Assembly (NCBI RefSeq): GCF_004153445.1
Contig: NZ_SDQC01000005.1
Location: 1-64,000, forward strand
Direction: 5' to 3'
DNA: 64,000 nt
Source of the DNA: Allopusillimonas soli
Lineage (GTDB): Bacteria > Pseudomonadota > Gammaproteobacteria > Burkholderiales > Burkholderiaceae_B
The notes below the pieces were generated by a model that searched no databases, was not told where the DNA came from, and was given only the letters and a program-made list of their open reading frames with translations. Shown here piece by piece: positions 1 to 64,000 of the stretch. A program made the translations under genes and the position numbers. The stretch's first letter is position 1, and each line of letters starts with the position of its first letter.

Positions 1-182
1 CCGCCCTTGCCACACCGGCGCGCGCCCCCCGGGGCCCGCCCACACGCGCCCCATCGGGCGCCACGCCGCAGGCTGCGCCACACCGCCCGCTACGGCCGGC
101 AAAAAGAAAATTAGATGCGCGGTTTGCACCCTCTATACTTCGTTCATTGCTTCTCTCTTATCGAATGACTTTCCGGCGCACC
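1..182. other. left-edge region, no assignable gene
   Basis: Extremely GC-rich, proline/arginine-coding sequence up to about position 100, then AT-richer sequence leading into rng. A plus-strand frame open from base 1 ends in TAG at 112-114, but its translation is low-complexity (P/R/A/H-rich) and I do not recognise it. It could be the tail of an upstream gene or just intergenic DNA. A weak promoter-like pair (TTAGAT at 111-116, TATACT at 134-139, 17-base spacer) precedes rng; only the -10 is good. Confidence 0.3.
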
Positions 183-1643
183 ATGACAGAAGACATCCTG
201 ATCAACGTAACTCCTTTTGAAACACGCGTCGCCCTGGTGGAACAGGGTGCGGTCCAGGAGATTCACATAGAGCGCAGCGTGCAGCGCGGCCATGTGGGCA
301 ATCTGTATCTCGGCAAGGTCGTGCGCGTGCTCCCGGGTATGCAAAGCGCTTTCGTTGACATAGGCCTGGAGCGGGCCGCTTTCATTCATGTCGCAGATCT
401 CCGGCAGAACCGTAGCGAGCGCAACAGTGGCGCGCCCGTCACGCCGATCGAGAAGCTGCTGTTCGAAGGGCAGTCGCTCGTGGTGCAGGTCATCAAGGAT
501 CCGCTGGGCACCAAAGGCGCGCGGCTTTCCACGCAGATCAGCATCGCTGGACGCCTGCTTGTCTATCTCCCCTACGAACCGCATGTGGGCATATCACAAA
601 GAATCGGCTCAGAAGCGGAACGCAACGCGCTGCGCGAGCGGGTGCAGGCGCTGCGCGCCGAGGACGACGGCGGCTATATCGTAAGAACCCAGGCCGAAGA
701 TGCCAGCGACGACGCACTGCAGGCCGATCAGTCCTATCTGCGCACACTGTGGGCCAGCATACAGGCAAAAGCGCGCAGTCAGCCCGCGCCATCGCTGCTG
801 TATACAGACCTTACTCTCGCGCAGCGAGTCCTGCGCGACATGGTGGGCCCGCAGACGTCATCCATCCGGGTCGACTCGCGCAGCACCATGCAGCATCTCG
901 TTGAATGGGCAAACACCTACACGCCTGCTGTGCTGGATCGTATCAGTCATTACAGCGGCGAGCGGCCACTGTTCGACACGGCCAACGTGGACGAGGAAAT
1001 AGCGCGCGCGCTGTCGCGGCGAGTCGATTTGAAATCGGGCGGCTATCTCATCATTGATCAGACCGAGGCGCTGACCACGGTGGATGTCAACACCGGCGGC
1101 TATGTGGGCGGCCGCAATTTCGACGACACCATCTTCAAGACGAATCTGGAGGCGGCGATTGCCATTGCACGCCAGCTGCGCCTGCGCAATCTGGGCGGCA
1201 TCATCATTGTGGACTTCATCGACATGGATGACCCCGAGCACCGCAGCTCGGTGCTGGCCGAACTGAACAAGGCGCTTACCAAGGACAGAACCCGCATGAC
1301 GGTCAGCGGTTTCAGCCACCTTGGCCTGGTGGAAATGACGCGCAAGCGCACACGCGACTCTCTGACGCACCAGCTGTGCGAGCCCTGCCCCACCTGCCAG
1401 GCCCGGGGCAGCGTGCGCACCGCGCGCACGCTCTGCTACGAGATATTGCGCGAAATTCTGCGCGAATCGCGCCAGTTCAATCCCAAAGAATTCCGCATCC
1501 TGGCATCGCAGGCGGTGGTGGATCTGTTTCTGGAGGAAGAAAGCGCCCACCTCGCCATGCTGGGCGATTTCGTGGGCAAGCCGATTTCGCTGGAAGTGGA
1601 AACGCAGTATTCGCAGGAACAATACGATATCGTGCTGATGTAG
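183..1643 (+). CDS. rng: ribonuclease G
   Basis: Cytoplasmic endoribonuclease of the RNase E/G family, which in E. coli trims the 5' end of 16S rRNA and cleaves AU-rich single-stranded RNA. The 486-residue product matches RNase G length (no long RNase E tail). An S1-like RNA-binding region lies at about residues 35-125. The catalytic aspartates are visible as D301 (in TTVDVNTGG) and D344 (in IVDFIDMDD), equivalent to RNase E D303 and D346. The zinc-link cysteines are C402 and C405 in CEPCPTC. I chose ATG 183 because MTEDILINVTP is the usual family N-terminus; an upstream in-frame start at 147 adds 12 residues without support. The gene ends three bases before the convergent lipoprotein gene. 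Confidence 0.96.
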   Translation: MTEDILINVTPFETRVALVEQGAVQEIHIERSVQRGHVGNLYLGKVVRVLPGMQSAFVDIGLERAAFIHVADLRQNRSERNSGAPVTPIEKLLFEGQSLVVQVIKDPLGTKGARLSTQISIAGRLLVYLPYEPHVGISQRIGSEAERNALRERVQALRAEDDGGYIVRTQAEDASDDALQADQSYLRTLWASIQAKARSQPAPSLLYTDLTLAQRVLRDMVGPQTSSIRVDSRSTMQHLVEWANTYTPAVLDRISHYSGERPLFDTANVDEEIARALSRRVDLKSGGYLIIDQTEALTTVDVNTGGYVGGRNFDDTIFKTNLEAAIAIARQLRLRNLGGIIIVDFIDMDDPEHRSSVLAELNKALTKDRTRMTVSGFSHLGLVEMTRKRTRDSLTHQLCEPCPTCQARGSVRTARTLCYEILREILRESRQFNPKEFRILASQAVVDLFLEEESAHLAMLGDFVGKPISLEVETQYSQEQYDIVLM

Positions 1644-1646
1644 CGG

Positions 1647-2153
1647 TCAGTTGCCTTCTGGCGCCGCCGGTTCCTCCACGGCGCCCGCGCAGCGCCCGGG
1701 ATCGGACAGGATTGTAAAAAGACTGCGCATGCGCTGCTGGGTCGCCTCGTCCATGTAGTAGCTGTATGTTTTTGCCCTCATGCGCGGGCCGTTGAAATGA
1801 TTGGGCTGATACGCCACAAGATCAACAAGAATGGTGTGCGCATAATTGCTGGCGCCAGCCGGCCTGTCCATCAGTGTCGCGAAGCTGGTCTGCCCTTGAT
1901 CCAACCTGAGTGTGGGCGACTCGCCGCAGGCGCGCTCGTGCGTGATCAAGGCCTTCTGCAGATCGGCGAACGAGCCGGGCAGGATGCGCTCATCCTGCAG
2001 ATAGCGGTCGCTGCGCAGGTCCGTCAGGCGCAGGCCCGCCGGGTTGGTGCTCGACGCGCAGGCGGCCAGCATCGCCAGCGCCGCAGCCGCGGCCAGGCGG
2101 CCGGCTTGCCGCAACGATAGGAGAGAATGCGCTGGATGCCGGGTGTGCTTCAT
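1647..2153 (-). CDS. putative lipoprotein of unknown function
   Basis: A 168-residue protein with a lipoprotein signal peptide: basic start (MKHTRHP), hydrophobic stretch at about residues 20-30 and lipobox LAAC, making C32 the predicted acylated cysteine. Residue 33 is Ala and residue 34 Ser, so outer-membrane sorting would be expected by the E. coli +2 rule. The mature part has no motif I recognise; it has two further cysteines (about residues 77 and 153) that could form a disulfide. It lies between rng (convergent) and msbA (same strand, downstream), 94 bases from msbA. Function unknown; the envelope setting fits but does not show a role in LPS. Confidence 0.75.
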   Translation of the reverse strand: MKHTRHPAHSLLSLRQAGRLAAAAALAMLAACASSTNPAGLRLTDLRSDRYLQDERILPGSFADLQKALITHERACGESPTLRLDQGQTSFATLMDRPAGASNYAHTILVDLVAYQPNHFNGPRMRAKTYSYYMDEATQQRMRSLFTILSDPGRCAGAVEEPAAPEGN

Positions 2154-2206
2154 CAGGTGCTCCGAAAAACCCCGCCTCTGACGGGAAAACGATCAGGATA
2201 GTGCCC

Positions 2207-2238
2207 CGTACCCCGATGCATCCTGCAGCAGGGGTACG
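2207..2238. repeat. inverted repeat just past the msbA stop
   Basis: Perfect 8-base arms CGTACCCC (2207-2214) and GGGGTACG (2231-2238) around a 16-base loop, ten bases past the end of msbA on the minus strand. No T-run follows in either direction, so it is not a classical intrinsic terminator. It may be a 3' mRNA stem-loop or a Rho-associated structure. Confidence 0.45.
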
Positions 2239-2247
2239 CGGCGGCTG

Positions 2248-4023
2248 TCAATCCGCGCGGAACTGCATGTGATAGAGCGAGGAATACAGACCGCCCTTCT
2301 CCAGCAGCTCTGTGTGCCTGCCCTGCTCCACGATGCGTCCGGCATCCAGCACGACAATGCGATCGGCCTTCTGCACCGTGGACAAGCGGTGCGCAATGAC
2401 CAAGGTCGTGCGGCCTGCCATCAGGTGCTCCAACGAGGCCTGGACCTGCATTTCAGATTCATTATCAAGCGCTGAGGTCGCTTCGTCGAGTATCAGGATG
2501 GGGGCATCCTTGACCAGTGCACGGGCAATGGCCAGGCGCTGGCGCTGCCCGCCGGACAGCTGGCTGGCGTTTTCGCCCACCTGGGTATCCAGGCCTTCGG
2601 GCAGGCCGCGGACAAAGTCGCCCAGATTGGCCGCCTCGAGTGCCCGGACGATTTCCTCAGGCTGCGCTTCTCCCCAGGCTCCGTAGCCAACATTCTCGGC
2701 AATCGTGCCGTCGAACAACATGACGTCCTGGCTGACCAGGGACAGTTCGGCACGCAGCGCCGTGAGCTTCAGATCCTGGATGTCGTGGCCGTCGAGCAGC
2801 ACCTGCCCGCCTGTTGGCCGGATGAAGCGTGGCAGCATATTGACCAGCGTGGTCTTGCCACTGCCCGACCGTCCGACCAGCGCAACGGTCTGGCCTGGCT
2901 CGACAATGAAAGACACATCGGAGAGCGTTTCATGCCTGGCATCGCCGAAACGATGATGCACGCCCCGAAACTCCACACGACCCTTGACCGGCTTCGCCAG
3001 CGTGCGCGTGCCTGTATCGTTCTCTGGCTCCTGGTCTATGAGCATGAACACACTTTCGGCGGAAATCAGCATGCGCTGCATGGAACTGGCAATCTTGGTC
3101 AGCCGCTTCATGGGGTCGAATATCTGCCCCAATGCAGCCATGAAAGCGGCAAAACTGCCCACCGTCAGGTTGCCCTCGTTTGCCTGATAGAGCGCCACGG
3201 CAATGACGCTGGCGACCGAGAGGGCTATGCTGAACTGCGACAGCGGCGACATGGCGGCGTCCGCGCTGGCTGCACGCATGGCAAAACGGCGCAGCCGCCC
3301 ATTGACGTACTTGAAACGCTCGGACTCTCTCGCATAGCCGTTGAACAATTTGATGACGCGCTGGCCGGCGATGCCTTCGCGCACCACATGGGTCAATGCG
3401 GCGTTCATGCCTATGGTGTCGCGATTGATACGGCGCAAACGCCGGATGAACACGCGCATGACCAGCGTGGAAACAGGCAGCATGACCAGCACGATGAGCG
3501 TAAGCTGCCAGGACATGTATAGCAGGACGCACAGCAGGGCCACCACGACGAGTGTCTCGCGCACCACCACGGTAATGACTTCCGTGGCCAGGCTGGTGAC
3601 CGTGCCGGCGTCGATGGTGAAGCGGTTCAGGAGGCGACCGGTATCCCCGCGTTTGAAATCCTCGTCGGACAGACCCAGCAGCCTGTCAAACATGTCCTTG
3701 CGCAGCCCAAGGAGCATATTATTGGCCACCCAGGCCAGCAGATAGCTACTGGCAAAGCTGCAGATGCCACGCAGCAGCATCAGACCGACCACGGCCAGCG
3801 GAATGGACCAGACATAGGAAGGCTTGGTCCCGGAGAATCCGTCGTCCAGGAGCGGCTTCATGATGACGGCGAGCGTGGGCTGGGTTGCCGCGGCAATACT
3901 GACCAGCACGACCGACAGCACGATCACTTTCCAGTACTGTGCAACACGGCTGTATATCCTGCGCCACAGACCGAGATTGACGGGCTCGGCGTTAGACTGC
4001 GCGGCATGGTCGGCTGGCTTCAA
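2248..4023 (-). CDS. msbA: lipid A export ABC transporter MsbA
   Basis: Inner-membrane flippase that moves lipid A-core from the inner to the outer leaflet. The 591-residue half-transporter has an N-terminal six-helix domain (about residues 30-325) fused to an ATPase domain. Walker A is GRSGSGKTT (about 384-392), the ABC signature LSGGQRQRLAIAR (489-501), Walker B ILILDEATSALD (509-520) and the switch histidine H545 in LVIAHRLS. The most upstream start is a TTG at 4023 with only a weak GCGAG ahead; no ATG lies nearby in frame. It diverges from the GT9 gene, and LPS-core genes sit just beyond. A few lipid-exporting relatives look similar, but length and context favour MsbA. Confidence 0.93.
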   Translation of the reverse strand: MKPADHAAQSNAEPVNLGLWRRIYSRVAQYWKVIVLSVVLVSIAAATQPTLAVIMKPLLDDGFSGTKPSYVWSIPLAVVGLMLLRGICSFASSYLLAWVANNMLLGLRKDMFDRLLGLSDEDFKRGDTGRLLNRFTIDAGTVTSLATEVITVVVRETLVVVALLCVLLYMSWQLTLIVLVMLPVSTLVMRVFIRRLRRINRDTIGMNAALTHVVREGIAGQRVIKLFNGYARESERFKYVNGRLRRFAMRAASADAAMSPLSQFSIALSVASVIAVALYQANEGNLTVGSFAAFMAALGQIFDPMKRLTKIASSMQRMLISAESVFMLIDQEPENDTGTRTLAKPVKGRVEFRGVHHRFGDARHETLSDVSFIVEPGQTVALVGRSGSGKTTLVNMLPRFIRPTGGQVLLDGHDIQDLKLTALRAELSLVSQDVMLFDGTIAENVGYGAWGEAQPEEIVRALEAANLGDFVRGLPEGLDTQVGENASQLSGGQRQRLAIARALVKDAPILILDEATSALDNESEMQVQASLEHLMAGRTTLVIAHRLSTVQKADRIVVLDAGRIVEQGRHTELLEKGGLYSSLYHMQFRAD

Positions 4024-4125
4024 GAATAAACTCGCTTATATATACTATTGGACTGGCCATTTTAACGTTCCGCGATCCGCTGTCGCGAGATGCGGGCCTG
4101 GCATCTTTTCAACGCACCGTTCTTC
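4024..4125. promoter_or_regulatory. divergent msbA / GT9 promoter region
   Basis: This 102-base gap between divergent genes carries an AT-rich core (TATATATACT around 4037-4046) standing out from GC-rich surroundings. It could give a -10 on either strand (TATACT plus, TATATA minus), but I see no good -35 at proper spacing. Confidence 0.3.
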
Positions 4126-5112
4126 ATGCCCATGCAGCCATTGTCCGCCATCTATGTACGCTTCCCAAACTGGATTGGCGATCTTTGCATGAGCCTGCCC
4201 AGCCTGCACACGCTGCTGGACACCGGCGTGCCGCTGGTCGCCTGCGCCAGGCCGTGGGCGCGTGACCTGCTGGCCGCCTACGCCCTCGATGGCCACATTG
4301 ACATGAAGGGGCGCTGGCGAGAGGACAGAGCGGCAGTGAACGCATGGCGCAAAAAGGCGCAGCATGCGCATCCGCACGGCCTGCTGCTGCCCGATTCGCT
4401 GTCCAGCGCCATGGTATTCAAGTTTGGCGGCGTACCCAGCGCCGGATACCGCGATGACGGACGCAGCCTCATTCTGCGCTGGCCGGTAAAGAAACCCGGC
4501 GGCGGCCTGCACGCCGTGCAATCGTGGCATTACGTCACGACTCAGGCCCTGCACCGCTGGGGGCTGCCGGCAAGCCCCTTGCCGGCGCAACGCCGGCTGG
4601 GACTGCGGCTGGCTCCCAGGCACCACCAGGAGGCACAAGCTGCGATGGCGCAGGCCGGCCTGCGCGGCGAACGGTTCATTCTTATTGCGCCCACCGCCAC
4701 GGGTCTGCACCATGGAAAGGTCAAGGTCTGGCCGTATTTCGATGCACTCACCCGTGTGTTGCAGGACCAGGGCCATGTCGTGGCCATGTGTCCACCCGCC
4801 TCGGAACAGGCTGCCGCACGCGAGGCGGCCCCCACCGCGCAATGCCTGCCCTCCCTGAACCTGGGCGCGTTTGCTACACTCACCCGGCATGCATCTCTGG
4901 TCATCTGCAACGACTCGGGCGTATCGCATCTGGCCGCCGCCGCCGGGGCACGTCAATTGACACTGTTCGGTGTCACGCAGCCCGAGCGCACGGGCCCCTG
5001 GTCGGACACGGCGCAGTGCCTGGGATCGGCACATGCATGGCCCAACCTGGACCAGGTGCTGACGCAATTGCAGTCCATCCTGCCCCCGGCTGCCCAGTCG
5101 ACCGCACTCTGA
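4126..5112 (+). CDS. glycosyltransferase family 9 (heptosyltransferase-like)
   Basis: A 328-residue GT-B glycosyltransferase of the ADP-heptose:LPS heptosyltransferase family, expected to act at the cytoplasmic face on LPS inner core. The N-terminus YVRFPNWIGDLCMSLPSL is the typical first Rossmann unit, and the C-terminal NDSGVSHLAAAAG matches the conserved nucleotide-sugar-binding NDTGxxHLAAA motif. I chose ATG 4126; ATG 4132 and an upstream start at 4090 are possible. It diverges from msbA and is followed ten bases later by a YdcF-like gene. WaaC/WaaF or a Bordetella-type core transferase are options; sugar specificity cannot be read from the sequence. Confidence 0.85.
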   Translation: MPMQPLSAIYVRFPNWIGDLCMSLPSLHTLLDTGVPLVACARPWARDLLAAYALDGHIDMKGRWREDRAAVNAWRKKAQHAHPHGLLLPDSLSSAMVFKFGGVPSAGYRDDGRSLILRWPVKKPGGGLHAVQSWHYVTTQALHRWGLPASPLPAQRRLGLRLAPRHHQEAQAAMAQAGLRGERFILIAPTATGLHHGKVKVWPYFDALTRVLQDQGHVVAMCPPASEQAAAREAAPTAQCLPSLNLGAFATLTRHASLVICNDSGVSHLAAAAGARQLTLFGVTQPERTGPWSDTAQCLGSAHAWPNLDQVLTQLQSILPPAAQSTAL

Positions 5113-5122
5113 ACAACCCGGC

Positions 5123-5887
5123 ATGAATTTATCGAGTTTTCTCACCAACCTCGTCATTCCCGCAAATCTGTGTGCCGTCATGCTGGTGGCGGGCATGCTG
5201 TTATTCATCGCCCGTCTGCGCAAGACGGGCCTGGCCATCGCATGCACCGGCATAGCCTGGGCAGTATTCTGGTCTCTGCCCGCTTCTTCGCTGTGGGCCG
5301 GCGGCCGGCTTGAGCAGCTCTATGCGCCAACCCCGGCCGCAATGCTACCGCATGCGCAAGCCATCGTCGTGCTGGGGGGCAGCACGGCCAACAGCCGCAA
5401 AAACTGGTTTCAACCTTATGACGACGATACGGCGGTATCGCGCGTAGAAACCGCCAATATGCTCTACCACCAGGGCCTGGCGCCCAAGGTGGTGCTATCG
5501 GGCGCGGCGCTCGACGGCAATGTCAGCGAAGCGGAAATGATGGCGCGCTTCCTCAGACGCCATGATGTGCCCGAAAATGCGATTCTGCTCGAGACGCAAA
5601 GCTACACCACGCATGAAAATGGCGTGTACACGGCCAGACTGCTACGCAATGAGCATATCGGGCACATTCTTCTCGTTACATCGCCCCTGCACATGCCACG
5701 TGCCATGGCGGTATTCCGTAAGCTGGGCGTGGATGCCACGGCCGCCCCGTCGCCGCCCCAGATCGTCGTGCCTGATTCTCCGGGTTTTTCATTCTGGGTA
5801 CCCAGCATGCGGGCGCTGTCTGCCAGCCGCTCCATCGTGAAGGAATATGTGGCGCTGGTGGTGTACTGGATACGCGGCTGGATCTAG
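5123..5887 (+). CDS. YdcF/ElyC (DUF218) family membrane protein
   Basis: A 254-residue protein with two N-terminal hydrophobic segments (about residues 7-30 and 37-57) followed by a DUF218 domain, probably periplasmic. Family features visible: AIVVLGGS, a VVLSGAALDGNVSEAEMM stretch, ILLETQSYTTHENG and ILLVTSPLHMPRAM. E. coli ElyC affects envelope and peptidoglycan assembly; the biochemical role of the family is poorly defined. It starts ten bases after the GT9 gene and is probably co-transcribed. It ends against the GT2 gene on the other strand, 54 bases away. Confidence 0.82.
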   Translation: MNLSSFLTNLVIPANLCAVMLVAGMLLFIARLRKTGLAIACTGIAWAVFWSLPASSLWAGGRLEQLYAPTPAAMLPHAQAIVVLGGSTANSRKNWFQPYDDDTAVSRVETANMLYHQGLAPKVVLSGAALDGNVSEAEMMARFLRRHDVPENAILLETQSYTTHENGVYTARLLRNEHIGHILLVTSPLHMPRAMAVFRKLGVDATAAPSPPQIVVPDSPGFSFWVPSMRALSASRSIVKEYVALVVYWIRGWI

Positions 5888-5941
5888 CTGGACCGGCGGT
5901 GGCATGTCACCCCGGCCAGCCCATCCACGAGCCAGTGGCGG

Positions 5942-6688
5942 TCAGCCACGGCGGTTCAGAAACAGCAGCTTTGTGTAACGAAAATAGCTGCCAGCCGCCG
6001 CCATGCAGGCCAGGATGAAGCCCTCCCTGCCGTCAAGAAATCCGCGGCGAAGCACATAAATGCGAATGAAAGTCCACGTCGCATGGCCCCAGGCCCCTAA
6101 TGCCGTCGTTCGCTTTCCACGCGCATGCATCATGCCGGCGGCCACACTGGAGTAATGATTGATCTTCGCGATAAAGCTTTCCAGATCGGCGTAGGGGTAA
6201 TGAAGAAAATGCCCATCCAGGGTTGAGACGGCGCCTTCGGCCAACACGCTTTCATGCACCGGTACATCCTTGAAGCGTGCCGTGCCGCGGCGGAACAGGC
6301 GTATAACGTAATCGGGCCACCAGCCGCTGTGCCGTATCCAGCGGTCACCGAAGCGGGACAGCCGTGCAATCCGGTAGGCATCGGCTGCCGGGCTGGCCAT
6401 GGCCCGCTGCACCGCCTGCGCGAGCTCGGCAGTGACCCTCTCGTCCGCATCGATGGACAATACCCACTCACATCGCGCCAGATCGAGGGCGCGGTTTTTC
6501 TGCGGACCGAAGCCGGGCCAGTCGGACGTGAGGGTAACGCGCGCGCCATGCGCCTGGGCAATCTCCCGCGTGCCGTCTGTGCTGCCCGAGTCGACCACGA
6601 TGATCTCATCGGCAAAATCGACCGAATCGATGCAGGCGCCGATGTGGGCCGCCTCATTCTTGGTGATGATAATGACCGACAGACTCAC
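5942..6688 (-). CDS. family 2 glycosyltransferase, WaaE/KdtX-like LPS core enzyme
   Basis: A 248-residue GT-A glycosyltransferase resembling the LPS core beta-1,4-glucosyltransferases WaaE/KdtX. The N-terminus has SLSVIIITKNEAAHI and IIVVDSGSTDGT, and the metal-binding DxD region is SIDADERV. A hydrophobic C-terminal region (about residues 195-235) suggests membrane association. The start is GTG 6688, set by a GTGA overlap with the stop of the upstream deacetylase; the frame stays open further upstream, but there it only antisense-shadows that gene. It is the last gene of a GT4-deacetylase-GT2 group that follows dnaE. Confidence 0.88.
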   Translation of the reverse strand: MSLSVIIITKNEAAHIGACIDSVDFADEIIVVDSGSTDGTREIAQAHGARVTLTSDWPGFGPQKNRALDLARCEWVLSIDADERVTAELAQAVQRAMASPAADAYRIARLSRFGDRWIRHSGWWPDYVIRLFRRGTARFKDVPVHESVLAEGAVSTLDGHFLHYPYADLESFIAKINHYSSVAAGMMHARGKRTTALGAWGHATWTFIRIYVLRRGFLDGREGFILACMAAAGSYFRYTKLLFLNRRG

Positions 6689-7524
6689 TTGCCCTTCCTG
6701 AGGCTGCGCTTCCAACGTTTCCAGCGATTGAAGACAGGCCCGACAACCGGATTGGAGGCATACAGAATGCGCTGGCCCAGCGTCCCGCCGCCCCGGTTGC
6801 GTACGGCAAAGCGGTAAATATGCGCGGGATCGGCGCCTGCCCGATTCTGGCCGAAGGCATCGGTCGTGTACAGATAGCGAAAGCCTGCTTCGCGGGCCAG
6901 ATCGATATAAGCGGGTTCCGTATAGCCCTGCGGCCAGCAAAAATGCTCGGAAACATATCCAAGGTTCTCGCACAGCGACTGACGCGAAAGCGCCAACTCC
7001 TGGCGCATGCGCTCAATGCGCCCATCGGGATCCTTGATGTCCCATCTCGTGTGTGTGTGCGTATGGCTGTGGAACTCGAACACACCCTCTTCGCGCATGC
7101 ATCGCACCTCGCTCCAGCGCAGTATGGCGTCGTCGGCACGGCCAGCCGCAATGCGGCGCCCGCATTCCTTGTGCTCAGGTGTCTCGGGCAAGCCAGCCTG
7201 ACCCATGCAAGGCCGGACATCGCCCTCTCCAACCCACGAGGTGACCAGAAACACCGTGGCCCTGAAGCCATATTTTTTCAGCAGAGGGAAGGCGTAGACC
7301 CAGTTATCGAGATAGCCGTCGTCGAAGGTGATGAGCAGGGATCTGGCGGGCACCGCATCGCCGCCCAGAAAGCCGGCGAACTGGTCGGTGGTCAGCGTAT
7401 GAAAGCCTTTGGCTTTCAGCCACTGCAGTTGTCTTTCGAAGTTTGCGGGCGAGGTGGTGATCATGCCAGGCGAGGGCGAGACATGATGGTACATGAGTAC
7501 CGGCACGCGGCGGGCGTGGGTCAT
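6685..7524 (-). CDS. polysaccharide deacetylase (NodB domain)
   Basis: A 279-residue carbohydrate esterase family 4 protein that would remove N-acetyl groups from a polysaccharide or LPS-linked sugar. Visible motifs: PVLMYHHVSP at the start; LLITFDDGYLDNW with D68-D69 as the catalytic/metal Asp pair; YGFRATVFLV; and the metal-binding histidines in FHSHTHTHT (H152-H158). There is no signal peptide, so a cytoplasmic role is likely. ATG 7524 overlaps the upstream GT4 stop as ATGA. Bordetella has an LPS-core locus with glycosyltransferases and a deacetylase, and this set resembles it. The substrate is inferred from context only. Confidence 0.87.
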   Translation of the reverse strand: MTHARRVPVLMYHHVSPSPGMITTSPANFERQLQWLKAKGFHTLTTDQFAGFLGGDAVPARSLLITFDDGYLDNWVYAFPLLKKYGFRATVFLVTSWVGEGDVRPCMGQAGLPETPEHKECGRRIAAGRADDAILRWSEVRCMREEGVFEFHSHTHTHTRWDIKDPDGRIERMRQELALSRQSLCENLGYVSEHFCWPQGYTEPAYIDLAREAGFRYLYTTDAFGQNRAGADPAHIYRFAVRNRGGGTLGQRILYASNPVVGPVFNRWKRWKRSLRKGK

Positions 7525-8624
7525 GTCTCGCGCTCCTTGAGCCAGCGCAGGTAGCATGCCTCGATGCGCTCGCCCATCTTGTCCGGCCCAAAGCGGTCGC
7601 CATCGCGGCAATAAGCCAGGCCTGCCCGTCCCATCTGACGGCGCAGGATGGGGTCATCGATAAGCCGCATCAGGGCTTCGGTAAGCGACTGCCTGTCGTC
7701 CAAGGGCACGAGGATGCCTGTTTCGCCATCGCGCACCATTTCGGGAACGCCGCCCACCCGTGTGCCGACAACGGGCAAGCCCGCAGCGCCAGCCTCGACA
7801 AAGGCCGTACCGGATGCTTCGATGCGCGTGGCCAAGGCAAAAATATCAAATCCCTCGAGCAGGTTGGGCACATCGCGCCGCTGTCCGAGAAAATGAACGC
7901 GATCCTGGATTTCCAGGCCATAGGCGTGCGCCTTGACGGCGTCGACGACCGCCTGCGACCCGCCGCCGACGATAACCAAGTGGACATTGGGCCGCGCCCG
8001 GACAATGGGCTCCATGGCATCGAGAAGTTCCTTGTGTCCCTTCTGGAATCGCATGACCGCAACGCAGCCGACTATGATGTCGTCAGATCCCAGGCCAAGC
8101 TCGGTTCGCAGCGTGGAGCCCGCCGGCCGGGGCTGCAGGTCAACGGCGGGATACACGGTAGCCACATGCGCGCGCGGCACGCCGCGAGACACTAGATAAT
8201 CGCTGACATAATCGCTGGCTGCCGTGACGCGATGAGGGATGACGGTATAGGACAGCATGGAACCCACCTTGCTGGCCAGATGGCGGGTGCGCACGATAAG
8301 TGGCGTGCCTGCAAGACGGCCACCCAGCCCGGCCACCAGCGTGTCGCGCCTGGAGTGGCAGTTGAGCACGTCGAACTTGCCGCGGCGAAGAATACCGCGC
8401 ACGACACCTATGCTGCGCAGAAAATTCATGGGTGGATCCATGGGCGTCTCGTGAACAACGAAGCCTGCTTCGCGCACGCGCCCGCCCAGCGGCGCGCCAG
8501 GCTGGCAGACCAATTCAAGACTGTGGCCCCGCTCGCGCATCGCATTCATCATGCGCAGTATGTATTGTTCCTGGCCACCCATGCCGGTTGCCGCCTCGGA
8601 ATGCAAGATACGCAGTGGCCTCAT
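7521..8624 (-). CDS. glycosyltransferase group 1 (GT4 family)
   Basis: A 367-residue GT-B retaining glycosyltransferase. The N-terminal domain has the donor/acceptor loop AATGMGGQEQYIL; the C-terminal domain has RFQKGHKELLDAM, LVIVGGG, and EASGTAFVEAGAAGLPVVGTRVGGVPE, where E-x7-E is the GT4 nucleotide-sugar signature. Its ATG (8622-8624) shares one base with the dnaE stop (TGATG), so its translation is probably coupled to dnaE. It leads a tightly overlapping trio with the deacetylase and GT2. A role in LPS core or a related surface glycan is inferred from neighbours. Confidence 0.87.
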   Translation of the reverse strand: MRPLRILHSEAATGMGGQEQYILRMMNAMRERGHSLELVCQPGAPLGGRVREAGFVVHETPMDPPMNFLRSIGVVRGILRRGKFDVLNCHSRRDTLVAGLGGRLAGTPLIVRTRHLASKVGSMLSYTVIPHRVTAASDYVSDYLVSRGVPRAHVATVYPAVDLQPRPAGSTLRTELGLGSDDIIVGCVAVMRFQKGHKELLDAMEPIVRARPNVHLVIVGGGSQAVVDAVKAHAYGLEIQDRVHFLGQRRDVPNLLEGFDIFALATRIEASGTAFVEAGAAGLPVVGTRVGGVPEMVRDGETGILVPLDDRQSLTEALMRLIDDPILRRQMGRAGLAYCRDGDRFGPDKMGERIEACYLRWLKERET

Positions 8625-11600
8625 CAGTAATTGATCTCCACGCCGTCGGGCTGCGCCCAGTCTTCGAGCTGCTCAAGCATATTGTCTGCCATTCGCACGC
8701 GCCACTCTTCGCTCAGACGCACGACACAATCATAGTCGTCGCGCCGCAATCGTATTTCAACCGGCACGCCAGGTATGCCGTTCTCGGGTTCGGCGCGAAA
8801 CGGATTGAGCAGTTGTCGAAGGCGCGTCGCATCGGCATTGCCATTCAGCGTAATGCGCAGGCTGCGAGCACGCGCCTCGCGCGCAAGCTGCAAATCGTAG
8901 ATCGTCTCGGCTGAAACGCGCAGTCCGCCGGAATAGTCATCGTGGCTCACTTTGCCCTGGATGATGACCAGTTGATCTTCCTTCAACCGATTGCGGTGCT
9001 GTTCATACAGTTCGTTGAAAATAGCCACCTCGATCTGGGCGGAGCCGTCGTCCAGTCCCGCATAAAGCATCTTGCCTCGACGCGTCATCTTGGGGCGCAC
9101 GGACGCAAGCACGCCGGCAAACCATTGCAACCCCCGGGATGGCTCCAGCCTCGCCAGGGGCTTGGGAGCAAAACGACGTACCTCGTCACGCCATGCGTCA
9201 AACAGATGGCCACTGAAATAAAATCCAAGCGCCGTCTTTTCTTCGCGCAGCCGCGTCTGCAGATCCCAGGGCGTCACCTTCGCCAGTTCGCCTTCGACAA
9301 TATCGTTCGCGTCATCGGCAAACAGGGACACTTGATTGGCACTGCGTTCTGCCTGCTCGGCAGCCTCAAGCGCATTGCCGATGGTGGCCAGCAGGGCGGC
9401 GCGGTTTTCCTCGATGCTGTCGAACGCGCCTGCGCGTATCAGTGCCTCGATGGTGCGCCGATTAACCGTATGACGGTCGACCCGGCGGCAAAAATCGAAC
9501 AGGCTTGTGAAAGGCCCGTCTTCCTCGCGCGCCCGGATTATCTCCTCGACCGCGCCTTGGCCCGTGCCCTTGACCGCTCCCATGCCGTAACGCATAGTGC
9601 GCGGCGGCTCGCCCAGCGCCGTGTGCTCATCGGCCACAGGCTCGAAGCGATACGCCGACGCATTGACATCGGGCGGCAACACCTGCACCCCGTTGGCCAG
9701 CGCATCCTTCCAGAAGACCTGAACCTTGTCGGTGTCATCCATGTCGGAAGACAGCGTCGCCGCCAGGAACTCGGCAGGATGGAATACCTTGAGCCAAGCG
9801 GTCTGGTAGGCAATGAGCGCGTAGGCCGCCGAATGGCTCTTGTTGAAACCGTAGCCCGCGAACTTTTCCATGAGATCGAAGAGCTTGACGGCCAAGTCCG
9901 GATCGTAACCCTTCTCGACGGCACCTTTCTCGAAAATGACGCGATGCTTGGCCATTTCCTCGGGCTTCTTCTTACCCATGGCCCGCCGCAGCAGATCGGC
10001 GCCGCCCAGCGTGTACCCACCGATGATCTGCGAGATCAGCATCACCTGTTCCTGATAGACGATGACGCCGTAAGTGCTTTTCAAGACGGGTTCGAGGTCG
10101 GGATGGAAGTAATCGACTTCGGCGCGGCCATGTTTGCGATTGACGAAGTCGACCACCATGCCCGACTCCAGCGGGCCTGGCCTGTACAGCGCCAGCATGG
10201 CGATGACGTCTTCGAAGGTGTTGGGCCGAAGATTTTTCAGCAGCTCCTTCATGCCGCGCGACTCTAGCTGGAACACCGCGGTGGTATTCCCTTCGCTGAG
10301 CAGGCGATAGGCCTGCGGGTTGTCCAGCGGCACGGCCATGATGTCGAAGTCGCGCTTGCTTTCATTATGCTGGCGCACGTAGCGTACAGCCCAGTCGAGA
10401 ATGGTGAGGTTGCGCAATCCAAGAAAGTCGAACTTGACCAGCCCCGCCGCTTCGACGTCATCCTTGTCAAACTGCGAAACCGCGTTGCTGTCGGTGCCGG
10501 GCTGACAATAAAGCGGACAGAAATCGGTGAGCTTTCCCGGTGCGATGAGCACCCCCCCCGCATGCATGCCAATGTTGCGGGTCAGCCCCTCGAGCGGCCG
10601 GGCCAGGTCTATGAGCGCGCGCACTTCCTCGTCCTGCTCGTAACGCTCCTTGAAGGCGGGTTCGTCCGCAAGCGCACGCTCCAGCGTCCATGGATCGGCG
10701 GGATTGAAAGGAATGAGCTTGGACAGGCCGTCGCACATGCTGTAAGGCAGTTCGAGCACGCGTCCGACATCGCGCACGACGGCCTTGGCGCCCAGGGTAC
10801 CGAAGGTGGCAATCTGACTGACCGCATCCTTGCCGTATTTATGCTTGACGTAGTCGATGACCCGTTCGCGGTTGTCCTGGCAAAAATCGATGTCGAAGTC
10901 GGGCATGGAGACCCGCTCGGGATTCAGGAAGCGTTCGAACAGCAGGTCGTAGCGTATGGGATCCAGATCGGTAATGCCCAGCGAGAATGCCACCAGCGAC
11001 CCCGCCCCCGAGCCGCGCCCCGGGCCGACGGGCACGCCGTTCTGCTTGCCCCAGTTGATAAAGTCCTGGACGATCAGGAAGTATCCCGGAAAACCCATGC
11101 CGATGATGACTTTGCACTCAGTCTCAAGGCGCTCGGTGTATTGCGGGTAGGCAGCATTGCGTTCGGCTTCGTCTGGAAACAGCTGCTGCATGCGCCGTGA
11201 CAGTCCGGTTTCAGCCAGGTGTATCAGGTGATCGTCCAGCGTCACCCCTTCCGGCGTCGGAAATTGCGGCAGTTGGGGTTGCCCCAGCACAAGCGTGAGA
11301 TTACAGCGTTTGGCGATTTCGACAGTATTGGCGAGCGCTGAAGGCACGTCGGCGAAGCGGTTGGCCATTTCCTGCGAACTGAGCATGTATTGCTCGCGCG
11401 TAAAGCGGCGAGGCCGCCGGGCATTGCCCAACTGCTCCCCCTCGGCAATGCAGGTGCGCGCCTCATGGGCGCGGAAGTCGCTCTGTTCCAGGAACTGAAC
11501 CGGATGCGTGGCTACCACGGGCAAGCCCTGCGCAGCCGCCAGGCGCAGAGCCGCCTGGACATAGGTTTCATCACCGTCATGGCCGCTGCGCTGGAGCTCG

Positions 11601-12115
11601 ATGTAATAGGCGTCCGGGAAGTCCCGCGCCCAGGCCGCCGCCAGCGTGGCGGCTTCGTCGGGCTTGCCGGCCTCCAGCATCTGGCCCACATCGCCGTGCC
11701 GCCCACCCGACAGCACAATCAGCCCCGGCCTGTCGCGCAGCCATTCGCGCCGCACTTCGGCCCGCCCCCTGTATTGATTCTCCAGCCAGGCACGCGTCAG
11801 GATCTCGCACAGCGCCAAGTAGCCCGCATGATTGCGAACCAGCAGCAGCACGCGGCCAGGCTTGTCGCGGTCGGCTTCGTTTTCGAGCCAGACATCGCAT
11901 CCACAAATGGGTTTTAGCCCTGCGCCACGTGCTTTTTTATAAAATTTGATGAAACCAAACAGATTGCATAGATCTGTAACTGCCAACGCCGGCTGGCCGA
12001 ACTGAGCGGCACGCGCGACCAGGTCGGGGATGCGCGCAATGCCGTCAACCACCGAAAATTCGGAATGGACACGCAAATGAACAAACGGGGAGGCGGAAAT
12101 GGCTGCATCGGTCAT
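8624..12115 (-). CDS. dnaE: DNA polymerase III alpha subunit
   Basis: Replicative polymerase catalytic subunit, 1163 residues, the usual length for proteobacterial DnaE. An N-terminal PHP domain (HLRVHSEFSVVDG, about residues 13-25) precedes the C-family palm and fingers. The metal-binding aspartates are in MPDFDIDFCQDNRERV (D408 and D410, like E. coli D401/D403). VPVGPGRGSGAGSLVAF (361-377) is the conserved phosphate-binding loop. A helix-hairpin-helix and an OB-fold follow (about 1000-1070). It lies 48 bases after hrpA on the same strand and overlaps the next GT4 gene by one base. A run of eight G on the coding strand (10552-10559) encodes part of HAGGVLIAPG. Confidence 0.98.
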   Translation of the reverse strand: MTDAAISASPFVHLRVHSEFSVVDGIARIPDLVARAAQFGQPALAVTDLCNLFGFIKFYKKARGAGLKPICGCDVWLENEADRDKPGRVLLLVRNHAGYLALCEILTRAWLENQYRGRAEVRREWLRDRPGLIVLSGGRHGDVGQMLEAGKPDEAATLAAAWARDFPDAYYIELQRSGHDGDETYVQAALRLAAAQGLPVVATHPVQFLEQSDFRAHEARTCIAEGEQLGNARRPRRFTREQYMLSSQEMANRFADVPSALANTVEIAKRCNLTLVLGQPQLPQFPTPEGVTLDDHLIHLAETGLSRRMQQLFPDEAERNAAYPQYTERLETECKVIIGMGFPGYFLIVQDFINWGKQNGVPVGPGRGSGAGSLVAFSLGITDLDPIRYDLLFERFLNPERVSMPDFDIDFCQDNRERVIDYVKHKYGKDAVSQIATFGTLGAKAVVRDVGRVLELPYSMCDGLSKLIPFNPADPWTLERALADEPAFKERYEQDEEVRALIDLARPLEGLTRNIGMHAGGVLIAPGKLTDFCPLYCQPGTDSNAVSQFDKDDVEAAGLVKFDFLGLRNLTILDWAVRYVRQHNESKRDFDIMAVPLDNPQAYRLLSEGNTTAVFQLESRGMKELLKNLRPNTFEDVIAMLALYRPGPLESGMVVDFVNRKHGRAEVDYFHPDLEPVLKSTYGVIVYQEQVMLISQIIGGYTLGGADLLRRAMGKKKPEEMAKHRVIFEKGAVEKGYDPDLAVKLFDLMEKFAGYGFNKSHSAAYALIAYQTAWLKVFHPAEFLAATLSSDMDDTDKVQVFWKDALANGVQVLPPDVNASAYRFEPVADEHTALGEPPRTMRYGMGAVKGTGQGAVEEIIRAREEDGPFTSLFDFCRRVDRHTVNRRTIEALIRAGAFDSIEENRAALLATIGNALEAAEQAERSANQVSLFADDANDIVEGELAKVTPWDLQTRLREEKTALGFYFSGHLFDAWRDEVRRFAPKPLARLEPSRGLQWFAGVLASVRPKMTRRGKMLYAGLDDGSAQIEVAIFNELYEQHRNRLKEDQLVIIQGKVSHDDYSGGLRVSAETIYDLQLAREARARSLRITLNGNADATRLRQLLNPFRAEPENGIPGVPVEIRLRRDDYDCVVRLSEEWRVRMADNMLEQLEDWAQPDGVEINY

Positions 12116-12163
12116 GACGGAATTGTACCCACCCCCGGGAAAAAATGACGCGCAGCCTTCCCG

Positions 12164-15100
12164 CTAGCGCTGCATGGCGCTCCACGCCTTCTGCAGGCGT
12201 TTGGCAGACACGGGCATGGGTGTTCGAAGCGCCTGCGCAAAGAGCGCCACCCTGAGTTCCTCCAGAAGCCAACGGAAGTTATCGAGCTGCGCATCGCGCG
12301 CACCCTTCAACCCGCCCGCAGCCCGATCGTACTGCGCCAGCAACGGCGCCATTTCGGCCATCAGGCGTGCGTCGCGCTCCGGGTCTGCCCGCAGCTTGTC
12401 GATGCGGGCTTGCGCAGCCTTGAAATAGCGCGGGAAATGCTTGAGCTGTCCATAAGGCGTGGCACGCAGAAACCATTTGCCCATCAGTTCGCCCTGCTGG
12501 CGCTGCAAATCCTTGTAGGCGGCCGCGTGCGGCCTGGCCTGAGGGAGTTTTTTCTGCAAAGCCGACCATTCCAACAGGATCTGGCCCGCAAGCCGGGCAA
12601 CCTCCTGCGCCAGCAGGCCCAGGCGCTCCTTGCCCTCGGCGCGCCGCGCCTGGAACTGGGCCTCGTCCACGGGCCAAGGCTCGGCCAGACAAGCCTGCTC
12701 CAGCGCGCAATCGATAATCTGGTCGCGCAACGCTTCTTGCGTGCCCAGGCTCATATACAGCATGCTCATGCGCGTGAGATCGGGCAGGTTCTTTTCCTGA
12801 AACCTCACCTGCTCGCGCAGGGCCAGGCGGAACAGACGGCGCAGCCCGGCCGCGTGATACGTGCGGGCCTGCGCGGGGTCGTCAAAAACATCAAGATCGC
12901 AGTGCGTGCCGCGATCCACCAAGGCGGGGTAGCCTATGAACGACTGCCCTTTGCGGCGGATCTCCATAATGTCGGGCAGCGGACCGAAAGACCAGTCGGT
13001 AAGTTGCTCGTGGGCCAGTGCATGGGCGACGTGCTCATCCTTCGCTGCCACTTTCTGAAAAGATGCCTGCGCCTCCCGGCCGTGCTCGGCCTTCAGTTGG
13101 TCCAAATTGCGCCCGCCGGATAGCATGCGGCCATGCTCGTCGACTACCTTGAAGTTCATGAAGAGATGCGGCGGCAGCGTTTCCAGTTTGAAGTCGGCAT
13201 TCTGTGGCCGGACCTTGACGTGCGACCACATGTCTTCGCCGATGGCCTCCAGTAATCCTATGCCTGGATCGCTTGCGCGATCAAACCAGCGCTCGAAGAA
13301 GGCCGCCGCATACTCCGGCAGCGGCACGCAATGGCGCCTGAGCTTCTGCGGGAGAGACCTGAGCAGCAGATGCGTTTTTTCCTTCAGCATACCCAGCACC
13401 AGCCATTCACAGCGTTGCGCGTCAATCTGGTTCAAGGCGAACAACGGCACGGTAAGCGTGACGCCGTCTCGCACCGATCCCGGTTCGAAGTGATAGTCCA
13501 GGGCCATGGTCACACCATTCCACTCGACCTGCCGGGGGAACACGTCTGTGGTGACCCCGGCGGCATCGTGCCGCATCAGATCGTCGCGGCTCAGCAAGAG
13601 CGCCCGTTGCCGCGCCTCGTCCAGGCTCCGATGCCATTTTTCCAAGGTGGCGGTCTGAAAGACATCAGCGGGAATATGCCTGTCGTAGAACGCGTATATC
13701 AGACTGTCGTCGACCAGAATGTCGGGACGGCGCGACTGGTGCTCCAGCTTCTCGATGGCGGCCGCAAGCTTGCGATTGTGCTGCACGAATGGAAGATGCG
13801 TTTCGATATCGCCCGGCACCAGCGCCTGGCGGATGAAAATCTCGCGCGCCTGGGCCGGATCGATGCGGCCGTAATGCACCCGCCGGCCATGATATACCTG
13901 CAGCCCGTACAGCGTGCCCCGCTCGTTGGCCACCACCTGGCCGGTTTTTTTCTCCCAGCGGGGGTCCGACCAATTGCGCTGGATAAGATGGGCGCCAACG
14001 CGTTCCAGCCAGACGGGATCGACGCGTGCAACGCAGCGGGCAAACAGGCGCGAAGTTTCGACCAGCTCCGCCGCCACGATCCAGCGGCCCGCCTTCCTGA
14101 CCAGTCGTGATCCGGGATGGATCTGGAATCGGATGCCGCGCGCGCCCTGATAGCCCGGCCCTTCCTCGCTCTTCAGGCCGATGTTGCCCAGCAGCCCGGC
14201 CAGCAGCGCCCTGTGCACCTGCTCATGCGTCGCATCCACTGTATTCTGCCGCCAGCCCTGCTCTCCGGCCAGGGATGCCAGCTGGGTATGCACATCATGC
14301 CACTCCCGCAACCGCAAGGGTGAAAGATAGTTCTGGCGCAGCAGCGCGGCCAGCTTGCGCTGGGACGCCTTGTGTTCGACCTGCTCCGCATACCACCGCC
14401 ACATCTTCACGTACGACATGAACTCCGACTTGTCGTCGGCAAAGCGGGCATGAGCCGATTCAGCGGCCTCGCGTTCCTGCATGGGACGATCGCGGGGATC
14501 CTGGACCGACAGGGCCGATGCGATGATGAGTATCTCGGTCATGCACTGCTGATCGCGGGCTGCAAGAACCATGCGCGCCACGCGCGGGTCTACCGGCAGG
14601 CGCGCCAGTGTCCGGCCTGTGTCTGTCAAGGCGTTGCCATCATCGATCGCACCCAGTTCCTGCAGCAAATGGTAGCCGTCGGCGATTGCCCTGCCGCTGG
14701 GCGGATCGACAAAAGGGAATGCTTCGATGCTGTCCAACTTGAGCGCCTTCATGCGCAGAATGACCGACGCCAGCGAAGAGCGGAGAATTTCAGGGTCGGT
14801 GAACGGCGCGCGAGCCTTGAAATCGTCTTCGCTGTACAGACGCAGGCACAGCCCCGGCCCGATGCGCCCGCAGCGGCCAGCGCGCTGATTGGCGGATGCC
14901 TGGCTGACGGGCTCGATGCGCAATTGCTCGACCTTGTTTCGCCAGGAATAGCGCTTGATGCGCGCCAGGCCGCTGTCGACCACAAAGCGTATGCCAGGCA
15001 CGGTCAGCGAGGTTTCCGCCACATTGGTGGCCAACACAATGCGCCGCATATTGCCCCGAGGGTGGAAAATGCGCTCCTGCTCAACTTGCGACAGGCGCGC

Positions 15101-16090
15101 GTACAGCGGCAATATCTCGCATGCGGCCAACGGGCTTTTACGCAGTCCTTCAACAGTTTCACGGATTTCGCGCTCGCCGGGCAGGAAAACCAGCACATCG
15201 CCGGCGCCGTGGCGGCAGCATTCGGCAACGCCGTCCACAACCGCGTCGATGAGGTCGCGCTCTTCGTCCAAACTGGGGCGCCGGCCGGGACCCTGGGCAG
15301 CCGCCTTTCCGTCTGGACGCATCCGTGCAGGCCGCGCGGTGCTTTCTCCGCTTTCCAGACCTTCGTCTTCCTGCGCGGAGCCCGCGCCATCCCGCAGGAC
15401 AGGCCGGTAGCGGATTTCGACCGGAAAAAGTCGCCCCGATACTTCGATGACAGGCGCCGGACGGCCCCCTCGACCGAAATGATCGGCGAACCGCGTCGCA
15501 TCGATTGTGGCCGATGTGATGACCAGCTTCAGATCGCGCCGCCGGGCAAGCAGCTGCTTGAGAAACCCCAGCAGGAAATCGATGTTCAGGCTGCGTTCGT
15601 GGGCTTCGTCGATAATGATGGTGTCGTAGCGGCGCAACAAGGGATCGCGCTGCGATTCAGCCAGCAATATCCCGTCCGTCATGAGCTTGATGGCCGTGCC
15701 CGGGCCGCTGCGGTCGTTGAAGCGTATCTGATACCCCACCCAGTCGCCCAGCTCCGTGCCCAGCTCCTGCGCAATGCGTCGCGCCACCGACGTGGCCGCA
15801 AGCCGGCGCGGCTGTGTGTGGCCTATCATGCGATCCCGTCCGCGTCCGAGCTCCAGGCATATCTTGGGCAATTGCGTGGTTTTGCCCGACCCAGTTTCGC
15901 CTGACACGATCACAACCTGATGGTCGCGAATGGCCGCGGCAATATCAGCACGGCGCGCGCTGACAGGCAGATCCTCGGGATAGGACAGCGCCGGCAGCGG
16001 ACGGCCTCCAGCTTTGGCCGATGCCATCCGCCCGCGCCTTTCCGGCGCGCGTTTGTGTTTGTTTACCGACAGTTGATCAGGCTCTTGCAT
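12164..16090 (-). CDS. hrpA: ATP-dependent RNA helicase HrpA
   Basis: A 1308-residue DEAH-box RNA helicase; the length matches full-size HrpA. In E. coli HrpA takes part in mRNA processing and in rescue of stalled or collided ribosomes. Motif I is GETGSGKTTQLPKI, motif II IIIDEAHERSLN, motif III SATID, and motif VI QRAGRCGR. HA2/OB-fold regions and the long HrpA-specific C-terminal half (DUF3418-type) follow. A variable Gly/Ala/Arg insertion lies at about residues 235-275. ATG 16090 is preferred over the TTG just before it. It is divergent from argA and is followed by dnaE. Confidence 0.96.
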   Translation of the reverse strand: MQEPDQLSVNKHKRAPERRGRMASAKAGGRPLPALSYPEDLPVSARRADIAAAIRDHQVVIVSGETGSGKTTQLPKICLELGRGRDRMIGHTQPRRLAATSVARRIAQELGTELGDWVGYQIRFNDRSGPGTAIKLMTDGILLAESQRDPLLRRYDTIIIDEAHERSLNIDFLLGFLKQLLARRRDLKLVITSATIDATRFADHFGRGGRPAPVIEVSGRLFPVEIRYRPVLRDGAGSAQEDEGLESGESTARPARMRPDGKAAAQGPGRRPSLDEERDLIDAVVDGVAECCRHGAGDVLVFLPGEREIRETVEGLRKSPLAACEILPLYARLSQVEQERIFHPRGNMRRIVLATNVAETSLTVPGIRFVVDSGLARIKRYSWRNKVEQLRIEPVSQASANQRAGRCGRIGPGLCLRLYSEDDFKARAPFTDPEILRSSLASVILRMKALKLDSIEAFPFVDPPSGRAIADGYHLLQELGAIDDGNALTDTGRTLARLPVDPRVARMVLAARDQQCMTEILIIASALSVQDPRDRPMQEREAAESAHARFADDKSEFMSYVKMWRWYAEQVEHKASQRKLAALLRQNYLSPLRLREWHDVHTQLASLAGEQGWRQNTVDATHEQVHRALLAGLLGNIGLKSEEGPGYQGARGIRFQIHPGSRLVRKAGRWIVAAELVETSRLFARCVARVDPVWLERVGAHLIQRNWSDPRWEKKTGQVVANERGTLYGLQVYHGRRVHYGRIDPAQAREIFIRQALVPGDIETHLPFVQHNRKLAAAIEKLEHQSRRPDILVDDSLIYAFYDRHIPADVFQTATLEKWHRSLDEARQRALLLSRDDLMRHDAAGVTTDVFPRQVEWNGVTMALDYHFEPGSVRDGVTLTVPLFALNQIDAQRCEWLVLGMLKEKTHLLLRSLPQKLRRHCVPLPEYAAAFFERWFDRASDPGIGLLEAIGEDMWSHVKVRPQNADFKLETLPPHLFMNFKVVDEHGRMLSGGRNLDQLKAEHGREAQASFQKVAAKDEHVAHALAHEQLTDWSFGPLPDIMEIRRKGQSFIGYPALVDRGTHCDLDVFDDPAQARTYHAAGLRRLFRLALREQVRFQEKNLPDLTRMSMLYMSLGTQEALRDQIIDCALEQACLAEPWPVDEAQFQARRAEGKERLGLLAQEVARLAGQILLEWSALQKKLPQARPHAAAYKDLQRQQGELMGKWFLRATPYGQLKHFPRYFKAAQARIDKLRADPERDARLMAEMAPLLAQYDRAAGGLKGARDAQLDNFRWLLEELRVALFAQALRTPMPVSAKRLQKAWSAMQR

Positions 16091-16096
16091 CAAACT

Positions 16097-16126
16097 TCTT
16101 CATCTTGATTAACTGGTCATTATAAT
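16097..16126 (+). promoter_or_regulatory. candidate argA promoter
   Basis: A perfect -10 TATAAT (16121-16126) with a fair -35 TCTTCA (16097-16102) and an 18-base spacer, about 30 bases before the argA ATG. The core ATTATAAT is palindromic, so it could also serve hrpA on the other strand. I saw no clear ArgR box. Confidence 0.45.
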
Positions 16127-16158
16127 TTTGCTTGAAACAACCCCTCCCGGACGCAGCA

Positions 16159-17517
16159 ATGACCGCCCCTGAAGCCGATATCACGCTTTCCGCCCACGAC
16201 GCACCCGAATTCGCGCCCGCCCAGTTCGTGCGCTGGTTTCGCGAGGTCGCTCCCTATGTTCATGCATTCAGGGGCAAGACCTTCGTCGTGGCTTTTGGCG
16301 GCGAGCTCGTGCGGGACGGCGCCCTCAATGCTCTGATCCAGGATCTCTCCCTGCTGTCGTCTCTGGGCGTCAAGCTGGTGCTGGTGCATGGCTCGCGCCC
16401 CCAGGTCAACGAACAGCTCAAGCTGAAAGGCTACGATCAGCAGTTCGGTAGCGGCACCGAGCCAACAAGCGCTGAAGCGCTCGAATGCGCCAAGGAGGCG
16501 GCCGGCGAGATCCGCCTCGACATAGAAGCCTCATTCAGCCAAGGCCTGCCCAATACACCCATGTCGCATGCGCATATCCGCGTGATCTCGGGCAACTTCG
16601 TCACGGCGCGCCCTGTGGGCGTCATTGACGGCGTCGATTATCTACACACCGGCGCCGTACGCAAAATGGACATCGACGCCATCAAAAGCGTCATCAACCA
16701 GAGCGCCATCGTGCTTCTGTCGCCGCTGGGTTTTTCTCCCACCGGCGATGCCTTCAATCTGGCCATGGAAGACCTCGCCACTAGTGCGGCCGTTGCCCTG
16801 CGCGCCGAAAAACTCATTTTCCTCACGCCCGACAATACCGTGCACAATGCCGATGGGTCGGTGGACACCGAACTTGCGCGCGAGGACGCCGACCGCCTGC
16901 TGTCCGATGGATCGCTCGATGAGGAAACCTCCCGCTTTCTCAGCTATGCCTCGCTGGCGGTGAAGCGCGGCGTAGCGCGCGCCCATCTCGTCCCTTATCC
17001 GCTGGACGGCAGCGTCCTGCTGGAAATCTTCACGCACGACGGTGTCGGCACCATGGTGGTGGAGGATACGCTGGACGACCTGCGACCGGCCACCATGGAT
17101 GACGTGGGCGCCATCGTTCAGCTCATCGAACCCCTGGAGGCAGATGGAACGTTGGTGCCCCGCGGGCGCGGCGTGATTGAGCGCGATGTGGAAAAATTTA
17201 CCGTGCTGGAGCACGATGGCGTTATCTATGGATGCGTGGCGCTCATTCCCTACCTGGACGAAGGCATGGCGGAAATGGCCTGCCTGATCGTACATCCAGA
17301 ATGGCAGAGCACCGGCGAAGGCGAAATATTGCTGCGCCATACCGAAGCGCGCGCGCGCGCCGCCGGCGCTCGACGCTTGTTTGTGTTGACCACGCGCACA
17401 TCGCACTGGTTCATGAAGCGCGGCTTTGTGCGCGGCGGCATTGCCGACCTCCCTAGGGAGCGCCAGGCACACTACAACCACTCCCGCAATAGCCTCATCT
17501 TCATCAAGAAGCTCTGA
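16159..17517 (+). CDS. argA: amino-acid N-acetyltransferase (N-acetylglutamate synthase)
   Basis: First step of arginine synthesis: acetyl-CoA plus L-glutamate gives N-acetylglutamate. The 452-residue protein has an amino-acid-kinase-like domain (about residues 25-290; FVVAFGGELV, LVLVHGSRPQV, RVISGNFVTARP) that normally binds the inhibitor arginine. A GNAT domain follows (about 305-450; CLIVHPEWQSTGEGEILLRHTEARAR, then TRTSHWFMKRGF). This is the classical ArgA layout. ATG 16159 is chosen over an upstream TTG at 16132. It stands alone between divergent hrpA and yggX, 150 bases from the latter. Confidence 0.96.
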   Translation: MTAPEADITLSAHDAPEFAPAQFVRWFREVAPYVHAFRGKTFVVAFGGELVRDGALNALIQDLSLLSSLGVKLVLVHGSRPQVNEQLKLKGYDQQFGSGTEPTSAEALECAKEAAGEIRLDIEASFSQGLPNTPMSHAHIRVISGNFVTARPVGVIDGVDYLHTGAVRKMDIDAIKSVINQSAIVLLSPLGFSPTGDAFNLAMEDLATSAAVALRAEKLIFLTPDNTVHNADGSVDTELAREDADRLLSDGSLDEETSRFLSYASLAVKRGVARAHLVPYPLDGSVLLEIFTHDGVGTMVVEDTLDDLRPATMDDVGAIVQLIEPLEADGTLVPRGRGVIERDVEKFTVLEHDGVIYGCVALIPYLDEGMAEMACLIVHPEWQSTGEGEILLRHTEARARAAGARRLFVLTTRTSHWFMKRGFVRGGIADLPRERQAHYNHSRNSLIFIKKL

Positions 17518-17667
17518 GACCGGTTTTCGGGCCGCACGTCCTCTCGCATCTCGTCCATCCTGGCATGTGCCGCTTAGCAGGCGGTGGATGCTTGCATGCG
17601 CGGCTACAATAGGGGCATCTGCGGCATTGTGCCTATCCGATCCATTTTCCTTAAAGGCCTTACCATC

Positions 17668-17946
17668 ATGGCACGCATGGTCAACTGTGTAAAACTCAAA
17701 CGTGAAGCCGAAGGGCTGGATTTCCCGCCCTATCCGGGCGATCTTGGCGTACGGATCTGGCGGGACATATCAAAAGAGGCCTGGGCGCAATGGGTGCAGA
17801 CCCAGACCAGGCTCGTGAATGAAAACCGCCTGAATCTTGCAGACGCGCGCGCGCGCAAGTATCTGGCCGAGCAAATGGAAAGCTTTCTGTTCGACGATGC
17901 CGACGTCGAAGCACAAGGCTACGTGCCCCCTTCCCAGGACGCTTGA
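17668..17946 (+). CDS. yggX: Fe(2+)-trafficking protein YggX
   Basis: A 92-residue cytoplasmic protein of the YggX family, linked to iron trafficking and protection of Fe-S enzymes against oxidants. [27 protein letters not shown] is the family hallmark start, with the single conserved Cys at residue 7. [21 protein letters not shown] and [14 protein letters not shown] also match. ATG 17668 gives the standard length; the frame is open upstream without support. It faces phoU, with 102 bases between the two stops holding nothing I recognise. Confidence 0.95.
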
Positions 17947-18048
17947 TTTCTCCCAAACGGCGCGACATTAAGGCACAAACCGTCACCCTTGCGTCCCCCT
18001 GGCTGTGAGGGTGCCTCGCGTGCAGCGCAAGCGTCGGGCCCGCGCCGC

Positions 18049-18774
18049 TCAAATGTTGTTTTCTTCTTCCGGCAACTCGCCCCGGGCGGTGCGTTCGGTG
18101 TTCTTGACACCCGTATGGCGCACGTCGTCGCCGCGCACCATGTAAATGACACGTTCGGACATGTTCTTGGCATGATCACCAATGCGCTCCAGCGCGCGCG
18201 CAATGAAGATGAGATCGATGGAATGGGAGATGGTGCGAGGATCCTCGATCATGTAGGTGATGAGGTGCCGCAGGGAACCCTTCCACTCTTTGTCCACCTC
18301 TTTGTCATTGCGCACCACGCGCGCGGCATGCACCGGATCCAGCCGAGCGAAGGCATCCAGCGAATCGCGTATCATCGCGGCCACGGCATTGGCCATGTGC
18401 CGTAATTCGATAACAGGCTCGTAGCCACCGCCGGATTCATGCAGACGGCGGGCCATCTTCGCAATTTTCTCGGCCTCGTCGCCGCAGCGCTCCATATCCG
18501 TCAGCATCTTGGACACCGAAAGCAGCAAGCGCAAGTCCACCGCAGTGGGTTGATTGCGGGCAATGAGCAGGCCGATGCGTTCGTCGATCTCCACTTCCAG
18601 CCGGTTGACGTCTTTTTCCCGCTCACGAACCTTGTCCACCAGGGCAAGATCGCCGGTGGCCAGGGCATCCATGCCTTCCTTGACCATGGACTCGACCAAG
18701 CCGCCCATCTGTAAGAACAGCGAACGGGTTGTTTCAAGGTCGGTATGAAATTGCTTGTTGGTGTGCTCGGTCAT
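18049..18774 (-). CDS. phoU: phosphate signalling protein PhoU
   Basis: A 241-residue all-alpha regulator with two PhoU repeats (metal-binding E/D-x3-D clusters, for example in ERCGDEAEKIAKM and ALERIGDHAKNM). PhoU links the PstSCAB transporter to PhoR and represses the Pho regulon when phosphate is plentiful. No pst or phoBR gene is adjacent here, so phoU stands alone, facing yggX and following rpiA at a distance of 81 bases. A candidate Pho box lies just upstream, suggesting its own phosphate-dependent promoter. Confidence 0.95.
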   Translation of the reverse strand: MTEHTNKQFHTDLETTRSLFLQMGGLVESMVKEGMDALATGDLALVDKVREREKDVNRLEVEIDERIGLLIARNQPTAVDLRLLLSVSKMLTDMERCGDEAEKIAKMARRLHESGGGYEPVIELRHMANAVAAMIRDSLDAFARLDPVHAARVVRNDKEVDKEWKGSLRHLITYMIEDPRTISHSIDLIFIARALERIGDHAKNMSERVIYMVRGDDVRHTGVKNTERTARGELPEEENNI

Positions 18775-18820
18775 GGGGGCCTCTGGAATGAACTGCTGTG
18801 CAACAGCTTACAGTGCCATT

Positions 18821-18838
18821 ATGACGCAATTGTGACGC
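18821..18838 (-). promoter_or_regulatory. candidate Pho box (PhoB site) upstream of phoU
   Basis: On the minus strand GCGTCAC-AATT-GCGTCAT is two 7-base direct repeats, identical in six positions, separated by 4 bases. This is the architecture of the PhoB site (CTGTCAT-N4-CTGTCAT). A -10-like TAAGCT follows about ten bases after the second repeat, as expected when a Pho box replaces the -35. The box ends 46 bases before the phoU start. Confidence 0.6.
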
Positions 18839-18855
18839 TAAAAGACACCAGGCTG

Positions 18856-19539
18856 TCAGGCCGGCTGCCGGTCAATGCGGCGCACGCCGTCTTGCGTGGA
18901 AATCAACGCCACGTCGGCGCCATCCAATGCGAAGAGCCCGCAGCAAACCACACCCGGAATATTATTGACGCGTGCCTCGAGGTCAGCGGGATCGGGAATG
19001 CGCAAGCCGGCCACATCCAGTATCTGGCAACCATTGTCGGTGACGAATCCGTCGCGCAGCACCGGCCTGCCACCCAGCTCGGTCAGCCTGCGCGCCACAG
19101 CCTCCCGCGCCATCGGAATCACTTCGACCGGCAGGGGAAAACGGCCGAGACCTGCCACCAGCTTGGACTCATCGACAATGCAGACAAATTGCCCGGCCAC
19201 CGATGCGACGATTTTTTCGCGTGTCAACGCACCTCCGCCGCCTTTGATCATGTTCAGTTGCGCATCGATTTCATCCGCACCATCGACATAGACCGGCATG
19301 GCCGACACCTCGTTCAGATCGAAAACAGTAATGCCGCGCGCGCGCAGGCGCACCGCGCTTCGCTCAGAGCTGGATGCCGCGCCACGAAACAGCGCCTTGT
19401 GCGCTTCCAACGCATCGATGAACAGGTCCACTGTGGATCCGGTGCCCACGCCCAGCACGACGTCGGGGCCGAGCAGAGGCTGAATATATTGAATGGCCGC
19501 CTGGGCCGCATTGTGTTTCAGTTGTGTTTGATCGAGCAT
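18856..19539 (-). CDS. rpiA: ribose-5-phosphate isomerase A
   Basis: Interconverts ribose 5-phosphate and ribulose 5-phosphate in the non-oxidative pentose phosphate pathway. The 227-residue size is typical. Motifs: [17 protein letters not shown] (phosphate-binding loop near the start), [10 protein letters not shown] (catalytic Asp region) and [14 protein letters not shown] (catalytic Glu and Lys region). Start ATG 19539 ([13 protein letters not shown]) fits the family; the longer open frame upstream runs into the ArsC-like gene and is unsupported. It lies 49 bases downstream of the ArsC-like gene on the same strand. Confidence 0.96.
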
Positions 19540-19588
19540 GATTCCAGTCAATTCAGCGGCCCCAATCTGCAGCGGCCCAATCTGCGCG

Positions 19589-19945
19589 TTAGCGAAAGCG
19601 CTCAGTGTACTTCTTGTCGGAAAACCCCACGCCCGCTTCACCCTGGGCATCCACGGCGACGGGCCTGCGCACCAGCGCAGGGTACTCCGCAATCAGAGCC
19701 AGCCACTGCGCGTCCGTGCCGGGATTTTTGCGCGCCTGCGGTAAATTGCGCCAGGTCATGGACGCGCGGTTTACCAGCTTCTCCCAGCCGCCGAGCTGTT
19801 CGGCCCAGTCGCGCAGGACATTTGGATCGACAGGCGACTCGCGGTAATCCACGAAATCGTAGCCCACTTTGTGCTCGTCCAGCCACTGCATCGCCTTGAT
19901 GCAGGTGCTGCATTTCTTGAGACCGTAAAGAACAAGCGTACTCAT
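19589..19945 (-). CDS. ArsC/Spx family reductase-like protein
   Basis: A 118-residue thioredoxin-fold protein of the ArsC/Spx/YffB family. [17 protein letters not shown] gives a C12-x2-C15 motif; real arsenate reductases need a catalytic Cys in a different setting, and YffB-type members act as glutathione-linked thiol reductases of uncertain substrate. [21 protein letters not shown] is the usual C-terminal ArsC motif (KRP...GF). Its ATG overlaps the potI stop as ATGA, so it is translationally coupled to the polyamine transporter; no arsenic genes are nearby. Specific function unknown. Confidence 0.85.
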
Positions 19946-20757
19946 GATGATGTTTCCTTGCTGACACGCCGCCACTGCATGCGGTTGGCGACAACGACAA
20001 AAATACCGACCACCAGGATGAACAACGTGGCCAGCGCGTTGATTTCAGGCTTCAGACCGAGACGCACGCGCGAAAATACCTCGAGCGGCAACGTGGTGTA
20101 TCCAGGGCCCGACAGGAAGGAGGCGATCACCACATCGTCCAGAGACAAGGTAAAAGCCAGCAGCCAGGCCGCCATGAGTGCAGGCGCAATGAGCGGCAAA
20201 GTGACATGAAAAAATACGCGAACCGGTGTGGCGCCGAGATCCAGGGCTGCCTCCTCGAGCGAGCGATCCAGATCGCGCAGGCGCGACTGGATGATGACCG
20301 CCACATATGCCATGCACAACGTGGTGTGCCCCACCCAGATGGTGAAGATGCCATTGCCCTCCGGCCAGCCGGTAAGATTGCCCAGCTCCACGAACATCAG
20401 CAACAATGAAATGCCAAGCACCACCTCAGGCATGACCAGCGGCGCGCTCAGCATGCCGATATACAGGCCGAAAGCGCGAAAGCGCCCCATTCTGGCCAGT
20501 ACGTAGCCGGCCCAGGTGCCCACGATGACGGCTGCCGTGGCGGTGAGCGCTGCGATGATGAGCGACAGACGGGCCGCGCTCAGCAGGGCCTGGTCGTCCA
20601 GAAGCGCCCGGTACCATTTGAGCGAAAAGCCGCTCCAGGAGGTCATGAGCGAGGAGTCATTGAACGAGAAAGCCATCAGGCAGATAATGGGGATATACAG
20701 GAAGGCATAGCCTGCCACGAGCGTGCATGCGCGTAGCCATGCATTGGGCCGGGTCAT
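19942..20757 (-). CDS. potI: putrescine/spermidine ABC transporter permease
   Basis: A 271-residue inner-membrane permease, the second of two in a polyamine importer. About six membrane helices; the EAA loop is LEEAALDLGATPVRVFFHVTLPLIAPAL (about residues 165-190), which docks on the ATPase. ATG 20757 overlaps the potH stop as ATGA. Fourth gene of potF-G-H-I, with an ArsC-like gene overlapping its own end. PotI or PotC naming depends on the substrate; PotFGHI is preferred because of gene order and the PotF-like binding protein. Confidence 0.9.
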   Translation of the reverse strand: MTRPNAWLRACTLVAGYAFLYIPIICLMAFSFNDSSLMTSWSGFSLKWYRALLDDQALLSAARLSLIIAALTATAAVIVGTWAGYVLARMGRFRAFGLYIGMLSAPLVMPEVVLGISLLLMFVELGNLTGWPEGNGIFTIWVGHTTLCMAYVAVIIQSRLRDLDRSLEEAALDLGATPVRVFFHVTLPLIAPALMAAWLLAFTLSLDDVVIASFLSGPGYTTLPLEVFSRVRLGLKPEINALATLFILVVGIFVVVANRMQWRRVSKETSS

Positions 20758-21671
20758 CGTTCTCCCCTTCGCCGCGCTTCGAATTCGCGCACCTGGTTGT
20801 ACTGGAATATGACCAGCGGCACCAGCAGCAGCATGACCATCACGCACGTGACCGCCGCCGCCATCGGCCAGTCGGCGTTGTTGAAGAATTCATTCCACAT
20901 CACCCGGCCCATCATCAGCGTGTTGGCGCCACCCAGCATTTCGGGGATGACATACTCGCCAACGGTGGGAATGAATACCAGCATGGCGCCGGCGATGACA
21001 CCTGGCATGGACAGCGGCAGCGTCACACGCAGAAAAGCGGTGATGGGACGCGCGCCGAGATCGTAGGCGGCCTCGAGCAGGCGCATATCCATCTTCACAA
21101 GATTGGCGTAAAGAGGCAGGATGAAGAATGGCAGATAGGCATAGACCAGGCCGATGTACACAGCCAGATCGGTGCGGTAGATTTCCAGCGGCGCGTCGAT
21201 GATGCCAACCCACAGCAGCAGATTGTTCAGAAGCCCGTCGTTGCGCAGTATGCCCACCCAGGCATACACGCGCAGCAGCAGAGAGGTCCAGAACGGCAGG
21301 ATGACGCCCAGCAGCAATATGTTGCGCACCGACGGCCGCGAACGCGCAATGTAATAGGCCATGGGGTAGCCCAGTAGCGCACACCATACCGTGGTGACGG
21401 CTGCCATCTTGACCGAATTCAGGTAAGTGGCAATGTACAGACTGTCGCTGAACAGCAGTGCATAGCCTCGCAGGCTCAGCGCCAGTGTCAGCGTCTCCTC
21501 CTTGAGTTCGGCCAACGGCGTATAAGGCGGAATACCGAAGCGCAAATCGGCAAAGCTGATCTTCAGTACCAGCAGGAAAGGCAGAAGCAGGAACAGCGCG
21601 AGCCATAGAAACGGCGGCCCTATGGTCAGCCAGCGCCGCGAAGGCGAAAGGCGCCACGCGATGCGCTTCAT
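20754..21671 (-). CDS. potH: putrescine/spermidine ABC transporter permease
   Basis: A 305-residue inner-membrane permease, partner of the following PotI-like gene. It begins with a first helix at about residues 20-40 (FLWLALFLLLPFLLVLKISF), as in PotH/PotB. The EAA motif is LLEAAYDLGARPITAFLRVTLPLSMPGV. Overlaps potG (ATGA, 21668-21671) and potI (ATGA, 20754-20757), so the proteins are likely made in step. Confidence 0.92.
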   Translation of the reverse strand: MKRIAWRLSPSRRWLTIGPPFLWLALFLLLPFLLVLKISFADLRFGIPPYTPLAELKEETLTLALSLRGYALLFSDSLYIATYLNSVKMAAVTTVWCALLGYPMAYYIARSRPSVRNILLLGVILPFWTSLLLRVYAWVGILRNDGLLNNLLLWVGIIDAPLEIYRTDLAVYIGLVYAYLPFFILPLYANLVKMDMRLLEAAYDLGARPITAFLRVTLPLSMPGVIAGAMLVFIPTVGEYVIPEMLGGANTLMMGRVMWNEFFNNADWPMAAAVTCVMVMLLLVPLVIFQYNQVREFEARRRGER

Positions 21672-22798
21672 GATGGCAGCACCGTCGCGCTGTCGCTGGA
21701 CCAGGAAACGTAAACCTCCTCATCGACGCCAGGCGCCTCTGATTGCACAAGCACCTGGCTGGGTACGTTGGCTTCGATGGTCTGGCCCGCATCCAGCCGC
21801 ACCTGGTAGCGTACAAAAGCACCCATCCACGCCACATGCGTCACCATGCCATGGCCCCAGTTCGAGGCGGCATCCGGCTGCTGGCGCAGAACCCGGACAT
21901 GTTCCGGCCGCACCGATACGTGCACAGCCATGCCCAGCGGTTCGCTGATGCCATGGTTGACATACAAGGGCCTGGCGAGACTGTCGCTTTCTATCAGGAC
22001 ATGGTCGGGCTCATCGACCGTAATGACGCCAGCGAACAAATTGGTCGAACCGATGAAACCCGCCACGAAACGGGTGCTGGGGAAGGCATAGACATCGTGT
22101 GGCGTGCCGCACTGTACGATCTGCCCTTCGGACATGACCGCCAGGCGATCCGCCATGGTCATTGCTTCTTCCTGGTCGTGCGTCACCATGATGCAGGTGA
22201 CACCCACCTGCTCGAGAATCTTGACCAGCTCAATCTGGGTCTTTTGCCGTATCTGCTTGTCGAGTGCGGACATAGGCTCGTCAAGCAGCAACAGCTTGGG
22301 CCGCTTCACCAGGCTGCGCGCCAGGGCAACGCGCTGCTGCTGGCCGCCAGACAACTGGTGCGGCTTGCGCCGGGAATAACCCGCCAGTTGGACGAGATCG
22401 AGCGCCTCGAAGACACGCTCGTGGATCTCATTGCGCGGCACACCTTCCTGGCGCAACCCAAACGCCACATTGGCCTCCACCGTCATGTGCGGAAACAGCG
22501 CGTAGGATTGGAACATCATGTTCACCGGTCGCCGGTAGGGAGGCAGTCCCGTGATGTCCTCGCCGTCCAGGTAGATGCGGCCCGCGGTGACCTCCTCGAA
22601 ACCGGCAAGCATGCGCAGCAGCGTTGACTTGCCGCAGCCTGAACTGCCCAGCAGCGCAAACAGCTCATGTCTGCGTACGGCGAGATTGACCGCACGCACC
22701 GCCACAGTATCGCCAAACAGCTTGTCCACATCCTCTATGCATACAAATGCATCGGCGTCGCCGGCCCACGGCACGGACTGGGTGTGCAGCGCCCCCAT
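21668..22798 (-). CDS. potG: polyamine ABC transporter ATP-binding protein
   Basis: A 376-residue ATPase that energises polyamine import. Walker A GSSGCGKST (about residues 52-60), Q-loop in NMMFQSYALFPHM, signature LSGGQQQRVALARSLV, Walker B LLLLDEPMSALD and H-loop MVTHDQEEAM. The last third is a TOBE domain (about 290-370). It starts four bases after potF. Residues 1-15 before the family core vary; ATG 22798 is the only convenient start. Confidence 0.94.
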   Translation of the reverse strand: MGALHTQSVPWAGDADAFVCIEDVDKLFGDTVAVRAVNLAVRRHELFALLGSSGCGKSTLLRMLAGFEEVTAGRIYLDGEDITGLPPYRRPVNMMFQSYALFPHMTVEANVAFGLRQEGVPRNEIHERVFEALDLVQLAGYSRRKPHQLSGGQQQRVALARSLVKRPKLLLLDEPMSALDKQIRQKTQIELVKILEQVGVTCIMVTHDQEEAMTMADRLAVMSEGQIVQCGTPHDVYAFPSTRFVAGFIGSTNLFAGVITVDEPDHVLIESDSLARPLYVNHGISEPLGMAVHVSVRPEHVRVLRQQPDAASNWGHGMVTHVAWMGAFVRYQVRLDAGQTIEANVPSQVLVQSEAPGVDEEVYVSWSSDSATVLPS

Positions 22799-22802
22799 GG
22801 CC

Positions 22803-23906
22803 TCATCGCCCCGATTTCAGCTCGGCCCACATCCGAGTCTGCAGCCGCAGCACTTTCAGCGGCTGGGGCTTGAGGACATACAGTGTCTTCGAAACATCGG
22901 CAGGCGGATAAATCATGGGATTGTCGGCAACCTCCTTGATTACATACTTGCGCGCTTCCTTGTTGGCATTGGGATAGAACATGGTGTTGGTGATAGCCGC
23001 ATGCACCTGTGGCGTCTCGATGTAGTTGATGAAGGCATGCGCTTCGTCGACATGGGCCGCGTCCCTTGGAATGGCCATGGTGTCGAACCACACGGGTGCG
23101 CCGCCCTCGGGTATATAGTAGTCAATCTTGTAGGATTTACCGGCCTCTCTGGCGCGGTGCGCGGCGATCATGACATCGCCCGAGAATCCGTAGACCATGC
23201 AAAGGTCGCCGGCTGCAAGCTCGTCGATGTATCCGGAGGAACTGAACTGGCGGATATAGGGCCGTATGGTCTTTAGCAGCGCAAGCGCCTGCTTGTAGTC
23301 CTCCGGATTGCTGCTGTTGGGATCCTTGCCCAGGTAATGCAGCACGGCCGGAAACACCTGCGCTGCCTCGTCCAGCACCGAAATACCACATGCCTGAAGC
23401 TTGCTGGCGTTCTCGGGCTTGAACAGGATATCCCAACTGCCAAGATCAGCGCCCTGACCGAGAATGTCTCGAACCCGGGTGACATTGAAGCCCAACCCAT
23501 TGGTGCCGTATCCCCACGGAACCAGATATTGATTGCCCGGGTCGACGGCCGCTACGACGTTCATGATGTCCTGGTCCAGGTATTTCCAGTTTGGGATCTT
23601 GGACTTGTCTAGCTTCTGGAATAGGCCGCCCTGAATCTGGCGGGCGGCATAATGGGTGGAAGGGACAACAACATCGTAGCCCGACTTGCCTGTGAGCAGT
23701 TTGGCCTGCAAGGTATCGTTGCTATCGTAGACATCGTAGCGAACCGTGATGCCTGTTTCCTTTTCGAAACCGGACAGCGTGTCAGGAGCCGTGTATTCGG
23801 CCCAATTATAGACATTGACGACTTTTTCCTGCGCCCAGCCCGCTGGCGCGGCAAGCGCAAGTATGGCGCCCGCCGCAAGGGCCTTCACCATGCTCATGTC
23901 CATCAT
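22803..23906 (-). CDS. potF: periplasmic polyamine-binding protein
   Basis: A 367-residue periplasmic binding protein with a Sec signal peptide (MVKALAAGAILALAAPAGWA, cleavage about residue 25 before QEK). VVNVYNWAEYTAPDTLSGFEKETGI is the canonical PotF/PotD N-terminus. YDVVVPSTHY and FKPENASKL also match the family. First gene of the potFGHI group. ATG 23906 has a purine-rich GAGGGAAGG just ahead; the second ATG directly after it is equally possible. PotF (putrescine) is preferred over PotD by gene order, not by ligand residues. Confidence 0.92.
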   Translation of the reverse strand: MMDMSMVKALAAGAILALAAPAGWAQEKVVNVYNWAEYTAPDTLSGFEKETGITVRYDVYDSNDTLQAKLLTGKSGYDVVVPSTHYAARQIQGGLFQKLDKSKIPNWKYLDQDIMNVVAAVDPGNQYLVPWGYGTNGLGFNVTRVRDILGQGADLGSWDILFKPENASKLQACGISVLDEAAQVFPAVLHYLGKDPNSSNPEDYKQALALLKTIRPYIRQFSSSGYIDELAAGDLCMVYGFSGDVMIAAHRAREAGKSYKIDYYIPEGGAPVWFDTMAIPRDAAHVDEAHAFINYIETPQVHAAITNTMFYPNANKEARKYVIKEVADNPMIYPPADVSKTLYVLKPQPLKVLRLQTRMWAELKSGR

Positions 23907-23963
23907 AGCCTTCCCTCCCCGACAATATGGAATCTGAAAGGCGAGATGATAAAGCCTTTTCGG

Positions 23964-24683
23964 CTACAGGTGTCCTCGGGCATGCGCGAGGGCATCGTAG
24001 GCCCGGCTCAGCCCTTCCCACCAGACCAGGCCCGGCTCCCCTGCCACCTTCACCAAGGAACGGCGCAACCGCAGTAGATTGGCGCGCCGCCGCTCCTCCG
24101 ACAGCAACGGACGCACGGTGCTTTTGTCAAAGTCGATCAGCCATACCTTGTCATGGTCGTCGAACAGAATGTTGTAGGCATTCAAGTCCGCGTGCCACAC
24201 TCCCTGTTCGTGCATGGCATGGATGGCCGCCGCCACGTCAGCGTGGTGATCGGGCTCCAGGGACTGCGCCAGTGTCCTGGCGCCAGCAATGCGCTGCACC
24301 AGTATGGCGGCGGTGTAGCTTGCCGCCGAACGCCAGTAGGCGGCAGCCAGGGGACGAGGCACGGCCAGGCCGTGCCGGTACAGAAAATGCAAAAGATCGA
24401 ACTCCGCAAATGAGCGGGTGGCCTCCTCTCCTCCCCATATATAGCGATCCCTGCTCAGCTTCGCCATCAACCCTCCGCGCCTGTAGCGGCGCAATACCCC
24501 ATCGCCAAACGTGCCATGTACGAACCACGCGGCGTTTCGCCCTCCTTCGGCCACCGGCGCCGCCGACAGCGCCTCGTGCGCCGGATCGAAAAGATACGCC
24601 CCGGGCTCGGTCACGATTTGCGCATCGTAGCGCATACTGCCTCGGGGAAAGGCCAGATCTCGCACCTGCAGGACTGTATTCAT
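23964..24683 (-). CDS. kdkA: 3-deoxy-D-manno-octulosonic acid (Kdo) kinase
   Basis: Phosphorylates Kdo in the LPS inner core at the cytoplasmic face of the inner membrane. The 239-residue protein has a protein-kinase-like fold: catalytic HADLNAYNILFD and metal-binding LIDFDKS. RRYRRGGLMAKLSRDRYIW at about residues 60-80 is typical of KdkA/WaaP relatives. ATG 24683 shares one base with the stop of the upstream permease gene (TGATG). Another LPS gene in the window besides msbA and the glycosyltransferases, though not adjacent to them. Confidence 0.9.
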   Translation of the reverse strand: MNTVLQVRDLAFPRGSMRYDAQIVTEPGAYLFDPAHEALSAAPVAEGGRNAAWFVHGTFGDGVLRRYRRGGLMAKLSRDRYIWGGEEATRSFAEFDLLHFLYRHGLAVPRPLAAAYWRSAASYTAAILVQRIAGARTLAQSLEPDHHADVAAAIHAMHEQGVWHADLNAYNILFDDHDKVWLIDFDKSTVRPLLSEERRRANLLRLRRSLVKVAGEPGLVWWEGLSRAYDALAHARGHL

Positions 24684-27187
24684 CAGGACTCTCTCAAAGA
24701 CACCAAGGGTGGGGTGCGCAGAACACCGGCCAATGCCACGGCTCCGCCCATCCATGCAATCAAGACGCCAGCTGCCACGCCGGCTGCCCAGGGCCACCAG
24801 GACAGGGCCAAGGAAAAGTCGAATACCTCGCTGGCCAGCAGCAGCGCGGTCGCAACGGCGCCTGCCGCAGCCATGAGGCCGGCCATGGTGCCCAGCAATG
24901 CCAATTCCACCCGCAGCATGATGGAAAGCTGGCGCCGACTGGCCCCCAGGGCACGCAACAGAGCTGCCTCGTGCATGCGCTCGTCCCGCGTGGCCAGCAA
25001 CGCTGCCCCCAGCACCAGGAGCCCCGCCGCCAGCGTAAACAAAAACAGCAACTGCACCGCCTGTATGGATTGATCCAGCACGCGTCTCACCTGGTTCAAA
25101 ATGGCGCCCACATCGAATACGGTGAGATTGGGATACTGCTGCACCAGCATGCGCGCCAAGCCAGGACTGGCGGGCGGCAGGCGGAAGGCGGTGATATAAC
25201 TGGCCGGCGTGTCGCGCAGCGCCGCCGGGCTGGCCACGGCGAAGAAATTGGCTTGGAAGGAATCCCAGTCCACCTCGCGCAGACCGCTGATGCGCACATC
25301 GATCAGGTCGCCGGCCACGTCGAAGCGCAGGCTATCGCCCACTTTGAGCTGGAGCGTTTCCGCAAGCCCGTTCTCGATGGAGACTTCCGCTGCGTCCGGA
25401 TCGAGCCAGCGGCCGGCCGTCATAACATTGCCTTCAGGCAGCGTATTGGAATACGACAGGTTGAAATCGCGTTGTATCATGCGCCGCGCGCGCGCATCCT
25501 GGTAGTCGCCGGCGCGCGCCGGGCGGCCGTTGATGGCAACCAGCCGTCCCCGCACCATGGGCCACAATCGCGGATCGGGCACACCCGCCCGTGCAAGACT
25601 GTCGCTGACCTGCCTGACCTGATCAGGCTGAATGTTGATCAGGAACGTATCGGGTGCCTGCTCGGGCACCGTCTCCTGCCAGCCTTGCAGTAAATCAGTC
25701 CGCATGATGGCCAGCAGCAGGATGATCATCAGGCCGGCGGACAGCGCGCACACCTGCACGATAGTCAGCGCCCTGCGCCGCGCAAGCCCGGCCAGCGCCA
25801 GGCGGAAAGGCGCAAGGCGACCCTCGCCATGGCGCATCGAACTCACCGCGGCGAGGAGCAGCCATGCGGCGAATGCCGACACACCCAGGGCGGCAAGAAA
25901 ACCTCCGGTGACGATGACAGCCAATGCAGGTCTTCCCGATACGACGAATGCCAGCAAGATCAGAACCGCCGTACCCGCCAGCACGCCGCGGCCGGGCGCG
26001 ACATCCCGTCCGCCGCTGCGTAAAATACGCCCTGGCGCGATGCGGCGCAGCGCAGCCAGAGGCGGCAAGGCAAAGCCCAGCAACAACAGCAGACCAGTCG
26101 CCATGCCCAGCAGCGCCGGGCGCGGCGACGGTGGCGGCAGCGGCGCATCGAACCAGCCAGCCACGATCAGGACCAGCCCCTGATGTGCGAGATAGCCCAG
26201 CGCCACGCCGGCAAGCGAGGCAAGGAGCCCCAGCACTGCGAATGCGACGCACAGCATGCGGCTCAGCCACGGCCCGCTCGCGCCCATGCAACGCATCACC
26301 GCCACGCCGTCTTGGTGCCGTACGGCGTAGCGGCGGGCCGCAAGGGCCACGGCAACGCCGGCAATCATGACCGTCAGCACGGCAACCAGTGACAGAAACT
26401 GCCGGGCACGGTCAAATGTGCGGCGCATGCCCGACCCGCTGCTCTCCATATCGACAATCCGCTGGCCGGGTTCCAGTCGCGGAACAAGCCAAGTGCGATA
26501 GGCTTGAATCGCCTTCGGTTCGCCTGCCGCGAGCAGGTAATGCGTAACGCGGCTGCCGGATCCCAGCAAGCCGGCATCGGCCAGTTCATCCATGCGCATC
26601 ATGACGCGCGGCGCCATGTTGATAAAACGCATGCCGCGATCTGGCTCGTAGGCCAGCACCCCGGCTATGCGCAGCGACAGATTGCCGACGGAAAGGGCAT
26701 CGCCCACGCGCGCACCCAGCATGGCCAAAACCTGCTCATCGACCCACACGGCTCCGGTTGGCGGACCATCCGCAAGGCTGCGGGCCGGCCCGCCAGGCTC
26801 ACTGGCCACCAGCACGCTGCCGCGCAGGGGATAATCAGGCGTCACCGCCTTGAGCGCAGCCAACTGCATGGCCTGGCCGTGGCCGACCATGGAAGGAAAC
26901 TCCACCGTGCGCGCCACACTCAGGCCCCGCTCAAGGGCCTGCGAGGCCATCGCCTTGGGTATCGTGGCGCCCGAACGAAGCACCAGATCGCCGCCCACCA
27001 ATTGAGCGGAATCGCGTTCCAGGGCGCCGCCCAGTCGGTCGGCCAGAAATCCAACGCTGGCCACGCATGCCACAGCCAGAACAACGGCCAGCGCCAGTAG
27101 CCGCAACTCACCCGAGCGCCAGTCGCGACGCAAGGCGCGCAGACCGGGAAGTAAAAAGCGGGCGAGGTGGGATGCGGTAGAGTTCAC
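24683..27187 (-). CDS. FtsX-like ABC transporter permease (YbbP/LolC-type)
   Basis: An 834-residue inner-membrane permease with the two-FtsX-domain layout of YbbP: one N-terminal helix (about 35-60), a large periplasmic region (about 65-250), a block of about eight helices in the middle, a second periplasmic region (about 500-690) and three more helices at the end. The C-terminal FtsX domain contains ARDERMHEAALLRALGASRRQL, the usual coupling motif. GTG 27187 is set by a GTGA overlap with the TSUP gene. Such permeases need a LolD/YbbA-type ATPase, which is not adjacent here. Substrate unknown; envelope lipid or lipoprotein handling is typical for the family. Confidence 0.85.
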   Translation of the reverse strand: MNSTASHLARFLLPGLRALRRDWRSGELRLLALAVVLAVACVASVGFLADRLGGALERDSAQLVGGDLVLRSGATIPKAMASQALERGLSVARTVEFPSMVGHGQAMQLAALKAVTPDYPLRGSVLVASEPGGPARSLADGPPTGAVWVDEQVLAMLGARVGDALSVGNLSLRIAGVLAYEPDRGMRFINMAPRVMMRMDELADAGLLGSGSRVTHYLLAAGEPKAIQAYRTWLVPRLEPGQRIVDMESSGSGMRRTFDRARQFLSLVAVLTVMIAGVAVALAARRYAVRHQDGVAVMRCMGASGPWLSRMLCVAFAVLGLLASLAGVALGYLAHQGLVLIVAGWFDAPLPPPSPRPALLGMATGLLLLLGFALPPLAALRRIAPGRILRSGGRDVAPGRGVLAGTAVLILLAFVVSGRPALAVIVTGGFLAALGVSAFAAWLLLAAVSSMRHGEGRLAPFRLALAGLARRRALTIVQVCALSAGLMIILLLAIMRTDLLQGWQETVPEQAPDTFLINIQPDQVRQVSDSLARAGVPDPRLWPMVRGRLVAINGRPARAGDYQDARARRMIQRDFNLSYSNTLPEGNVMTAGRWLDPDAAEVSIENGLAETLQLKVGDSLRFDVAGDLIDVRISGLREVDWDSFQANFFAVASPAALRDTPASYITAFRLPPASPGLARMLVQQYPNLTVFDVGAILNQVRRVLDQSIQAVQLLFLFTLAAGLLVLGAALLATRDERMHEAALLRALGASRRQLSIMLRVELALLGTMAGLMAAAGAVATALLLASEVFDFSLALSWWPWAAGVAAGVLIAWMGGAVALAGVLRTPPLVSLRES

Positions 27188-27960
27188 ACGCTGACAAGCA
27201 GTAGCACCATAATGACCACCAGCATACACGCGAACAGCAGTTTGAGCCTGGGCTCAGGCAAGGCATACGCCAGGCGCACGCCATAGGGCACGAAGAATAT
27301 GCTGCCTATCGCCAAGGGCACGCCGAGCAGCCAGTCCGCCTCGCCATGGGCGGCATAGGTGAACAAGGCCACGAATATGCCCGGCGTGATCATTGTCAGC
27401 GCAACCGCCTGCGCGCCCGTCTGGCTGAGCCTGAAGAAGGTGGTGAGTATGGGCACCGTGATCACCGAACCGCCCACACCGAATATCCCACCGGTAATTC
27501 CAGCCAGCATGCCCAGCAGCACAAACCATCCCTTGTGAAATGCCGAGGCCTCGCGGCGGGGTTTTTGGGGACGACCCGGCCGGCTGCCACGCAGGCTCTG
27601 ATGAAAATAAAAAACGGCGATAAGCAGCACAAAGAGCGCGTAGATATTGCGCAGCATGGCGGGATCCAGTCCCAGCGCCACGCGCGCGCCCACCCAGGTG
27701 AACACAATGGAGCCCGCAGCGCCCGCCGCCGCGGAATGGAAATCGATGTGCGCGTTCTGATTGTACTTGCGTATGGTCTGCAGCACCGCGGGAAGCACCA
27801 TGATAAGCGCGGTGCCCTGTGCCAGCTGCTGATCCATGCCAAGCACTAATCCGAGCAGCGGAATGGCCAGCAGCCCGCCGCCTATGCCCAGCACGCCGCC
27901 CGTAAAACCAATCAGGGCGCCCGATGCCAAGGCGCCCAGAACCAACCAGTACCACTCCAT
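27184..27960 (-). CDS. TSUP family (TauE/SafE) membrane transporter
   Basis: A 258-residue inner-membrane protein with about eight helices. It has the duplicated TSUP glycine-rich motif: IGFTGGVLGIGGGLLAIP near residue 20 and LAGITGGIFGVGGSVITVP at about 155. Members move sulfite, sulfoacetate, taurine or other organosulfur anions; the substrate cannot be read here. It starts 33 bases after radA on the same strand, and its stop overlaps the GTG of the following permease. Confidence 0.88.
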   Translation of the reverse strand: MEWYWLVLGALASGALIGFTGGVLGIGGGLLAIPLLGLVLGMDQQLAQGTALIMVLPAVLQTIRKYNQNAHIDFHSAAAGAAGSIVFTWVGARVALGLDPAMLRNIYALFVLLIAVFYFHQSLRGSRPGRPQKPRREASAFHKGWFVLLGMLAGITGGIFGVGGSVITVPILTTFFRLSQTGAQAVALTMITPGIFVALFTYAAHGEADWLLGVPLAIGSIFFVPYGVRLAYALPEPRLKLLFACMLVVIMVLLLVSV

Positions 27961-27993
27961 TTTTTGTTCCTGCCAGTTGACTGCAAATAGGGT

Positions 27994-29355
27994 TTAATCC
28001 AGATCGCGAAGACGCGCTATGGCGGCATCGATGCGGTCGACTGCGATGATGTCCAGCCCCTCGATGGGCTGCCGCGGCGCATTGGCCTTGGGTATGAGGG
28101 CGCGGCCGAAACCCAGTTTGGCGGCTTCGCGCAGGCGCTCCTGACCACGCGGAGCGGGACGTATTTCTCCTGCCAGCCCCACTTCGCCAAAGACAACCAG
28201 CCCGCGCGGCAGCGCCCGATTGCCAAGCGAGGACATGATGGCAAGCAGCACAGGCAGATCTGCCGCCGGTTCGGTGATCTTCACACCGCCCACGGCATTC
28301 ACGAAGACATCCTGGTCGTAGGTAACGACGCCCGCGTGGCGGTGCAACACCGCCAACAACATCGCCAGTCTCGTGCTTTCCAGACCAACAGTCAGACGGC
28401 GCGGATTCGGCGCGTTGGCCGAATCGACCAGCGCCTGTATCTCGACCAGCAGGGGCCGCGTGCCCTCCTGTGTAGCCATAACGCAGGACCCGGGCACATT
28501 CTGTTCATGCTGCGAAAGAAACAGCGCCGAGGGATTGGACACCCCGCGCAACCCACGGTCGGTCATGGCGAATACGCCCAGCTCGTTGACGGCGCCAAAG
28601 CGGTTCTTGAAAGCACGCACCAGCCGGAAGGCCGAGTGTGTGTCACCTTCGAAATACAGCACAGTATCGACGATATGCTCCAGCACGCGCGGCCCGGCCA
28701 GTGTGCCGTCCTTGGTGACGTGGCCTATGAGCACAATGGCGGTTCCGGTCTGCTTGGCCAGCCGGGTCAGCTGGGCCGCGCATTCGCGCACCTGCGACAC
28801 TGAACCCGGCGCCGCGCTCAGCTCACTGGAATAAAGCGTCTGGATGGAGTCTATGACGGCAATGCTGGGTTTTTGCTCCATCAGCGCCGCAGTAATGGTC
28901 TCGAGCCGGATTTCCGCCAGCAGGTCGACGCCCGCCGTCTGCAGTTCAAGCCGCCTTGCCCGCAGCGCCACCTGCTCTGCCGATTCCTCGCCCGTGACAT
29001 AAAGCACTTTCACTGCCTTGGACAACGACACCAGCGCCTGCAGCAGCAGCGTGGACTTGCCTATGCCCGGATCACCGCCGATGAGAACCACGGCTCCCGA
29101 TACCAGGCCGCCGCCCAGCACACGGTCGAATTCGGCAATGCCTGTAGGCTGGCGCGGCAGCTCACGGGCTTCGATTTCGGCCAGGCTGCGCACCGGGCTG
29201 GCCCCCGCCAGCGGCGCATAGCGGTGTGCGGGTGCAGCACTCTCCCGGGCTTCTTGCAGCGTATTCCATGCCCCGCAATGCGGACACTTGCCTTCCCACT
29301 TGGGGCAAACACCCGCACACTCGCTGCATACAAACAGAGTTTTGACTTTGGCCAT
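27994..29355 (-). CDS. radA: DNA repair protein RadA
   Basis: A 453-residue RecA-related ATPase that drives branch migration and processing of recombination intermediates. An N-terminal C4 zinc finger (CSECAGVCPKWEGKCPHC, from residue 10), Walker A GGDPGIGKSTLL, the RadA signature KNRFG (in FKNRFGAVNELGVF) and a C-terminal Lon-protease-like domain (about 290-450). Full length. It sits in a minus-strand run between an SDR gene and a TSUP transporter, 33 bases before the latter. Confidence 0.97.
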   Translation of the reverse strand: MAKVKTLFVCSECAGVCPKWEGKCPHCGAWNTLQEARESAAPAHRYAPLAGASPVRSLAEIEARELPRQPTGIAEFDRVLGGGLVSGAVVLIGGDPGIGKSTLLLQALVSLSKAVKVLYVTGEESAEQVALRARRLELQTAGVDLLAEIRLETITAALMEQKPSIAVIDSIQTLYSSELSAAPGSVSQVRECAAQLTRLAKQTGTAIVLIGHVTKDGTLAGPRVLEHIVDTVLYFEGDTHSAFRLVRAFKNRFGAVNELGVFAMTDRGLRGVSNPSALFLSQHEQNVPGSCVMATQEGTRPLLVEIQALVDSANAPNPRRLTVGLESTRLAMLLAVLHRHAGVVTYDQDVFVNAVGGVKITEPAADLPVLLAIMSSLGNRALPRGLVVFGEVGLAGEIRPAPRGQERLREAAKLGFGRALIPKANAPRQPIEGLDIIAVDRIDAAIARLRDLD

Positions 29356-29423
29356 GCCGCAGTTTAACCGCTGGGCCGTGCATCCCGGCGTGACGGGATA
29401 CCCATTACGCGTGCCCGCACGCG

Positions 29424-30143
29424 TCAGGCCCGCCCTGCTAGGCTTCCGCCCCCGTCCACGCCAAGCACCTGCCCGGTGATATAGCTCGCAGCGTCGCCCA
29501 GCAAAAATGTGACCGCCGCTGCCACATCGGCCGGCGCGCCAAAGCGGCCCATGGGTATGGACGCCAGTGCGGACCTTTCTGCATCACTGCCAGCCGGATG
29601 GTTGACCCTGAATAGCTCTGTTTCGACCGGCCCCGGCGACACAGCATTAACGGTGACGCCGTAGGGAGCCAGCTCCAGCGCCCAGGTGCGCGTCAGGCCT
29701 ATGAGGGCGCTCTTTGCGGCCGAATAGCTGCTGCGATTGATGCCGCCATGCGTGACACGGCTGCAGATATTGACGATACGACCCTCATGGCGGGCCTTCA
29801 TGGCGGGCACAAATGCCTGCGTGACTTGCAGGGCCGCCCGCACGTTAAGGTCCAGCACCTGGTAAAGCGATGCCAGATCAACCTCGCCCAGAGGCTGGGG
29901 ATTGACCAGGCCAACATTGTTGACGATGCCGTCCACGGGATATTTTTCCCGTATGACCCTAAGCATGTCCTCCGTTTCGCCCGCGTTGGACAGATCGCAG
30001 GCATACAGATAGCCCGGGAAATCGATGTCCTGCGCATTGCGGGCCAGGCCCACCACATGGCAGCCCAGATCGGCCAGATGGCGGCTTACGGCCCAGCCTA
30101 TGCCCTTGGTCGCTCCGGTGACGAGTACGCATTTGTCTTTCAT
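29424..30143 (-). CDS. short-chain dehydrogenase/reductase
   Basis: A 239-residue classical SDR with a Rossmann fold: LVTGATKGIGWAVS (cofactor-binding TGxxxGIG, about residues 8-20), NNVG (about 82-85), catalytic Ser in IVNICSRV and the YSAAKSAL active-site Tyr-Lys pair. C-terminal FLLGDAASYITGQVLGVDGGGSL is the usual family end. Substrate unknown; FabG-like 3-oxoacyl reductases look similar, but no fatty-acid genes are adjacent. ATG 30143 overlaps the alr stop as ATGA, so it is coupled to alanine racemase. Confidence 0.85.
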   Translation of the reverse strand: MKDKCVLVTGATKGIGWAVSRHLADLGCHVVGLARNAQDIDFPGYLYACDLSNAGETEDMLRVIREKYPVDGIVNNVGLVNPQPLGEVDLASLYQVLDLNVRAALQVTQAFVPAMKARHEGRIVNICSRVTHGGINRSSYSAAKSALIGLTRTWALELAPYGVTVNAVSPGPVETELFRVNHPAGSDAERSALASIPMGRFGAPADVAAAVTFLLGDAASYITGQVLGVDGGGSLAGRA

Positions 30144-31336
30144 TGGGTGTCCTCGGTAGAGATGATGGTGCGCGGTACGCGCGGCGCCACCGCACATAGC
30201 AGCTCGTATCCTATGGTACCCGCGGCCGCGGCCACTTCGTCGACCGACGGGCCGCCCTCGCCCCAGAGCACCACCGTCGATCCAACGCGAGCCTGGGGGA
30301 CGGCGTCGAGATCCACCGCCAGCATATCCATGGAAACGCGGCCAACCGTCACGGTGCGCACGCCGTCCACCGTGATCGGTGTGCCCGACACGGCGTGTCG
30401 CGGGTAGCCGTCGGCATAGCCGCAGGCCACCACACCGATGCGCATGGGTGCAGGCGCATGGAAAATATGCCCATAACCCACACCGGTGCCCGCCGGGATG
30501 TCTCGTACGCTGATAAGCGATGCACTGAGCGTCATGGCCGGCCTCAAGCCCAGCGCGTGCGCCGACCGCTGCGCGAAGGGAGAAGCACCGTACAGGCAGA
30601 TGCCGGGCCTAACCCAATGGCTGGCTCGAGCGGCCATTGGCGTCTTGTCCTCCCTGGTGGGGCCGCCGCCGGAGTCCGTGCCGGCAGCGGCGCCCGCCTT
30701 CGCCCACAGGCCAGGCGTAAGCGTGCCGGCCGAATTGCATACGCTGATCGGGCCTGGCAGGCCCTGCGTGATCTGGTTGAAGACATCAAGCTGCGCCTGC
30801 GTGACGTCAGCGTCATCGTCTGCGCGAGCGAAATGGGTCATTTTGCCGAGCCTGCCCAGAATGCCCGCCTGCTGTGCCCGCAAAGCGCGCTCGAATGCGC
30901 TACGGTAGCTGGCTGGCGTGAAGCCGAGCCGGCTCATGCCGGTGTCCAGCTTGATGAAGGCATCGATGGGACGGCGCGGGTGCGCGCCGCGCTCAAGCAT
31001 CTCCAACTGCTCGCTGCAGTGAATGGTGGTGTGAAGACGGTATTCGTCGAGGACGGCCACATCGGCGGCCTGAAAATGCCCTTCCAGCAACAGAATGGGG
31101 CCCGCCCAGCCGAGCTCGCGGCATTGCACGGCTTCCTCGAGATCCAGCATGGCCAGGCCGTCGGCGCCAGCGAAAGCCGAAACAGCGGATTCGATTCCAT
31201 GCCCATAGGCTCTCGCCTTGATGACAGCCCAGACGCGAGGCTGCATACCCTGCCGCGCCTGAAGCTGTGACTGAACGACTTTCAGATTGTGACTCAGCGA
31301 CGCCGGACGGATCGTGGCTGAAATAGGACGCGGCAT
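30140..31336 (-). CDS. alr: alanine racemase with an internal insertion
   Basis: PLP enzyme making D-alanine for peptidoglycan. VWAVIKARAYGHG carries the PLP lysine K40, and the second catalytic residue is Y288 in GTGVGYGH. FIKLDTGMSRLGF and VSMDMLAVDL are also typical. At 398 residues it is longer than the usual 360-370. The excess is a Gly/Ala-rich stretch at about residues 211-238, between CNSAGTLTPGL and HWVRPGICLYG, where most family members have only a few residues. Start ATG 31336 (MPRPISATIRPASLSHNL). Divergent from hpnC; a catabolic DadX-type racemase cannot be excluded. Confidence 0.92.
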   Translation of the reverse strand: MPRPISATIRPASLSHNLKVVQSQLQARQGMQPRVWAVIKARAYGHGIESAVSAFAGADGLAMLDLEEAVQCRELGWAGPILLLEGHFQAADVAVLDEYRLHTTIHCSEQLEMLERGAHPRRPIDAFIKLDTGMSRLGFTPASYRSAFERALRAQQAGILGRLGKMTHFARADDDADVTQAQLDVFNQITQGLPGPISVCNSAGTLTPGLWAKAGAAAGTDSGGGPTREDKTPMAARASHWVRPGICLYGASPFAQRSAHALGLRPAMTLSASLISVRDIPAGTGVGYGHIFHAPAPMRIGVVACGYADGYPRHAVSGTPITVDGVRTVTVGRVSMDMLAVDLDAVPQARVGSTVVLWGEGGPSVDEVAAAAGTIGYELLCAVAPRVPRTIISTEDTQ

Positions 31337-31422
31337 ACTTTCCTCTACTTTACCCGGATAGCGCAGTCTAAACCTTCGCGCCCGTGAACGGTAGCCCATG
31401 GCAGGCCTTATACTTCGCGCCT

Positions 31423-32292
31423 ATGGCTGTTGATCATTATGAAAACTTTCCGGTCGCCTCGATGCTGCTGCCCCGGCGCCTGCGCCCCGCGGTGCATGCC
31501 ATCTATCGGTTTGCCCGCAGCGCCGATGATATCGCCGACGAGGGCGATGCGCCTGCGCACGAGCGCCTGCGCCGCTTGACAGACTATCGCCGCGCGCTGG
31601 CGCAAGTGGCCAGCGGCACCGACCGCTGGCCGCCGGGCGACCCGCTTGGGGCGGTTTTCCAACCCCTGAGCCTCGCCATACAGCACCATGATCTTCCGCT
31701 GCAGCCTTTCGAGGACCTGCTCTCCGCCTTCGAGCAGGATGTTTCCACCACCCGCTATGGCAGCCAGGCAGACTTGCTGGATTATTGCCGCCGGTCGGCC
31801 AACCCGGTCGGTCGCCTGATGCTGCATCTGTACCGTGCCGCCGACCAGGACAATCTGCTGCTGTCCGATGCCATCTGCACAGGTCTGCAATTGGTCAATT
31901 TCTGGCAGGATGCGGCCGTGGACTGGCGCAAAGGGCGCATCTATATTCCTCAGGAGTCGATGTCCCGGCACGGCGTGGACGAACTTTACATTGCGCGGCG
32001 CATCAGTCTGGCAGACGGCATGGCGCGGGCGGCGCCCGGCGACCCCATCGCGGATACCACGTGGGCCGCCCTCATGGCAGAGCAGGCTGCCTGGGCGCAA
32101 GGCCTGCTGCTGGCGGGCCTGCCTCTCGCCAGCCGTTTGCGCGGACGCATCGGACTGGAGCTGAAACTGGTGGTGCTGGGTGGCCTGCGTATCCTCGAAC
32201 GGCTGAACCATTTACACTATGACATATTCCTGCAGCGGCCCACACTCGCCCGACGCGACTGGGCGCTGCTGTGCTGGCGGGCGCTGCGCTAG
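31423..32292 (+). CDS. hpnC: squalene synthase HpnC
   Basis: A 289-residue trans-isoprenyl-diphosphate synthase-like protein that, in the HpnCDE route, converts presqualene diphosphate to hydroxysqualene. VDHYENFPVASMLLPRRLR is the HpnC-type N-terminus. The aspartate-rich motif is SADDIADEGD (about residue 40) and the second motif NFWQDAAVDWRKGRIYIP (about 160). ATG 31423 fits; an upstream start at 31384 lacks support. First of hpnC-hpnD-hpnE, divergent from alr with 86 bases between. Confidence 0.93.
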   Translation: MAVDHYENFPVASMLLPRRLRPAVHAIYRFARSADDIADEGDAPAHERLRRLTDYRRALAQVASGTDRWPPGDPLGAVFQPLSLAIQHHDLPLQPFEDLLSAFEQDVSTTRYGSQADLLDYCRRSANPVGRLMLHLYRAADQDNLLLSDAICTGLQLVNFWQDAAVDWRKGRIYIPQESMSRHGVDELYIARRISLADGMARAAPGDPIADTTWAALMAEQAAWAQGLLLAGLPLASRLRGRIGLELKLVVLGGLRILERLNHLHYDIFLQRPTLARRDWALLCWRALR

Positions 32293-32337
32293 AACCAAAC
32301 CACAGGCCGGCCACCCGCCTCCAATCACAAGTCCCGC

Positions 32338-33204
32338 ATGAATCCCGACGAATATTGCCAGAACAAGGCCGCCCAGAGCGGTTCCAGTTTTTATTACAGC
32401 TTCCTGTTCCTGCCGCCCGAAAGACGCAGGGCCATCACAGCGCTCTATGCCTTTTGCCGCGAGGTGGATGACGTCGTCGACGAGGTCACCGAACCCTCCG
32501 TGGCGCGCATGAAGCTGGCGTGGTGGCGCACGCAGGTCGAAGCCCTGCGCGGCGGCCAGGCCGAGCACCCCGTCATGCAGGCACTTGCACCGCATGTGCA
32601 GGCCTTCGGCCTGGACGAAGACAAGCTGCTGGCCGTCATCGACGGCATGGAAATGGATCTGGACCAGGCCCGCTATATGGACTGGGATGCGCTGCGCACC
32701 TACTGTTGGCATGCCGCCAGCGTGGTGGGCGAGCTGTCGGCCAGTATTTTCGGCTATACCCGGGAAGAAACCATGGTCTTTGCAGACAAGCTGGGCCTGG
32801 CATTCCAACTGACCAATATACTGCGCGATGTTGGCGACGACGCCCGTCGCGGCCGCATCTACCTGCCCGTCGAGGATATGGAAAAGTACAACGTGCCGGC
32901 ATCGGATATTCTCCAGCGCCAGCACTCCGACCGATTCGAGGCGCTGATGCGTTTCGAAGCGCAGCGCGCGCGCCAGCACTACCGCGAAGCCATGCAGGCC
33001 CTGCCCGATGTGGACCGACGGGCGCAGCGCCCTGGTCTCATGATGGCTGCCATCTACCACACGCTGCTGGATGAAATCGAAAGGGAGAACTGGCGGGTAC
33101 TGGATCAGCGCATCGCCCTGACCCCCATACGCAAGTTCTGGCTGGCCTGGAAAACCTGGGTGGGCGGCGGCGCGGGCGTCGTAAAGCGCCTGAGCCGCCC
33201 ATGA
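32338..33204 (+). CDS. hpnD: presqualene diphosphate synthase HpnD
   Basis: A 288-residue enzyme that condenses two farnesyl diphosphates into presqualene diphosphate. SSFYYSFLFLPPERRRAITALYAFCREVDDVVDEV is the diagnostic start with the first aspartate motif; written in parts here as SFLFLPPERR and EVDDVVDEV. The second motif is NILRDVGDDARRGRIYLP. Starts 45 bases after hpnC. It uses the FPP that IspA (also in this window) would make. Confidence 0.94.
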   Translation: MNPDEYCQNKAAQSGSSFYYSFLFLPPERRRAITALYAFCREVDDVVDEVTEPSVARMKLAWWRTQVEALRGGQAEHPVMQALAPHVQAFGLDEDKLLAVIDGMEMDLDQARYMDWDALRTYCWHAASVVGELSASIFGYTREETMVFADKLGLAFQLTNILRDVGDDARRGRIYLPVEDMEKYNVPASDILQRQHSDRFEALMRFEAQRARQHYREAMQALPDVDRRAQRPGLMMAAIYHTLLDEIERENWRVLDQRIALTPIRKFWLAWKTWVGGGAGVVKRLSRP

Positions 33205-33292
33205 TCTGCATGCGCAACCCCGCCGCCACTGCGAACCGATGCCAGGCAACGGGTTTTGAGCCGGCCCGGCGCCGCCCGCAGGAACGGTGTTC

Positions 33293-34630
33293 ATGAGGGT
33301 TGGCGTAGTAGGCGCAGGCTGGGCCGGGCTGAGCGCGGCATGGGCATTGCACCGGCGAGGCCACTGCGTACATGTGTTCGAATCGGGACGCACCCCTGGC
33401 GGGCGCGCGCGGGGGCTGTGGTCTTCTGCGCTGAACCGCCGTCTGGACAATGGCCAACATGTCCTGCTGGGAGGCTATACCGAAACACTCGCACAGATGC
33501 GCGAGCTGGGCCTGAACCCAGACCAGCAATTCAACCGCCTCCCCCTATCGCTGCACAGCGCCGACGGCAGCTTCAGCCTACGCGCGCCATCGCTGCCCGC
33601 CCCCATGCATCTGCTGACAGCCTTGCTCGGCGCGAAGGGACTGTCCTGGCCCGAAAAATGGCGGCTGACACGGCAGATTGCCACGCTGCGCGCCAGAGGC
33701 TGGCGCGTGCGGGAAGGGCTTTCCGTGGAGCACTGGCTTGTCCAGGGCCATCAAACGGAAAACTCGCGCCGCGTGTTTTGGAATCCGTTGTGCCTGGCGG
33801 CGCTCAACACACCTGCCGCCGCCGCCTGCGCACAACTGTTCGCCAATGTGCTGCGCGACAGCTTGGGCGGCCCGCGCCAAGCCAGTGACATACTCATTCC
33901 CGATGTGGATCTCACCGCATTGTGGCCGGCACATGCCGTGGCCGCGCTTACGCGGTGCGACGCGCATCCGCGGGCATGCGGGGAAAATAGCGTGGCGTTC
34001 GGACGCACCATACGGCGACTGGCCATCGACGGAAACCGAGTGATGCTGGATGACATGCCGTACGATGCCGCCGTCGTTGCAACACCACCCGTATCCGCCC
34101 GCCGGCTACTCCGGACGCTGCCGCAAAACACCGCATCGGCCCGCTACGACGACATGCTGGCCGCCTTTGCCTATATGCCCATAGCAACCATCACATTCAA
34201 GTTCACACACCCCTGGGCCTTGCCCCACCGCATGCTGCTGCTGCACGACCACCCTGGTGCGAACGCGCATGGGCAGTGGCTGTTCAGCCGAGGCGATCTC
34301 GCCCACGTCGTCGTGAGCGACGCCCGCGCCATGGCGGATGAAGCACAGCAGAGTATGGTGGCCGGCGTGCTGCGCCAACTGCGCGAACAGGCGGGTGGCC
34401 GCTGGCCCCTGCCCGATGTCAGCGGATATCATGTCATCGTCGAAAAACGCGCCACATTCGCCGCAGTCCCCGGCCTGAAGCGCCCCACCAACGCCACGGC
34501 CTGGCCGAATGTGTGGGTTGCGGGCGACTGGACGGATACCGGCTATCCAGCCGTCCTGGAAGGCGCCGTGCGCAGCGGCCGGCGCGCGGCGGCCATGGCC
34601 GGGGCCGCGCAAGAGACCCGGCGGATTTGA
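33293..34630 (+). CDS. hpnE: hydroxysqualene dehydroxylase HpnE
   Basis: A 445-residue FAD-dependent amine oxidase/desaturase-type protein that reduces hydroxysqualene to squalene. VGVVGAGWAGLSAAWALHRR at the start is the dinucleotide-binding motif, followed by GGRAR. The C-terminal VWVAGDWTDTGYPAVLEGAV is the second FAD motif. ATG 33293 follows an AGGAA sequence 7 bases upstream. Third hpn gene. It ends one base before the thrC stop on the other strand. No squalene-hopene cyclase is in the window. Confidence 0.93.
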   Translation: MRVGVVGAGWAGLSAAWALHRRGHCVHVFESGRTPGGRARGLWSSALNRRLDNGQHVLLGGYTETLAQMRELGLNPDQQFNRLPLSLHSADGSFSLRAPSLPAPMHLLTALLGAKGLSWPEKWRLTRQIATLRARGWRVREGLSVEHWLVQGHQTENSRRVFWNPLCLAALNTPAAAACAQLFANVLRDSLGGPRQASDILIPDVDLTALWPAHAVAALTRCDAHPRACGENSVAFGRTIRRLAIDGNRVMLDDMPYDAAVVATPPVSARRLLRTLPQNTASARYDDMLAAFAYMPIATITFKFTHPWALPHRMLLLHDHPGANAHGQWLFSRGDLAHVVVSDARAMADEAQQSMVAGVLRQLREQAGGRWPLPDVSGYHVIVEKRATFAAVPGLKRPTNATAWPNVWVAGDWTDTGYPAVLEGAVRSGRRAAAMAGAAQETRRI

Positions 34631-34631
34631 A

Positions 34632-36044
34632 TCAGGCCGCGCTTGAGACGTGCTGCTGAATATATGCGCGCACCGCGTCCACATCGTGCTCCATGACCGT
34701 GACCCGCTGCGGCAGGGCCGACAGCGACGCAAGCTCCGGCGGCAGCGGCACGGAACGGCCCAAGGCCTCTTCGATGGTTGCGCCGAACTTGGCCGGCAGC
34801 GCGGTTTCGAGAACAAGCATGGGTACGCCATCCTCGACATGCGCAGCTGCCACCTTTACGCCGTCGGCCGTGTGCGGATCAATGAGCACGCCGCAGTCGC
34901 GATGGATGCGGCGAATGGTTTCAAGACGGTCGCCATGGCTGCTCGCACCCGCCACGAATCCGTATCGGCTCTCAAACTGATCGCGCAGGCTGCTGAGATC
35001 GAACTGACCGGTGCGCGACAAGGTGTCCCAGCAAGCGCTTACGCGTGCGGCATCGCGCCCCAGCAGATCAAACACAAAGCGCTCGAAATTGGATGCGCGC
35101 GAAATATCCATGGATGGGCTGGAGGTAGCCCGCGTCTGCTCGGCCGAACGCGGGCGGTAGATGCCCGTGCGGAAGAACTCTTCGAGCACGTTGTTTTCGT
35201 TCGTGGCCAACACCAGGCGCCGAATGGGCAGTCCCATTTCCCTGGCAAAGTGTCCGGCAAGAATATTGCCGAAGTTCCCTGAAGGAACGGCAAAGGAAAC
35301 CTGCTGCCCTGGCGCCGATGTTGCCCGCAGCCAGCCCCAGAAGTAGTAGACGATCTGCGCCGCGATGCGGGCCCAGTTGATGGAGTTGACCGCACCGATG
35401 CGATAGCGGCTCTTGAAGTCGAGATCGCCCGCCAGTGCCTTGACGATGTCCTGGCAGTCGTCGAATACGCCCTTGATGGCAATATTGTGTATGTTCTCAT
35501 CCTGCAGCGTGTACATCTGTGCACGCTGAAAGTCGCTCATGCGGCCGTGAGGCGACAGCATGAAGACCGCAATACCGCGCTTGCCGCGCAAGGCATGCTC
35601 GGCAGCCGAGCCGGTGTCTCCCGACGTGGCGCCAAGAATATTCAGGCTGGTGCCGCGTCGTTTGAGCACATACTCGAAAACCTGGCCCAGAAACTGCATG
35701 GCCATGTCTTTGAAGGCGAGCGTGGGGCCCTGCGACAACCCTAGCAAAGACATGCCGCCGTCCAGCGGCTTGAGAGGAACCATATCAATGCCGAAGACCT
35801 CTGGCCTGTATGCCGCGTGCACAAGCTCATCAAGGTCGCCGCGCGGAATGTCGTCAATGAACAAGGCCAGGACGCGCGCCGCCAACTCCGCATATGACAG
35901 CGAGCGCCAGGAAGCCAGGGTTTCGGCGTCGACGACGGGGATGCGCTCGGGGATGGCGAGGCCGCCATCGGTGGCCAGGCCTTCGAGCAGGATGTCCGAG
36001 AATGGCTGCGGCTTCATGCCGCCGCGGGTCGAAAGATAATGCAT
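34632..36044 (-). CDS. thrC: threonine synthase
   Basis: PLP enzyme converting O-phosphohomoserine to threonine. The 470-residue length is of the longer, proteobacterial class. MHYLSTRGG at the start is the family signature; the PLP lysine is in TLAFKDMAMQFLG, and LGATSGDTGSAAEHA binds the cofactor phosphate. Third of the alaC-hom-thrC group, 51 bases after hom. Confidence 0.96.
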   Translation of the reverse strand: MHYLSTRGGMKPQPFSDILLEGLATDGGLAIPERIPVVDAETLASWRSLSYAELAARVLALFIDDIPRGDLDELVHAAYRPEVFGIDMVPLKPLDGGMSLLGLSQGPTLAFKDMAMQFLGQVFEYVLKRRGTSLNILGATSGDTGSAAEHALRGKRGIAVFMLSPHGRMSDFQRAQMYTLQDENIHNIAIKGVFDDCQDIVKALAGDLDFKSRYRIGAVNSINWARIAAQIVYYFWGWLRATSAPGQQVSFAVPSGNFGNILAGHFAREMGLPIRRLVLATNENNVLEEFFRTGIYRPRSAEQTRATSSPSMDISRASNFERFVFDLLGRDAARVSACWDTLSRTGQFDLSSLRDQFESRYGFVAGASSHGDRLETIRRIHRDCGVLIDPHTADGVKVAAAHVEDGVPMLVLETALPAKFGATIEEALGRSVPLPPELASLSALPQRVTVMEHDVDAVRAYIQQHVSSAA

Positions 36045-36095
36045 GCTGTCTAATCCGGCGGATCCGGCGCCCTATGGCGGGCATGCCGGCAATGA

Positions 36096-37406
36096 TCAGG
36101 AAAGGTTCTCCACGCGCAGTCGGGTGACGTCGGAGTGAACGAAGGGAAGCCCCACGATGCGCTGCAGCGCACTGTCGATATCGCCCTCACGAGCCTGATG
36201 CGTAAGGAAAATGATATCGGCCTCGGTATCGCCATGGGGCTCCTGGAACATGGAACCAATGGAAATGCCGACATCGGCGAGAATGCGCGCCACGTCAGCC
36301 AGCACCCCGGGCCTGTCCTGAACCCGCAGGCGCAGATAGTACGACGACAGCACGTCGGCCATGGGCAGGACAGGCGTGTCGTCCATGGCGTCCGGCTGAA
36401 ATGCCAGCGGCGGCACCTGATGGCCCGGATCAGCCGCCTGCAGGCGGGTGACATCGACCAGATCGGCGACCACCGCCGACGCCGTCGGCAAGGCGCCCGC
36501 GCCTTGACCGTAATAGAGCGTCGGACCAACTGCGTCACCCTGGACGAGTACGGCATTCATGGCGCCCTGCACGCTGGCGAGCATGTTTTCCGCAGGCACC
36601 AGCGTCGGATGGACCCGCAGCTCTATGCCCTCGGGCCGGCGGCGTGTTATGCCAAGCAGTTTCACGCGGTAGCCCAAGCGCTCCGCGTGAGCCAGATCCT
36701 CCTGGGCGAGACGCGCGATGCCCTCTGTGTAGGCCTTGTCGAACTGCACGGGTATGCCGAAGGCGAGCGATGCAAGCAACGTCAGCTTGTGCGCGGCATC
36801 TATGCCCTCGACGTCGAAGGTCGGATCGGCTTCGGCATAACCGAGGCGCTGCGCCTCGGCCAGCGCCTCCGTGAAAGGCTCGCCGCGGGCGCGCATTTCT
36901 GAAAGAATGAAGTTCGTCGTGCCGTTGATGATGCCGGCCAGCCATTGGATGCGATTGGCGGCCAGCCCTTCACGAATGGCCTTGACGATGGGAATGCCGC
37001 CGGCAACCGCGGCCTCGAAGGCCACCATGACGCCCTTGGCCTGCGCCGCCGCAAAAATCTCGTTGCCGTATTCGGCGAGCAGTGCCTTGTTGGCTGTGAC
37101 GACATGCTTGCCATGCGCGATTGCCTGCATGATCCAGTCGCGTGCCAGGCTATGGCCACCCATGAGTTCGACCACAATATCGATGTCCGGATGCGTGGCC
37201 ACCTGGGCGCCATCCTGGACCACCAGAATGTCGTCGCCCACCAGACGGCGCGCTTTTTCAATGTCGCGCACCGCCACCGCGGCAACCTCGATGCGCCGTC
37301 CGGCGCGCCTGGCGATTTCCTCGGCGTTCTGATTCAACACTTTCCAGGTGCCGCCACCGACGACACCAAGACCCAGCAGTCCTACCTTGATTGGATGCGC
37401 ACTCAT
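36096..37406 (-). CDS. hom: homoserine dehydrogenase
   Basis: Reduces aspartate semialdehyde to homoserine on the way to threonine and methionine. A monofunctional 436-residue form: NAD(P)-binding [14 protein letters not shown] at the start, catalytic region [14 protein letters not shown], and a C-terminal ACT domain (about residues 355-436; [18 protein letters not shown]) for feedback control by threonine. ATG 37406 overlaps the alaC stop as ATGA. Confidence 0.96.
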
Positions 37407-38590
37407 TTTCCGACACCATCCTTGCGGAACATTTCCTTGATGCCACGCACCGCCTGGCGCGTGCGCTGCTCATTTTCGATCAGGGCAAACCGCACGTATT
37501 CGTCGCCGTAGTCGCCAAAGCCGATGCCGGGCGAGACGGCAACCTTGGCATCGGCCAGCACCCGCTTGGAAAACTCGAGCGAGCCGAGTTGCTGATAGGC
37601 CTCGGGAATGCGAGCCCAGATATACATGGATGCCTTGGGGATATCCACCATCCATCCTGCCTCGTGCAGGCCTTTGGCCAGCACGTCGCGGCGGCGTTGG
37701 TACTGAGCCACCACCTCGGTGACGCAGTCCTGTGGCCCCTCGAGGGCGGCGATGGAGGCGACCTGGATGGGCGTGAACATGCCGTAGTCATGATAGCTCT
37801 TGATACGCGCCAGCGCATTGACAAGCTCCCGGTTGCCGACCATGAAACCCACCCGCCAGCCCGCCATGTTATAGCTTTTGCTCATGGTGAAGAACTCGAC
37901 TGCCACGTCGCGCGCGCCGGGCACCTGCATGATGGATGGCGCGACATAGCCATCAAAGGTGATGTCGGCATAGGCCAGGTCGTGCACCACCAGAATACCG
38001 TGCTCGCGCGCAAGCTCGATGATGCGCTCGAAAAAGGACAGGTCTACGCACTGGGCGGTGGGATTGCTGGGAAAGCCCAGAATCATCATCTTTGGCTTGG
38101 GAATGGCTTCCCGGACCGCGCGCTCGATTTCCTCGAAGAAATCGAGCCCTGGCGTCATGGGCAGAGAGCGAATGTTTGCGCCAGCGATGACCGCGCCATA
38201 GATGTGTATGGGATAGCTTGGATTGGGTACAAGCACGGTATCGCCGCGATCGAGCGTAGCCAGCATAAGGTGGGCCAGGCCTTCCTTGGAGCCGATGGTG
38301 ACTATGGCGTTGGAATCGGGATCGATGTCCACGCCATAGCGGCGGCCATACCAGCCCGATATGGCCTTGCGCAAACGGGGAATGCCCTTGGAAACCGAAT
38401 ATCCGTGCGTATTGGGCCGCGCCGCCGCCTCGCAAAGCTTGTCCACGATATGCTTGGGCGTGGGTCCGTCCGGGTTGCCCATGGACATATCGATGATGTC
38501 TTCCCCACGGCGCCGCGCGGCCATCTTGAGTTCGCCGGTAATATTGAATACATAGGGCGGCAGGCGCTCGATGCGCGGAAAGGTGGTCAT
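37403..38590 (-). CDS. alaC: alanine-synthesising aminotransferase (AlaC/AlaA-like)
   Basis: A 395-residue class I PLP aminotransferase. [40 protein letters not shown] is characteristic of the AlaC/YfdZ group (parts: [16 protein letters not shown]). The PLP lysine is in [13 protein letters not shown]. It would make alanine from pyruvate and glutamate. Start ATG 38590, with an in-frame open stretch upstream that is unsupported. Coupled to hom by an ATGA overlap, which is common in betaproteobacteria. An aspartate-type aminotransferase role is not excluded. Confidence 0.9.
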
Positions 38591-38674
38591 GATCTTCCTT
38601 GGGATGGGAAAAAGTGGCGTGGGGACCGGTGAATCAGCTAGTTTAATCCATCCAAAAAAAACTGGAAAATGCCA

Positions 38675-38701
38675 TTGGACCGCATGTGTTTGCGCTATGA
38701 T
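38675..38701 (+). promoter_or_regulatory. candidate promoter of the Mth938-like gene
   Basis: TTGGAC (38675-38680) and TATGAT (38696-38701) with a 15-base spacer, about 22 bases before the GTG at 38723. It lies inside the longer open reading frame that starts at 38669, which argues for the downstream GTG as the true start. Confidence 0.4.
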
Positions 38702-38722
38702 CGAATTGAATCGGAGCAATCT

Positions 38723-39172
38723 GTGCAATTACAAAGTGAATCCAATCCCGCCCTGAACACCGTAACCGCGTACGGGGAAGGCTATATCGAAATCAACCGG
38801 GTGTCCTACGCACATCCCGTGTATTTTGCCCCCGAAGGCGAGATCCATACGTGGCAGGTGCAGGCCGCCGCCGAAATAACGGCCGATGCCTTGCGTACGC
38901 TCACGGGCCTGAACGATGCGCGCCCCGATCCCATGGCTTTTCTCAACGGCGCGGATGGCGCCGGAAAGCCGGATGATGCGCCCGAGGTGGTCATTATCGG
39001 CACTGGCGGTCGGCAGCACCTGCTTCCCGCCCACGTCATCGCGCCGCTGCTGCGCGTGGGCATAGGCATCGAGGCCATGAGCACGGAAGCCGCGGCCCGC
39101 ACCTACAACATCTTGATGTCCGAAGGGCGCCGCGTTCTCGTCGCCCTGTTGCCCAATCAGGAGACTGCATGA
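38723..39172 (+). CDS. Mth938-like (DUF498) domain protein
   Basis: A 149-residue protein of the DUF498/Mth938 family, related to mitochondrial complex I assembly factor NDUFAF3. Visible: [36 protein letters not shown] (the conserved Gly loop) and [30 protein letters not shown]. Chosen start is GTG 38723 with GGAG about 7 bases ahead; ATG 38669 or 38684 would add up to 18 residues without family support. The stop overlaps the bcp ATG as ATGA. Role unproven in bacteria. Confidence 0.8.
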
Positions 39173-39636
39173 CTCAGATCGCCACAGGAAAAACCGTACC
39201 GGCCTTTACCGCCGCCAGCACCCAGGGGGAAATCTCGCTGGACAGCCTGCGCGGACACCGCGCGGTGCTGTATTTCTATCCCAAAGACAACACGCCGGGC
39301 TGCACGACAGAAGCCCAGGATTTTCGCGACCAGTACCAGCATTTCGTCGATGCGGGTTGCCAGATCATCGGCGTGTCGCGCGACTCGCTCAAATCCCACG
39401 CCGGCTTCACTGACAAGCAGAGCCTGCCCTTCCCGCTCATATCCGACGACGCCGAGGCGCTATGCGAGCTGTTCGGCGTCATGAAGCTCAAGAATATGTA
39501 CGGCAAACGAGTGCGTGGCATTGAACGCAGCACGTTCCTCATCGGCGCCGACGGCGTGCTACTGCGCGAATGGCGCGGCGTGCGCGTGCCGGGTCATGTG
39601 GACGCCGTTCTCCAGGCCGTGCGCGACGCTGCCTAG
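39169..39636 (+). CDS. bcp: thioredoxin-dependent thiol peroxidase (peroxiredoxin Bcp/PrxQ)
   Basis: A 155-residue cytoplasmic peroxiredoxin that reduces hydrogen peroxide and organic hydroperoxides. YFYPKDNTPGCTTEAQDF holds the peroxidatic Cys (about residue 45). At the +5 position, where a resolving Cys sits in many PrxQ proteins, this one has Ala, so it is probably of the 1-Cys or distal-Cys type. RSTFLIGADGVLLREWRGV is the usual C-terminal region. Translationally coupled to the Mth938-like gene. Confidence 0.94.
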   Translation: MTQIATGKTVPAFTAASTQGEISLDSLRGHRAVLYFYPKDNTPGCTTEAQDFRDQYQHFVDAGCQIIGVSRDSLKSHAGFTDKQSLPFPLISDDAEALCELFGVMKLKNMYGKRVRGIERSTFLIGADGVLLREWRGVRVPGHVDAVLQAVRDAA

Positions 39637-39694
39637 GCGATCGCCGCCTTCCGTCACACAGACATCTTTCAGCCAGCCCAGGAGCGCCTACTCT

Positions 39695-41353
39695 ATGCCG
39701 TTGCCCAAGTTGCCGACCCGCATGGGTACCGTGGTTTCCACCGCCACGTCCGACAACGACACACCCGCCACCGTACGCAAGCGCCCGACAGGCCCCGTGG
39801 CGGGCAGGCCAGAGACCGGCGCGCCGGCCCGCGCATCATCAACTAGCCCCGAGCCCCGTTCCGGCAAGCAAGGTGCCCTGCTGACGCCGCCGCCCGAGCC
39901 GCCGCCCGCCCTGCGCGTTGTGTCGCCCAAGCCGGCGCGCAAGGCGCGCCTGGCAGTTGCCAAGCGCAAGCTGTTCGTGCTCGACACCAATGTGCTGCTG
40001 CACGACTCCAACTCGCTGTTCAAGTTCGAGGAACACGACATCTTCCTGCCCATGATGGTGCTTGAAGAACTGGATCACCAGAAAAAAGGCATGTCCGAGG
40101 TCGCGCGCAACGCCCGCCAGGTCAGCCGCTTTCTGGATGGGCTCATCGAAGGCAGTACCTCGCTCGACGAAGGCGTGGAGCTCGACGCACTGGGCAATCA
40201 GGAAGCGCTGGGCAAACTGCAGTTCCAGACCACGCTGCTGCAATCCAAGCTGCCTGTGGAACTGCCCATGGGCAAGGCGGACAACGCCATCCTCATGGTG
40301 GTGCATGCACTGCAGGCGCGCTATGCCAAGCGCCAGGTCATTCTGGTGTCCAAGGACATCAACATGCGGCTCAAGGCCCGCTCCCTTGGCCTGCGCGCGG
40401 AAGACTACCTGAATGACCACGTCCTGGATGATTCCGATCTCCTTTACGACGGCGTCATGCCGCTGCCGGAAAACTTCTGGACCAAGCATGGCAAGGATGT
40501 CGAATCGTGGCAGCAGGGCGGCACCACCTACTATCGCATCAAGGGCCCTCTTTGCTCGGAATTCATCGTCAACGAGTTCGTGTACTTCGATGGCGAGATG
40601 CCGATGCAGGCGCAGGTCAAGGAGGTGAGCGGCCGCAGCGCGGTTCTGGCCACGCTGCGCGACTACAGCCACGGCAAGAACAATGTGTGGGGCATCACCG
40701 CGCGCAACCGCGAGCAGAACTTCGCACTCAATCTGCTGATGAATCCAGAATGCGACTTCGTCTCCCTGCTCGGCCAGGCAGGCACGGGCAAGACGCTGCT
40801 CGCGCTGGCCAGCGGCCTGACCCAGACGCTGGAGACCAAGCGCTACAACGAAATCATCATCACGCGCGCCACTGTGCCTGTAGGCGACGACATCGGCTTC
40901 CTGCCGGGCACCGAAGAAGAGAAAATGCTGCCCTGGATGGGCGCGTTGGAGGACAATCTTGAAGTGCTGCACTTGGGCGCGGGCGGCGGCGATGCCGGCG
41001 CTGGCCAGGACTGGTCCAAGAATTCCACCATGGAAATCATTCGTTCACGCATCAAGGTCAAGTCGCTCAATTTCATGCGCGGCCGCACCTTCCTGAACAA
41101 GTTCCTCATTATCGACGAAGCCCAGAACCTGACGCCCAAGCAAATGAAGACGCTGGTCACGCGGGCGGGACCGGGTACCAAGATAGTCTGCCTCGGCAAC
41201 ATTGCCCAAATCGACACCCCCTATCTTACCGAAGGCAGTTCGGGCCTCACCTATGTGGTGGATCGCTTCAAGGGCTGGCCCCACGCCGGCCACATCACGC
41301 TGCAACGCGGCGAGCGTTCGCGCCTGGCCGATTACGCCAGCGAGGCGCTGTAG
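39695..41353 (+). CDS. PhoH family ATPase with N-terminal PIN domain
   Basis: A 552-residue PIN-PhoH fusion (YlaK-type), a likely RNA helicase/ribonuclease. After a disordered Pro/Ala/Thr-rich leader (about residues 1-85), the PIN domain begins at KLFVLDTNVLLHDSNSLF, with its acidic residues in MVLEELDHQKKG. The PhoH ATPase has Walker A GQAGTGKT (K366) and Walker B FLIIDEAQNLTPKQMKTLVTR. ATG 39695 follows AGGAG about 10 bases upstream. Five bases before pdxA. Despite the name, no Pho box is visible upstream. Confidence 0.93.
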   Translation: MPLPKLPTRMGTVVSTATSDNDTPATVRKRPTGPVAGRPETGAPARASSTSPEPRSGKQGALLTPPPEPPPALRVVSPKPARKARLAVAKRKLFVLDTNVLLHDSNSLFKFEEHDIFLPMMVLEELDHQKKGMSEVARNARQVSRFLDGLIEGSTSLDEGVELDALGNQEALGKLQFQTTLLQSKLPVELPMGKADNAILMVVHALQARYAKRQVILVSKDINMRLKARSLGLRAEDYLNDHVLDDSDLLYDGVMPLPENFWTKHGKDVESWQQGGTTYYRIKGPLCSEFIVNEFVYFDGEMPMQAQVKEVSGRSAVLATLRDYSHGKNNVWGITARNREQNFALNLLMNPECDFVSLLGQAGTGKTLLALASGLTQTLETKRYNEIIITRATVPVGDDIGFLPGTEEEKMLPWMGALEDNLEVLHLGAGGGDAGAGQDWSKNSTMEIIRSRIKVKSLNFMRGRTFLNKFLIIDEAQNLTPKQMKTLVTRAGPGTKIVCLGNIAQIDTPYLTEGSSGLTYVVDRFKGWPHAGHITLQRGERSRLADYASEAL

Positions 41354-41358
41354 CCGCA

Positions 41359-42363
41359 ATGAGCACGCTGTCCGCGCTTCCGGTCGGATTCACCATGGGC
41401 GATGCGGCGGGCATAGGGCCCGAAATCATCGCCAAGACATTCGCTGGCGGCCTGACCGGTCCGGCGGTGGTGTATGGCGACGCTGGCGTGATGTCCGCCA
41501 CACTGGCCAGGCTGGGCATGGGCGACGCGCTCCAGGTACGCATCGTGAGCGCGCCGGCACTGGTCAAAGGCGAGGATGGAATTATCCCCGTCCTGAACCG
41601 CTGGCAAGCCTTGTCCGACATCGTGCCTGGCCGCGCCAGCGCCCAGGCGGGAAGGGGCGCATACGAGTATCTGTGCCACGCCATGGACGACGCGATGTCC
41701 GGCGAACTGCGCGCCATCGTTACCGCGCCGCTTAATAAAAAAACCATGCAGGCTGGCGGCGCCGATTATCCCGGCCACACCGAGATCCTCGCTGAACGCA
41801 GCGGCACCAAGCACTATGCCATGATGCTCGCCAATCACGAGCTGCGGGTGATCCTGGTCACGATTCATGTGGCGCTGGCCGATGTGCCCGCGCTCGTCAC
41901 CCTCGACACCGAATTACAGACCATACGCCTTGCGCATCGCGCATGCCGCCAAGCGGGCGTGGCCCATCCGCGCATCGCCGTCGCCGGCCTGAACCCGCAT
42001 GCGGGCGAGGAAGGCCGCTTCGGGCTCGAGGAGGCGGAAATCATCGCGCCCGCCGTGCGACTGGCCCGGGAGGAAGGCCTGGACGCGAGCGGGCCGTGGC
42101 CCGGCGATACCGTATTCATGCGGGCGCGGCGCGGCGAATTCGACATCGTCGTGGCGCAATACCACGACCAGGGCCTTATTCCGGTAAAATACTTGGGCTT
42201 GGACGCCGGGGTCAATGTCACAGTCGGCCTGCCGTTTGTGCGTACCAGCGTAGACCATGGCACCGCCTTCGACATCGCCGGCTTGGGCGTCGCCGACCCT
42301 TCATCGCTGCGCGCCGCCTATGACCTGGCCCTTGCCATGACTGTCGGCACGACGCCCACCTGA
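41359..42363 (+). CDS. pdxA: 4-hydroxythreonine-4-phosphate dehydrogenase
   Basis: Step of pyridoxal 5'-phosphate synthesis via the DXP-dependent route; NAD-dependent oxidation and decarboxylation of 4-phosphohydroxy-threonine. The 334-residue length is right. Motifs: GFTMGDAAGIGPEI, TAPLNKKTMQAGG, YPGHTEILAERSG (metal His), GLNPHAGEEGRFG and QYHDQGLIPVKYLG (metal His). It uses DXP-derived product, so it joins functionally with dxs in this window. In related genomes ksgA often follows pdxA; here a BASS transporter does. Confidence 0.95.
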   Translation: MSTLSALPVGFTMGDAAGIGPEIIAKTFAGGLTGPAVVYGDAGVMSATLARLGMGDALQVRIVSAPALVKGEDGIIPVLNRWQALSDIVPGRASAQAGRGAYEYLCHAMDDAMSGELRAIVTAPLNKKTMQAGGADYPGHTEILAERSGTKHYAMMLANHELRVILVTIHVALADVPALVTLDTELQTIRLAHRACRQAGVAHPRIAVAGLNPHAGEEGRFGLEEAEIIAPAVRLAREEGLDASGPWPGDTVFMRARRGEFDIVVAQYHDQGLIPVKYLGLDAGVNVTVGLPFVRTSVDHGTAFDIAGLGVADPSSLRAAYDLALAMTVGTTPT

Positions 42364-42444
42364 ATACCAACCATACCGCCTATCCGATTTATCACCGCAG
42401 CGCCTTCGCGCATCGCCTATCCGGATACGGCTCCCGCGCATTTC

Positions 42445-43449
42445 ATGACCTCCCGCTTCAACATAGACCCCTTCGTTCTCCGGCTTCTTGCCGCCATAGC
42501 ACTTGCCAGCCTGTTTCCGGCGCATGGCGTCGGCGTGCCCATCTTTGGCTGGGCAACCAATCTGGCCATCGCCCTGCTTTTTTTCCTGCACGGCGCGCGG
42601 TTGTCCCGAGAGGCTGTGGTGGCGGGCATGTCGCACTGGCGCCTGCACCTGAGCATTCTGTCCGTCACATTTGTCGTCTTCCCGGTGCTCGGGCTGGTGC
42701 TGGGGCTGCTGGCCGCGCCGCTGCTTACGCCCGATCTCTACACCGGCGTCGTTTTTCTGTGCTGCTTGCCTGGTACGGTGCAGTCCGCTATTGCCTTCAC
42801 CTCCATCGCACGCGGCAATGTCCCGGCGGCCATATGCAGCGCTTCCGCATCCACACTGTTGGGTGTCTTCCTCACGCCCCTGCTGGTAGGCTTGATACTG
42901 GCAGGCGCGGGCAGTGCGGCGGGCGGGCTATCACTGGATGCCATCGGCAAGATCATGCTGCAATTGCTGGTGCCCTTTGTGCTGGGTCAAGCGGCCCGCC
43001 CCTGGATAGGCGGATGGGCGGTGCGCAACAAACGTGCACTGAAGGTGGTCGATCAGGGATCGATTCTGCTGGTGGTCTACACCGCCTTCTCCAATGCGGT
43101 CACCGCCGGCCTGTGGCAGCATACGCCATTGAGCGCGCTGGCCAGCCTGGCGGGCCTGTCGGCGATACTGCTCGCGCTGGTCATGGCGGTGGCACTCGGC
43201 ATGGGCCGCATTTTTGGTTTTTCGGCGCCTGACCGCATCACACTGCTGTTTTGCGGGTCCAAGAAAAGCCTCAGCTCGGGCATCCCCATCGCAAACATCC
43301 TGTTCGCCGGACATGCCGTGGGCGCCATCGTTCTGCCGATTATGATTTTCCACCAGATACAGCTTTTCGTCTGCGCCCTCATCGCCGGGCGCTATGCCCG
43401 CCGCCCCGAAGGGCCAGCCTCCCGCGCGCTCAATCCATCGCGGACGTGA
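42445..43449 (+). CDS. bile acid:sodium symporter family (BASS/YfeH-like) transporter
   Basis: A 334-residue inner-membrane protein with about ten helices of the SBF-like family (YfeH type). Visible: an early FLHGARLSREAV, FLCCLPGTVQSAIAFTSIARGN (conserved cross-over region) and FCGSKKSLSSGIPIANILF near residue 270. Substrate unknown; bacterial relatives carry organic anions. It starts 81 bases after pdxA; its last 20 bases overlap the end of dnaB on the other strand. Confidence 0.88.
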   Translation: MTSRFNIDPFVLRLLAAIALASLFPAHGVGVPIFGWATNLAIALLFFLHGARLSREAVVAGMSHWRLHLSILSVTFVVFPVLGLVLGLLAAPLLTPDLYTGVVFLCCLPGTVQSAIAFTSIARGNVPAAICSASASTLLGVFLTPLLVGLILAGAGSAAGGLSLDAIGKIMLQLLVPFVLGQAARPWIGGWAVRNKRALKVVDQGSILLVVYTAFSNAVTAGLWQHTPLSALASLAGLSAILLALVMAVALGMGRIFGFSAPDRITLLFCGSKKSLSSGIPIANILFAGHAVGAIVLPIMIFHQIQLFVCALIAGRYARRPEGPASRALNPSRT

Positions 43450-44809
43450 AATTCAGGAAGCGGGTGCTGCTGCCTTGGAAGGTCAAGCGCACCGTGCCTA
43501 TCGGGCCATTGCGCTGCTTGCCGATGATGATCTCCGCCGTGCCTTTGTCGGGGGAGTCGGGGTTATAGACTTCGTCGCGATAAATGAACAGAATCAGGTC
43601 GGCATCCTGCTCGATGGCGCCTGATTCGCGCAGATCGCTCATGACGGGCCGCTTGTTGGGCCGCTGCTCAAGGCTTCGGTTAAGCTGAGACAGCGCGATC
43701 AGCGGGCAATTCAACTCCTTGGCAAGGCCCTTGAGCGAGCGGCTGATTTCCGATATTTCCGTGGCGCGGTTCTCGCCCGTGGAACTGGCGGACATGAGCT
43801 GCATATAGTCGATGATAATCAGCCCCAGTTGCCCACACTGCCGCGCCAGGCGCCGAGCCCGTGCGCGCACCTCCATGGAAGTGAGCGCAGGCGTTTCATC
43901 TATGTATATCTGCGCCTCCTGCACGCGCTGCACGGCATGGGTCAGCCGTGGCCAATCCTCGTTGGTGAGCTTGCCCGTCCGCATGCGATGCTGGTCCAGC
44001 ATCCCCACAGACCCAACCATGCGCATGGCCAGCTGCACTGCGCCCATTTCCATCGAAAACACCGCCACGGGCAGGCCCTGTTCGATTGCCACATGTTCTC
44101 CGATATTCATGGAAAACGACGTCTTCCCCATGGAAGGGCGTCCGGCGACAATCACCAGATCGCCCGGCTGCAGGCCCGAAGTCATGCGATCCAGATCGTT
44201 GAAACCCGTGGGCACGCCGGTAATATCGGAATCGCCCTCGCGGTGATAAAGCTCGTCTATGCGTTCGACAACCTGACTGAGCAACGGTTGGATGTCCTGG
44301 AAACCCGTGGTGCCACGCGCGCCCTCTTGGGCAATCTGGAATACCCGCGACTCCGCCTGGTCCAGCAGCTCGCGCGCCTCCTTGCCCTGCGGATTGAAGG
44401 CAGCCGCCGAAATTTCATCCGCCACGGAAACCAGCTTGCGCAGCATGGATCTTTCACGCACGATCTCCGCATAGCGCCTGATATTCGCTGCAGAGGGTGT
44501 ATTGTGCGCGAGTGCATTGAGATAGGCGAGCCCGCCGGCGTCCTCGGCCTTGCCGGCGCTGGTCAGCGATTCATTCACCGTCACGACATCGGCGGGGCGC
44601 GCCAGCTCGATCAGCCTGGCTATATGCTGCCAGATGAGCTTGTGATCGTAGCGATAGAAATCATCGTCATGCAGCACCTCGGCGACCCGATCGAAAGCGG
44701 CGTTGTCCAGCAGCAGTCCGCCCAGCACCGACTGCTCCGCCTCCACGGAGTGCGGCGGCACGCGTAAATAGTCGAGTTGCGGTTCGCTGTTGAAAGTCTT
44801 GCTGTCCAA
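43430..44809 (-). CDS. dnaB: replicative DNA helicase DnaB
   Basis: Hexameric 5'-3' helicase of the replisome, 459 residues. An N-terminal DnaB domain (LRVPPHSVEAEQSVLGGLLLD from about residue 15) and a RecA-like domain with Walker A GRPSMGKTS (K229), VFSMEMGAVQLAMR, and LIIIDYMQLMSASS. The start is TTG 44809 with GGAG 7 bases upstream; no ATG alternative lies nearby. It follows the rpsF-priB-rpsR-rplI group but is separated from it by a good intrinsic terminator. Confidence 0.97.
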   Translation of the reverse strand: MDSKTFNSEPQLDYLRVPPHSVEAEQSVLGGLLLDNAAFDRVAEVLHDDDFYRYDHKLIWQHIARLIELARPADVVTVNESLTSAGKAEDAGGLAYLNALAHNTPSAANIRRYAEIVRERSMLRKLVSVADEISAAAFNPQGKEARELLDQAESRVFQIAQEGARGTTGFQDIQPLLSQVVERIDELYHREGDSDITGVPTGFNDLDRMTSGLQPGDLVIVAGRPSMGKTSFSMNIGEHVAIEQGLPVAVFSMEMGAVQLAMRMVGSVGMLDQHRMRTGKLTNEDWPRLTHAVQRVQEAQIYIDETPALTSMEVRARARRLARQCGQLGLIIIDYMQLMSASSTGENRATEISEISRSLKGLAKELNCPLIALSQLNRSLEQRPNKRPVMSDLRESGAIEQDADLILFIYRDEVYNPDSPDKGTAEIIIGKQRNGPIGTVRLTFQGSSTRFLNFTSAMD

Positions 44810-44840
44810 GTGAGGCTCCGGAGTCAGGCCAGTCTAAATG

Positions 44841-44866
44841 AAAAAAGCCGGCATGCGCCGGCTTTT
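44841..44866 (-). terminator. intrinsic terminator between rplI and dnaB
   Basis: Stem AAGCCGGC / GCCGGCTT with a 4-base loop (44845-44864), followed on the minus strand by a run of six T. It lies about 60 bases past rplI and about 30 bases before the dnaB start. It would end the rpsF operon, so dnaB either has its own promoter in the short gap or depends on read-through. Confidence 0.88.
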
Positions 44867-44924
44867 GCACTGCGGGGCGCCGGGTACATTCAGGAATGAA
44901 TGTACCATGCGCGGGCAATTGCGC

Positions 44925-45380
44925 TCAGGCCATTTCGCCTTGCACAAGCACGTTGATGTCGGCCACGACATCCGCGTGCAGCGCCAGTTGGACGGGAAAC
45001 TCGCCCACAGCCTTGAGCGGACCGCTCGGCAGGCGCACCTGGGCTTTCTCGACAGAGTCAAAACCTTGCTGTTGCAGGGCTTGCGCAATGTCGCCATTGG
45101 TCACGGAACCGAACAAACGACCGTCCACGCCAGCTTTCTGGGAGATGGTGATGGTCTGGCCCGACAGCTTTTCCCCCACCGCCTGGGCGGCAGCCAGCCG
45201 TTCGGCCTGGCGCTTTTCGAGCTCGGCGCGGCGCGCTTCAAATTCTTTCAAGGCGGCGTCGGTGGCACGGCGTGCGATTTTCTGAGGAATGAGGTAATTG
45301 CGGGCATAGCCGTCGCGTACGCGCACGACGTCGCCAAGATTGCCCAGGTTTACGACTTTTTCGAGCAGAATGACTTGCAT
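44925..45380 (-). CDS. rplI: 50S ribosomal protein L9
   Basis: A 151-residue large-subunit protein. [21 protein letters not shown] is the L9 N-terminal signature, joined by a long helix to the C-terminal rRNA-binding domain ([14 protein letters not shown]). Last gene of rpsF-priB-rpsR-rplI, 14 bases after rpsR, ending before the terminator at 44841-44866. Confidence 0.98.
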
Positions 45381-45394
45381 GACGTAGCCTCGGA

Positions 45395-45667
45395 TTATTT
45401 GTGGTTATCGGTGTAGGGCAACAGGGCCAGGAAGCGCGCACGCTTGATTGCCGTGTCGAGCTGACGCTGGTAGTGCGCCTTGGTGCCGGTCAGGCGGGCA
45501 GGAATGATCTTGCCGTTTTCCTGAATGAAATCGCGCAGGGTGTCCAGATCCTTGTAGTCGATTTCCTCGACGCCAGCCGCGGTGAAGCGGCAGAACTTGC
45601 GGCGCTTGAAGAGCGGATTCTGATGCCCGAACTTGCGTTTTTCCTTGCCTTTCTTGAAGTAAGCCAT
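45395..45667 (-). CDS. rpsR: 30S ribosomal protein S18
   Basis: A 90-residue small-subunit protein; partner of S6. [28 protein letters not shown] and [25 protein letters not shown] are the S18 core. The Cys in KFCRF is the first of the ancestral zinc-finger set; the others are missing, as in zinc-free paralogs. A strong hairpin sits 18 bases upstream in the transcript. Confidence 0.98.
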
Positions 45668-45684
45668 GATGTGCCTCTTAAGTT

Positions 45685-45703
45685 CCCGGGGCGCGGCCCC
45701 GGG
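45685..45703 (-). repeat. GC hairpin ahead of rpsR
   Basis: Perfect inverted repeat CCCGGGGC / GCCCCGGG with a 3-base loop in the priB-rpsR spacer, ending 18 bases before the rpsR ATG on the minus strand and just ahead of the AAGAGG ribosome site. No T-run follows. It could shape rpsR translation or mRNA processing. Confidence 0.6.
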
Positions 45704-45760
45704 TCGTGTATGTTGTGTGCGCCGGCATTCGAGTTCGCCTGCGCCTGGTAGTGATGGAAC

Positions 45761-46078
45761 CTAGACGACTGTCGTGGCTCCGCCTGGATAAGCCCGATCG
45801 GCCTGCTGTATGTGCAGCACCAGCTTGGTGGAACCCTTGCGCACCGGGGCCAGAAAACCCTCGATCGCCAGTGTTGCGCCCAGCGGCGTGTCTGACAGCA
45901 GCAACGCGACGTCTCCGAGCGCCACGGCGGAAATGCTCAATTCGATGCGCCGGCTATGCCCGGCTTCGATGACTTCCGATTCATGGGCCAGCAGCATTTC
46001 CACTGCTGGCAAGCCCGCTGGCGTATACCTGAGAGGATGAACCTCCAGGGCGACAGCCTCGAGCCTGACCCGGTTCAC
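45761..46078 (-). CDS. priB: primosomal replication protein N (PriB)
   Basis: A 105-residue OB-fold single-strand DNA-binding protein of the replication-restart primosome, between rpsF and rpsR as is usual in proteobacteria. [22 protein letters not shown] and [29 protein letters not shown] match the SSB-like fold. The start is GTG 46078, 15 bases after the rpsF stop. Confidence 0.92.
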
Positions 46079-46093
46079 GCGCGACCGCGCGGC

Positions 46094-46471
46094 CTAGCGC
46101 GCCTGGGCCGGTGCTGCGGCCTCGGCATTCGCCTTGCGTGCCTCTTCGCGCTCGACAGACTTCATCATGACCGAAGGCTCGGTCTGCACTTTCTTGGTTT
46201 TGACAACCAGATGGCGCAGGATGGCGTCGTTGTAGCGGAATGAATGCTCCAGATCGTCGAGAACAGCCTGGCTGCACTCGATATTCATGCAGACATAATG
46301 GGCTTTGACGAGCTTCTGGATGGGATAGGCCAGCTGGCGGCGGCCCCAATCTTCCAGGCGATGTACCTGGCCACCATTGCTGGTGACAGTGGATTGATAG
46401 CGCTCGATCATGGCGGGCACTTGCTCGCTTTGATCGGGATGCACAATGAACACTACTTCGTAGTGACGCAT
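46094..46471 (-). CDS. rpsF: 30S ribosomal protein S6
   Basis: A 125-residue small-subunit protein. [21 protein letters not shown] is the S6 start, and [17 protein letters not shown] lies in its core; the charged/Ala-rich tail (residues 100-125) is usual. ATG 46471 has AAGGAG 7 bases upstream; the open frame beyond runs into the leader. First gene of rpsF-priB-rpsR-rplI with a good promoter upstream. Confidence 0.98.
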
Positions 46472-46491
46472 GGAACACTCCTTGTGGATGT

Positions 46492-46518
46492 CTTGCGCCG
46501 CCGCGTAAGCGGCACAAG
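46492..46518 (-). promoter_or_regulatory. candidate S6:S18 autoregulatory hairpin in the rpsF leader
   Basis: In the roughly 130-base leader, CTTG...CAAG closes a hairpin with a GCCGC/GCGGC inner stem and an unpaired GGC on the 3' side, about 20 bases before rpsF. Proteobacterial rpsF leaders carry an S6:S18-binding stem-loop with a conserved CCG/GGC bulge, and this resembles it. A second small hairpin (GCCC TTAC GGGC, 46528-46539) precedes it. Confidence 0.45.
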
Positions 46519-46608
46519 GGTCAGCCCGCCCGTAAGGGCAACGCCGCGCCGCAATGCGATTGCGCCGCAACGCCCTACCCTGGATACGGATCGAGCAAGA
46601 AACCGTTT

Positions 46609-46638
46609 ATCATAGCAGTTTTTTAATAAAGGAAGCAA
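46609..46638 (-). promoter_or_regulatory. promoter of the rpsF operon
   Basis: Minus-strand TTGCTT (46633-46638) and TATGAT (46609-46614), spacer 18 bases, with an extended-10 TGC just before TATGAT and an A/T-rich spacer. About 140 bases upstream of the rpsF ATG. Confidence 0.65.
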
Positions 46639-46650
46639 GCACAAGGCTGC

Positions 46651-47688
46651 TTAGCACTCTGCCGCGCCAGAGGCTGGCCCAAAATCCACCAGGATGCGCC
46701 CCCCTGGCCCTTCTCCTCTTAAGCGGTGTGTTACATGATCAAGCAGGTGTTCCAGGTCGACCATGTGCACATGTGGCGCCAATGCTGCCATATCGGGACG
46801 CCATTGATGGGATAGCCTGGACCAGATATCATGCCGAACCGGCCAATCAGCGTCGGCAACAATGCCAAACATGTGTATACGGCGCATAATAAAAGGCAGA
46901 ACACTGCCAGCAAATGCATTGTTGCTGGCATTCCCTACCGAAGCCAGCATTCCATCCTTGCGTAGCGAGCGCAGTAGCCAGGCAAGCAGGTCCCCTCCTG
47001 TGTTGTCGATAGCTGCAGCGAATCGCGCACTCTCCAGAGGCCGTTTCGATGCGACGGCGGCGGCCGCATCCACGATGTCAGTGGCGCCAAGCTGCCTGAG
47101 CGCACTTCCATGATCGGCACGGCGCGTGATCGCAGCCACCTGATAACCCGCTCGAGACAGAATGGCTATCGCCATAATGCCCACGGCACCTGCTGCACCA
47201 CTGACGGCAATCTCACCTAAGCCCGGGCGAAGGCCGAGAGACTCAAACTTCTGCAACGCCAAGCCAACCGTGAATCCCGGCACGCCCAGGACGGCAGCGT
47301 CGTGCATGCTCAATCCATCTGGCACATGCATGACGTGTTCGCCGGGCGCCCTCAAAAACTGCGCAAATCCTCCGTCAAATGCAATGCCGGTTTTAAATCC
47401 GTGCACAATCACCGCATCACCAGGCTTGAATTTCGCATCAGCACTGCTGACTACCGAGCCAACGCATTCAATACCCGCAATGCGTGGGAATTCGCCGATG
47501 ATTTTAGCTGCACCCAGAACAGCCAGGCAGTCTTTGTAGTTAACACCCGCGTACCGTACGCGAATCACCACCTCACCTTGACTTAACTCAGCGACACTAA
47601 TGCGTTCAAGCCGGCTTTCAATACGCTCGCCATGACGATGCGTGCGTAAGGCCAGAAAGTGTTCGGTTGTTTGAGGTGCTGATGACAT
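46651..47688 (-). CDS. AcuI/YhdH-type NAD(P)H-dependent (acrylyl-CoA) reductase
   Basis: A 345-residue zinc-free medium-chain reductase resembling YhdH/AcuI, which reduce acrylyl-CoA to propionyl-CoA. GVNYKDCLAVLGAAKIIGEFP matches the YKDALA...K region of the family, and GEIAVSGAAGAVGIMAIAIL is the NAD(P)-binding loop. Zinc ligands are absent. ATG 47688 has AGGAAT ahead; the longer open frame runs into the intergenic region. It is divergent from the first acyl-CoA dehydrogenase and lies at one end of the catabolic cluster. Other enoyl reductases or quinone reductases look similar, so the substrate is open. Confidence 0.8.
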   Translation of the reverse strand: MSSAPQTTEHFLALRTHRHGERIESRLERISVAELSQGEVVIRVRYAGVNYKDCLAVLGAAKIIGEFPRIAGIECVGSVVSSADAKFKPGDAVIVHGFKTGIAFDGGFAQFLRAPGEHVMHVPDGLSMHDAAVLGVPGFTVGLALQKFESLGLRPGLGEIAVSGAAGAVGIMAIAILSRAGYQVAAITRRADHGSALRQLGATDIVDAAAAVASKRPLESARFAAAIDNTGGDLLAWLLRSLRKDGMLASVGNASNNAFAGSVLPFIMRRIHMFGIVADADWPVRHDIWSRLSHQWRPDMAALAPHVHMVDLEHLLDHVTHRLRGEGPGGRILVDFGPASGAAEC

Positions 47689-47759
47689 GATATTCCTGGA
47701 AAGCCTGAGAAATAAAGCCATCTCACCATGGGCTAATAAAACATGCAATATGGCATTTT

Positions 47760-47775
47760 GACTGTCGAAACAGTC
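47760..47775. promoter_or_regulatory. inverted repeat in the divergent AcuI / acyl-CoA dehydrogenase region
   Basis: GACTGT-CGAA-ACAGTC, perfect 6-base arms with a 4-base centre, 72 bases before one start and 70 before the other in a 157-base divergent gap. A candidate operator; no known consensus matched. Confidence 0.4.
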
Positions 47776-47845
47776 TCTCGACTTCATGTGAATTTGCATC
47801 GAATATATCCGCTAATCCAAATCCATCGAGCAGGAGTCACACCGC

Positions 47846-49075
47846 ATGAATAAGTCCAAGAAGGAGCGTCTGTTTGGAGATCACTTCCGACAAGGATTGA
47901 CCGAGGCAGAACAGGCGCTTATCGAGCAGGTACGAGAACTGTGCCGCGAGCATATAGGGCCAAATGCGGCTGCCGTGGCACAGGAAGATCGCTTCTCCTG
48001 GGATACATTCCATTTGCTTGCCCGTTCAGGCGTCCTCGCCACCGCATTTCCAAAAAAATATGGTGGAAGCGAAGCGCGCCAAGTTGTACGCATTCGCATT
48101 CTGGAAGAGTTGGGTCGCACATGCAGTACTGCGGCCTCCATGGTTACAGGCGCAGACCTCTCCACGCGCGCGATTGTGGCAGGAGCATCAGAGAGGTTGA
48201 AGGAACAGCTCCTGCCGCAGCTCTGTACGGGAAAAACACAATGCGCTTTTGCACTAACCGAGCCGGGCGCCGGCTCGGACGTTCGGGGCATACAGACCAA
48301 AGTGCACAAGGAAGGATCCCGATATGTGATCAGTGGCAGCAAAAAATTCATTACCCGCGCCTCAACAGCGGACTGGTTCGTGGTGATAGGCCGCCTCACC
48401 GAATCGGACGCAAAATTCGTGGCATTGATAGTGCCCCGAGACGCGCCTGGCTTGACCATTAGCGAGGACGAGCCGAAGCTGGGCTGGTATGGCGTACCGA
48501 TCGCTTCGCTGGAACTGCGCGACGTAGCCATTGCAAACACCCACCGTCTCGGCGAAGAAGGTGATGGCTTCAATCTGGCGCAGGATGCGCTGTTGCGCGC
48601 CCGCATCGGCCACGCAGGCATGGCCCTGGGCCGCGCCATGGGTGCGCTGGAAATAGCGTCCAGTTATGTGGTTGAGCGCCAAGTGTCTGGCAAGCGCTTG
48701 AGCGAACACCAGGGAGTGCAGTGGATGCTGGCGGAAATGGTGGTTCAGGTTGAAGCGACACGCGCTTTATTGACACTCACAGCGGAAAAATATGACAGGG
48801 AAGCGCCTGATGTAGCCCTGTTCGCATCCATGGTCAAATTGCAGGCCACCGACCTGTGCATGAAAGTTGTCACGGACGCTTTGCAGCTTACGGGAGGACG
48901 AGGCTTCTTGAAAGCGTTTCCCCTGGAGCGTTTCTTCCGCGACGCAAAACTAAACCAAATTGGGGAGGGGTCCAGCGAAGTACACAAAACCATCATTGGG
49001 CGGGACATCGTGCGCCGTGCTGTTGCCGCAGAACGCCACCCGTGCCTAAAGCCCGGTCCTCTTGTCGATTATTGA
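47846..49075 (+). CDS. acyl-CoA dehydrogenase
   Basis: A 409-residue FAD enzyme introducing a 2,3-double bond into an acyl-CoA. The three-part fold is visible: helical N-terminus (about 15-125), middle beta-domain with FALTEPGAGSD (about 138) and GSKKFITRAS, and helical C-terminus. The catalytic base is probably E374 in IGEGSSEVHKTI, at the position of the MCAD E376. ATG 47846 has AGGAG 9 bases ahead. Substrate unknown; short- or branched-chain and dicarboxylic acyl-CoAs are all possible. Opposite in direction to the following CoA-transferase. Confidence 0.92.
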   Translation: MNKSKKERLFGDHFRQGLTEAEQALIEQVRELCREHIGPNAAAVAQEDRFSWDTFHLLARSGVLATAFPKKYGGSEARQVVRIRILEELGRTCSTAASMVTGADLSTRAIVAGASERLKEQLLPQLCTGKTQCAFALTEPGAGSDVRGIQTKVHKEGSRYVISGSKKFITRASTADWFVVIGRLTESDAKFVALIVPRDAPGLTISEDEPKLGWYGVPIASLELRDVAIANTHRLGEEGDGFNLAQDALLRARIGHAGMALGRAMGALEIASSYVVERQVSGKRLSEHQGVQWMLAEMVVQVEATRALLTLTAEKYDREAPDVALFASMVKLQATDLCMKVVTDALQLTGGRGFLKAFPLERFFRDAKLNQIGEGSSEVHKTIIGRDIVRRAVAAERHPCLKPGPLVDY

Positions 49076-49085
49076 GCAAGTACTC

Positions 49086-50318
49086 TCAGATTACGCCCTT
49101 GCTGCGCAACTCTTCCAGCAGGTCCTCCGACAGGCCGAGGCTGCCATACACCATGTCATTATGTTCGCCGACATCAGGCCCTGTTCTAGGAATGGGTAGC
49201 TCCCGACCGGCCACACGAGGGACAATGCAAGGCGCTGGCAGGCTGCCATAGTCGTGATCAGGTAGCCGCACAATGGTGTGGCGCGCCTGAAAGTGTGGAT
49301 CGGACTCGATATCCGCTATGTTATATACCTTACTAAAGGGAATGCTGTGAGCGTCAAGCGCTTTCGCGATTGCATCATATGAACGCTCCTGAAACCATGG
49401 AGACAGGCGCGCCTCAAGCTCATTCACATGGCGCACGCGATCCGGGTTCGTTCGAAAACGCACATCCTCCGACCACTCCGGGTGCCCAAGCGCAATACAG
49501 AGCCGACGAAAAACGGGATTGGACGAGGCCACGAGAGAAAAATACACGCCATCCTCACTGCGATACATATTGGACGGCGCAGTATAGGATGCACAATTGC
49601 CTACCGGCTCCCGCACAAAACCCAGCTGCTCATGCTCGACGGGTAATGGGTCTAGTAGCCGAAACAGCGCTTCTGTAGCGGACAAATCAATCTCCACACC
49701 GCCTGCCTGTGGGTCGTCACGCAAGCGCACCATCTCGGCTGCGATCGAAAATGCGGCGAACAATCCCGCAACGGCATCACCGACCGGAAAGTTGCAATGC
49801 AGCGGTGGCCCGCCCGCAAAACCATTGAGATTGGTAAATCCGCTCATGGCTTCAAAAATTCGTGCAAAACCGGCTCGCGAACTATACGGGCCATTCTGCC
49901 CAAAACCGGTCAACCGCAGAATAACAAGGCGCGGGTTGTGCCGGAATAGTGTATCGGCATCCAGGCCCCAGCGAGCCATCGTCCCCGTCCTAAAGTTCTC
50001 CACCAGTACGTCGAATGACGGCAGCATCTTCAAGAACACATCCCGCCCAGCGGGCGTCCGCACATCCAGCGTGATACCGAGTTTGCCGCGATTTGCCACC
50101 TTCCACCACAAGGCCCGCCCATCCTTGATCGGCTGAAGCCCCCGTAAGGCGTCGCTACCGTCGGGCAACTCCAACTTAACGACCTCCGCGCCTAAGTCGC
50201 CGCATAACGTGGCGCCAAAAGGCGCTGCCAAGACTGTGGCCATGTCAAGAATGCGCACACCCGAAAGCGGGCCGGACTGTTCAGTTGCATGTGAAGAGGT
50301 AGTCAATGGCAGCTCCAT
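49086..50318 (-). CDS. class III (CaiB/BaiF) CoA-transferase
   Basis: A 410-residue formyl-CoA transferase-like enzyme that would move CoA between acids. GVRILDMATVLAAPFGATLCGDLGAEVVKLE is the usual start (parts: ILDMATVLAAPF, LGAEVVKLE). The catalytic Asp fits D181 in NFPVGDAVAGLFAAF. It probably activates the acid that the neighbouring dehydrogenases oxidise. Starts divergently from iclR with a perfect palindrome between. Its end lies 10 bases from that of the first dehydrogenase, so the two are convergent. Confidence 0.9.
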   Translation of the reverse strand: MELPLTTSSHATEQSGPLSGVRILDMATVLAAPFGATLCGDLGAEVVKLELPDGSDALRGLQPIKDGRALWWKVANRGKLGITLDVRTPAGRDVFLKMLPSFDVLVENFRTGTMARWGLDADTLFRHNPRLVILRLTGFGQNGPYSSRAGFARIFEAMSGFTNLNGFAGGPPLHCNFPVGDAVAGLFAAFSIAAEMVRLRDDPQAGGVEIDLSATEALFRLLDPLPVEHEQLGFVREPVGNCASYTAPSNMYRSEDGVYFSLVASSNPVFRRLCIALGHPEWSEDVRFRTNPDRVRHVNELEARLSPWFQERSYDAIAKALDAHSIPFSKVYNIADIESDPHFQARHTIVRLPDHDYGSLPAPCIVPRVAGRELPIPRTGPDVGEHNDMVYGSLGLSEDLLEELRSKGVI

Positions 50319-50376
50319 TATCGTCGCGTATTGAAAGTCTTGTTTTTGCCTGATCTATGATAGAACTGCAATCTAA

Positions 50377-50393
50377 ATTTCGCTAAGCGAAAT
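50377..50393. promoter_or_regulatory. candidate IclR-family operator
   Basis: ATTTCGCTAAGCGAAAT is a perfect palindrome (8-base arms, 1-base centre) in the 117-base gap between the divergent CoA-transferase and the iclR start. Size and TTCGC...GCGAA core suit IclR-type operators. It could control both genes. Confidence 0.6.
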
Positions 50394-50435
50394 GCTATTT
50401 CTAAATTATTGACCTACGTTTCACTCGAGGAGATG

Positions 50436-51275
50436 ATGAAAACCGTGCAAGACAAGAACTCTATTGCGTCCATGATTCATTTGCCAGGCCTCGTGAGTCC
50501 GCATGACCTTTCCACTGATCGTCAGTTCTCTATGAACCTCGCTCGTGGTCTCGAAGTGCTGCGCGCATTTACACCATTGGACGCCGTATTGGGCAACCGG
50601 GATATATCCGACCGAACAGGCCTGCCAAGACCCACCATATCGCGTCTGACCTACACCCTGACGCTGCTCGGATACCTGAGCTACGACGAGCGGCTGCAGA
50701 AATATCGCTTGGGATCGGGGGTGCTATCCCTGGGCTATCCGTTACTGGCCAGCATGCGCATTCGGCAGATTGCGCGGCCCTTCATGGAACATTTGTCCAA
50801 GGACACGGGCTGCACGGTGAACCTGGGGATGCGGGACAGAAGCAACATCGTCTATGTGGAAACTTGTCGCCTGGACGCGGGAAACGCATATCAGCCAGAC
50901 ATCGGCAGCACGCGGCCGCTGCTCTCCACCGCGATGGGGCGGGCGTTGCTGATGGCGTGCTCGACGACTGATTGCAATGCCATATTGAACCGTCTGCAAG
51001 TCATGGACCCAGGAAGTTTTGCAAAGGACAAACCCAGTTGGGACCGGGATAAAAAGGCCTTTTCACGTCGCCATTTCTGCCATTCCCAGGGAGACTGGCG
51101 CGAAGAAATACACGCTATCGCTGCACCAATCCGGCAGCCTCACAACGAACCGCAAGTTGCCCTGAACTGCACAATGTCCGCGATCCGGCTTAGCAAAAAT
51201 TCGCTGGAAGAGGAAGCCGCTCCTCGAATGCTGGAAGCAATACGGCAGATTGAAGGCGCATGTGGAATTCACTGA
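50436..51275 (+). CDS. IclR family transcriptional regulator
   Basis: A 279-residue regulator with an N-terminal winged helix-turn-helix (FSMNLARGLEVLRAFTPLDAV, then ISDRTGLPRPTISRLTYTL as the recognition helix) and a C-terminal effector-binding domain (GCTVNLGMRDRSNIVYVETC; STAMGRALLMA). Such proteins sense small organic acids and control nearby catabolic genes. Start is uncertain: ATG 50436 with GAGG 5 bases upstream is preferred; TTG 50409 and later ATGs are possible. It starts the plus-strand group iclR, acyl-CoA dehydrogenase, solute-binding protein, nitronate monooxygenase. Confidence 0.88.
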   Translation: MKTVQDKNSIASMIHLPGLVSPHDLSTDRQFSMNLARGLEVLRAFTPLDAVLGNRDISDRTGLPRPTISRLTYTLTLLGYLSYDERLQKYRLGSGVLSLGYPLLASMRIRQIARPFMEHLSKDTGCTVNLGMRDRSNIVYVETCRLDAGNAYQPDIGSTRPLLSTAMGRALLMACSTTDCNAILNRLQVMDPGSFAKDKPSWDRDKKAFSRRHFCHSQGDWREEIHAIAAPIRQPHNEPQVALNCTMSAIRLSKNSLEEEAAPRMLEAIRQIEGACGIH

Positions 51276-51300
51276 CAATCAACCATAGGACAGCCGTTTC

Positions 51301-52467
51301 ATGATCCGCGATCCGTATAAGCTGGAGCAACTGCTCGCTGAAGTCAGGCAGTTTATTAAAGAGGAGTGCATACCGTGTGAGCGCGAGGTGGATCAAGCCG
51401 ACGAGATCCCTTCACATATTGTCGCCCGCATGCGGTCTCTAGGACTGTTTGGCCACAGTATTCCTGAAGCATATGGCGGTGGAGGATTGACAAGCGAAGA
51501 ACTGTGTCTTGTGAATATGGAGGTTTCACAAGCAGCCACAGCTTTTCGTGCCCGCTTCGGCGGGAATACGGGCATCGCGTCCGAATCGCTAGTCGTTGAT
51601 GGCACGGAAGAACAGAAACAGCACTATCTCCCGCGCCTGGCCTCGGGAGAAATAACGGGATGTTTCGCCCTGACCGAACCCGGGGCGGGCTCGGACGCCA
51701 CCGCTCTGAAGACCACTGCTGTCCGTCGAGGTGGTGACTACGTGCTCAATGGCCTCAAGTGCTACATCACCAACGCGCCTATCGCCGACCTGTTCACCGT
51801 GTTTGCCCGCACAGACCCGGAAAGCCGGGGTGCGCATGGAATAAGCGCTTTCCTCATAGAAAAAGGCACATCAGGTCTGGCGGTGTCATTGCCATATAGA
51901 AAAATGGGCCAGCACGGCTCTCCCGTTGGCGAAGTCATACTGACCGATTGCAGCGTTCCTGCTTCTTCGATTGTGGGGGAAATGGAGAACCAGGGCTTTC
52001 GTACCGCCATGAAAGCACTGAACAAGCAGCGAATCAATCTGGCTGCCCTGTGCATCGGTCCGGCAATACGTCTGCTGGATGAAATGGTTTCCCGGGCAGC
52101 GAGCCGGCAGCAGTTTGGACAAAATATCGCCGAATTTCAAATGATCCAACAGATGATTGCACAGAGCAATATAGAAATTCATGCTGCAAGGGCTCTGCTG
52201 ATGGAAACCGCTCGCAAACGGGATGCAGGCGCGGATGTGACCATGGAAGCGTCCATGTGCAAGTTTTTTGCATCGGAGATGTGTGGCCGCGTCGCAGACC
52301 GCGCTGTGCAGGTTTTTGGTGGAGGGGGCTATATCGCGGATAACGCTGCCGAACTCTTCTATCGGGACGTTCGTCTGTTCCGCCTGTACGAAGGCACTAG
52401 CCAGATCCACCTCATTAATATCGCCAAACGTACCATGGCGACCGCCCATGAGCCATCCGGCTCGTGA
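51301..52467 (+). CDS. acyl-CoA dehydrogenase
   Basis: A 388-residue FAD acyl-CoA dehydrogenase, only distantly like the first one in this cluster. LFGHSIPEAYGGGGL, CFALTEPGAGSDATALKTTA and RLYEGTSQIHLINIAK are typical, with E364 as the likely catalytic base in YEGT. SRQQFGQNIAEFQMIQQMIA is also usual. It begins 25 bases after iclR and is followed by the solute-binding protein. Chain specificity unknown. Confidence 0.93.
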   Translation: MIRDPYKLEQLLAEVRQFIKEECIPCEREVDQADEIPSHIVARMRSLGLFGHSIPEAYGGGGLTSEELCLVNMEVSQAATAFRARFGGNTGIASESLVVDGTEEQKQHYLPRLASGEITGCFALTEPGAGSDATALKTTAVRRGGDYVLNGLKCYITNAPIADLFTVFARTDPESRGAHGISAFLIEKGTSGLAVSLPYRKMGQHGSPVGEVILTDCSVPASSIVGEMENQGFRTAMKALNKQRINLAALCIGPAIRLLDEMVSRAASRQQFGQNIAEFQMIQQMIAQSNIEIHAARALLMETARKRDAGADVTMEASMCKFFASEMCGRVADRAVQVFGGGGYIADNAAELFYRDVRLFRLYEGTSQIHLINIAKRTMATAHEPSGS

Positions 52468-52512
52468 ACCACGCTTGAAGAAGCAAATCATAAATAGAAC
52501 TGGAGACAATTC

Positions 52513-53496
52513 ATGAAAAACCGCAAACCACAACTTGCCGCATTTCTTGCGCTAGCGCTGCCAGCCATCTTCATGAGCGCGCCTTCGCAGGCAGCCAGTT
52601 ATCCCGAGAAGCCAGTCACCATCATCGTGCCCTTTAGTCCTGGTGGCGTGGTGGACACAATCACACGCATAATTGGAGATAAGCTTTCCGCACGATACGG
52701 CCAGCCCGTCGTCGTTGAAAACAAAGCGGGAGCAGGAGGCACCATCGGCACCGGATATGTGGCACATGCGCCGGCCGATGGCTACACTTTGTTGAGTGTC
52801 AGCCCAGGCCATGCAGTGGCTCCCAGTCTTTATAAGAACCTTGGATGGAATCCAATTCGAGATTTTAGGGCGGTTGAAGGATTCGGCATTGTTCCTAATG
52901 TATTCGTCGTGCCCCCCAGTGTGCCTGCCAAGAATATGGCGGAACTCATCGAAATGGCGAGAAAAAGTGATACGCCACTGACCTATGCCACGGCGGGCAT
53001 TGGAACCTCAAACCACCTGTCAGGCGCACTCCTTTCAGAAATGGCTCACATCAAGCTGGAGCAGGTGCCATACCGAGGTCAGCCCTTGGCCCTCAACGAC
53101 CTGCTCGCCGACCGAGTAACGATGATGCCACTTACCATCGCGCTGGCAAAACCCCGTATTGAATCAGGCAAACTGCGTCCGCTTGCAGTTACTACAGCTC
53201 AAAGAGCCACCGCGTTACCTGATATCCCCACCGTGGCGGAAGCCGCAAACCTGCCGGACTATGCAGTAGGTACGTGGTTCGGTTTTGTAGCGCGCAAACA
53301 AGTTCCAGATGACATTATCGATAAACTGTCCAAGGACATCGCGGAAACCCTTGCCATGCCAGAGGTCAAGGAAAAGTTGACCGGCATCGGCCTGCAAATT
53401 CAACCACAAAACCCGCAAGAATTTGACGCCTATATTGACGCCGAATATAAGAAATGGTCGCGCGTTCTTAAACAGGCAGGAATCAAACCACAATGA
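52513..53496 (+). CDS. tripartite tricarboxylate transporter substrate-binding protein (Bug family)
   Basis: A 327-residue periplasmic binding protein with a Sec signal peptide (FLALALPAIFMSAPSQA, cleavage about residue 27). YPEKPVTIIVPFSPGGVVDTITRIIG is the Bug signature; VVVENKAGAGGTIG is also classic. These bind small carboxylates and normally work with TctA/TctB membrane proteins, which are absent here; many betaproteobacteria have numerous such orphan Bug genes. Its stop overlaps the nitronate monooxygenase ATG as ATGA, suggesting a related role in taking up or sensing the cluster's substrate. Confidence 0.92.
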   Translation: MKNRKPQLAAFLALALPAIFMSAPSQAASYPEKPVTIIVPFSPGGVVDTITRIIGDKLSARYGQPVVVENKAGAGGTIGTGYVAHAPADGYTLLSVSPGHAVAPSLYKNLGWNPIRDFRAVEGFGIVPNVFVVPPSVPAKNMAELIEMARKSDTPLTYATAGIGTSNHLSGALLSEMAHIKLEQVPYRGQPLALNDLLADRVTMMPLTIALAKPRIESGKLRPLAVTTAQRATALPDIPTVAEAANLPDYAVGTWFGFVARKQVPDDIIDKLSKDIAETLAMPEVKEKLTGIGLQIQPQNPQEFDAYIDAEYKKWSRVLKQAGIKPQ

Positions 53497-54614
53497 ACGC
53501 CGCTATCGAAACCGCCTTCACGACGCCGCTATGTCGCAGGCTGAGAGTGCGCTTTCCTATATTCGGATTCTCGCACTCCGTCGATGTGTGCGTTGCCATT
53601 GCCCGAGCAGGCGGCTTTCCCGTTGTTGGGCTGGCTCGGGAAATGCCTGAAGAGATACCGGATATCATCAAGAGCCTGGAACGTAAGATGCAAGGCATGC
53701 CTTATGGCATAGACCTGATGCTTCCTGGCGGTGTCCCCGAACATGGCAACCATGCGTCACTCCAGGAAGCACTTCCGATTGAACAACGCAATTTCGTTTC
53801 CGCGCTGCGCCAACGCTTCGAGATCAAGCCTCCAAGTCAGCCAAGCTTTTTCACTACGCAGGTGCGCACGCAGGCATTGTTCGACCAGCAGATCGAGCAA
53901 GTGCTCGCATCGAACGCAACCGCTATCGCTACTGCGATCGGGCTGCGTGCGGACTTGATCGTGCGCGCCAAAGCGGCAGGGAAAATGACTTTTTCCTTGA
54001 TCGGCTCGCCGCGACACGCTGCAAAGGCACTGGACATGGGCGTGGATGTGCTCGTGGCCCAGGGATACGATGCGGGAGGCCATACGGGTCCCATCGGTAC
54101 TATGTCGTTAATTCCACAAATCGTCGAGCTTGCGGGCGACACACCCGTACTCGCTGCCGGAGGCATTGCCACTGGCGGCCAGATACTTGGCTCTATGGCC
54201 ATGGGGGCCCAAGGGGCGTGGCTGGGAACGCTGTGGATGGCGGCAAAGGAAAACCACACGCCCTCCGCCCTACTCGAACGCCTGGTAAACGCCGCCAGTG
54301 ACGATACCGTAGTAACGCGCGCCCATAGCGGCAAACCTTGCAGAGTCGTGCGGAGTGCCTGGATCGACGCTTGGGAGCAAACAGATGCTCCCGCCCCCTT
54401 GCCGATGCCCTTTCAGCAAGTGCTAACGGGCGATGTGTTCACATCCATCCATGAAACCAACGACAATCGGCTTATCTACGAGGCGGCCGGGCAGAGCCTG
54501 TTCGCAATACGCGGCCAAACCACCATAGCGGCTCAATTTGAGCAGTTGGTCTCCGAAATGCGCGAAGCGTGGCTGTCTTTGCAACCATGGGCAGGTGGAG
54601 AAACCTCGGCCTAG
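53493..54614 (+). CDS. nitronate monooxygenase-like FMN enzyme
   Basis: A 373-residue TIM-barrel flavoprotein of the NMO/2-nitropropane dioxygenase family. [22 protein letters not shown] begins the barrel; [22 protein letters not shown] holds the catalytic-type His (H197) and a D193 where class I enzymes usually have Glu; [15 protein letters not shown] binds phosphate. NMO, a related enoyl reductase or another FMN enzyme are all possible. Coupled to the upstream Bug gene. Its TAG stop and the folE2 TAG stop share the palindrome CTAG (54611-54614). Confidence 0.8.
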
Positions 54615-55432
54615 ACCTCCACCACGGCATACGCCGAGTGGTTGTGGATGGATTCGAAGTTTTCCGCCACGACGCGCAAGTGGCTGATGCCGGGCGTACC
54701 CCGAAGGTGTGCAGCCACGTCGCGTACGAGATCCTCGACAAACTTCGGGTTCTCGTAGGCGCGCTCGGTGACGAATTTTTCATCGACGCGCTTGAGCAGT
54801 CCCCACAGTTCGCAGGAAGCCTGCTGCTCTACGCCGCGGATGAGCGTGTCGACCTGTACGTTTTCAGGATGGTCGAATACGACCGTGACCGACACATGCG
54901 AGCGCTGATTGTGGGCGCCGTAGTCGGAAATGGCCTTGGAGCAGGGGCACAAGCTGGTGACGGGCACCGTGACGTGGAGTTCGAATTCGGTGGCGGCAGG
55001 CATGCCGTCCCGCCCTTTGCGCGCTCTTGCCGTCCAGGCGATCTCGTAGTCCATGAGGCTGGGGACGCCGGACATGGGTGCGATCTTCGTCAGGAAATAG
55101 GGAAAAGTAACGGAAATATCGCCTTTGTCGGCATTGAGCAGAGGGAGCATGGCCTGTGCCATTTCGCAAAAACGCTGTGGTGTCATGGCCGTCTGGCGAT
55201 ATTCCTCAAGCAGGGCAACGAAACGCGACATATGCGTGCCCTTCTCGGTCGCCGGCAGTGCCACGGTAAGCTCCCATGTACCCACCGTGGGCTGCGCCTG
55301 CCCATCTGAATTCTGCACCAGCATGGGATGGCGGACTCCCCTGACCCCCACGCGCTGGATAGCGATATGGCGTGTATCAACGCTGCTCTGCACGTCCGGC
55401 ATGGCGACAGCGGAGTCAAGTGGAATATTCAT
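54611..55432 (-). CDS. folE2: GTP cyclohydrolase FolE2 (type IB)
   Basis: First step of folate (and queuosine) precursor synthesis: GTP to 7,8-dihydroneopterin triphosphate. The 273-residue type IB enzyme has the hallmark [21 protein letters not shown], with C162 and C164 near the metal site. Unlike FolE it does not need zinc specifically. A perfect FNR-like site lies 40 bases ahead of its start. It stands between the catabolic cluster and dxs. Confidence 0.95.
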
Positions 55433-55471
55433 TGTTCAAACCTGTATGCGAGGCGGAAATTGCCCGTGATA

Positions 55472-55485
55472 TTGATCTATATCAA
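55472..55485. promoter_or_regulatory. FNR/ANR-type site upstream of folE2
   Basis: TTGAT-CTAT-ATCAA, an exact match to the FNR/ANR/Crp-Fnr consensus TTGAT-N4-ATCAA. It is 40 bases before the folE2 ATG and overlaps a -10-like TATAGA on the minus strand with a TTGCGG -35 at 17 bases, so repression is the simpler reading. Confidence 0.6.
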
Positions 55486-55538
55486 GTATGCGGCACCGCC
55501 GCAATGCATGACTTTATAACCACAATGGTAACAGGCTC

Positions 55539-57398
55539 TTAGGCTAAATCGGGATACCGGCTGCGTATCGACCGCTCCACGCCGGCCGCGTCCAGTCCCA
55601 ATTCGGCCAGGAGCGCAGCCTGGTCGCCATGGTCTATAAACTGGTCAGGCAGCCCAAGCTGAAGCACCGGCACCTGCAAACCTTTCCTTGCCAGAAACTC
55701 GAGCACCGCACTGCCGGCACCGCCCATGATGGCTGCCTCCTCGAGGGTGACAATCGCCTTGTGGCTCGTGGCAAGACGTTCAACCAGCGCTTCGTCCAGC
55801 GGCTTCACGAACCGCATGTCGGCAACGGTGGCATCGAGTCGCCCAGCTGCCTCCATGGCGGCCTGGCACAGTGTGCCGAACGCCAGAATGGCAATCTGCT
55901 TGCCTTCCCGGCGCACGATGCCCTGCCCCAAGGGCACCGCGTCAAGCCCGGCCCTCACTTCGACGCCCGCACCCGCGCCCCGTGGATAACGCACCGACGC
56001 AGGACCGGGATGCCGGAAGCAGGTATTGAGCAACAGGCGCGTCTCGTTTTCGTCCGAGGGCGTCGCCACAACCATATTGGGCACGCAGCGCAGATAGGCG
56101 ATGTCATAGTTGCCGGCATGCGTGGCGCCATCCGCGCCGACAATGCCCGCTCTATCGAGGGCAAAGGTGACGTCAAGGTTCTGCAGGGCCACATCATGAA
56201 TAAACTGGTCGTACCCTCGCTGCAGGAAGGTGGAATAGATGGCGACCACGGGCTTCTGCCCTTCGCAGGCCAGTCCGGCGGCAAACGTCACAGCATGCTG
56301 TTCGGCAATGCCCACATCGAAATAACGCATCGGGAACTGCTTTTCGAACTCCACCAGGCCGCTGCCCTCGCGCATGGCGGGCGTAATGCCCACCAGGCGA
56401 TCATCCGCTGCAGCCATATCGCATAGCCACCGGCCGAATACCTGGGTGAAGGTCTGGCGCGCGGGCGTTCCCGGCTTTTGTATGCCCACTGATGGATCGA
56501 ACTTGCCCGGTCCGTGATAAAGCACCGGATCGGCCTCGGCCAGCTTGTAGCCCTGCCCCTTGCGGGTCACGACATGCAGAAACTGCAAGCCGCCCAATGC
56601 CTTGAGGTTCTCGAGCGTGGGTATCAGCGCATCAAGGTCATGGCCATCGATGGGGCCCACATAATTGAAGCCAAGTTCCTCGAACAAGGTCGAAGGGGAC
56701 ACCATGCCCTTGGCATGTCCCTCGAACCTGCGCGCCAGTTCGAGCACAGGCGGGACGTGCTGCAGAACCGCGCGCCCCACATTTTTGGCCGCCGCATAGA
56801 AGCCGCCGGACATCAGTCGAGCAAGATAGCGGTTGAGGGCGCCGACCGGCGGCGAGATCGACATGTCGTTGTCATTGAGGATGACCAGGACATTGACCCC
56901 GGGCGTGACACCCGCATTGTTGAGCGCCTCGAATGCCATGCCGGCGGTCATTGCGCCGTCGCCAATCACCGCAATATGCTGGCGGTCTTCGCCTGCGTTA
57001 CGCGCGGCCACGGCCATACCCAGCACGGCGGAAATAGACGTCGATGAATGCGCGGTACCAAACGCGTCGTACTCGGACTCGCTGCGCCGGGGAAATCCGG
57101 ATATGCCGCCACGCTGGCGCAGGCCCGCCATGCCTTCGCGGCGGCCAGTCAGTATCTTGTGCGGATACGATTGATGACCGACATCCCAGACAATGCGGTC
57201 GTAGGGCGTGTTGAATACGTGATGCAGTGCCACCGTCAGCTCGACCGTGCCCAGGTTGGACGACAGATGCCCCCCAGTCCGGGAAACCGACTGCAGAACG
57301 AAGTCCCGCAGTTGGTCCGCCAGCTCGCTGAGTTCGGAGCGGTCCAGGGCCCGCAAGTCGGCAGGGCTATTGATCGTGTCGAGAGAGACAGTGGTCAT
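55539..57398 (-). CDS. dxs: 1-deoxy-D-xylulose-5-phosphate synthase
   Basis: TPP-dependent first step of the MEP isoprenoid pathway, also feeding thiamine and pyridoxal phosphate. The 619-residue length is typical. Motifs: [37 protein letters not shown] (TPP-binding GDG), [15 protein letters not shown], and the transketolase-like C-terminal half with [15 protein letters not shown]. It follows ispA and xseB on the minus strand, a classic xseB-ispA-dxs order. Confidence 0.97.
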
Positions 57399-57458
57399 AC
57401 AGATTCAACAAGAGTTTGCTAAGGCCATTTTAGCCCCAGGCCGGCATGCGCCCCGATC

Positions 57459-58373
57459 TCAATGGTCACGGCCCACAATATAGTCGGCAATACACCCAAG
57501 ATGCGCCGCGGCGGGCCCCAACGGCAACAGGGCGGCGCGCGCCTGGGCATGCAGGTCCTTGAGCAGGCCGCGCGCACCGTCCAACCCCAGGGCACTGACA
57601 TATGTGGGCTTGTTGCCGGCCGCGTCCTTGCCGGCGGTCTTTCCCAAGGTGGCCGTATCCGCAGTCACATCCAGGATGTCGTCAACGACCTGAAAGGCGA
57701 GCCCGACGGCGCTGGCGTAGGTTTCCAGGCCCTGGCGCGCCGACGAGCCCGCCCCCGCCACGATGCCGCCCAACAGCACGCTCGCTTCCAGCAACGCGCC
57801 GGTTTTCATGCTGTGCATTTGCCGCAACGCCTCGGGGGTGAGCGTGCAGCCCACGCTCGCACAATCTATGGCCTGGCCACCGACCATGCCCAGGCTGCCG
57901 GTAGAGCGCGCCAGCAACTGGGTGCCCTGTACAACCAGGGCGGGCGCAATGGGCATCATGCCCAGCAATTCGAATGCCAGCGGCTGCAGGGCGTCGCCAG
58001 CCAGCATCGCCGTGGCTTCGTCAAATTGAACATGTACCGTGGGGCGGCCGCGCCGTAACGCATCATCGTCCATGCAGGGCAAGTCGTCATGGACCAGGGA
58101 ATAGGCGTGGATAAGCTCGACGGCAGCGGCAGCATGGTCCAGCGCAATCTCCTGGGCGGATGCGGCCGTGCCCGGTTGCAGGGAGGCCTCGCCGGCCGCA
58201 TATACAAGTGCAGCCCGCACGCGCTTTCCGCCGCCCAGGACGGCATAGCGCATGGACTCGTGCAGCCGCGCCGGCGTTGTCGTAGCGGGCGGCAGCACTT
58301 GATCGAGAACGGTTTCTATGTGCTGGACGCGGCCAGCCAGCCAGGCGGGAAAATCAATGGATCTGCGCGGCAT
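57459..58373 (-). CDS. ispA: farnesyl diphosphate synthase
   Basis: Makes farnesyl diphosphate from IPP and DMAPP. The 304-residue trans-prenyltransferase has the first aspartate motif DDLPCMDDDALRRGRPT and the second in VVDDILDVTAD. GGKRVRAALVYAAGE binds diphosphate. Three bases after xseB. Its product would supply HpnD and ubiquinone/undecaprenyl synthesis. Confidence 0.96.
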   Translation of the reverse strand: MPRRSIDFPAWLAGRVQHIETVLDQVLPPATTTPARLHESMRYAVLGGGKRVRAALVYAAGEASLQPGTAASAQEIALDHAAAAVELIHAYSLVHDDLPCMDDDALRRGRPTVHVQFDEATAMLAGDALQPLAFELLGMMPIAPALVVQGTQLLARSTGSLGMVGGQAIDCASVGCTLTPEALRQMHSMKTGALLEASVLLGGIVAGAGSSARQGLETYASAVGLAFQVVDDILDVTADTATLGKTAGKDAAGNKPTYVSALGLDGARGLLKDLHAQARAALLPLGPAAAHLGCIADYIVGRDH

Positions 58374-58376
58374 GCC

Positions 58377-58652
58377 CTACTCTTCTTCGCCGCCGTCGCC
58401 ATCGCCATAAGGCTTGAGCAGATTGTCGCGCAGCACCTTGACCTGCTGCTCCGCCTGATCCAGGCGCCGCTGGCAGATGCGCGCCAATGCAACACCCTGC
58501 TCGTAGGCAGCCAGGGATTGCTCAAGAGGGAGGGATCCGTTTTCCATTTGCGCAACCAGTGTTTCCAGCTGAGCCAGCGCTGTTTCGAAATCCTGTGGCA
58601 GCGCCGTGTCGTCGGCCTGTCCCGCCGCGGTATCCGGTGGCATGTCAGTCAT
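58377..58652 (-). CDS. xseB: exodeoxyribonuclease VII small subunit
   Basis: A 91-residue subunit of exonuclease VII. After a short acidic leader, [50 protein letters not shown] is the XseB core (parts: [28 protein letters not shown]). ATG 58652 gives MTDMPPD; an upstream start lacks support. First gene of xseB-ispA-dxs. Confidence 0.95.
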
Positions 58653-58801
58653 ATCAGTATCCGGGCGCGCCCTGCGCCGCCCCGTTTGTCGTGTCTCATG
58701 AACGGGATTGTACGGGATGCGCATGGTGCGCTGAGTAACAAAATGCCTGAATCAAGCCATCGACACGCAAATACGATACAATGTTGGGTTTCCTAATTTT
58801 C

Positions 58802-58821
58802 ATCGGGCAATCCGATTTTTT
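58802..58821 (+). promoter_or_regulatory. small hairpin with T-run in the Rieske gene leader
   Basis: ATCGG-GCAAT-CCGAT followed by a run of six T (58816-58821), about 58 bases before the Rieske gene. A 5-base stem is weak for an intrinsic terminator; a leader attenuator is possible. A -10-like TACAAT lies upstream at about 58778, but no good -35. Confidence 0.3.
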
Positions 58822-58878
58822 CTTCGCGCCGGGTCCTTTTCTGGTATTGCTGCCTGGTTCATCACTGCGGGGGGAATC

Positions 58879-60030
58879 ATGACCGACATCGGAAGGCAGG
58901 CACACGTGATGCCTGCGCAATCCCAACTTCCAGTCAACAGCTATTTCGACGAGCGCATTTTCGCCCTCGAGCAAGCGCGCATCTTCGGGCAGTCCGCAAG
59001 ATATGTGGGCCACGAAAAATTCGTACCCGAGCCCGGCGACTGGCGCACATTGGCCCAGGAAGAGGCAGGCCGGGTGCTGGTGCGCAATCCGAACGGCGTG
59101 GAGCTTATTTCCAACGTGTGTCGTCACAGGCAGGCTATCATGCTGGGAGGCCAGGCGGGCGATGTCAGCAGCACCGCACTGTCCAAAGGCAATCTGCGCC
59201 AGATGGGCGGCAACATCGTCTGCCCGGTGCATCGCTGGACCTACCGCAATGACGGCAAGTTGCTGGGTGCGCCCCAGTTTCCCAGCACGCCCTGCATGGA
59301 TCTGCAACGTTTTCCGCTCAAAAACTGCCACGGGCTGCTGTTCGAAGGCCCGCGCGATCCTAGCCGCGACATGGCGCCGTTATTCCAGCGCCCCGAGTTC
59401 GATTTTTCCGATTACGTGCTGGACCACATCGAGGTTCACCATTGCCATTACAACTGGAAGACCTTTATCGAGGTCTACCTCGAAGACTACCATGTGGGTC
59501 CGTTTCACCCAGGCCTCGGGAAATTCGTCACCTGTGACGACCTGACCTGGGAATTTGCCGACTGGTACAGCTGCCAGCGGGTGGGTGTGCATGAAGCGCT
59601 GGGACAACCCGGCACGGACGTCTATCGCGCCTGGCACGATCGGCTGCTCGATTACCGCAGCGGGGACCAGCCCGATTTCGGTGCGGTATGGGTCACGTAT
59701 TTTCCCACCCACATGATCGAGCTGTATCCGCATGTGCTGGTGCTGTCCACCCTGCACCCGGTCAGCCCCCAGGAAACGTTGAATATCGTCGAATTTTATT
59801 ATCCCGAAGACATAGCGGCATTCGAACCCGATTTTGTGAAAGCCCAGCGGGCCGCCTATATGGAGACCGCCATCGAGGACGACGAGATCGCCGAGCGCAT
59901 GGATGCGGGCCGCAAGGCGCTCATGCGGCGAGGCGTCAACGAGGCCGGCCCGTATCAGTCTCCGATGGAAGACGGCATGCAGCATTTCCACGAATGGTAT
60001 CGTCGCACCATGGGCGCCGCCGCGCTCTAG
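58879..60030 (+). CDS. Rieske non-heme iron oxygenase alpha-subunit-like protein
   Basis: A 383-residue oxygenase. The Rieske [2Fe-2S] ligands are C81-x-H83 and C115-x2-H118, with an unusually long 31-residue spacer between the pairs (usual 15-17). The mononuclear-iron site is in EVYLEDYHVGPFHPG, with D203, H205 and H210. ATG 58879 follows GGGGGGAA. No beta subunit, ferredoxin or reductase is adjacent. It is divergent from xseB-ispA-dxs. Substrate unknown; choline monooxygenase-like, ring-hydroxylating and demethylase relatives look similar. Confidence 0.87.
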   Translation: MTDIGRQAHVMPAQSQLPVNSYFDERIFALEQARIFGQSARYVGHEKFVPEPGDWRTLAQEEAGRVLVRNPNGVELISNVCRHRQAIMLGGQAGDVSSTALSKGNLRQMGGNIVCPVHRWTYRNDGKLLGAPQFPSTPCMDLQRFPLKNCHGLLFEGPRDPSRDMAPLFQRPEFDFSDYVLDHIEVHHCHYNWKTFIEVYLEDYHVGPFHPGLGKFVTCDDLTWEFADWYSCQRVGVHEALGQPGTDVYRAWHDRLLDYRSGDQPDFGAVWVTYFPTHMIELYPHVLVLSTLHPVSPQETLNIVEFYYPEDIAAFEPDFVKAQRAAYMETAIEDDEIAERMDAGRKALMRRGVNEAGPYQSPMEDGMQHFHEWYRRTMGAAAL

Positions 60031-60052
60031 TCGGCAGGCAAGCCAGCGTCTG

Positions 60053-61096
60053 TCAGGCGCCGGCCCCCTGGCCGGCTGGAAGGCTCGCGGCGCGGCCCGG
60101 CATGTCGCCGGCGCCTTCCGCGAGATTTTCATCGGGTGCCACCCTTTCATTGGCGACACGCGCCTCGTCGGGCGCAAGAGCCTGCAGCGGTGCGTCATCT
60201 GGCGATGGGGGCGTGTTTTCAGGCGCCATCGCCACATCGCCCCGCAGCACCCTGTCTTCGCTATACGTGCGCCAAATGGACAGCAGGCCGGAGGAAATAA
60301 TGAGGGCCATGCCTGCCCAGGCGATGATATCGGGCACCGTGCCCCAGATCGCCATGCCAAGCAAGGCCGCGAAGATGATGGTTGTGTACTGCAAGGCCGC
60401 AGTCAGCAGCGCCGAGCCCAGTCCGAAGGCGCGCGTCATGGCAAGCTGGCCCACCAGGCCCAGCACACCTATGCCGACCAGGGCGGCCCAGGCGGAAGGA
60501 CTGATATCGTTTACGCCCTGTATCGCCAGTTGCGGCACGCTGGACAGACACACAAAGCATGAGAAGATAAACACAGTGCGCCATTCGGGTTCGCCAACAC
60601 GCCCCAATTGACGTATCTGCATCATGGCGACTGCCGACATGGCGCCTGCGCCAAGCCCCAGTGCGGCGGCCAGCAAATGTTCATGCTCGAGGCTGGGCCG
60701 CAGCACGGCCAGCACGCCCAGGAAACCCAGCGCCACGGCGGCGATGCGGATGGGATCGCGCTGTGTGCCGCCCCATCCGAGCATCCAGCCGGCAATGAAC
60801 AATGGCGCCGTATAGTTCAGGCTGATGGCGGTGGACAAGGGCAGGTGCGAAATGGCATAGAAGCCCAACCACATGGAGCATATGCCCGAAATGTTGCGCC
60901 AGATGTGCAGGCGCCAGCTTGTGGGTGCCAGACTGCGATGCGTGTAGCGCGTCCAGATGAACAGCAGCAGCACGGAGGGTATGCCGCGAAAAAGCACGAC
61001 GTGCGCAAGCGATGCGCCATGATCGGACGCGATCTTGACGCAAGCCCCCATGCCAGCAAACATGACACTCGCCAGTAACATCCACAGAGACTGCAT
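60053..61096 (-). CDS. EamA/DMT family exporter with a C-terminal tail
   Basis: A 347-residue inner-membrane protein with ten helices in two EamA repeats (first from SLWMLLASVMFAGMGACVKI; second ending VPDIIAWAGMALIISSGLLS). The last 70 residues form an unusual Pro/Ala/Glu/Asp-rich tail (APENTPPSPDDAPLQALAPD...) that I do not recognise. ATG 61096 is preferred over the TTG nine bases upstream. Convergent with the Rieske gene, divergent from htpX. Exported substrate unknown; RhtA/YdcZ-type families are relatives. Confidence 0.85.
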   Translation of the reverse strand: MQSLWMLLASVMFAGMGACVKIASDHGASLAHVVLFRGIPSVLLLFIWTRYTHRSLAPTSWRLHIWRNISGICSMWLGFYAISHLPLSTAISLNYTAPLFIAGWMLGWGGTQRDPIRIAAVALGFLGVLAVLRPSLEHEHLLAAALGLGAGAMSAVAMMQIRQLGRVGEPEWRTVFIFSCFVCLSSVPQLAIQGVNDISPSAWAALVGIGVLGLVGQLAMTRAFGLGSALLTAALQYTTIIFAALLGMAIWGTVPDIIAWAGMALIISSGLLSIWRTYSEDRVLRGDVAMAPENTPPSPDDAPLQALAPDEARVANERVAPDENLAEGAGDMPGRAASLPAGQGAGA

Positions 61097-61111
61097 CTGA
61101 CCCAACCGAGA

Positions 61112-61139
61112 CTGAAGAACGGAACGCGAAACCCCATAC
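61112..61139 (+). promoter_or_regulatory. candidate sigma-32 promoter of htpX
   Basis: CTGAAG (61112-61117), 14 bases, CCCCATAC (61132-61139): a fair match to the heat-shock pair CTTGAAA / CCCCATNT. It lies about 100 bases before the htpX ATG. A vegetative-type TATACT follows it at once. HtpX is heat-shock controlled in E. coli. Confidence 0.4.
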
Positions 61140-61242
61140 TATACTCTCTTGCTCGCTCGGAGTATGCGTCCTCCTTTAAAATCCGGAACCTGGCCGCATT
61201 TGCAGGCTCCAAGCACAACGCTCGCAATCACGGAAAACCACA

Positions 61243-62124
61243 ATGAAACGGATCTTCCTCTTCCTGCTGACCAACATCGCCGTCATGATCGTCCTCAGCG
61301 CGTCCATGAACGTGCTGGGTGTTGGCCGCTATCTCACCGCAAACGGCCTGAACCTGTCCCAGCTGCTTATCTTTTCGGCCATACTGGGGTTTGCCGGCGC
61401 CCTCATTTCACTTTTCATCAGCAAATGGATGGCCAAGCAAAGCACCGGCGCGCGCGTCATCGACCCGCAGCATCCCGCCAATGCCCAGGAAGCCTGGCTG
61501 CTTGATACCGTGCATCAATTGGCCGACCGCGCAGGCATCGGCCGCCCCGAGGTCGCCATCTACGAAGGTGCACCCAACGCCTTCGCGACTGGCGCCTTCC
61601 GTAACAATGCACTGGTGGCAGTGTCCACCGGACTGCTGGACAGCATGACCGAGGCCGAGATTACAGCCGTGCTCGGGCACGAGGTGGCGCATGTTTCGAA
61701 CGGCGACATGGTCACGCTCACTCTCATCCAGGGCGTGGTGAACACCTTCGTCATCTTTCTGTCGCGCATTGTCGGCTATTTTGTCGATCGTGTGGTGTTC
61801 AAGAACGAACGGGGCGTCGGCATGGGTTATTACCTCACCGTCATCGCCTGCGAACTCGTCTTCGGCATTCTTGCATCCCTGATCGTCGCCTGGTTCTCGC
61901 GGCAGCGCGAATACCGTGCAGATGCAGGTTCCGCCCGGCTGCTCGGCTCCCGCGAGCCCATGATACATGCGCTTGCGCGGCTGGGCGGCATGGAACCCGG
62001 CGACCTTCCCAAAGCCTTCCAGTCCTCAGGCATCTCCGGCCGGCGCTCGGTCAGCGCGGCCTTTGCCTCGCATCCGCCGCTTGAGGCGCGCATCCACGCG
62101 CTGCAGGCCGCCCAAAGCTTCTGA
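61243..62124 (+). CDS. htpX: heat-shock membrane protease HtpX
   Basis: A 293-residue M48 zinc metalloprotease in the inner membrane that degrades misfolded membrane proteins together with FtsH. Two N-terminal helices (about 4-24 and 40-62), then HEVAH (H146, E147, H150) and a C-terminal Glu ligand in [14 protein letters not shown]. Two further helices lie at about 160-180 and 195-215. Full length. Confidence 0.97.
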
Positions 62125-62128
62125 CAGG

Positions 62129-62190
62129 CCAGACGCGCCTGCGCGCATCCGTCCACGACCAGCCCGATCGCGACGCTCGGACGCGTCTGG
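62129..62190. repeat. wide inverted repeat downstream of htpX
   Basis: Perfect 9-base arms CCAGACGCG (62129-62137) and CGCGTCTGG (62182-62190) with a 44-base loop that can fold further; TTTAT follows on the plus strand. It might help end htpX transcription, but the T-run is short. Confidence 0.35.
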
Positions 62191-62287
62191 TTTATCATGA
62201 TCAAGCATAAGCGCAGGCTGCTGTCCTGAAAAAAACAGGGAACAACCCGCAATATGTGGCCATGAGGCGCGCCGTCACGGATCCCGA

Positions 62288-63961
62288 ATGAAAGAATTCT
62301 TCGCCCTGCTCGATTTCGGTGGCTATATCGCACTGCTTCTCTGGGGCGTGCATATGGTCCAGAGCGGCGTGCAGCGCGCTTTCGGCGCCGCGCTGCGTAT
62401 CTGGATGGGCCGCGCCCTCGATACGCGCGGCAAGGCATTCTTCACGGGGCTAGGCATTACCGCCGCCATTCAAAGCAGCACGGCCACGGGCCTGATGATC
62501 AGCAGCTTCGCGGCCGGCGGCTTGCTGGCCCTGGTGCCGGGCCTTGCAGCAATGCTGGGCGCCAATGTCGGCACCACGCTCATCGTCCAGCTCCTGTCTT
62601 TCAATTTCACCGCGCTGGCGCCAGGCCTGATACTGATCGGGGTGTGGCTGTTCCGCCGCAACCAACCCAGCCGGCGCCGCGATCTGGGGCGCGTGTTCAT
62701 CGGCCTGGGCCTTCTGCTGCTGGCCCTGCACGAACTCATGCGGCTGTTCCAGCCCATCCAGGATGCGCAGCTACTTCGCATCGTGCTTGATGCGCTTTCA
62801 GACCAGCCCGTGGCCGCGCTGATTCTATCCGCCGTTCTGGCCTGGGCCTCGCACTCCAGCGTGGCGGTGGTCGTGCTGATCATGTCGCTGGCCAGCCACG
62901 GCATGATAGGCATGCCGCTGGCCTGCGCGCTGGTTCTGGGCGCCAACCTGGGCACTGCCATCAATCCGGTGCTGGAGACCAGTGGCGGCGACGATCCGGC
63001 GGCCAGGCGCCTGCCCCTGGGAAACCTGGGCACACGGCTGGCGGGATGCATGGTCGCGCTGCTGTTCCTGCACTGGGTAGGCCCGCTCATGGAACATCTC
63101 TCCGGCGGCCCTGCGCGCGCGGTTGCCAACTTCCACACGTTTTTCAATGTGATCGTGGCGCTGATTTTCATGCCGTTGCTCGACCCCTATGCGCGTCTGC
63201 TGCGGCGCATGCTGCCCAAGCGATCCGACCCCAACGATCCGGCCCGTCCCCAGTACCTGGATGAATCGGCTGGCGAGGTGCCCAGCATTGCCCTGGGCAA
63301 TGCCGCGCGCGAAGCACTACGCATCGCGGACATGGTACAGAGCCTGCTGTCCACCGCGCGCGCCGCATTTCAACGCGACAACCGGCATAGGCTAACCCAT
63401 GCGCGTTATATCGAAAACGCAGCGAGCCAACTGGACAGCCTCATTACAGCCTATCTGGCTTCGCTGGACGTCGATAACATGAACAACGACGACCACCGTC
63501 GGCTTGACGAGGTGGTCGCGTTTTCTTCCAATATGGCCCATGCCGCCAACCTGATTGCCAATGGGCTGATCGGCCACACAACCACCATGCGCAAGAAGGC
63601 CTGGGTGCTCAACGACTGGCAAAAAGAGCAGTTGCTGGCGGCGCTGGAGCGCCTGATGCGCAATGAACGCCAGAGTGCCGCGCTGTTCGTGGCTGAAGAC
63701 ATCAAGAGCGCACGCTATCTCGCGTTCGAGAAAGATCACTTCCGCGAACTCGAGACCGCCGCCGCCGAACAAAACCTGCAGGCAATCAAATCGGGCAAGC
63801 TGGAGGACATTGAACAGGGCTCATTCTTCCTGGACATCCTGCGCGATGCGAAGGCCATCAACTCCTGCCTGGTCGGCGCCAGCGCCTACCCCATTCTGGC
63901 CAAGCACGACGAGCTACTGCCCAACCGCCTGCGCGACAACGAGGCGCCGGCCGATACCTAG
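62288..63961 (+). CDS. Na/Pi-cotransporter family protein with PhoU-like C-terminus
   Basis: A 557-residue NptA/YjbB-type protein. An N-terminal membrane part (about 1-310) has the duplicated Na-Pi motif, QSSTATGLMI at about 60 and ASHSSVAVVVLIMSLAS at about 190. A helical PhoU-like region (about 345-540) follows. YjbB of E. coli exports phosphate when it is in excess. It is the second phosphate-linked protein in the window besides phoU. I saw no Pho box in the 163 bases ahead of it. The frame stops 40 bases before the window end. Confidence 0.9.
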   Translation: MKEFFALLDFGGYIALLLWGVHMVQSGVQRAFGAALRIWMGRALDTRGKAFFTGLGITAAIQSSTATGLMISSFAAGGLLALVPGLAAMLGANVGTTLIVQLLSFNFTALAPGLILIGVWLFRRNQPSRRRDLGRVFIGLGLLLLALHELMRLFQPIQDAQLLRIVLDALSDQPVAALILSAVLAWASHSSVAVVVLIMSLASHGMIGMPLACALVLGANLGTAINPVLETSGGDDPAARRLPLGNLGTRLAGCMVALLFLHWVGPLMEHLSGGPARAVANFHTFFNVIVALIFMPLLDPYARLLRRMLPKRSDPNDPARPQYLDESAGEVPSIALGNAAREALRIADMVQSLLSTARAAFQRDNRHRLTHARYIENAASQLDSLITAYLASLDVDNMNNDDHRRLDEVVAFSSNMAHAANLIANGLIGHTTTMRKKAWVLNDWQKEQLLAALERLMRNERQSAALFVAEDIKSARYLAFEKDHFRELETAAAEQNLQAIKSGKLEDIEQGSFFLDILRDAKAINSCLVGASAYPILAKHDELLPNRLRDNEAPADT

Positions 63962-64000
63962 GTCAGGTACCTGGCGAACCAGGCCAGGCATCGCTCCCAG
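63962..64000. other. right edge, no gene
   Basis: 39 bases after the Na/Pi gene with a small inverted repeat (CCTGGC / GCCAGG) that may be its terminator stem; cut off by the window. Confidence 0.3.

Follow-up and report, generated by a model that had tools for sequence, protein, structure and literature searches.

Li et al. 2016 (ACS Chem Biol 11:2782) studied putrescine hydroxylases from Bordetella bronchiseptica and Ralstonia solanacearum, which are reportedly Rieske proteins. According to a passage of PMC10385936 that cites Li et al. 2016, enzymes similar to those two may be the source of the 2-hydroxyputrescine found in Burkholderia and Cupriavidus, and the same passage gives 2-hydroxyputrescine as a part of alcaligin, which, to go by the title of a 1996 reference, is built from putrescine. 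Titles in the reference lists of PMC7857480 and PMC10385936 treat the polyamine as a chemotaxonomic marker, and statements in PMC9028926 and PMC5015223 record it in Massilia and in Lampropedia, respectively; no polyamine terms occur in PMC4028982. Ralstonia pickettii is described in a section of PMC7857480 as a producer of putrescine and 2-hydroxyputrescine with a single NIS synthetase, which is used for rhizoferrin, and on that description its hydroxylase is unlikely to be part of an alcaligin operon.

The gene considered here lies in a window of 64,000 nucleotides, by which we mean the whole stretch of DNA analysed, from Allopusillimonas soli (contig NZ_SDQC01000005.1). We read it as a housekeeping putrescine 2-hydroxylase of Burkholderiales, with a probability of roughly 0.85, and its features are collected in Table 1. 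Public annotation, present for 2 of the 12 plasmid matches, has 'aromatic ring-hydroxylating dioxygenase'. A Pfam scan of the 383-aa protein returned Rieske (PF00355, E 2e-9) and Ring_hydroxyl_A (PF00848, E 1e-39), both above the gathering score, and the relatives listed in the family and order searches are 53-86% identical to it over nearly their full length, which excludes a chance open reading frame. No second family member was found in the organism's own genome, the next-best matches covering about 30% of the protein at 35% identity.

Table 1. Features of the oxygenase locus (feature; position in the window; strand; basis or remark)
Rieske non-heme iron oxygenase, predicted putrescine 2-hydroxylase, 383 aa	58879..60030	+	ATG start, complete ORF
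Rieske [2Fe-2S] ligand segment C81-R-H83 ... C115-P-V-H118	59119..59232	+	read from sequence
31-residue loop between H83 and C115	59128..59220	+	loop-length count across aligned rows
Mononuclear iron-site motif NWKTFIEVYLEDYHVGPFHPGLG, residues 192-214	59452..59520	+	alignment, homology
D334, IEDDEI motif, likely third iron ligand	59878..59880	+	invariant in 55-relative alignment
xseB	58377..58724	-	conserved divergent neighbour
ispA (farnesyl diphosphate synthase)	57459..58373	-	conserved neighbour
dxs	55539..57398	-	conserved neighbour
154-bp intergenic stretch common to the divergent xseB and oxygenase genes	58725..58878	.	

In an alignment with 55 relatives (the structure alignment took in 55 of the 138 rows) the Rieske ligands C81-x-H83 and C115-xx-H118 are invariant and the iron-site stretch that begins at N192, NWKTFIEVYLEDYHVxPFHPGLG, is mostly so; this motif is present in 136 of the 138 rows, that of the window protein counted among them. 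It aligns to NWK...MECYHAGPAHPG of the carnitine monooxygenase CntA, by homology to which E202 would be the bridging acid and H205 and H210 the iron ligands, while D334, which aligns with the D of EDREI in 3vca, probably supplies the third ligand. The protein has the Rieske and ring-hydroxylase catalytic domains with intact ligands that would be expected of a putrescine 2-hydroxylase, and the earlier note's statement that the Rieske and iron-site residues are intact is borne out by the Pfam domains and by the invariance of the ligands.

The oxygenase gene is divergent from xseB-ispA-dxs, with its start 154 bp from xseB. The genes at 54.6-64.0 kb, recognized from their translations rather than by family searches, are folE2, dxs, ispA, xseB, a DMT (EamA) transporter, htpX and a Na/Pi cotransporter, and among the translations of this interval no reductase, ferredoxin, beta subunit or ring-cleavage gene was recognized, in agreement with the gene's earlier description as an orphan. 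No Rfam family reached its gathering score in 50000-64000. The adjacent interval of the window, 49086-54614, has the look of a catabolic cluster, its translations suggesting a CoA-transferase, an IclR-type regulator, an acyl-CoA dehydrogenase, a Bug-type binding protein and a nitronate-monooxygenase-like protein.

Given the possibility, raised in the earlier note, that the neighbour link was accidental, the dxs pairing was checked across Burkholderiales. Among the 98 of 300 genomes of the order that were listed with coordinates for both dxs and the oxygenase, a divergent pair lies within 3 kb in 83; the remaining 15 comprise 9 in which the genes are divergent on one contig 4.7-18.7 kb apart and 6 in which they are on different contigs. 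The pair is therefore an old feature of the order, and the link with dxs-ispA-xseB, far from accidental, is widely conserved. The best 80 of 589 relatives were kept as loci, and 69 of these have ispA and/or xseB upstream and divergent, with a gap of 1.4-3.7 kb between xseB and the oxygenase gene in 21 of the 69. The other 11 of these 80 are nine loci of an alc clade discussed below, L087, and L096, whose contig ends inside the oxygenase gene. The xseB-linked divergent arrangement is also found in Ralstonia and Acidovorax loci and in further genomes outside the window's own family. A literature search for Rieske, dxs, ispA and xseB named together found no paper. The dxs neighbourhood is an old and stable gene order that tells nothing of the substrate, and the link itself may be no more than frozen gene order.

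Some loci depart from the usual arrangement. In Alcaligenes faecalis (L087, 3654-7149) the oxygenase is gone from the dxs locus and sits beside minC (by Pfam) and a minD-like gene (by translation). In Achromobacter (L037:2565-5654) and Bordetella (L042:2759-5844) xseB and the oxygenase are separated by additional genes, which from their translations appear to encode an IclR-type regulator, a Bug-type binding protein and an acyltransferase.

The nine alc-clade loci form one clade inside the Alcaligenaceae part of the family (support 94) in a quick tree of 122 of the 138 rows, from which 16 near-identical rows were left out and outside of which two plasmid copies stand. Directly upstream of the oxygenase gene, eight of the nine have, in order, genes matching the AlcA-, AlcB- and AlcC-type proteins of one of them (L068), and five of those eight also have an MFS transporter; in the ninth (L062) the contig begins 141 bp before the oxygenase gene. 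By Pfam the upstream genes of L068 encode a lysine/ornithine-type N-monooxygenase (PF13434), a GNAT acyltransferase (PF13523) and an IucA/IucC synthetase (PF04183). We take this gene order to be that of the alcaligin operon, alcA-E, and the copy of the oxygenase within it to be AlcE. Since alcaligin is built from putrescine and contains 2-hydroxyputrescine, a Rieske enzyme in the operon is well placed for the C-hydroxylation. The annotation of a Caballeronia plasmid shows this alc-type order together with a siderophore ferric reductase, and a Cupriavidus plasmid that lacks annotation has the order by similarity; the oxygenase copies on these plasmids are 60-65% identical to the window protein. 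Tree and gene contexts group the window protein in one family with the oxygenase found in alcaligin-type operons, and the window gene, being dxs-linked rather than placed behind an NIS synthetase in an alc operon, is not AlcE proper.

The number of copies follows the siderophore genes. Among 15 genomes, two oxygenase copies occur in exactly the 8 that have an IucA/IucC-type synthetase and a single copy in the 7 without one, and in all 8 two-copy genomes one of the copies lies within 1 kb of the synthetase. Seven of these 8 had been picked beforehand for an alc-type locus, so the test is only partly independent; what it adds is that each of those seven has a second copy, that Ralstonia sp. A12 joins them as the eighth genome, and that the 7 others have one copy each. 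Three Ralstonia genomes with the alc copy retain the xseB-linked copy too, and no xseB was found within 1.5 kb of the second copies of two two-copy genomes (G792, G793). The synthetase query that matched 8 of the 15 genomes gave no match in the genome of A. soli, where the search had no positive control.

The alc copies also share the loop of the window protein. The earlier note had put the Rieske loop at about twice the usual length, and this is correct: it has 31 residues, and in many relatives from other families the count is 16. When the rows were grouped by family from the tree and the gene contexts, a loop of 31 residues was counted in 89 of the 102 proteins of Alcaligenaceae type and in every one of the nine from the alc clade, those of Ralstonia, Polaromonas and Variovorax among them, against 16-25 residues in all 27 proteins from other families. 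Five of the 102 Alcaligenaceae-type rows fall outside the strict loop pattern, with loops of 27-29 residues, and a chance C..H inside the loop of 15 Alcaligenaceae-type rows can give a spurious length of 16 residues. The long loop is a lineage insertion, a trait of Alcaligenaceae and of the alc copies. Together with the position in the tree, it suggests that the alc copy arose from the Alcaligenaceae housekeeping gene and then moved horizontally. The loop as a functional signature or a sign of new chemistry was rejected, its length following lineage. In an AlphaFold2 model, loop residues 91-100 have a mean pLDDT of 60.

The family is present in 249 of 300 Burkholderiales genomes (118 of 135 genera), and in 223 of the 268 genomes of the window's own family, and is near-core in the order. 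In a class-wide sample 3 of 229 genomes match at E 1e-45, these being the window's own and two others of the order, and the 20 that are listed out of the 226 genomes without a match all come from other orders. Within the order and class samples the family is confined to the group with the marker polyamine 2-hydroxyputrescine, and its concentration in Burkholderiales fits that marker; gene and polyamine go together at the level of the group. Outside the window's family there is one match per matching genome among the matches listed. The gene occurs in Taylorella (L105) and in genomes of 1.2-1.3 Mb (G418, G456, G483, G504, G512).

Putrescine supply was viewed alongside. The genome of A. soli has a gene of the ornithine/lysine/arginine-decarboxylase family, which is a possible source of putrescine. 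Among hand-picked genomes a PF01276 decarboxylase is present in 19 of 21 with the oxygenase and 23 of 30 without it, and so does not discriminate, and PF02784, probably largely lysA, is present in 49 of 51. The small genomes G456 (1.2 Mb), G418 and G483 (1.3 Mb) have kept both the oxygenase and an OKR-type decarboxylase, and two of 0.8 Mb (G133, G134) have the decarboxylase only.

In ten regions of gene-less genomes, chosen by an ispA or dxs match, the ispA-dxs pair is intact throughout, and in nine of the ten the stretch from xseB to the usual next genes has no remnant of the oxygenase. One further gene-less genome (G123) gave no match to ispA. In G370 a fragment matching oxygenase residues 321-373 (L175:3431-3589) remains at the expected place beside xseB; given that its genus-mate G444 has the gene, the loss in G370 was recent. 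Two metagenome-assembled genomes, recorded as Candidatus Methylopumilus (L086) and Bordetella parapertussis (L078), sit in the tree among Alcaligenaceae and other betaproteobacterial MAGs, and their labels look wrong.

The AlphaFold2 model has a mean pLDDT of 87 and a pTM of 0.85, with low confidence at iron-site residues 201-210 (mean pLDDT 59). Its best structural match is CntA (6y9c; Z 31.6, 331 residues, rmsd 2.7), and stachydrine demethylase (4qup; Z 30.2, 338 residues, rmsd 3.2) is tied with terephthalate dioxygenase (7q06; Z 29.7, 336 residues, rmsd 3.9); most other aromatic dioxygenases score lower. In the Foldseek ranking CntA comes second to the stachydrine demethylase group. The modelled fold fits a small cationic amine substrate without proving it, and the score of terephthalate dioxygenase would count against an amine. 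No diamine-binding residues were identified in the window protein.

Because of the dxs and ispA neighbours, an isoprenoid or hopanoid substrate, at which the earlier note had hinted, was considered first, and ubiquinone hydroxylation and tRNA isopentenyl hydroxylation were considered because of the spread of the family in the order. On an isoprenoid- or hopanoid-related reading the dxs-linked clade would act on such a compound and the alc-operon clade alone on putrescine. The deep conservation of the dxs-ispA-xseB neighbourhood speaks for this, as does the presence on the same contig of two adjacent squalene/phytoene-synthase-fold genes (PF00494; window 31432-33129) consistent with hpnC-hpnD, and the conserved dxs linkage counts against the putrescine reading, which leaves it without explanation. 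However, the alc clade branches within the Alcaligenaceae part of the family in the quick tree and has an identical iron-site motif, the nearest folds are those of enzymes for small cationic amines, and the ispA-dxs pair stays intact in the ten gene-less genomes, whose regions were chosen by ispA or dxs match. R. pickettii, moreover, makes 2-hydroxyputrescine according to the section of PMC7857480 cited above, so that it probably has a source other than an alc operon. On the siderophore-operon paralogues and the fold matches, with the concentration in Burkholderiales besides, the isoprenoid or hopanoid substrate was dropped, and we regard it as very unlikely.

It is likewise very unlikely that another small amine, whether a quaternary ammonium compound, cadaverine, agmatine or a longer polyamine, is the substrate and putrescine a minor one. 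The closest solved folds are indeed carnitine and stachydrine oxygenases, and glycine betaine monooxygenase GbcA is the best weak NCBIfam match at 74.7 bits, but this score is far under the equivalog cut-off of 670 and the relationship to the alc-operon copies favours a diamine. As for an ordinary catabolic aromatic ring-hydroxylating dioxygenase, the Pfam domains and the two annotated plasmid matches bear a name of this kind; against this, the gene is near-core in the order, with one match per listed genome outside the window's family and some carriers of 1.2-1.3 Mb, neither a beta subunit nor a ring-cleavage gene was recognized nearby, and the NCBIfam aromatic equivalogs (benzoate, anthranilate and phenylpropionate dioxygenases) reach 29-35 bits against cut-offs of about 670-830. 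We consider a catabolic aromatic role extremely improbable.

As a putrescine 2-hydroxylase, the alpha-only Rieske oxygenase would insert one hydroxyl group at C-2 of putrescine to give 2-hydroxyputrescine; it would use O2, and a general reductase of the cell, presumably encoded elsewhere, would supply the electrons. The AlcE copy, which seems to have arisen by duplication of the housekeeping gene of Alcaligenaceae and travels with the alc operon, would feed 2-hydroxyputrescine into alcaligin. If the assignment is right, the marker polyamine of Betaproteobacteria gains a gene, usually present once, whose presence can be read from a genome, lineages expected to be without 2-hydroxyputrescine can be predicted, and the role of this compound can be tested by one deletion. 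More tentatively, and at somewhat less than even odds, we propose that nearly all of the order makes 2-hydroxyputrescine as a housekeeping metabolite by way of this near-core gene next to dxs, that genomes of 1.2-1.3 Mb are no exception and siderophores no precondition, and that the compound has a conserved function in the cell, which may be coordinated with the dxs operon by means of the intergenic region common to both. The interest of the locus lies in this near-universality and in the role of 2-hydroxyputrescine: why the gene is kept, and why beside dxs.

The enzyme family itself is known, and the window gene represents its dxs-linked member, which is spread across the order. With CntA and stachydrine demethylase the protein shares the overall fold, which by itself says nothing of the substrate, and with CntA also a Glu at the bridging position; it differs from them in its longer Rieske loop and its gene context, and is 22-25% identical over the aligned part. 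It is much closer to AlcE, with 72-77% identity to the proteins of the nine alc-clade loci and the same 31-residue loop, and differs in being dxs-linked in a genome that gave no alc synthetase match. To the putrescine 2-hydroxylases of B. bronchiseptica and R. solanacearum it is presumably alike as a betaproteobacterial Rieske oxygenase with a paralogue in alcaligin-type operons, the difference being that those enzymes were assayed and the window protein is predicted from its sequence.
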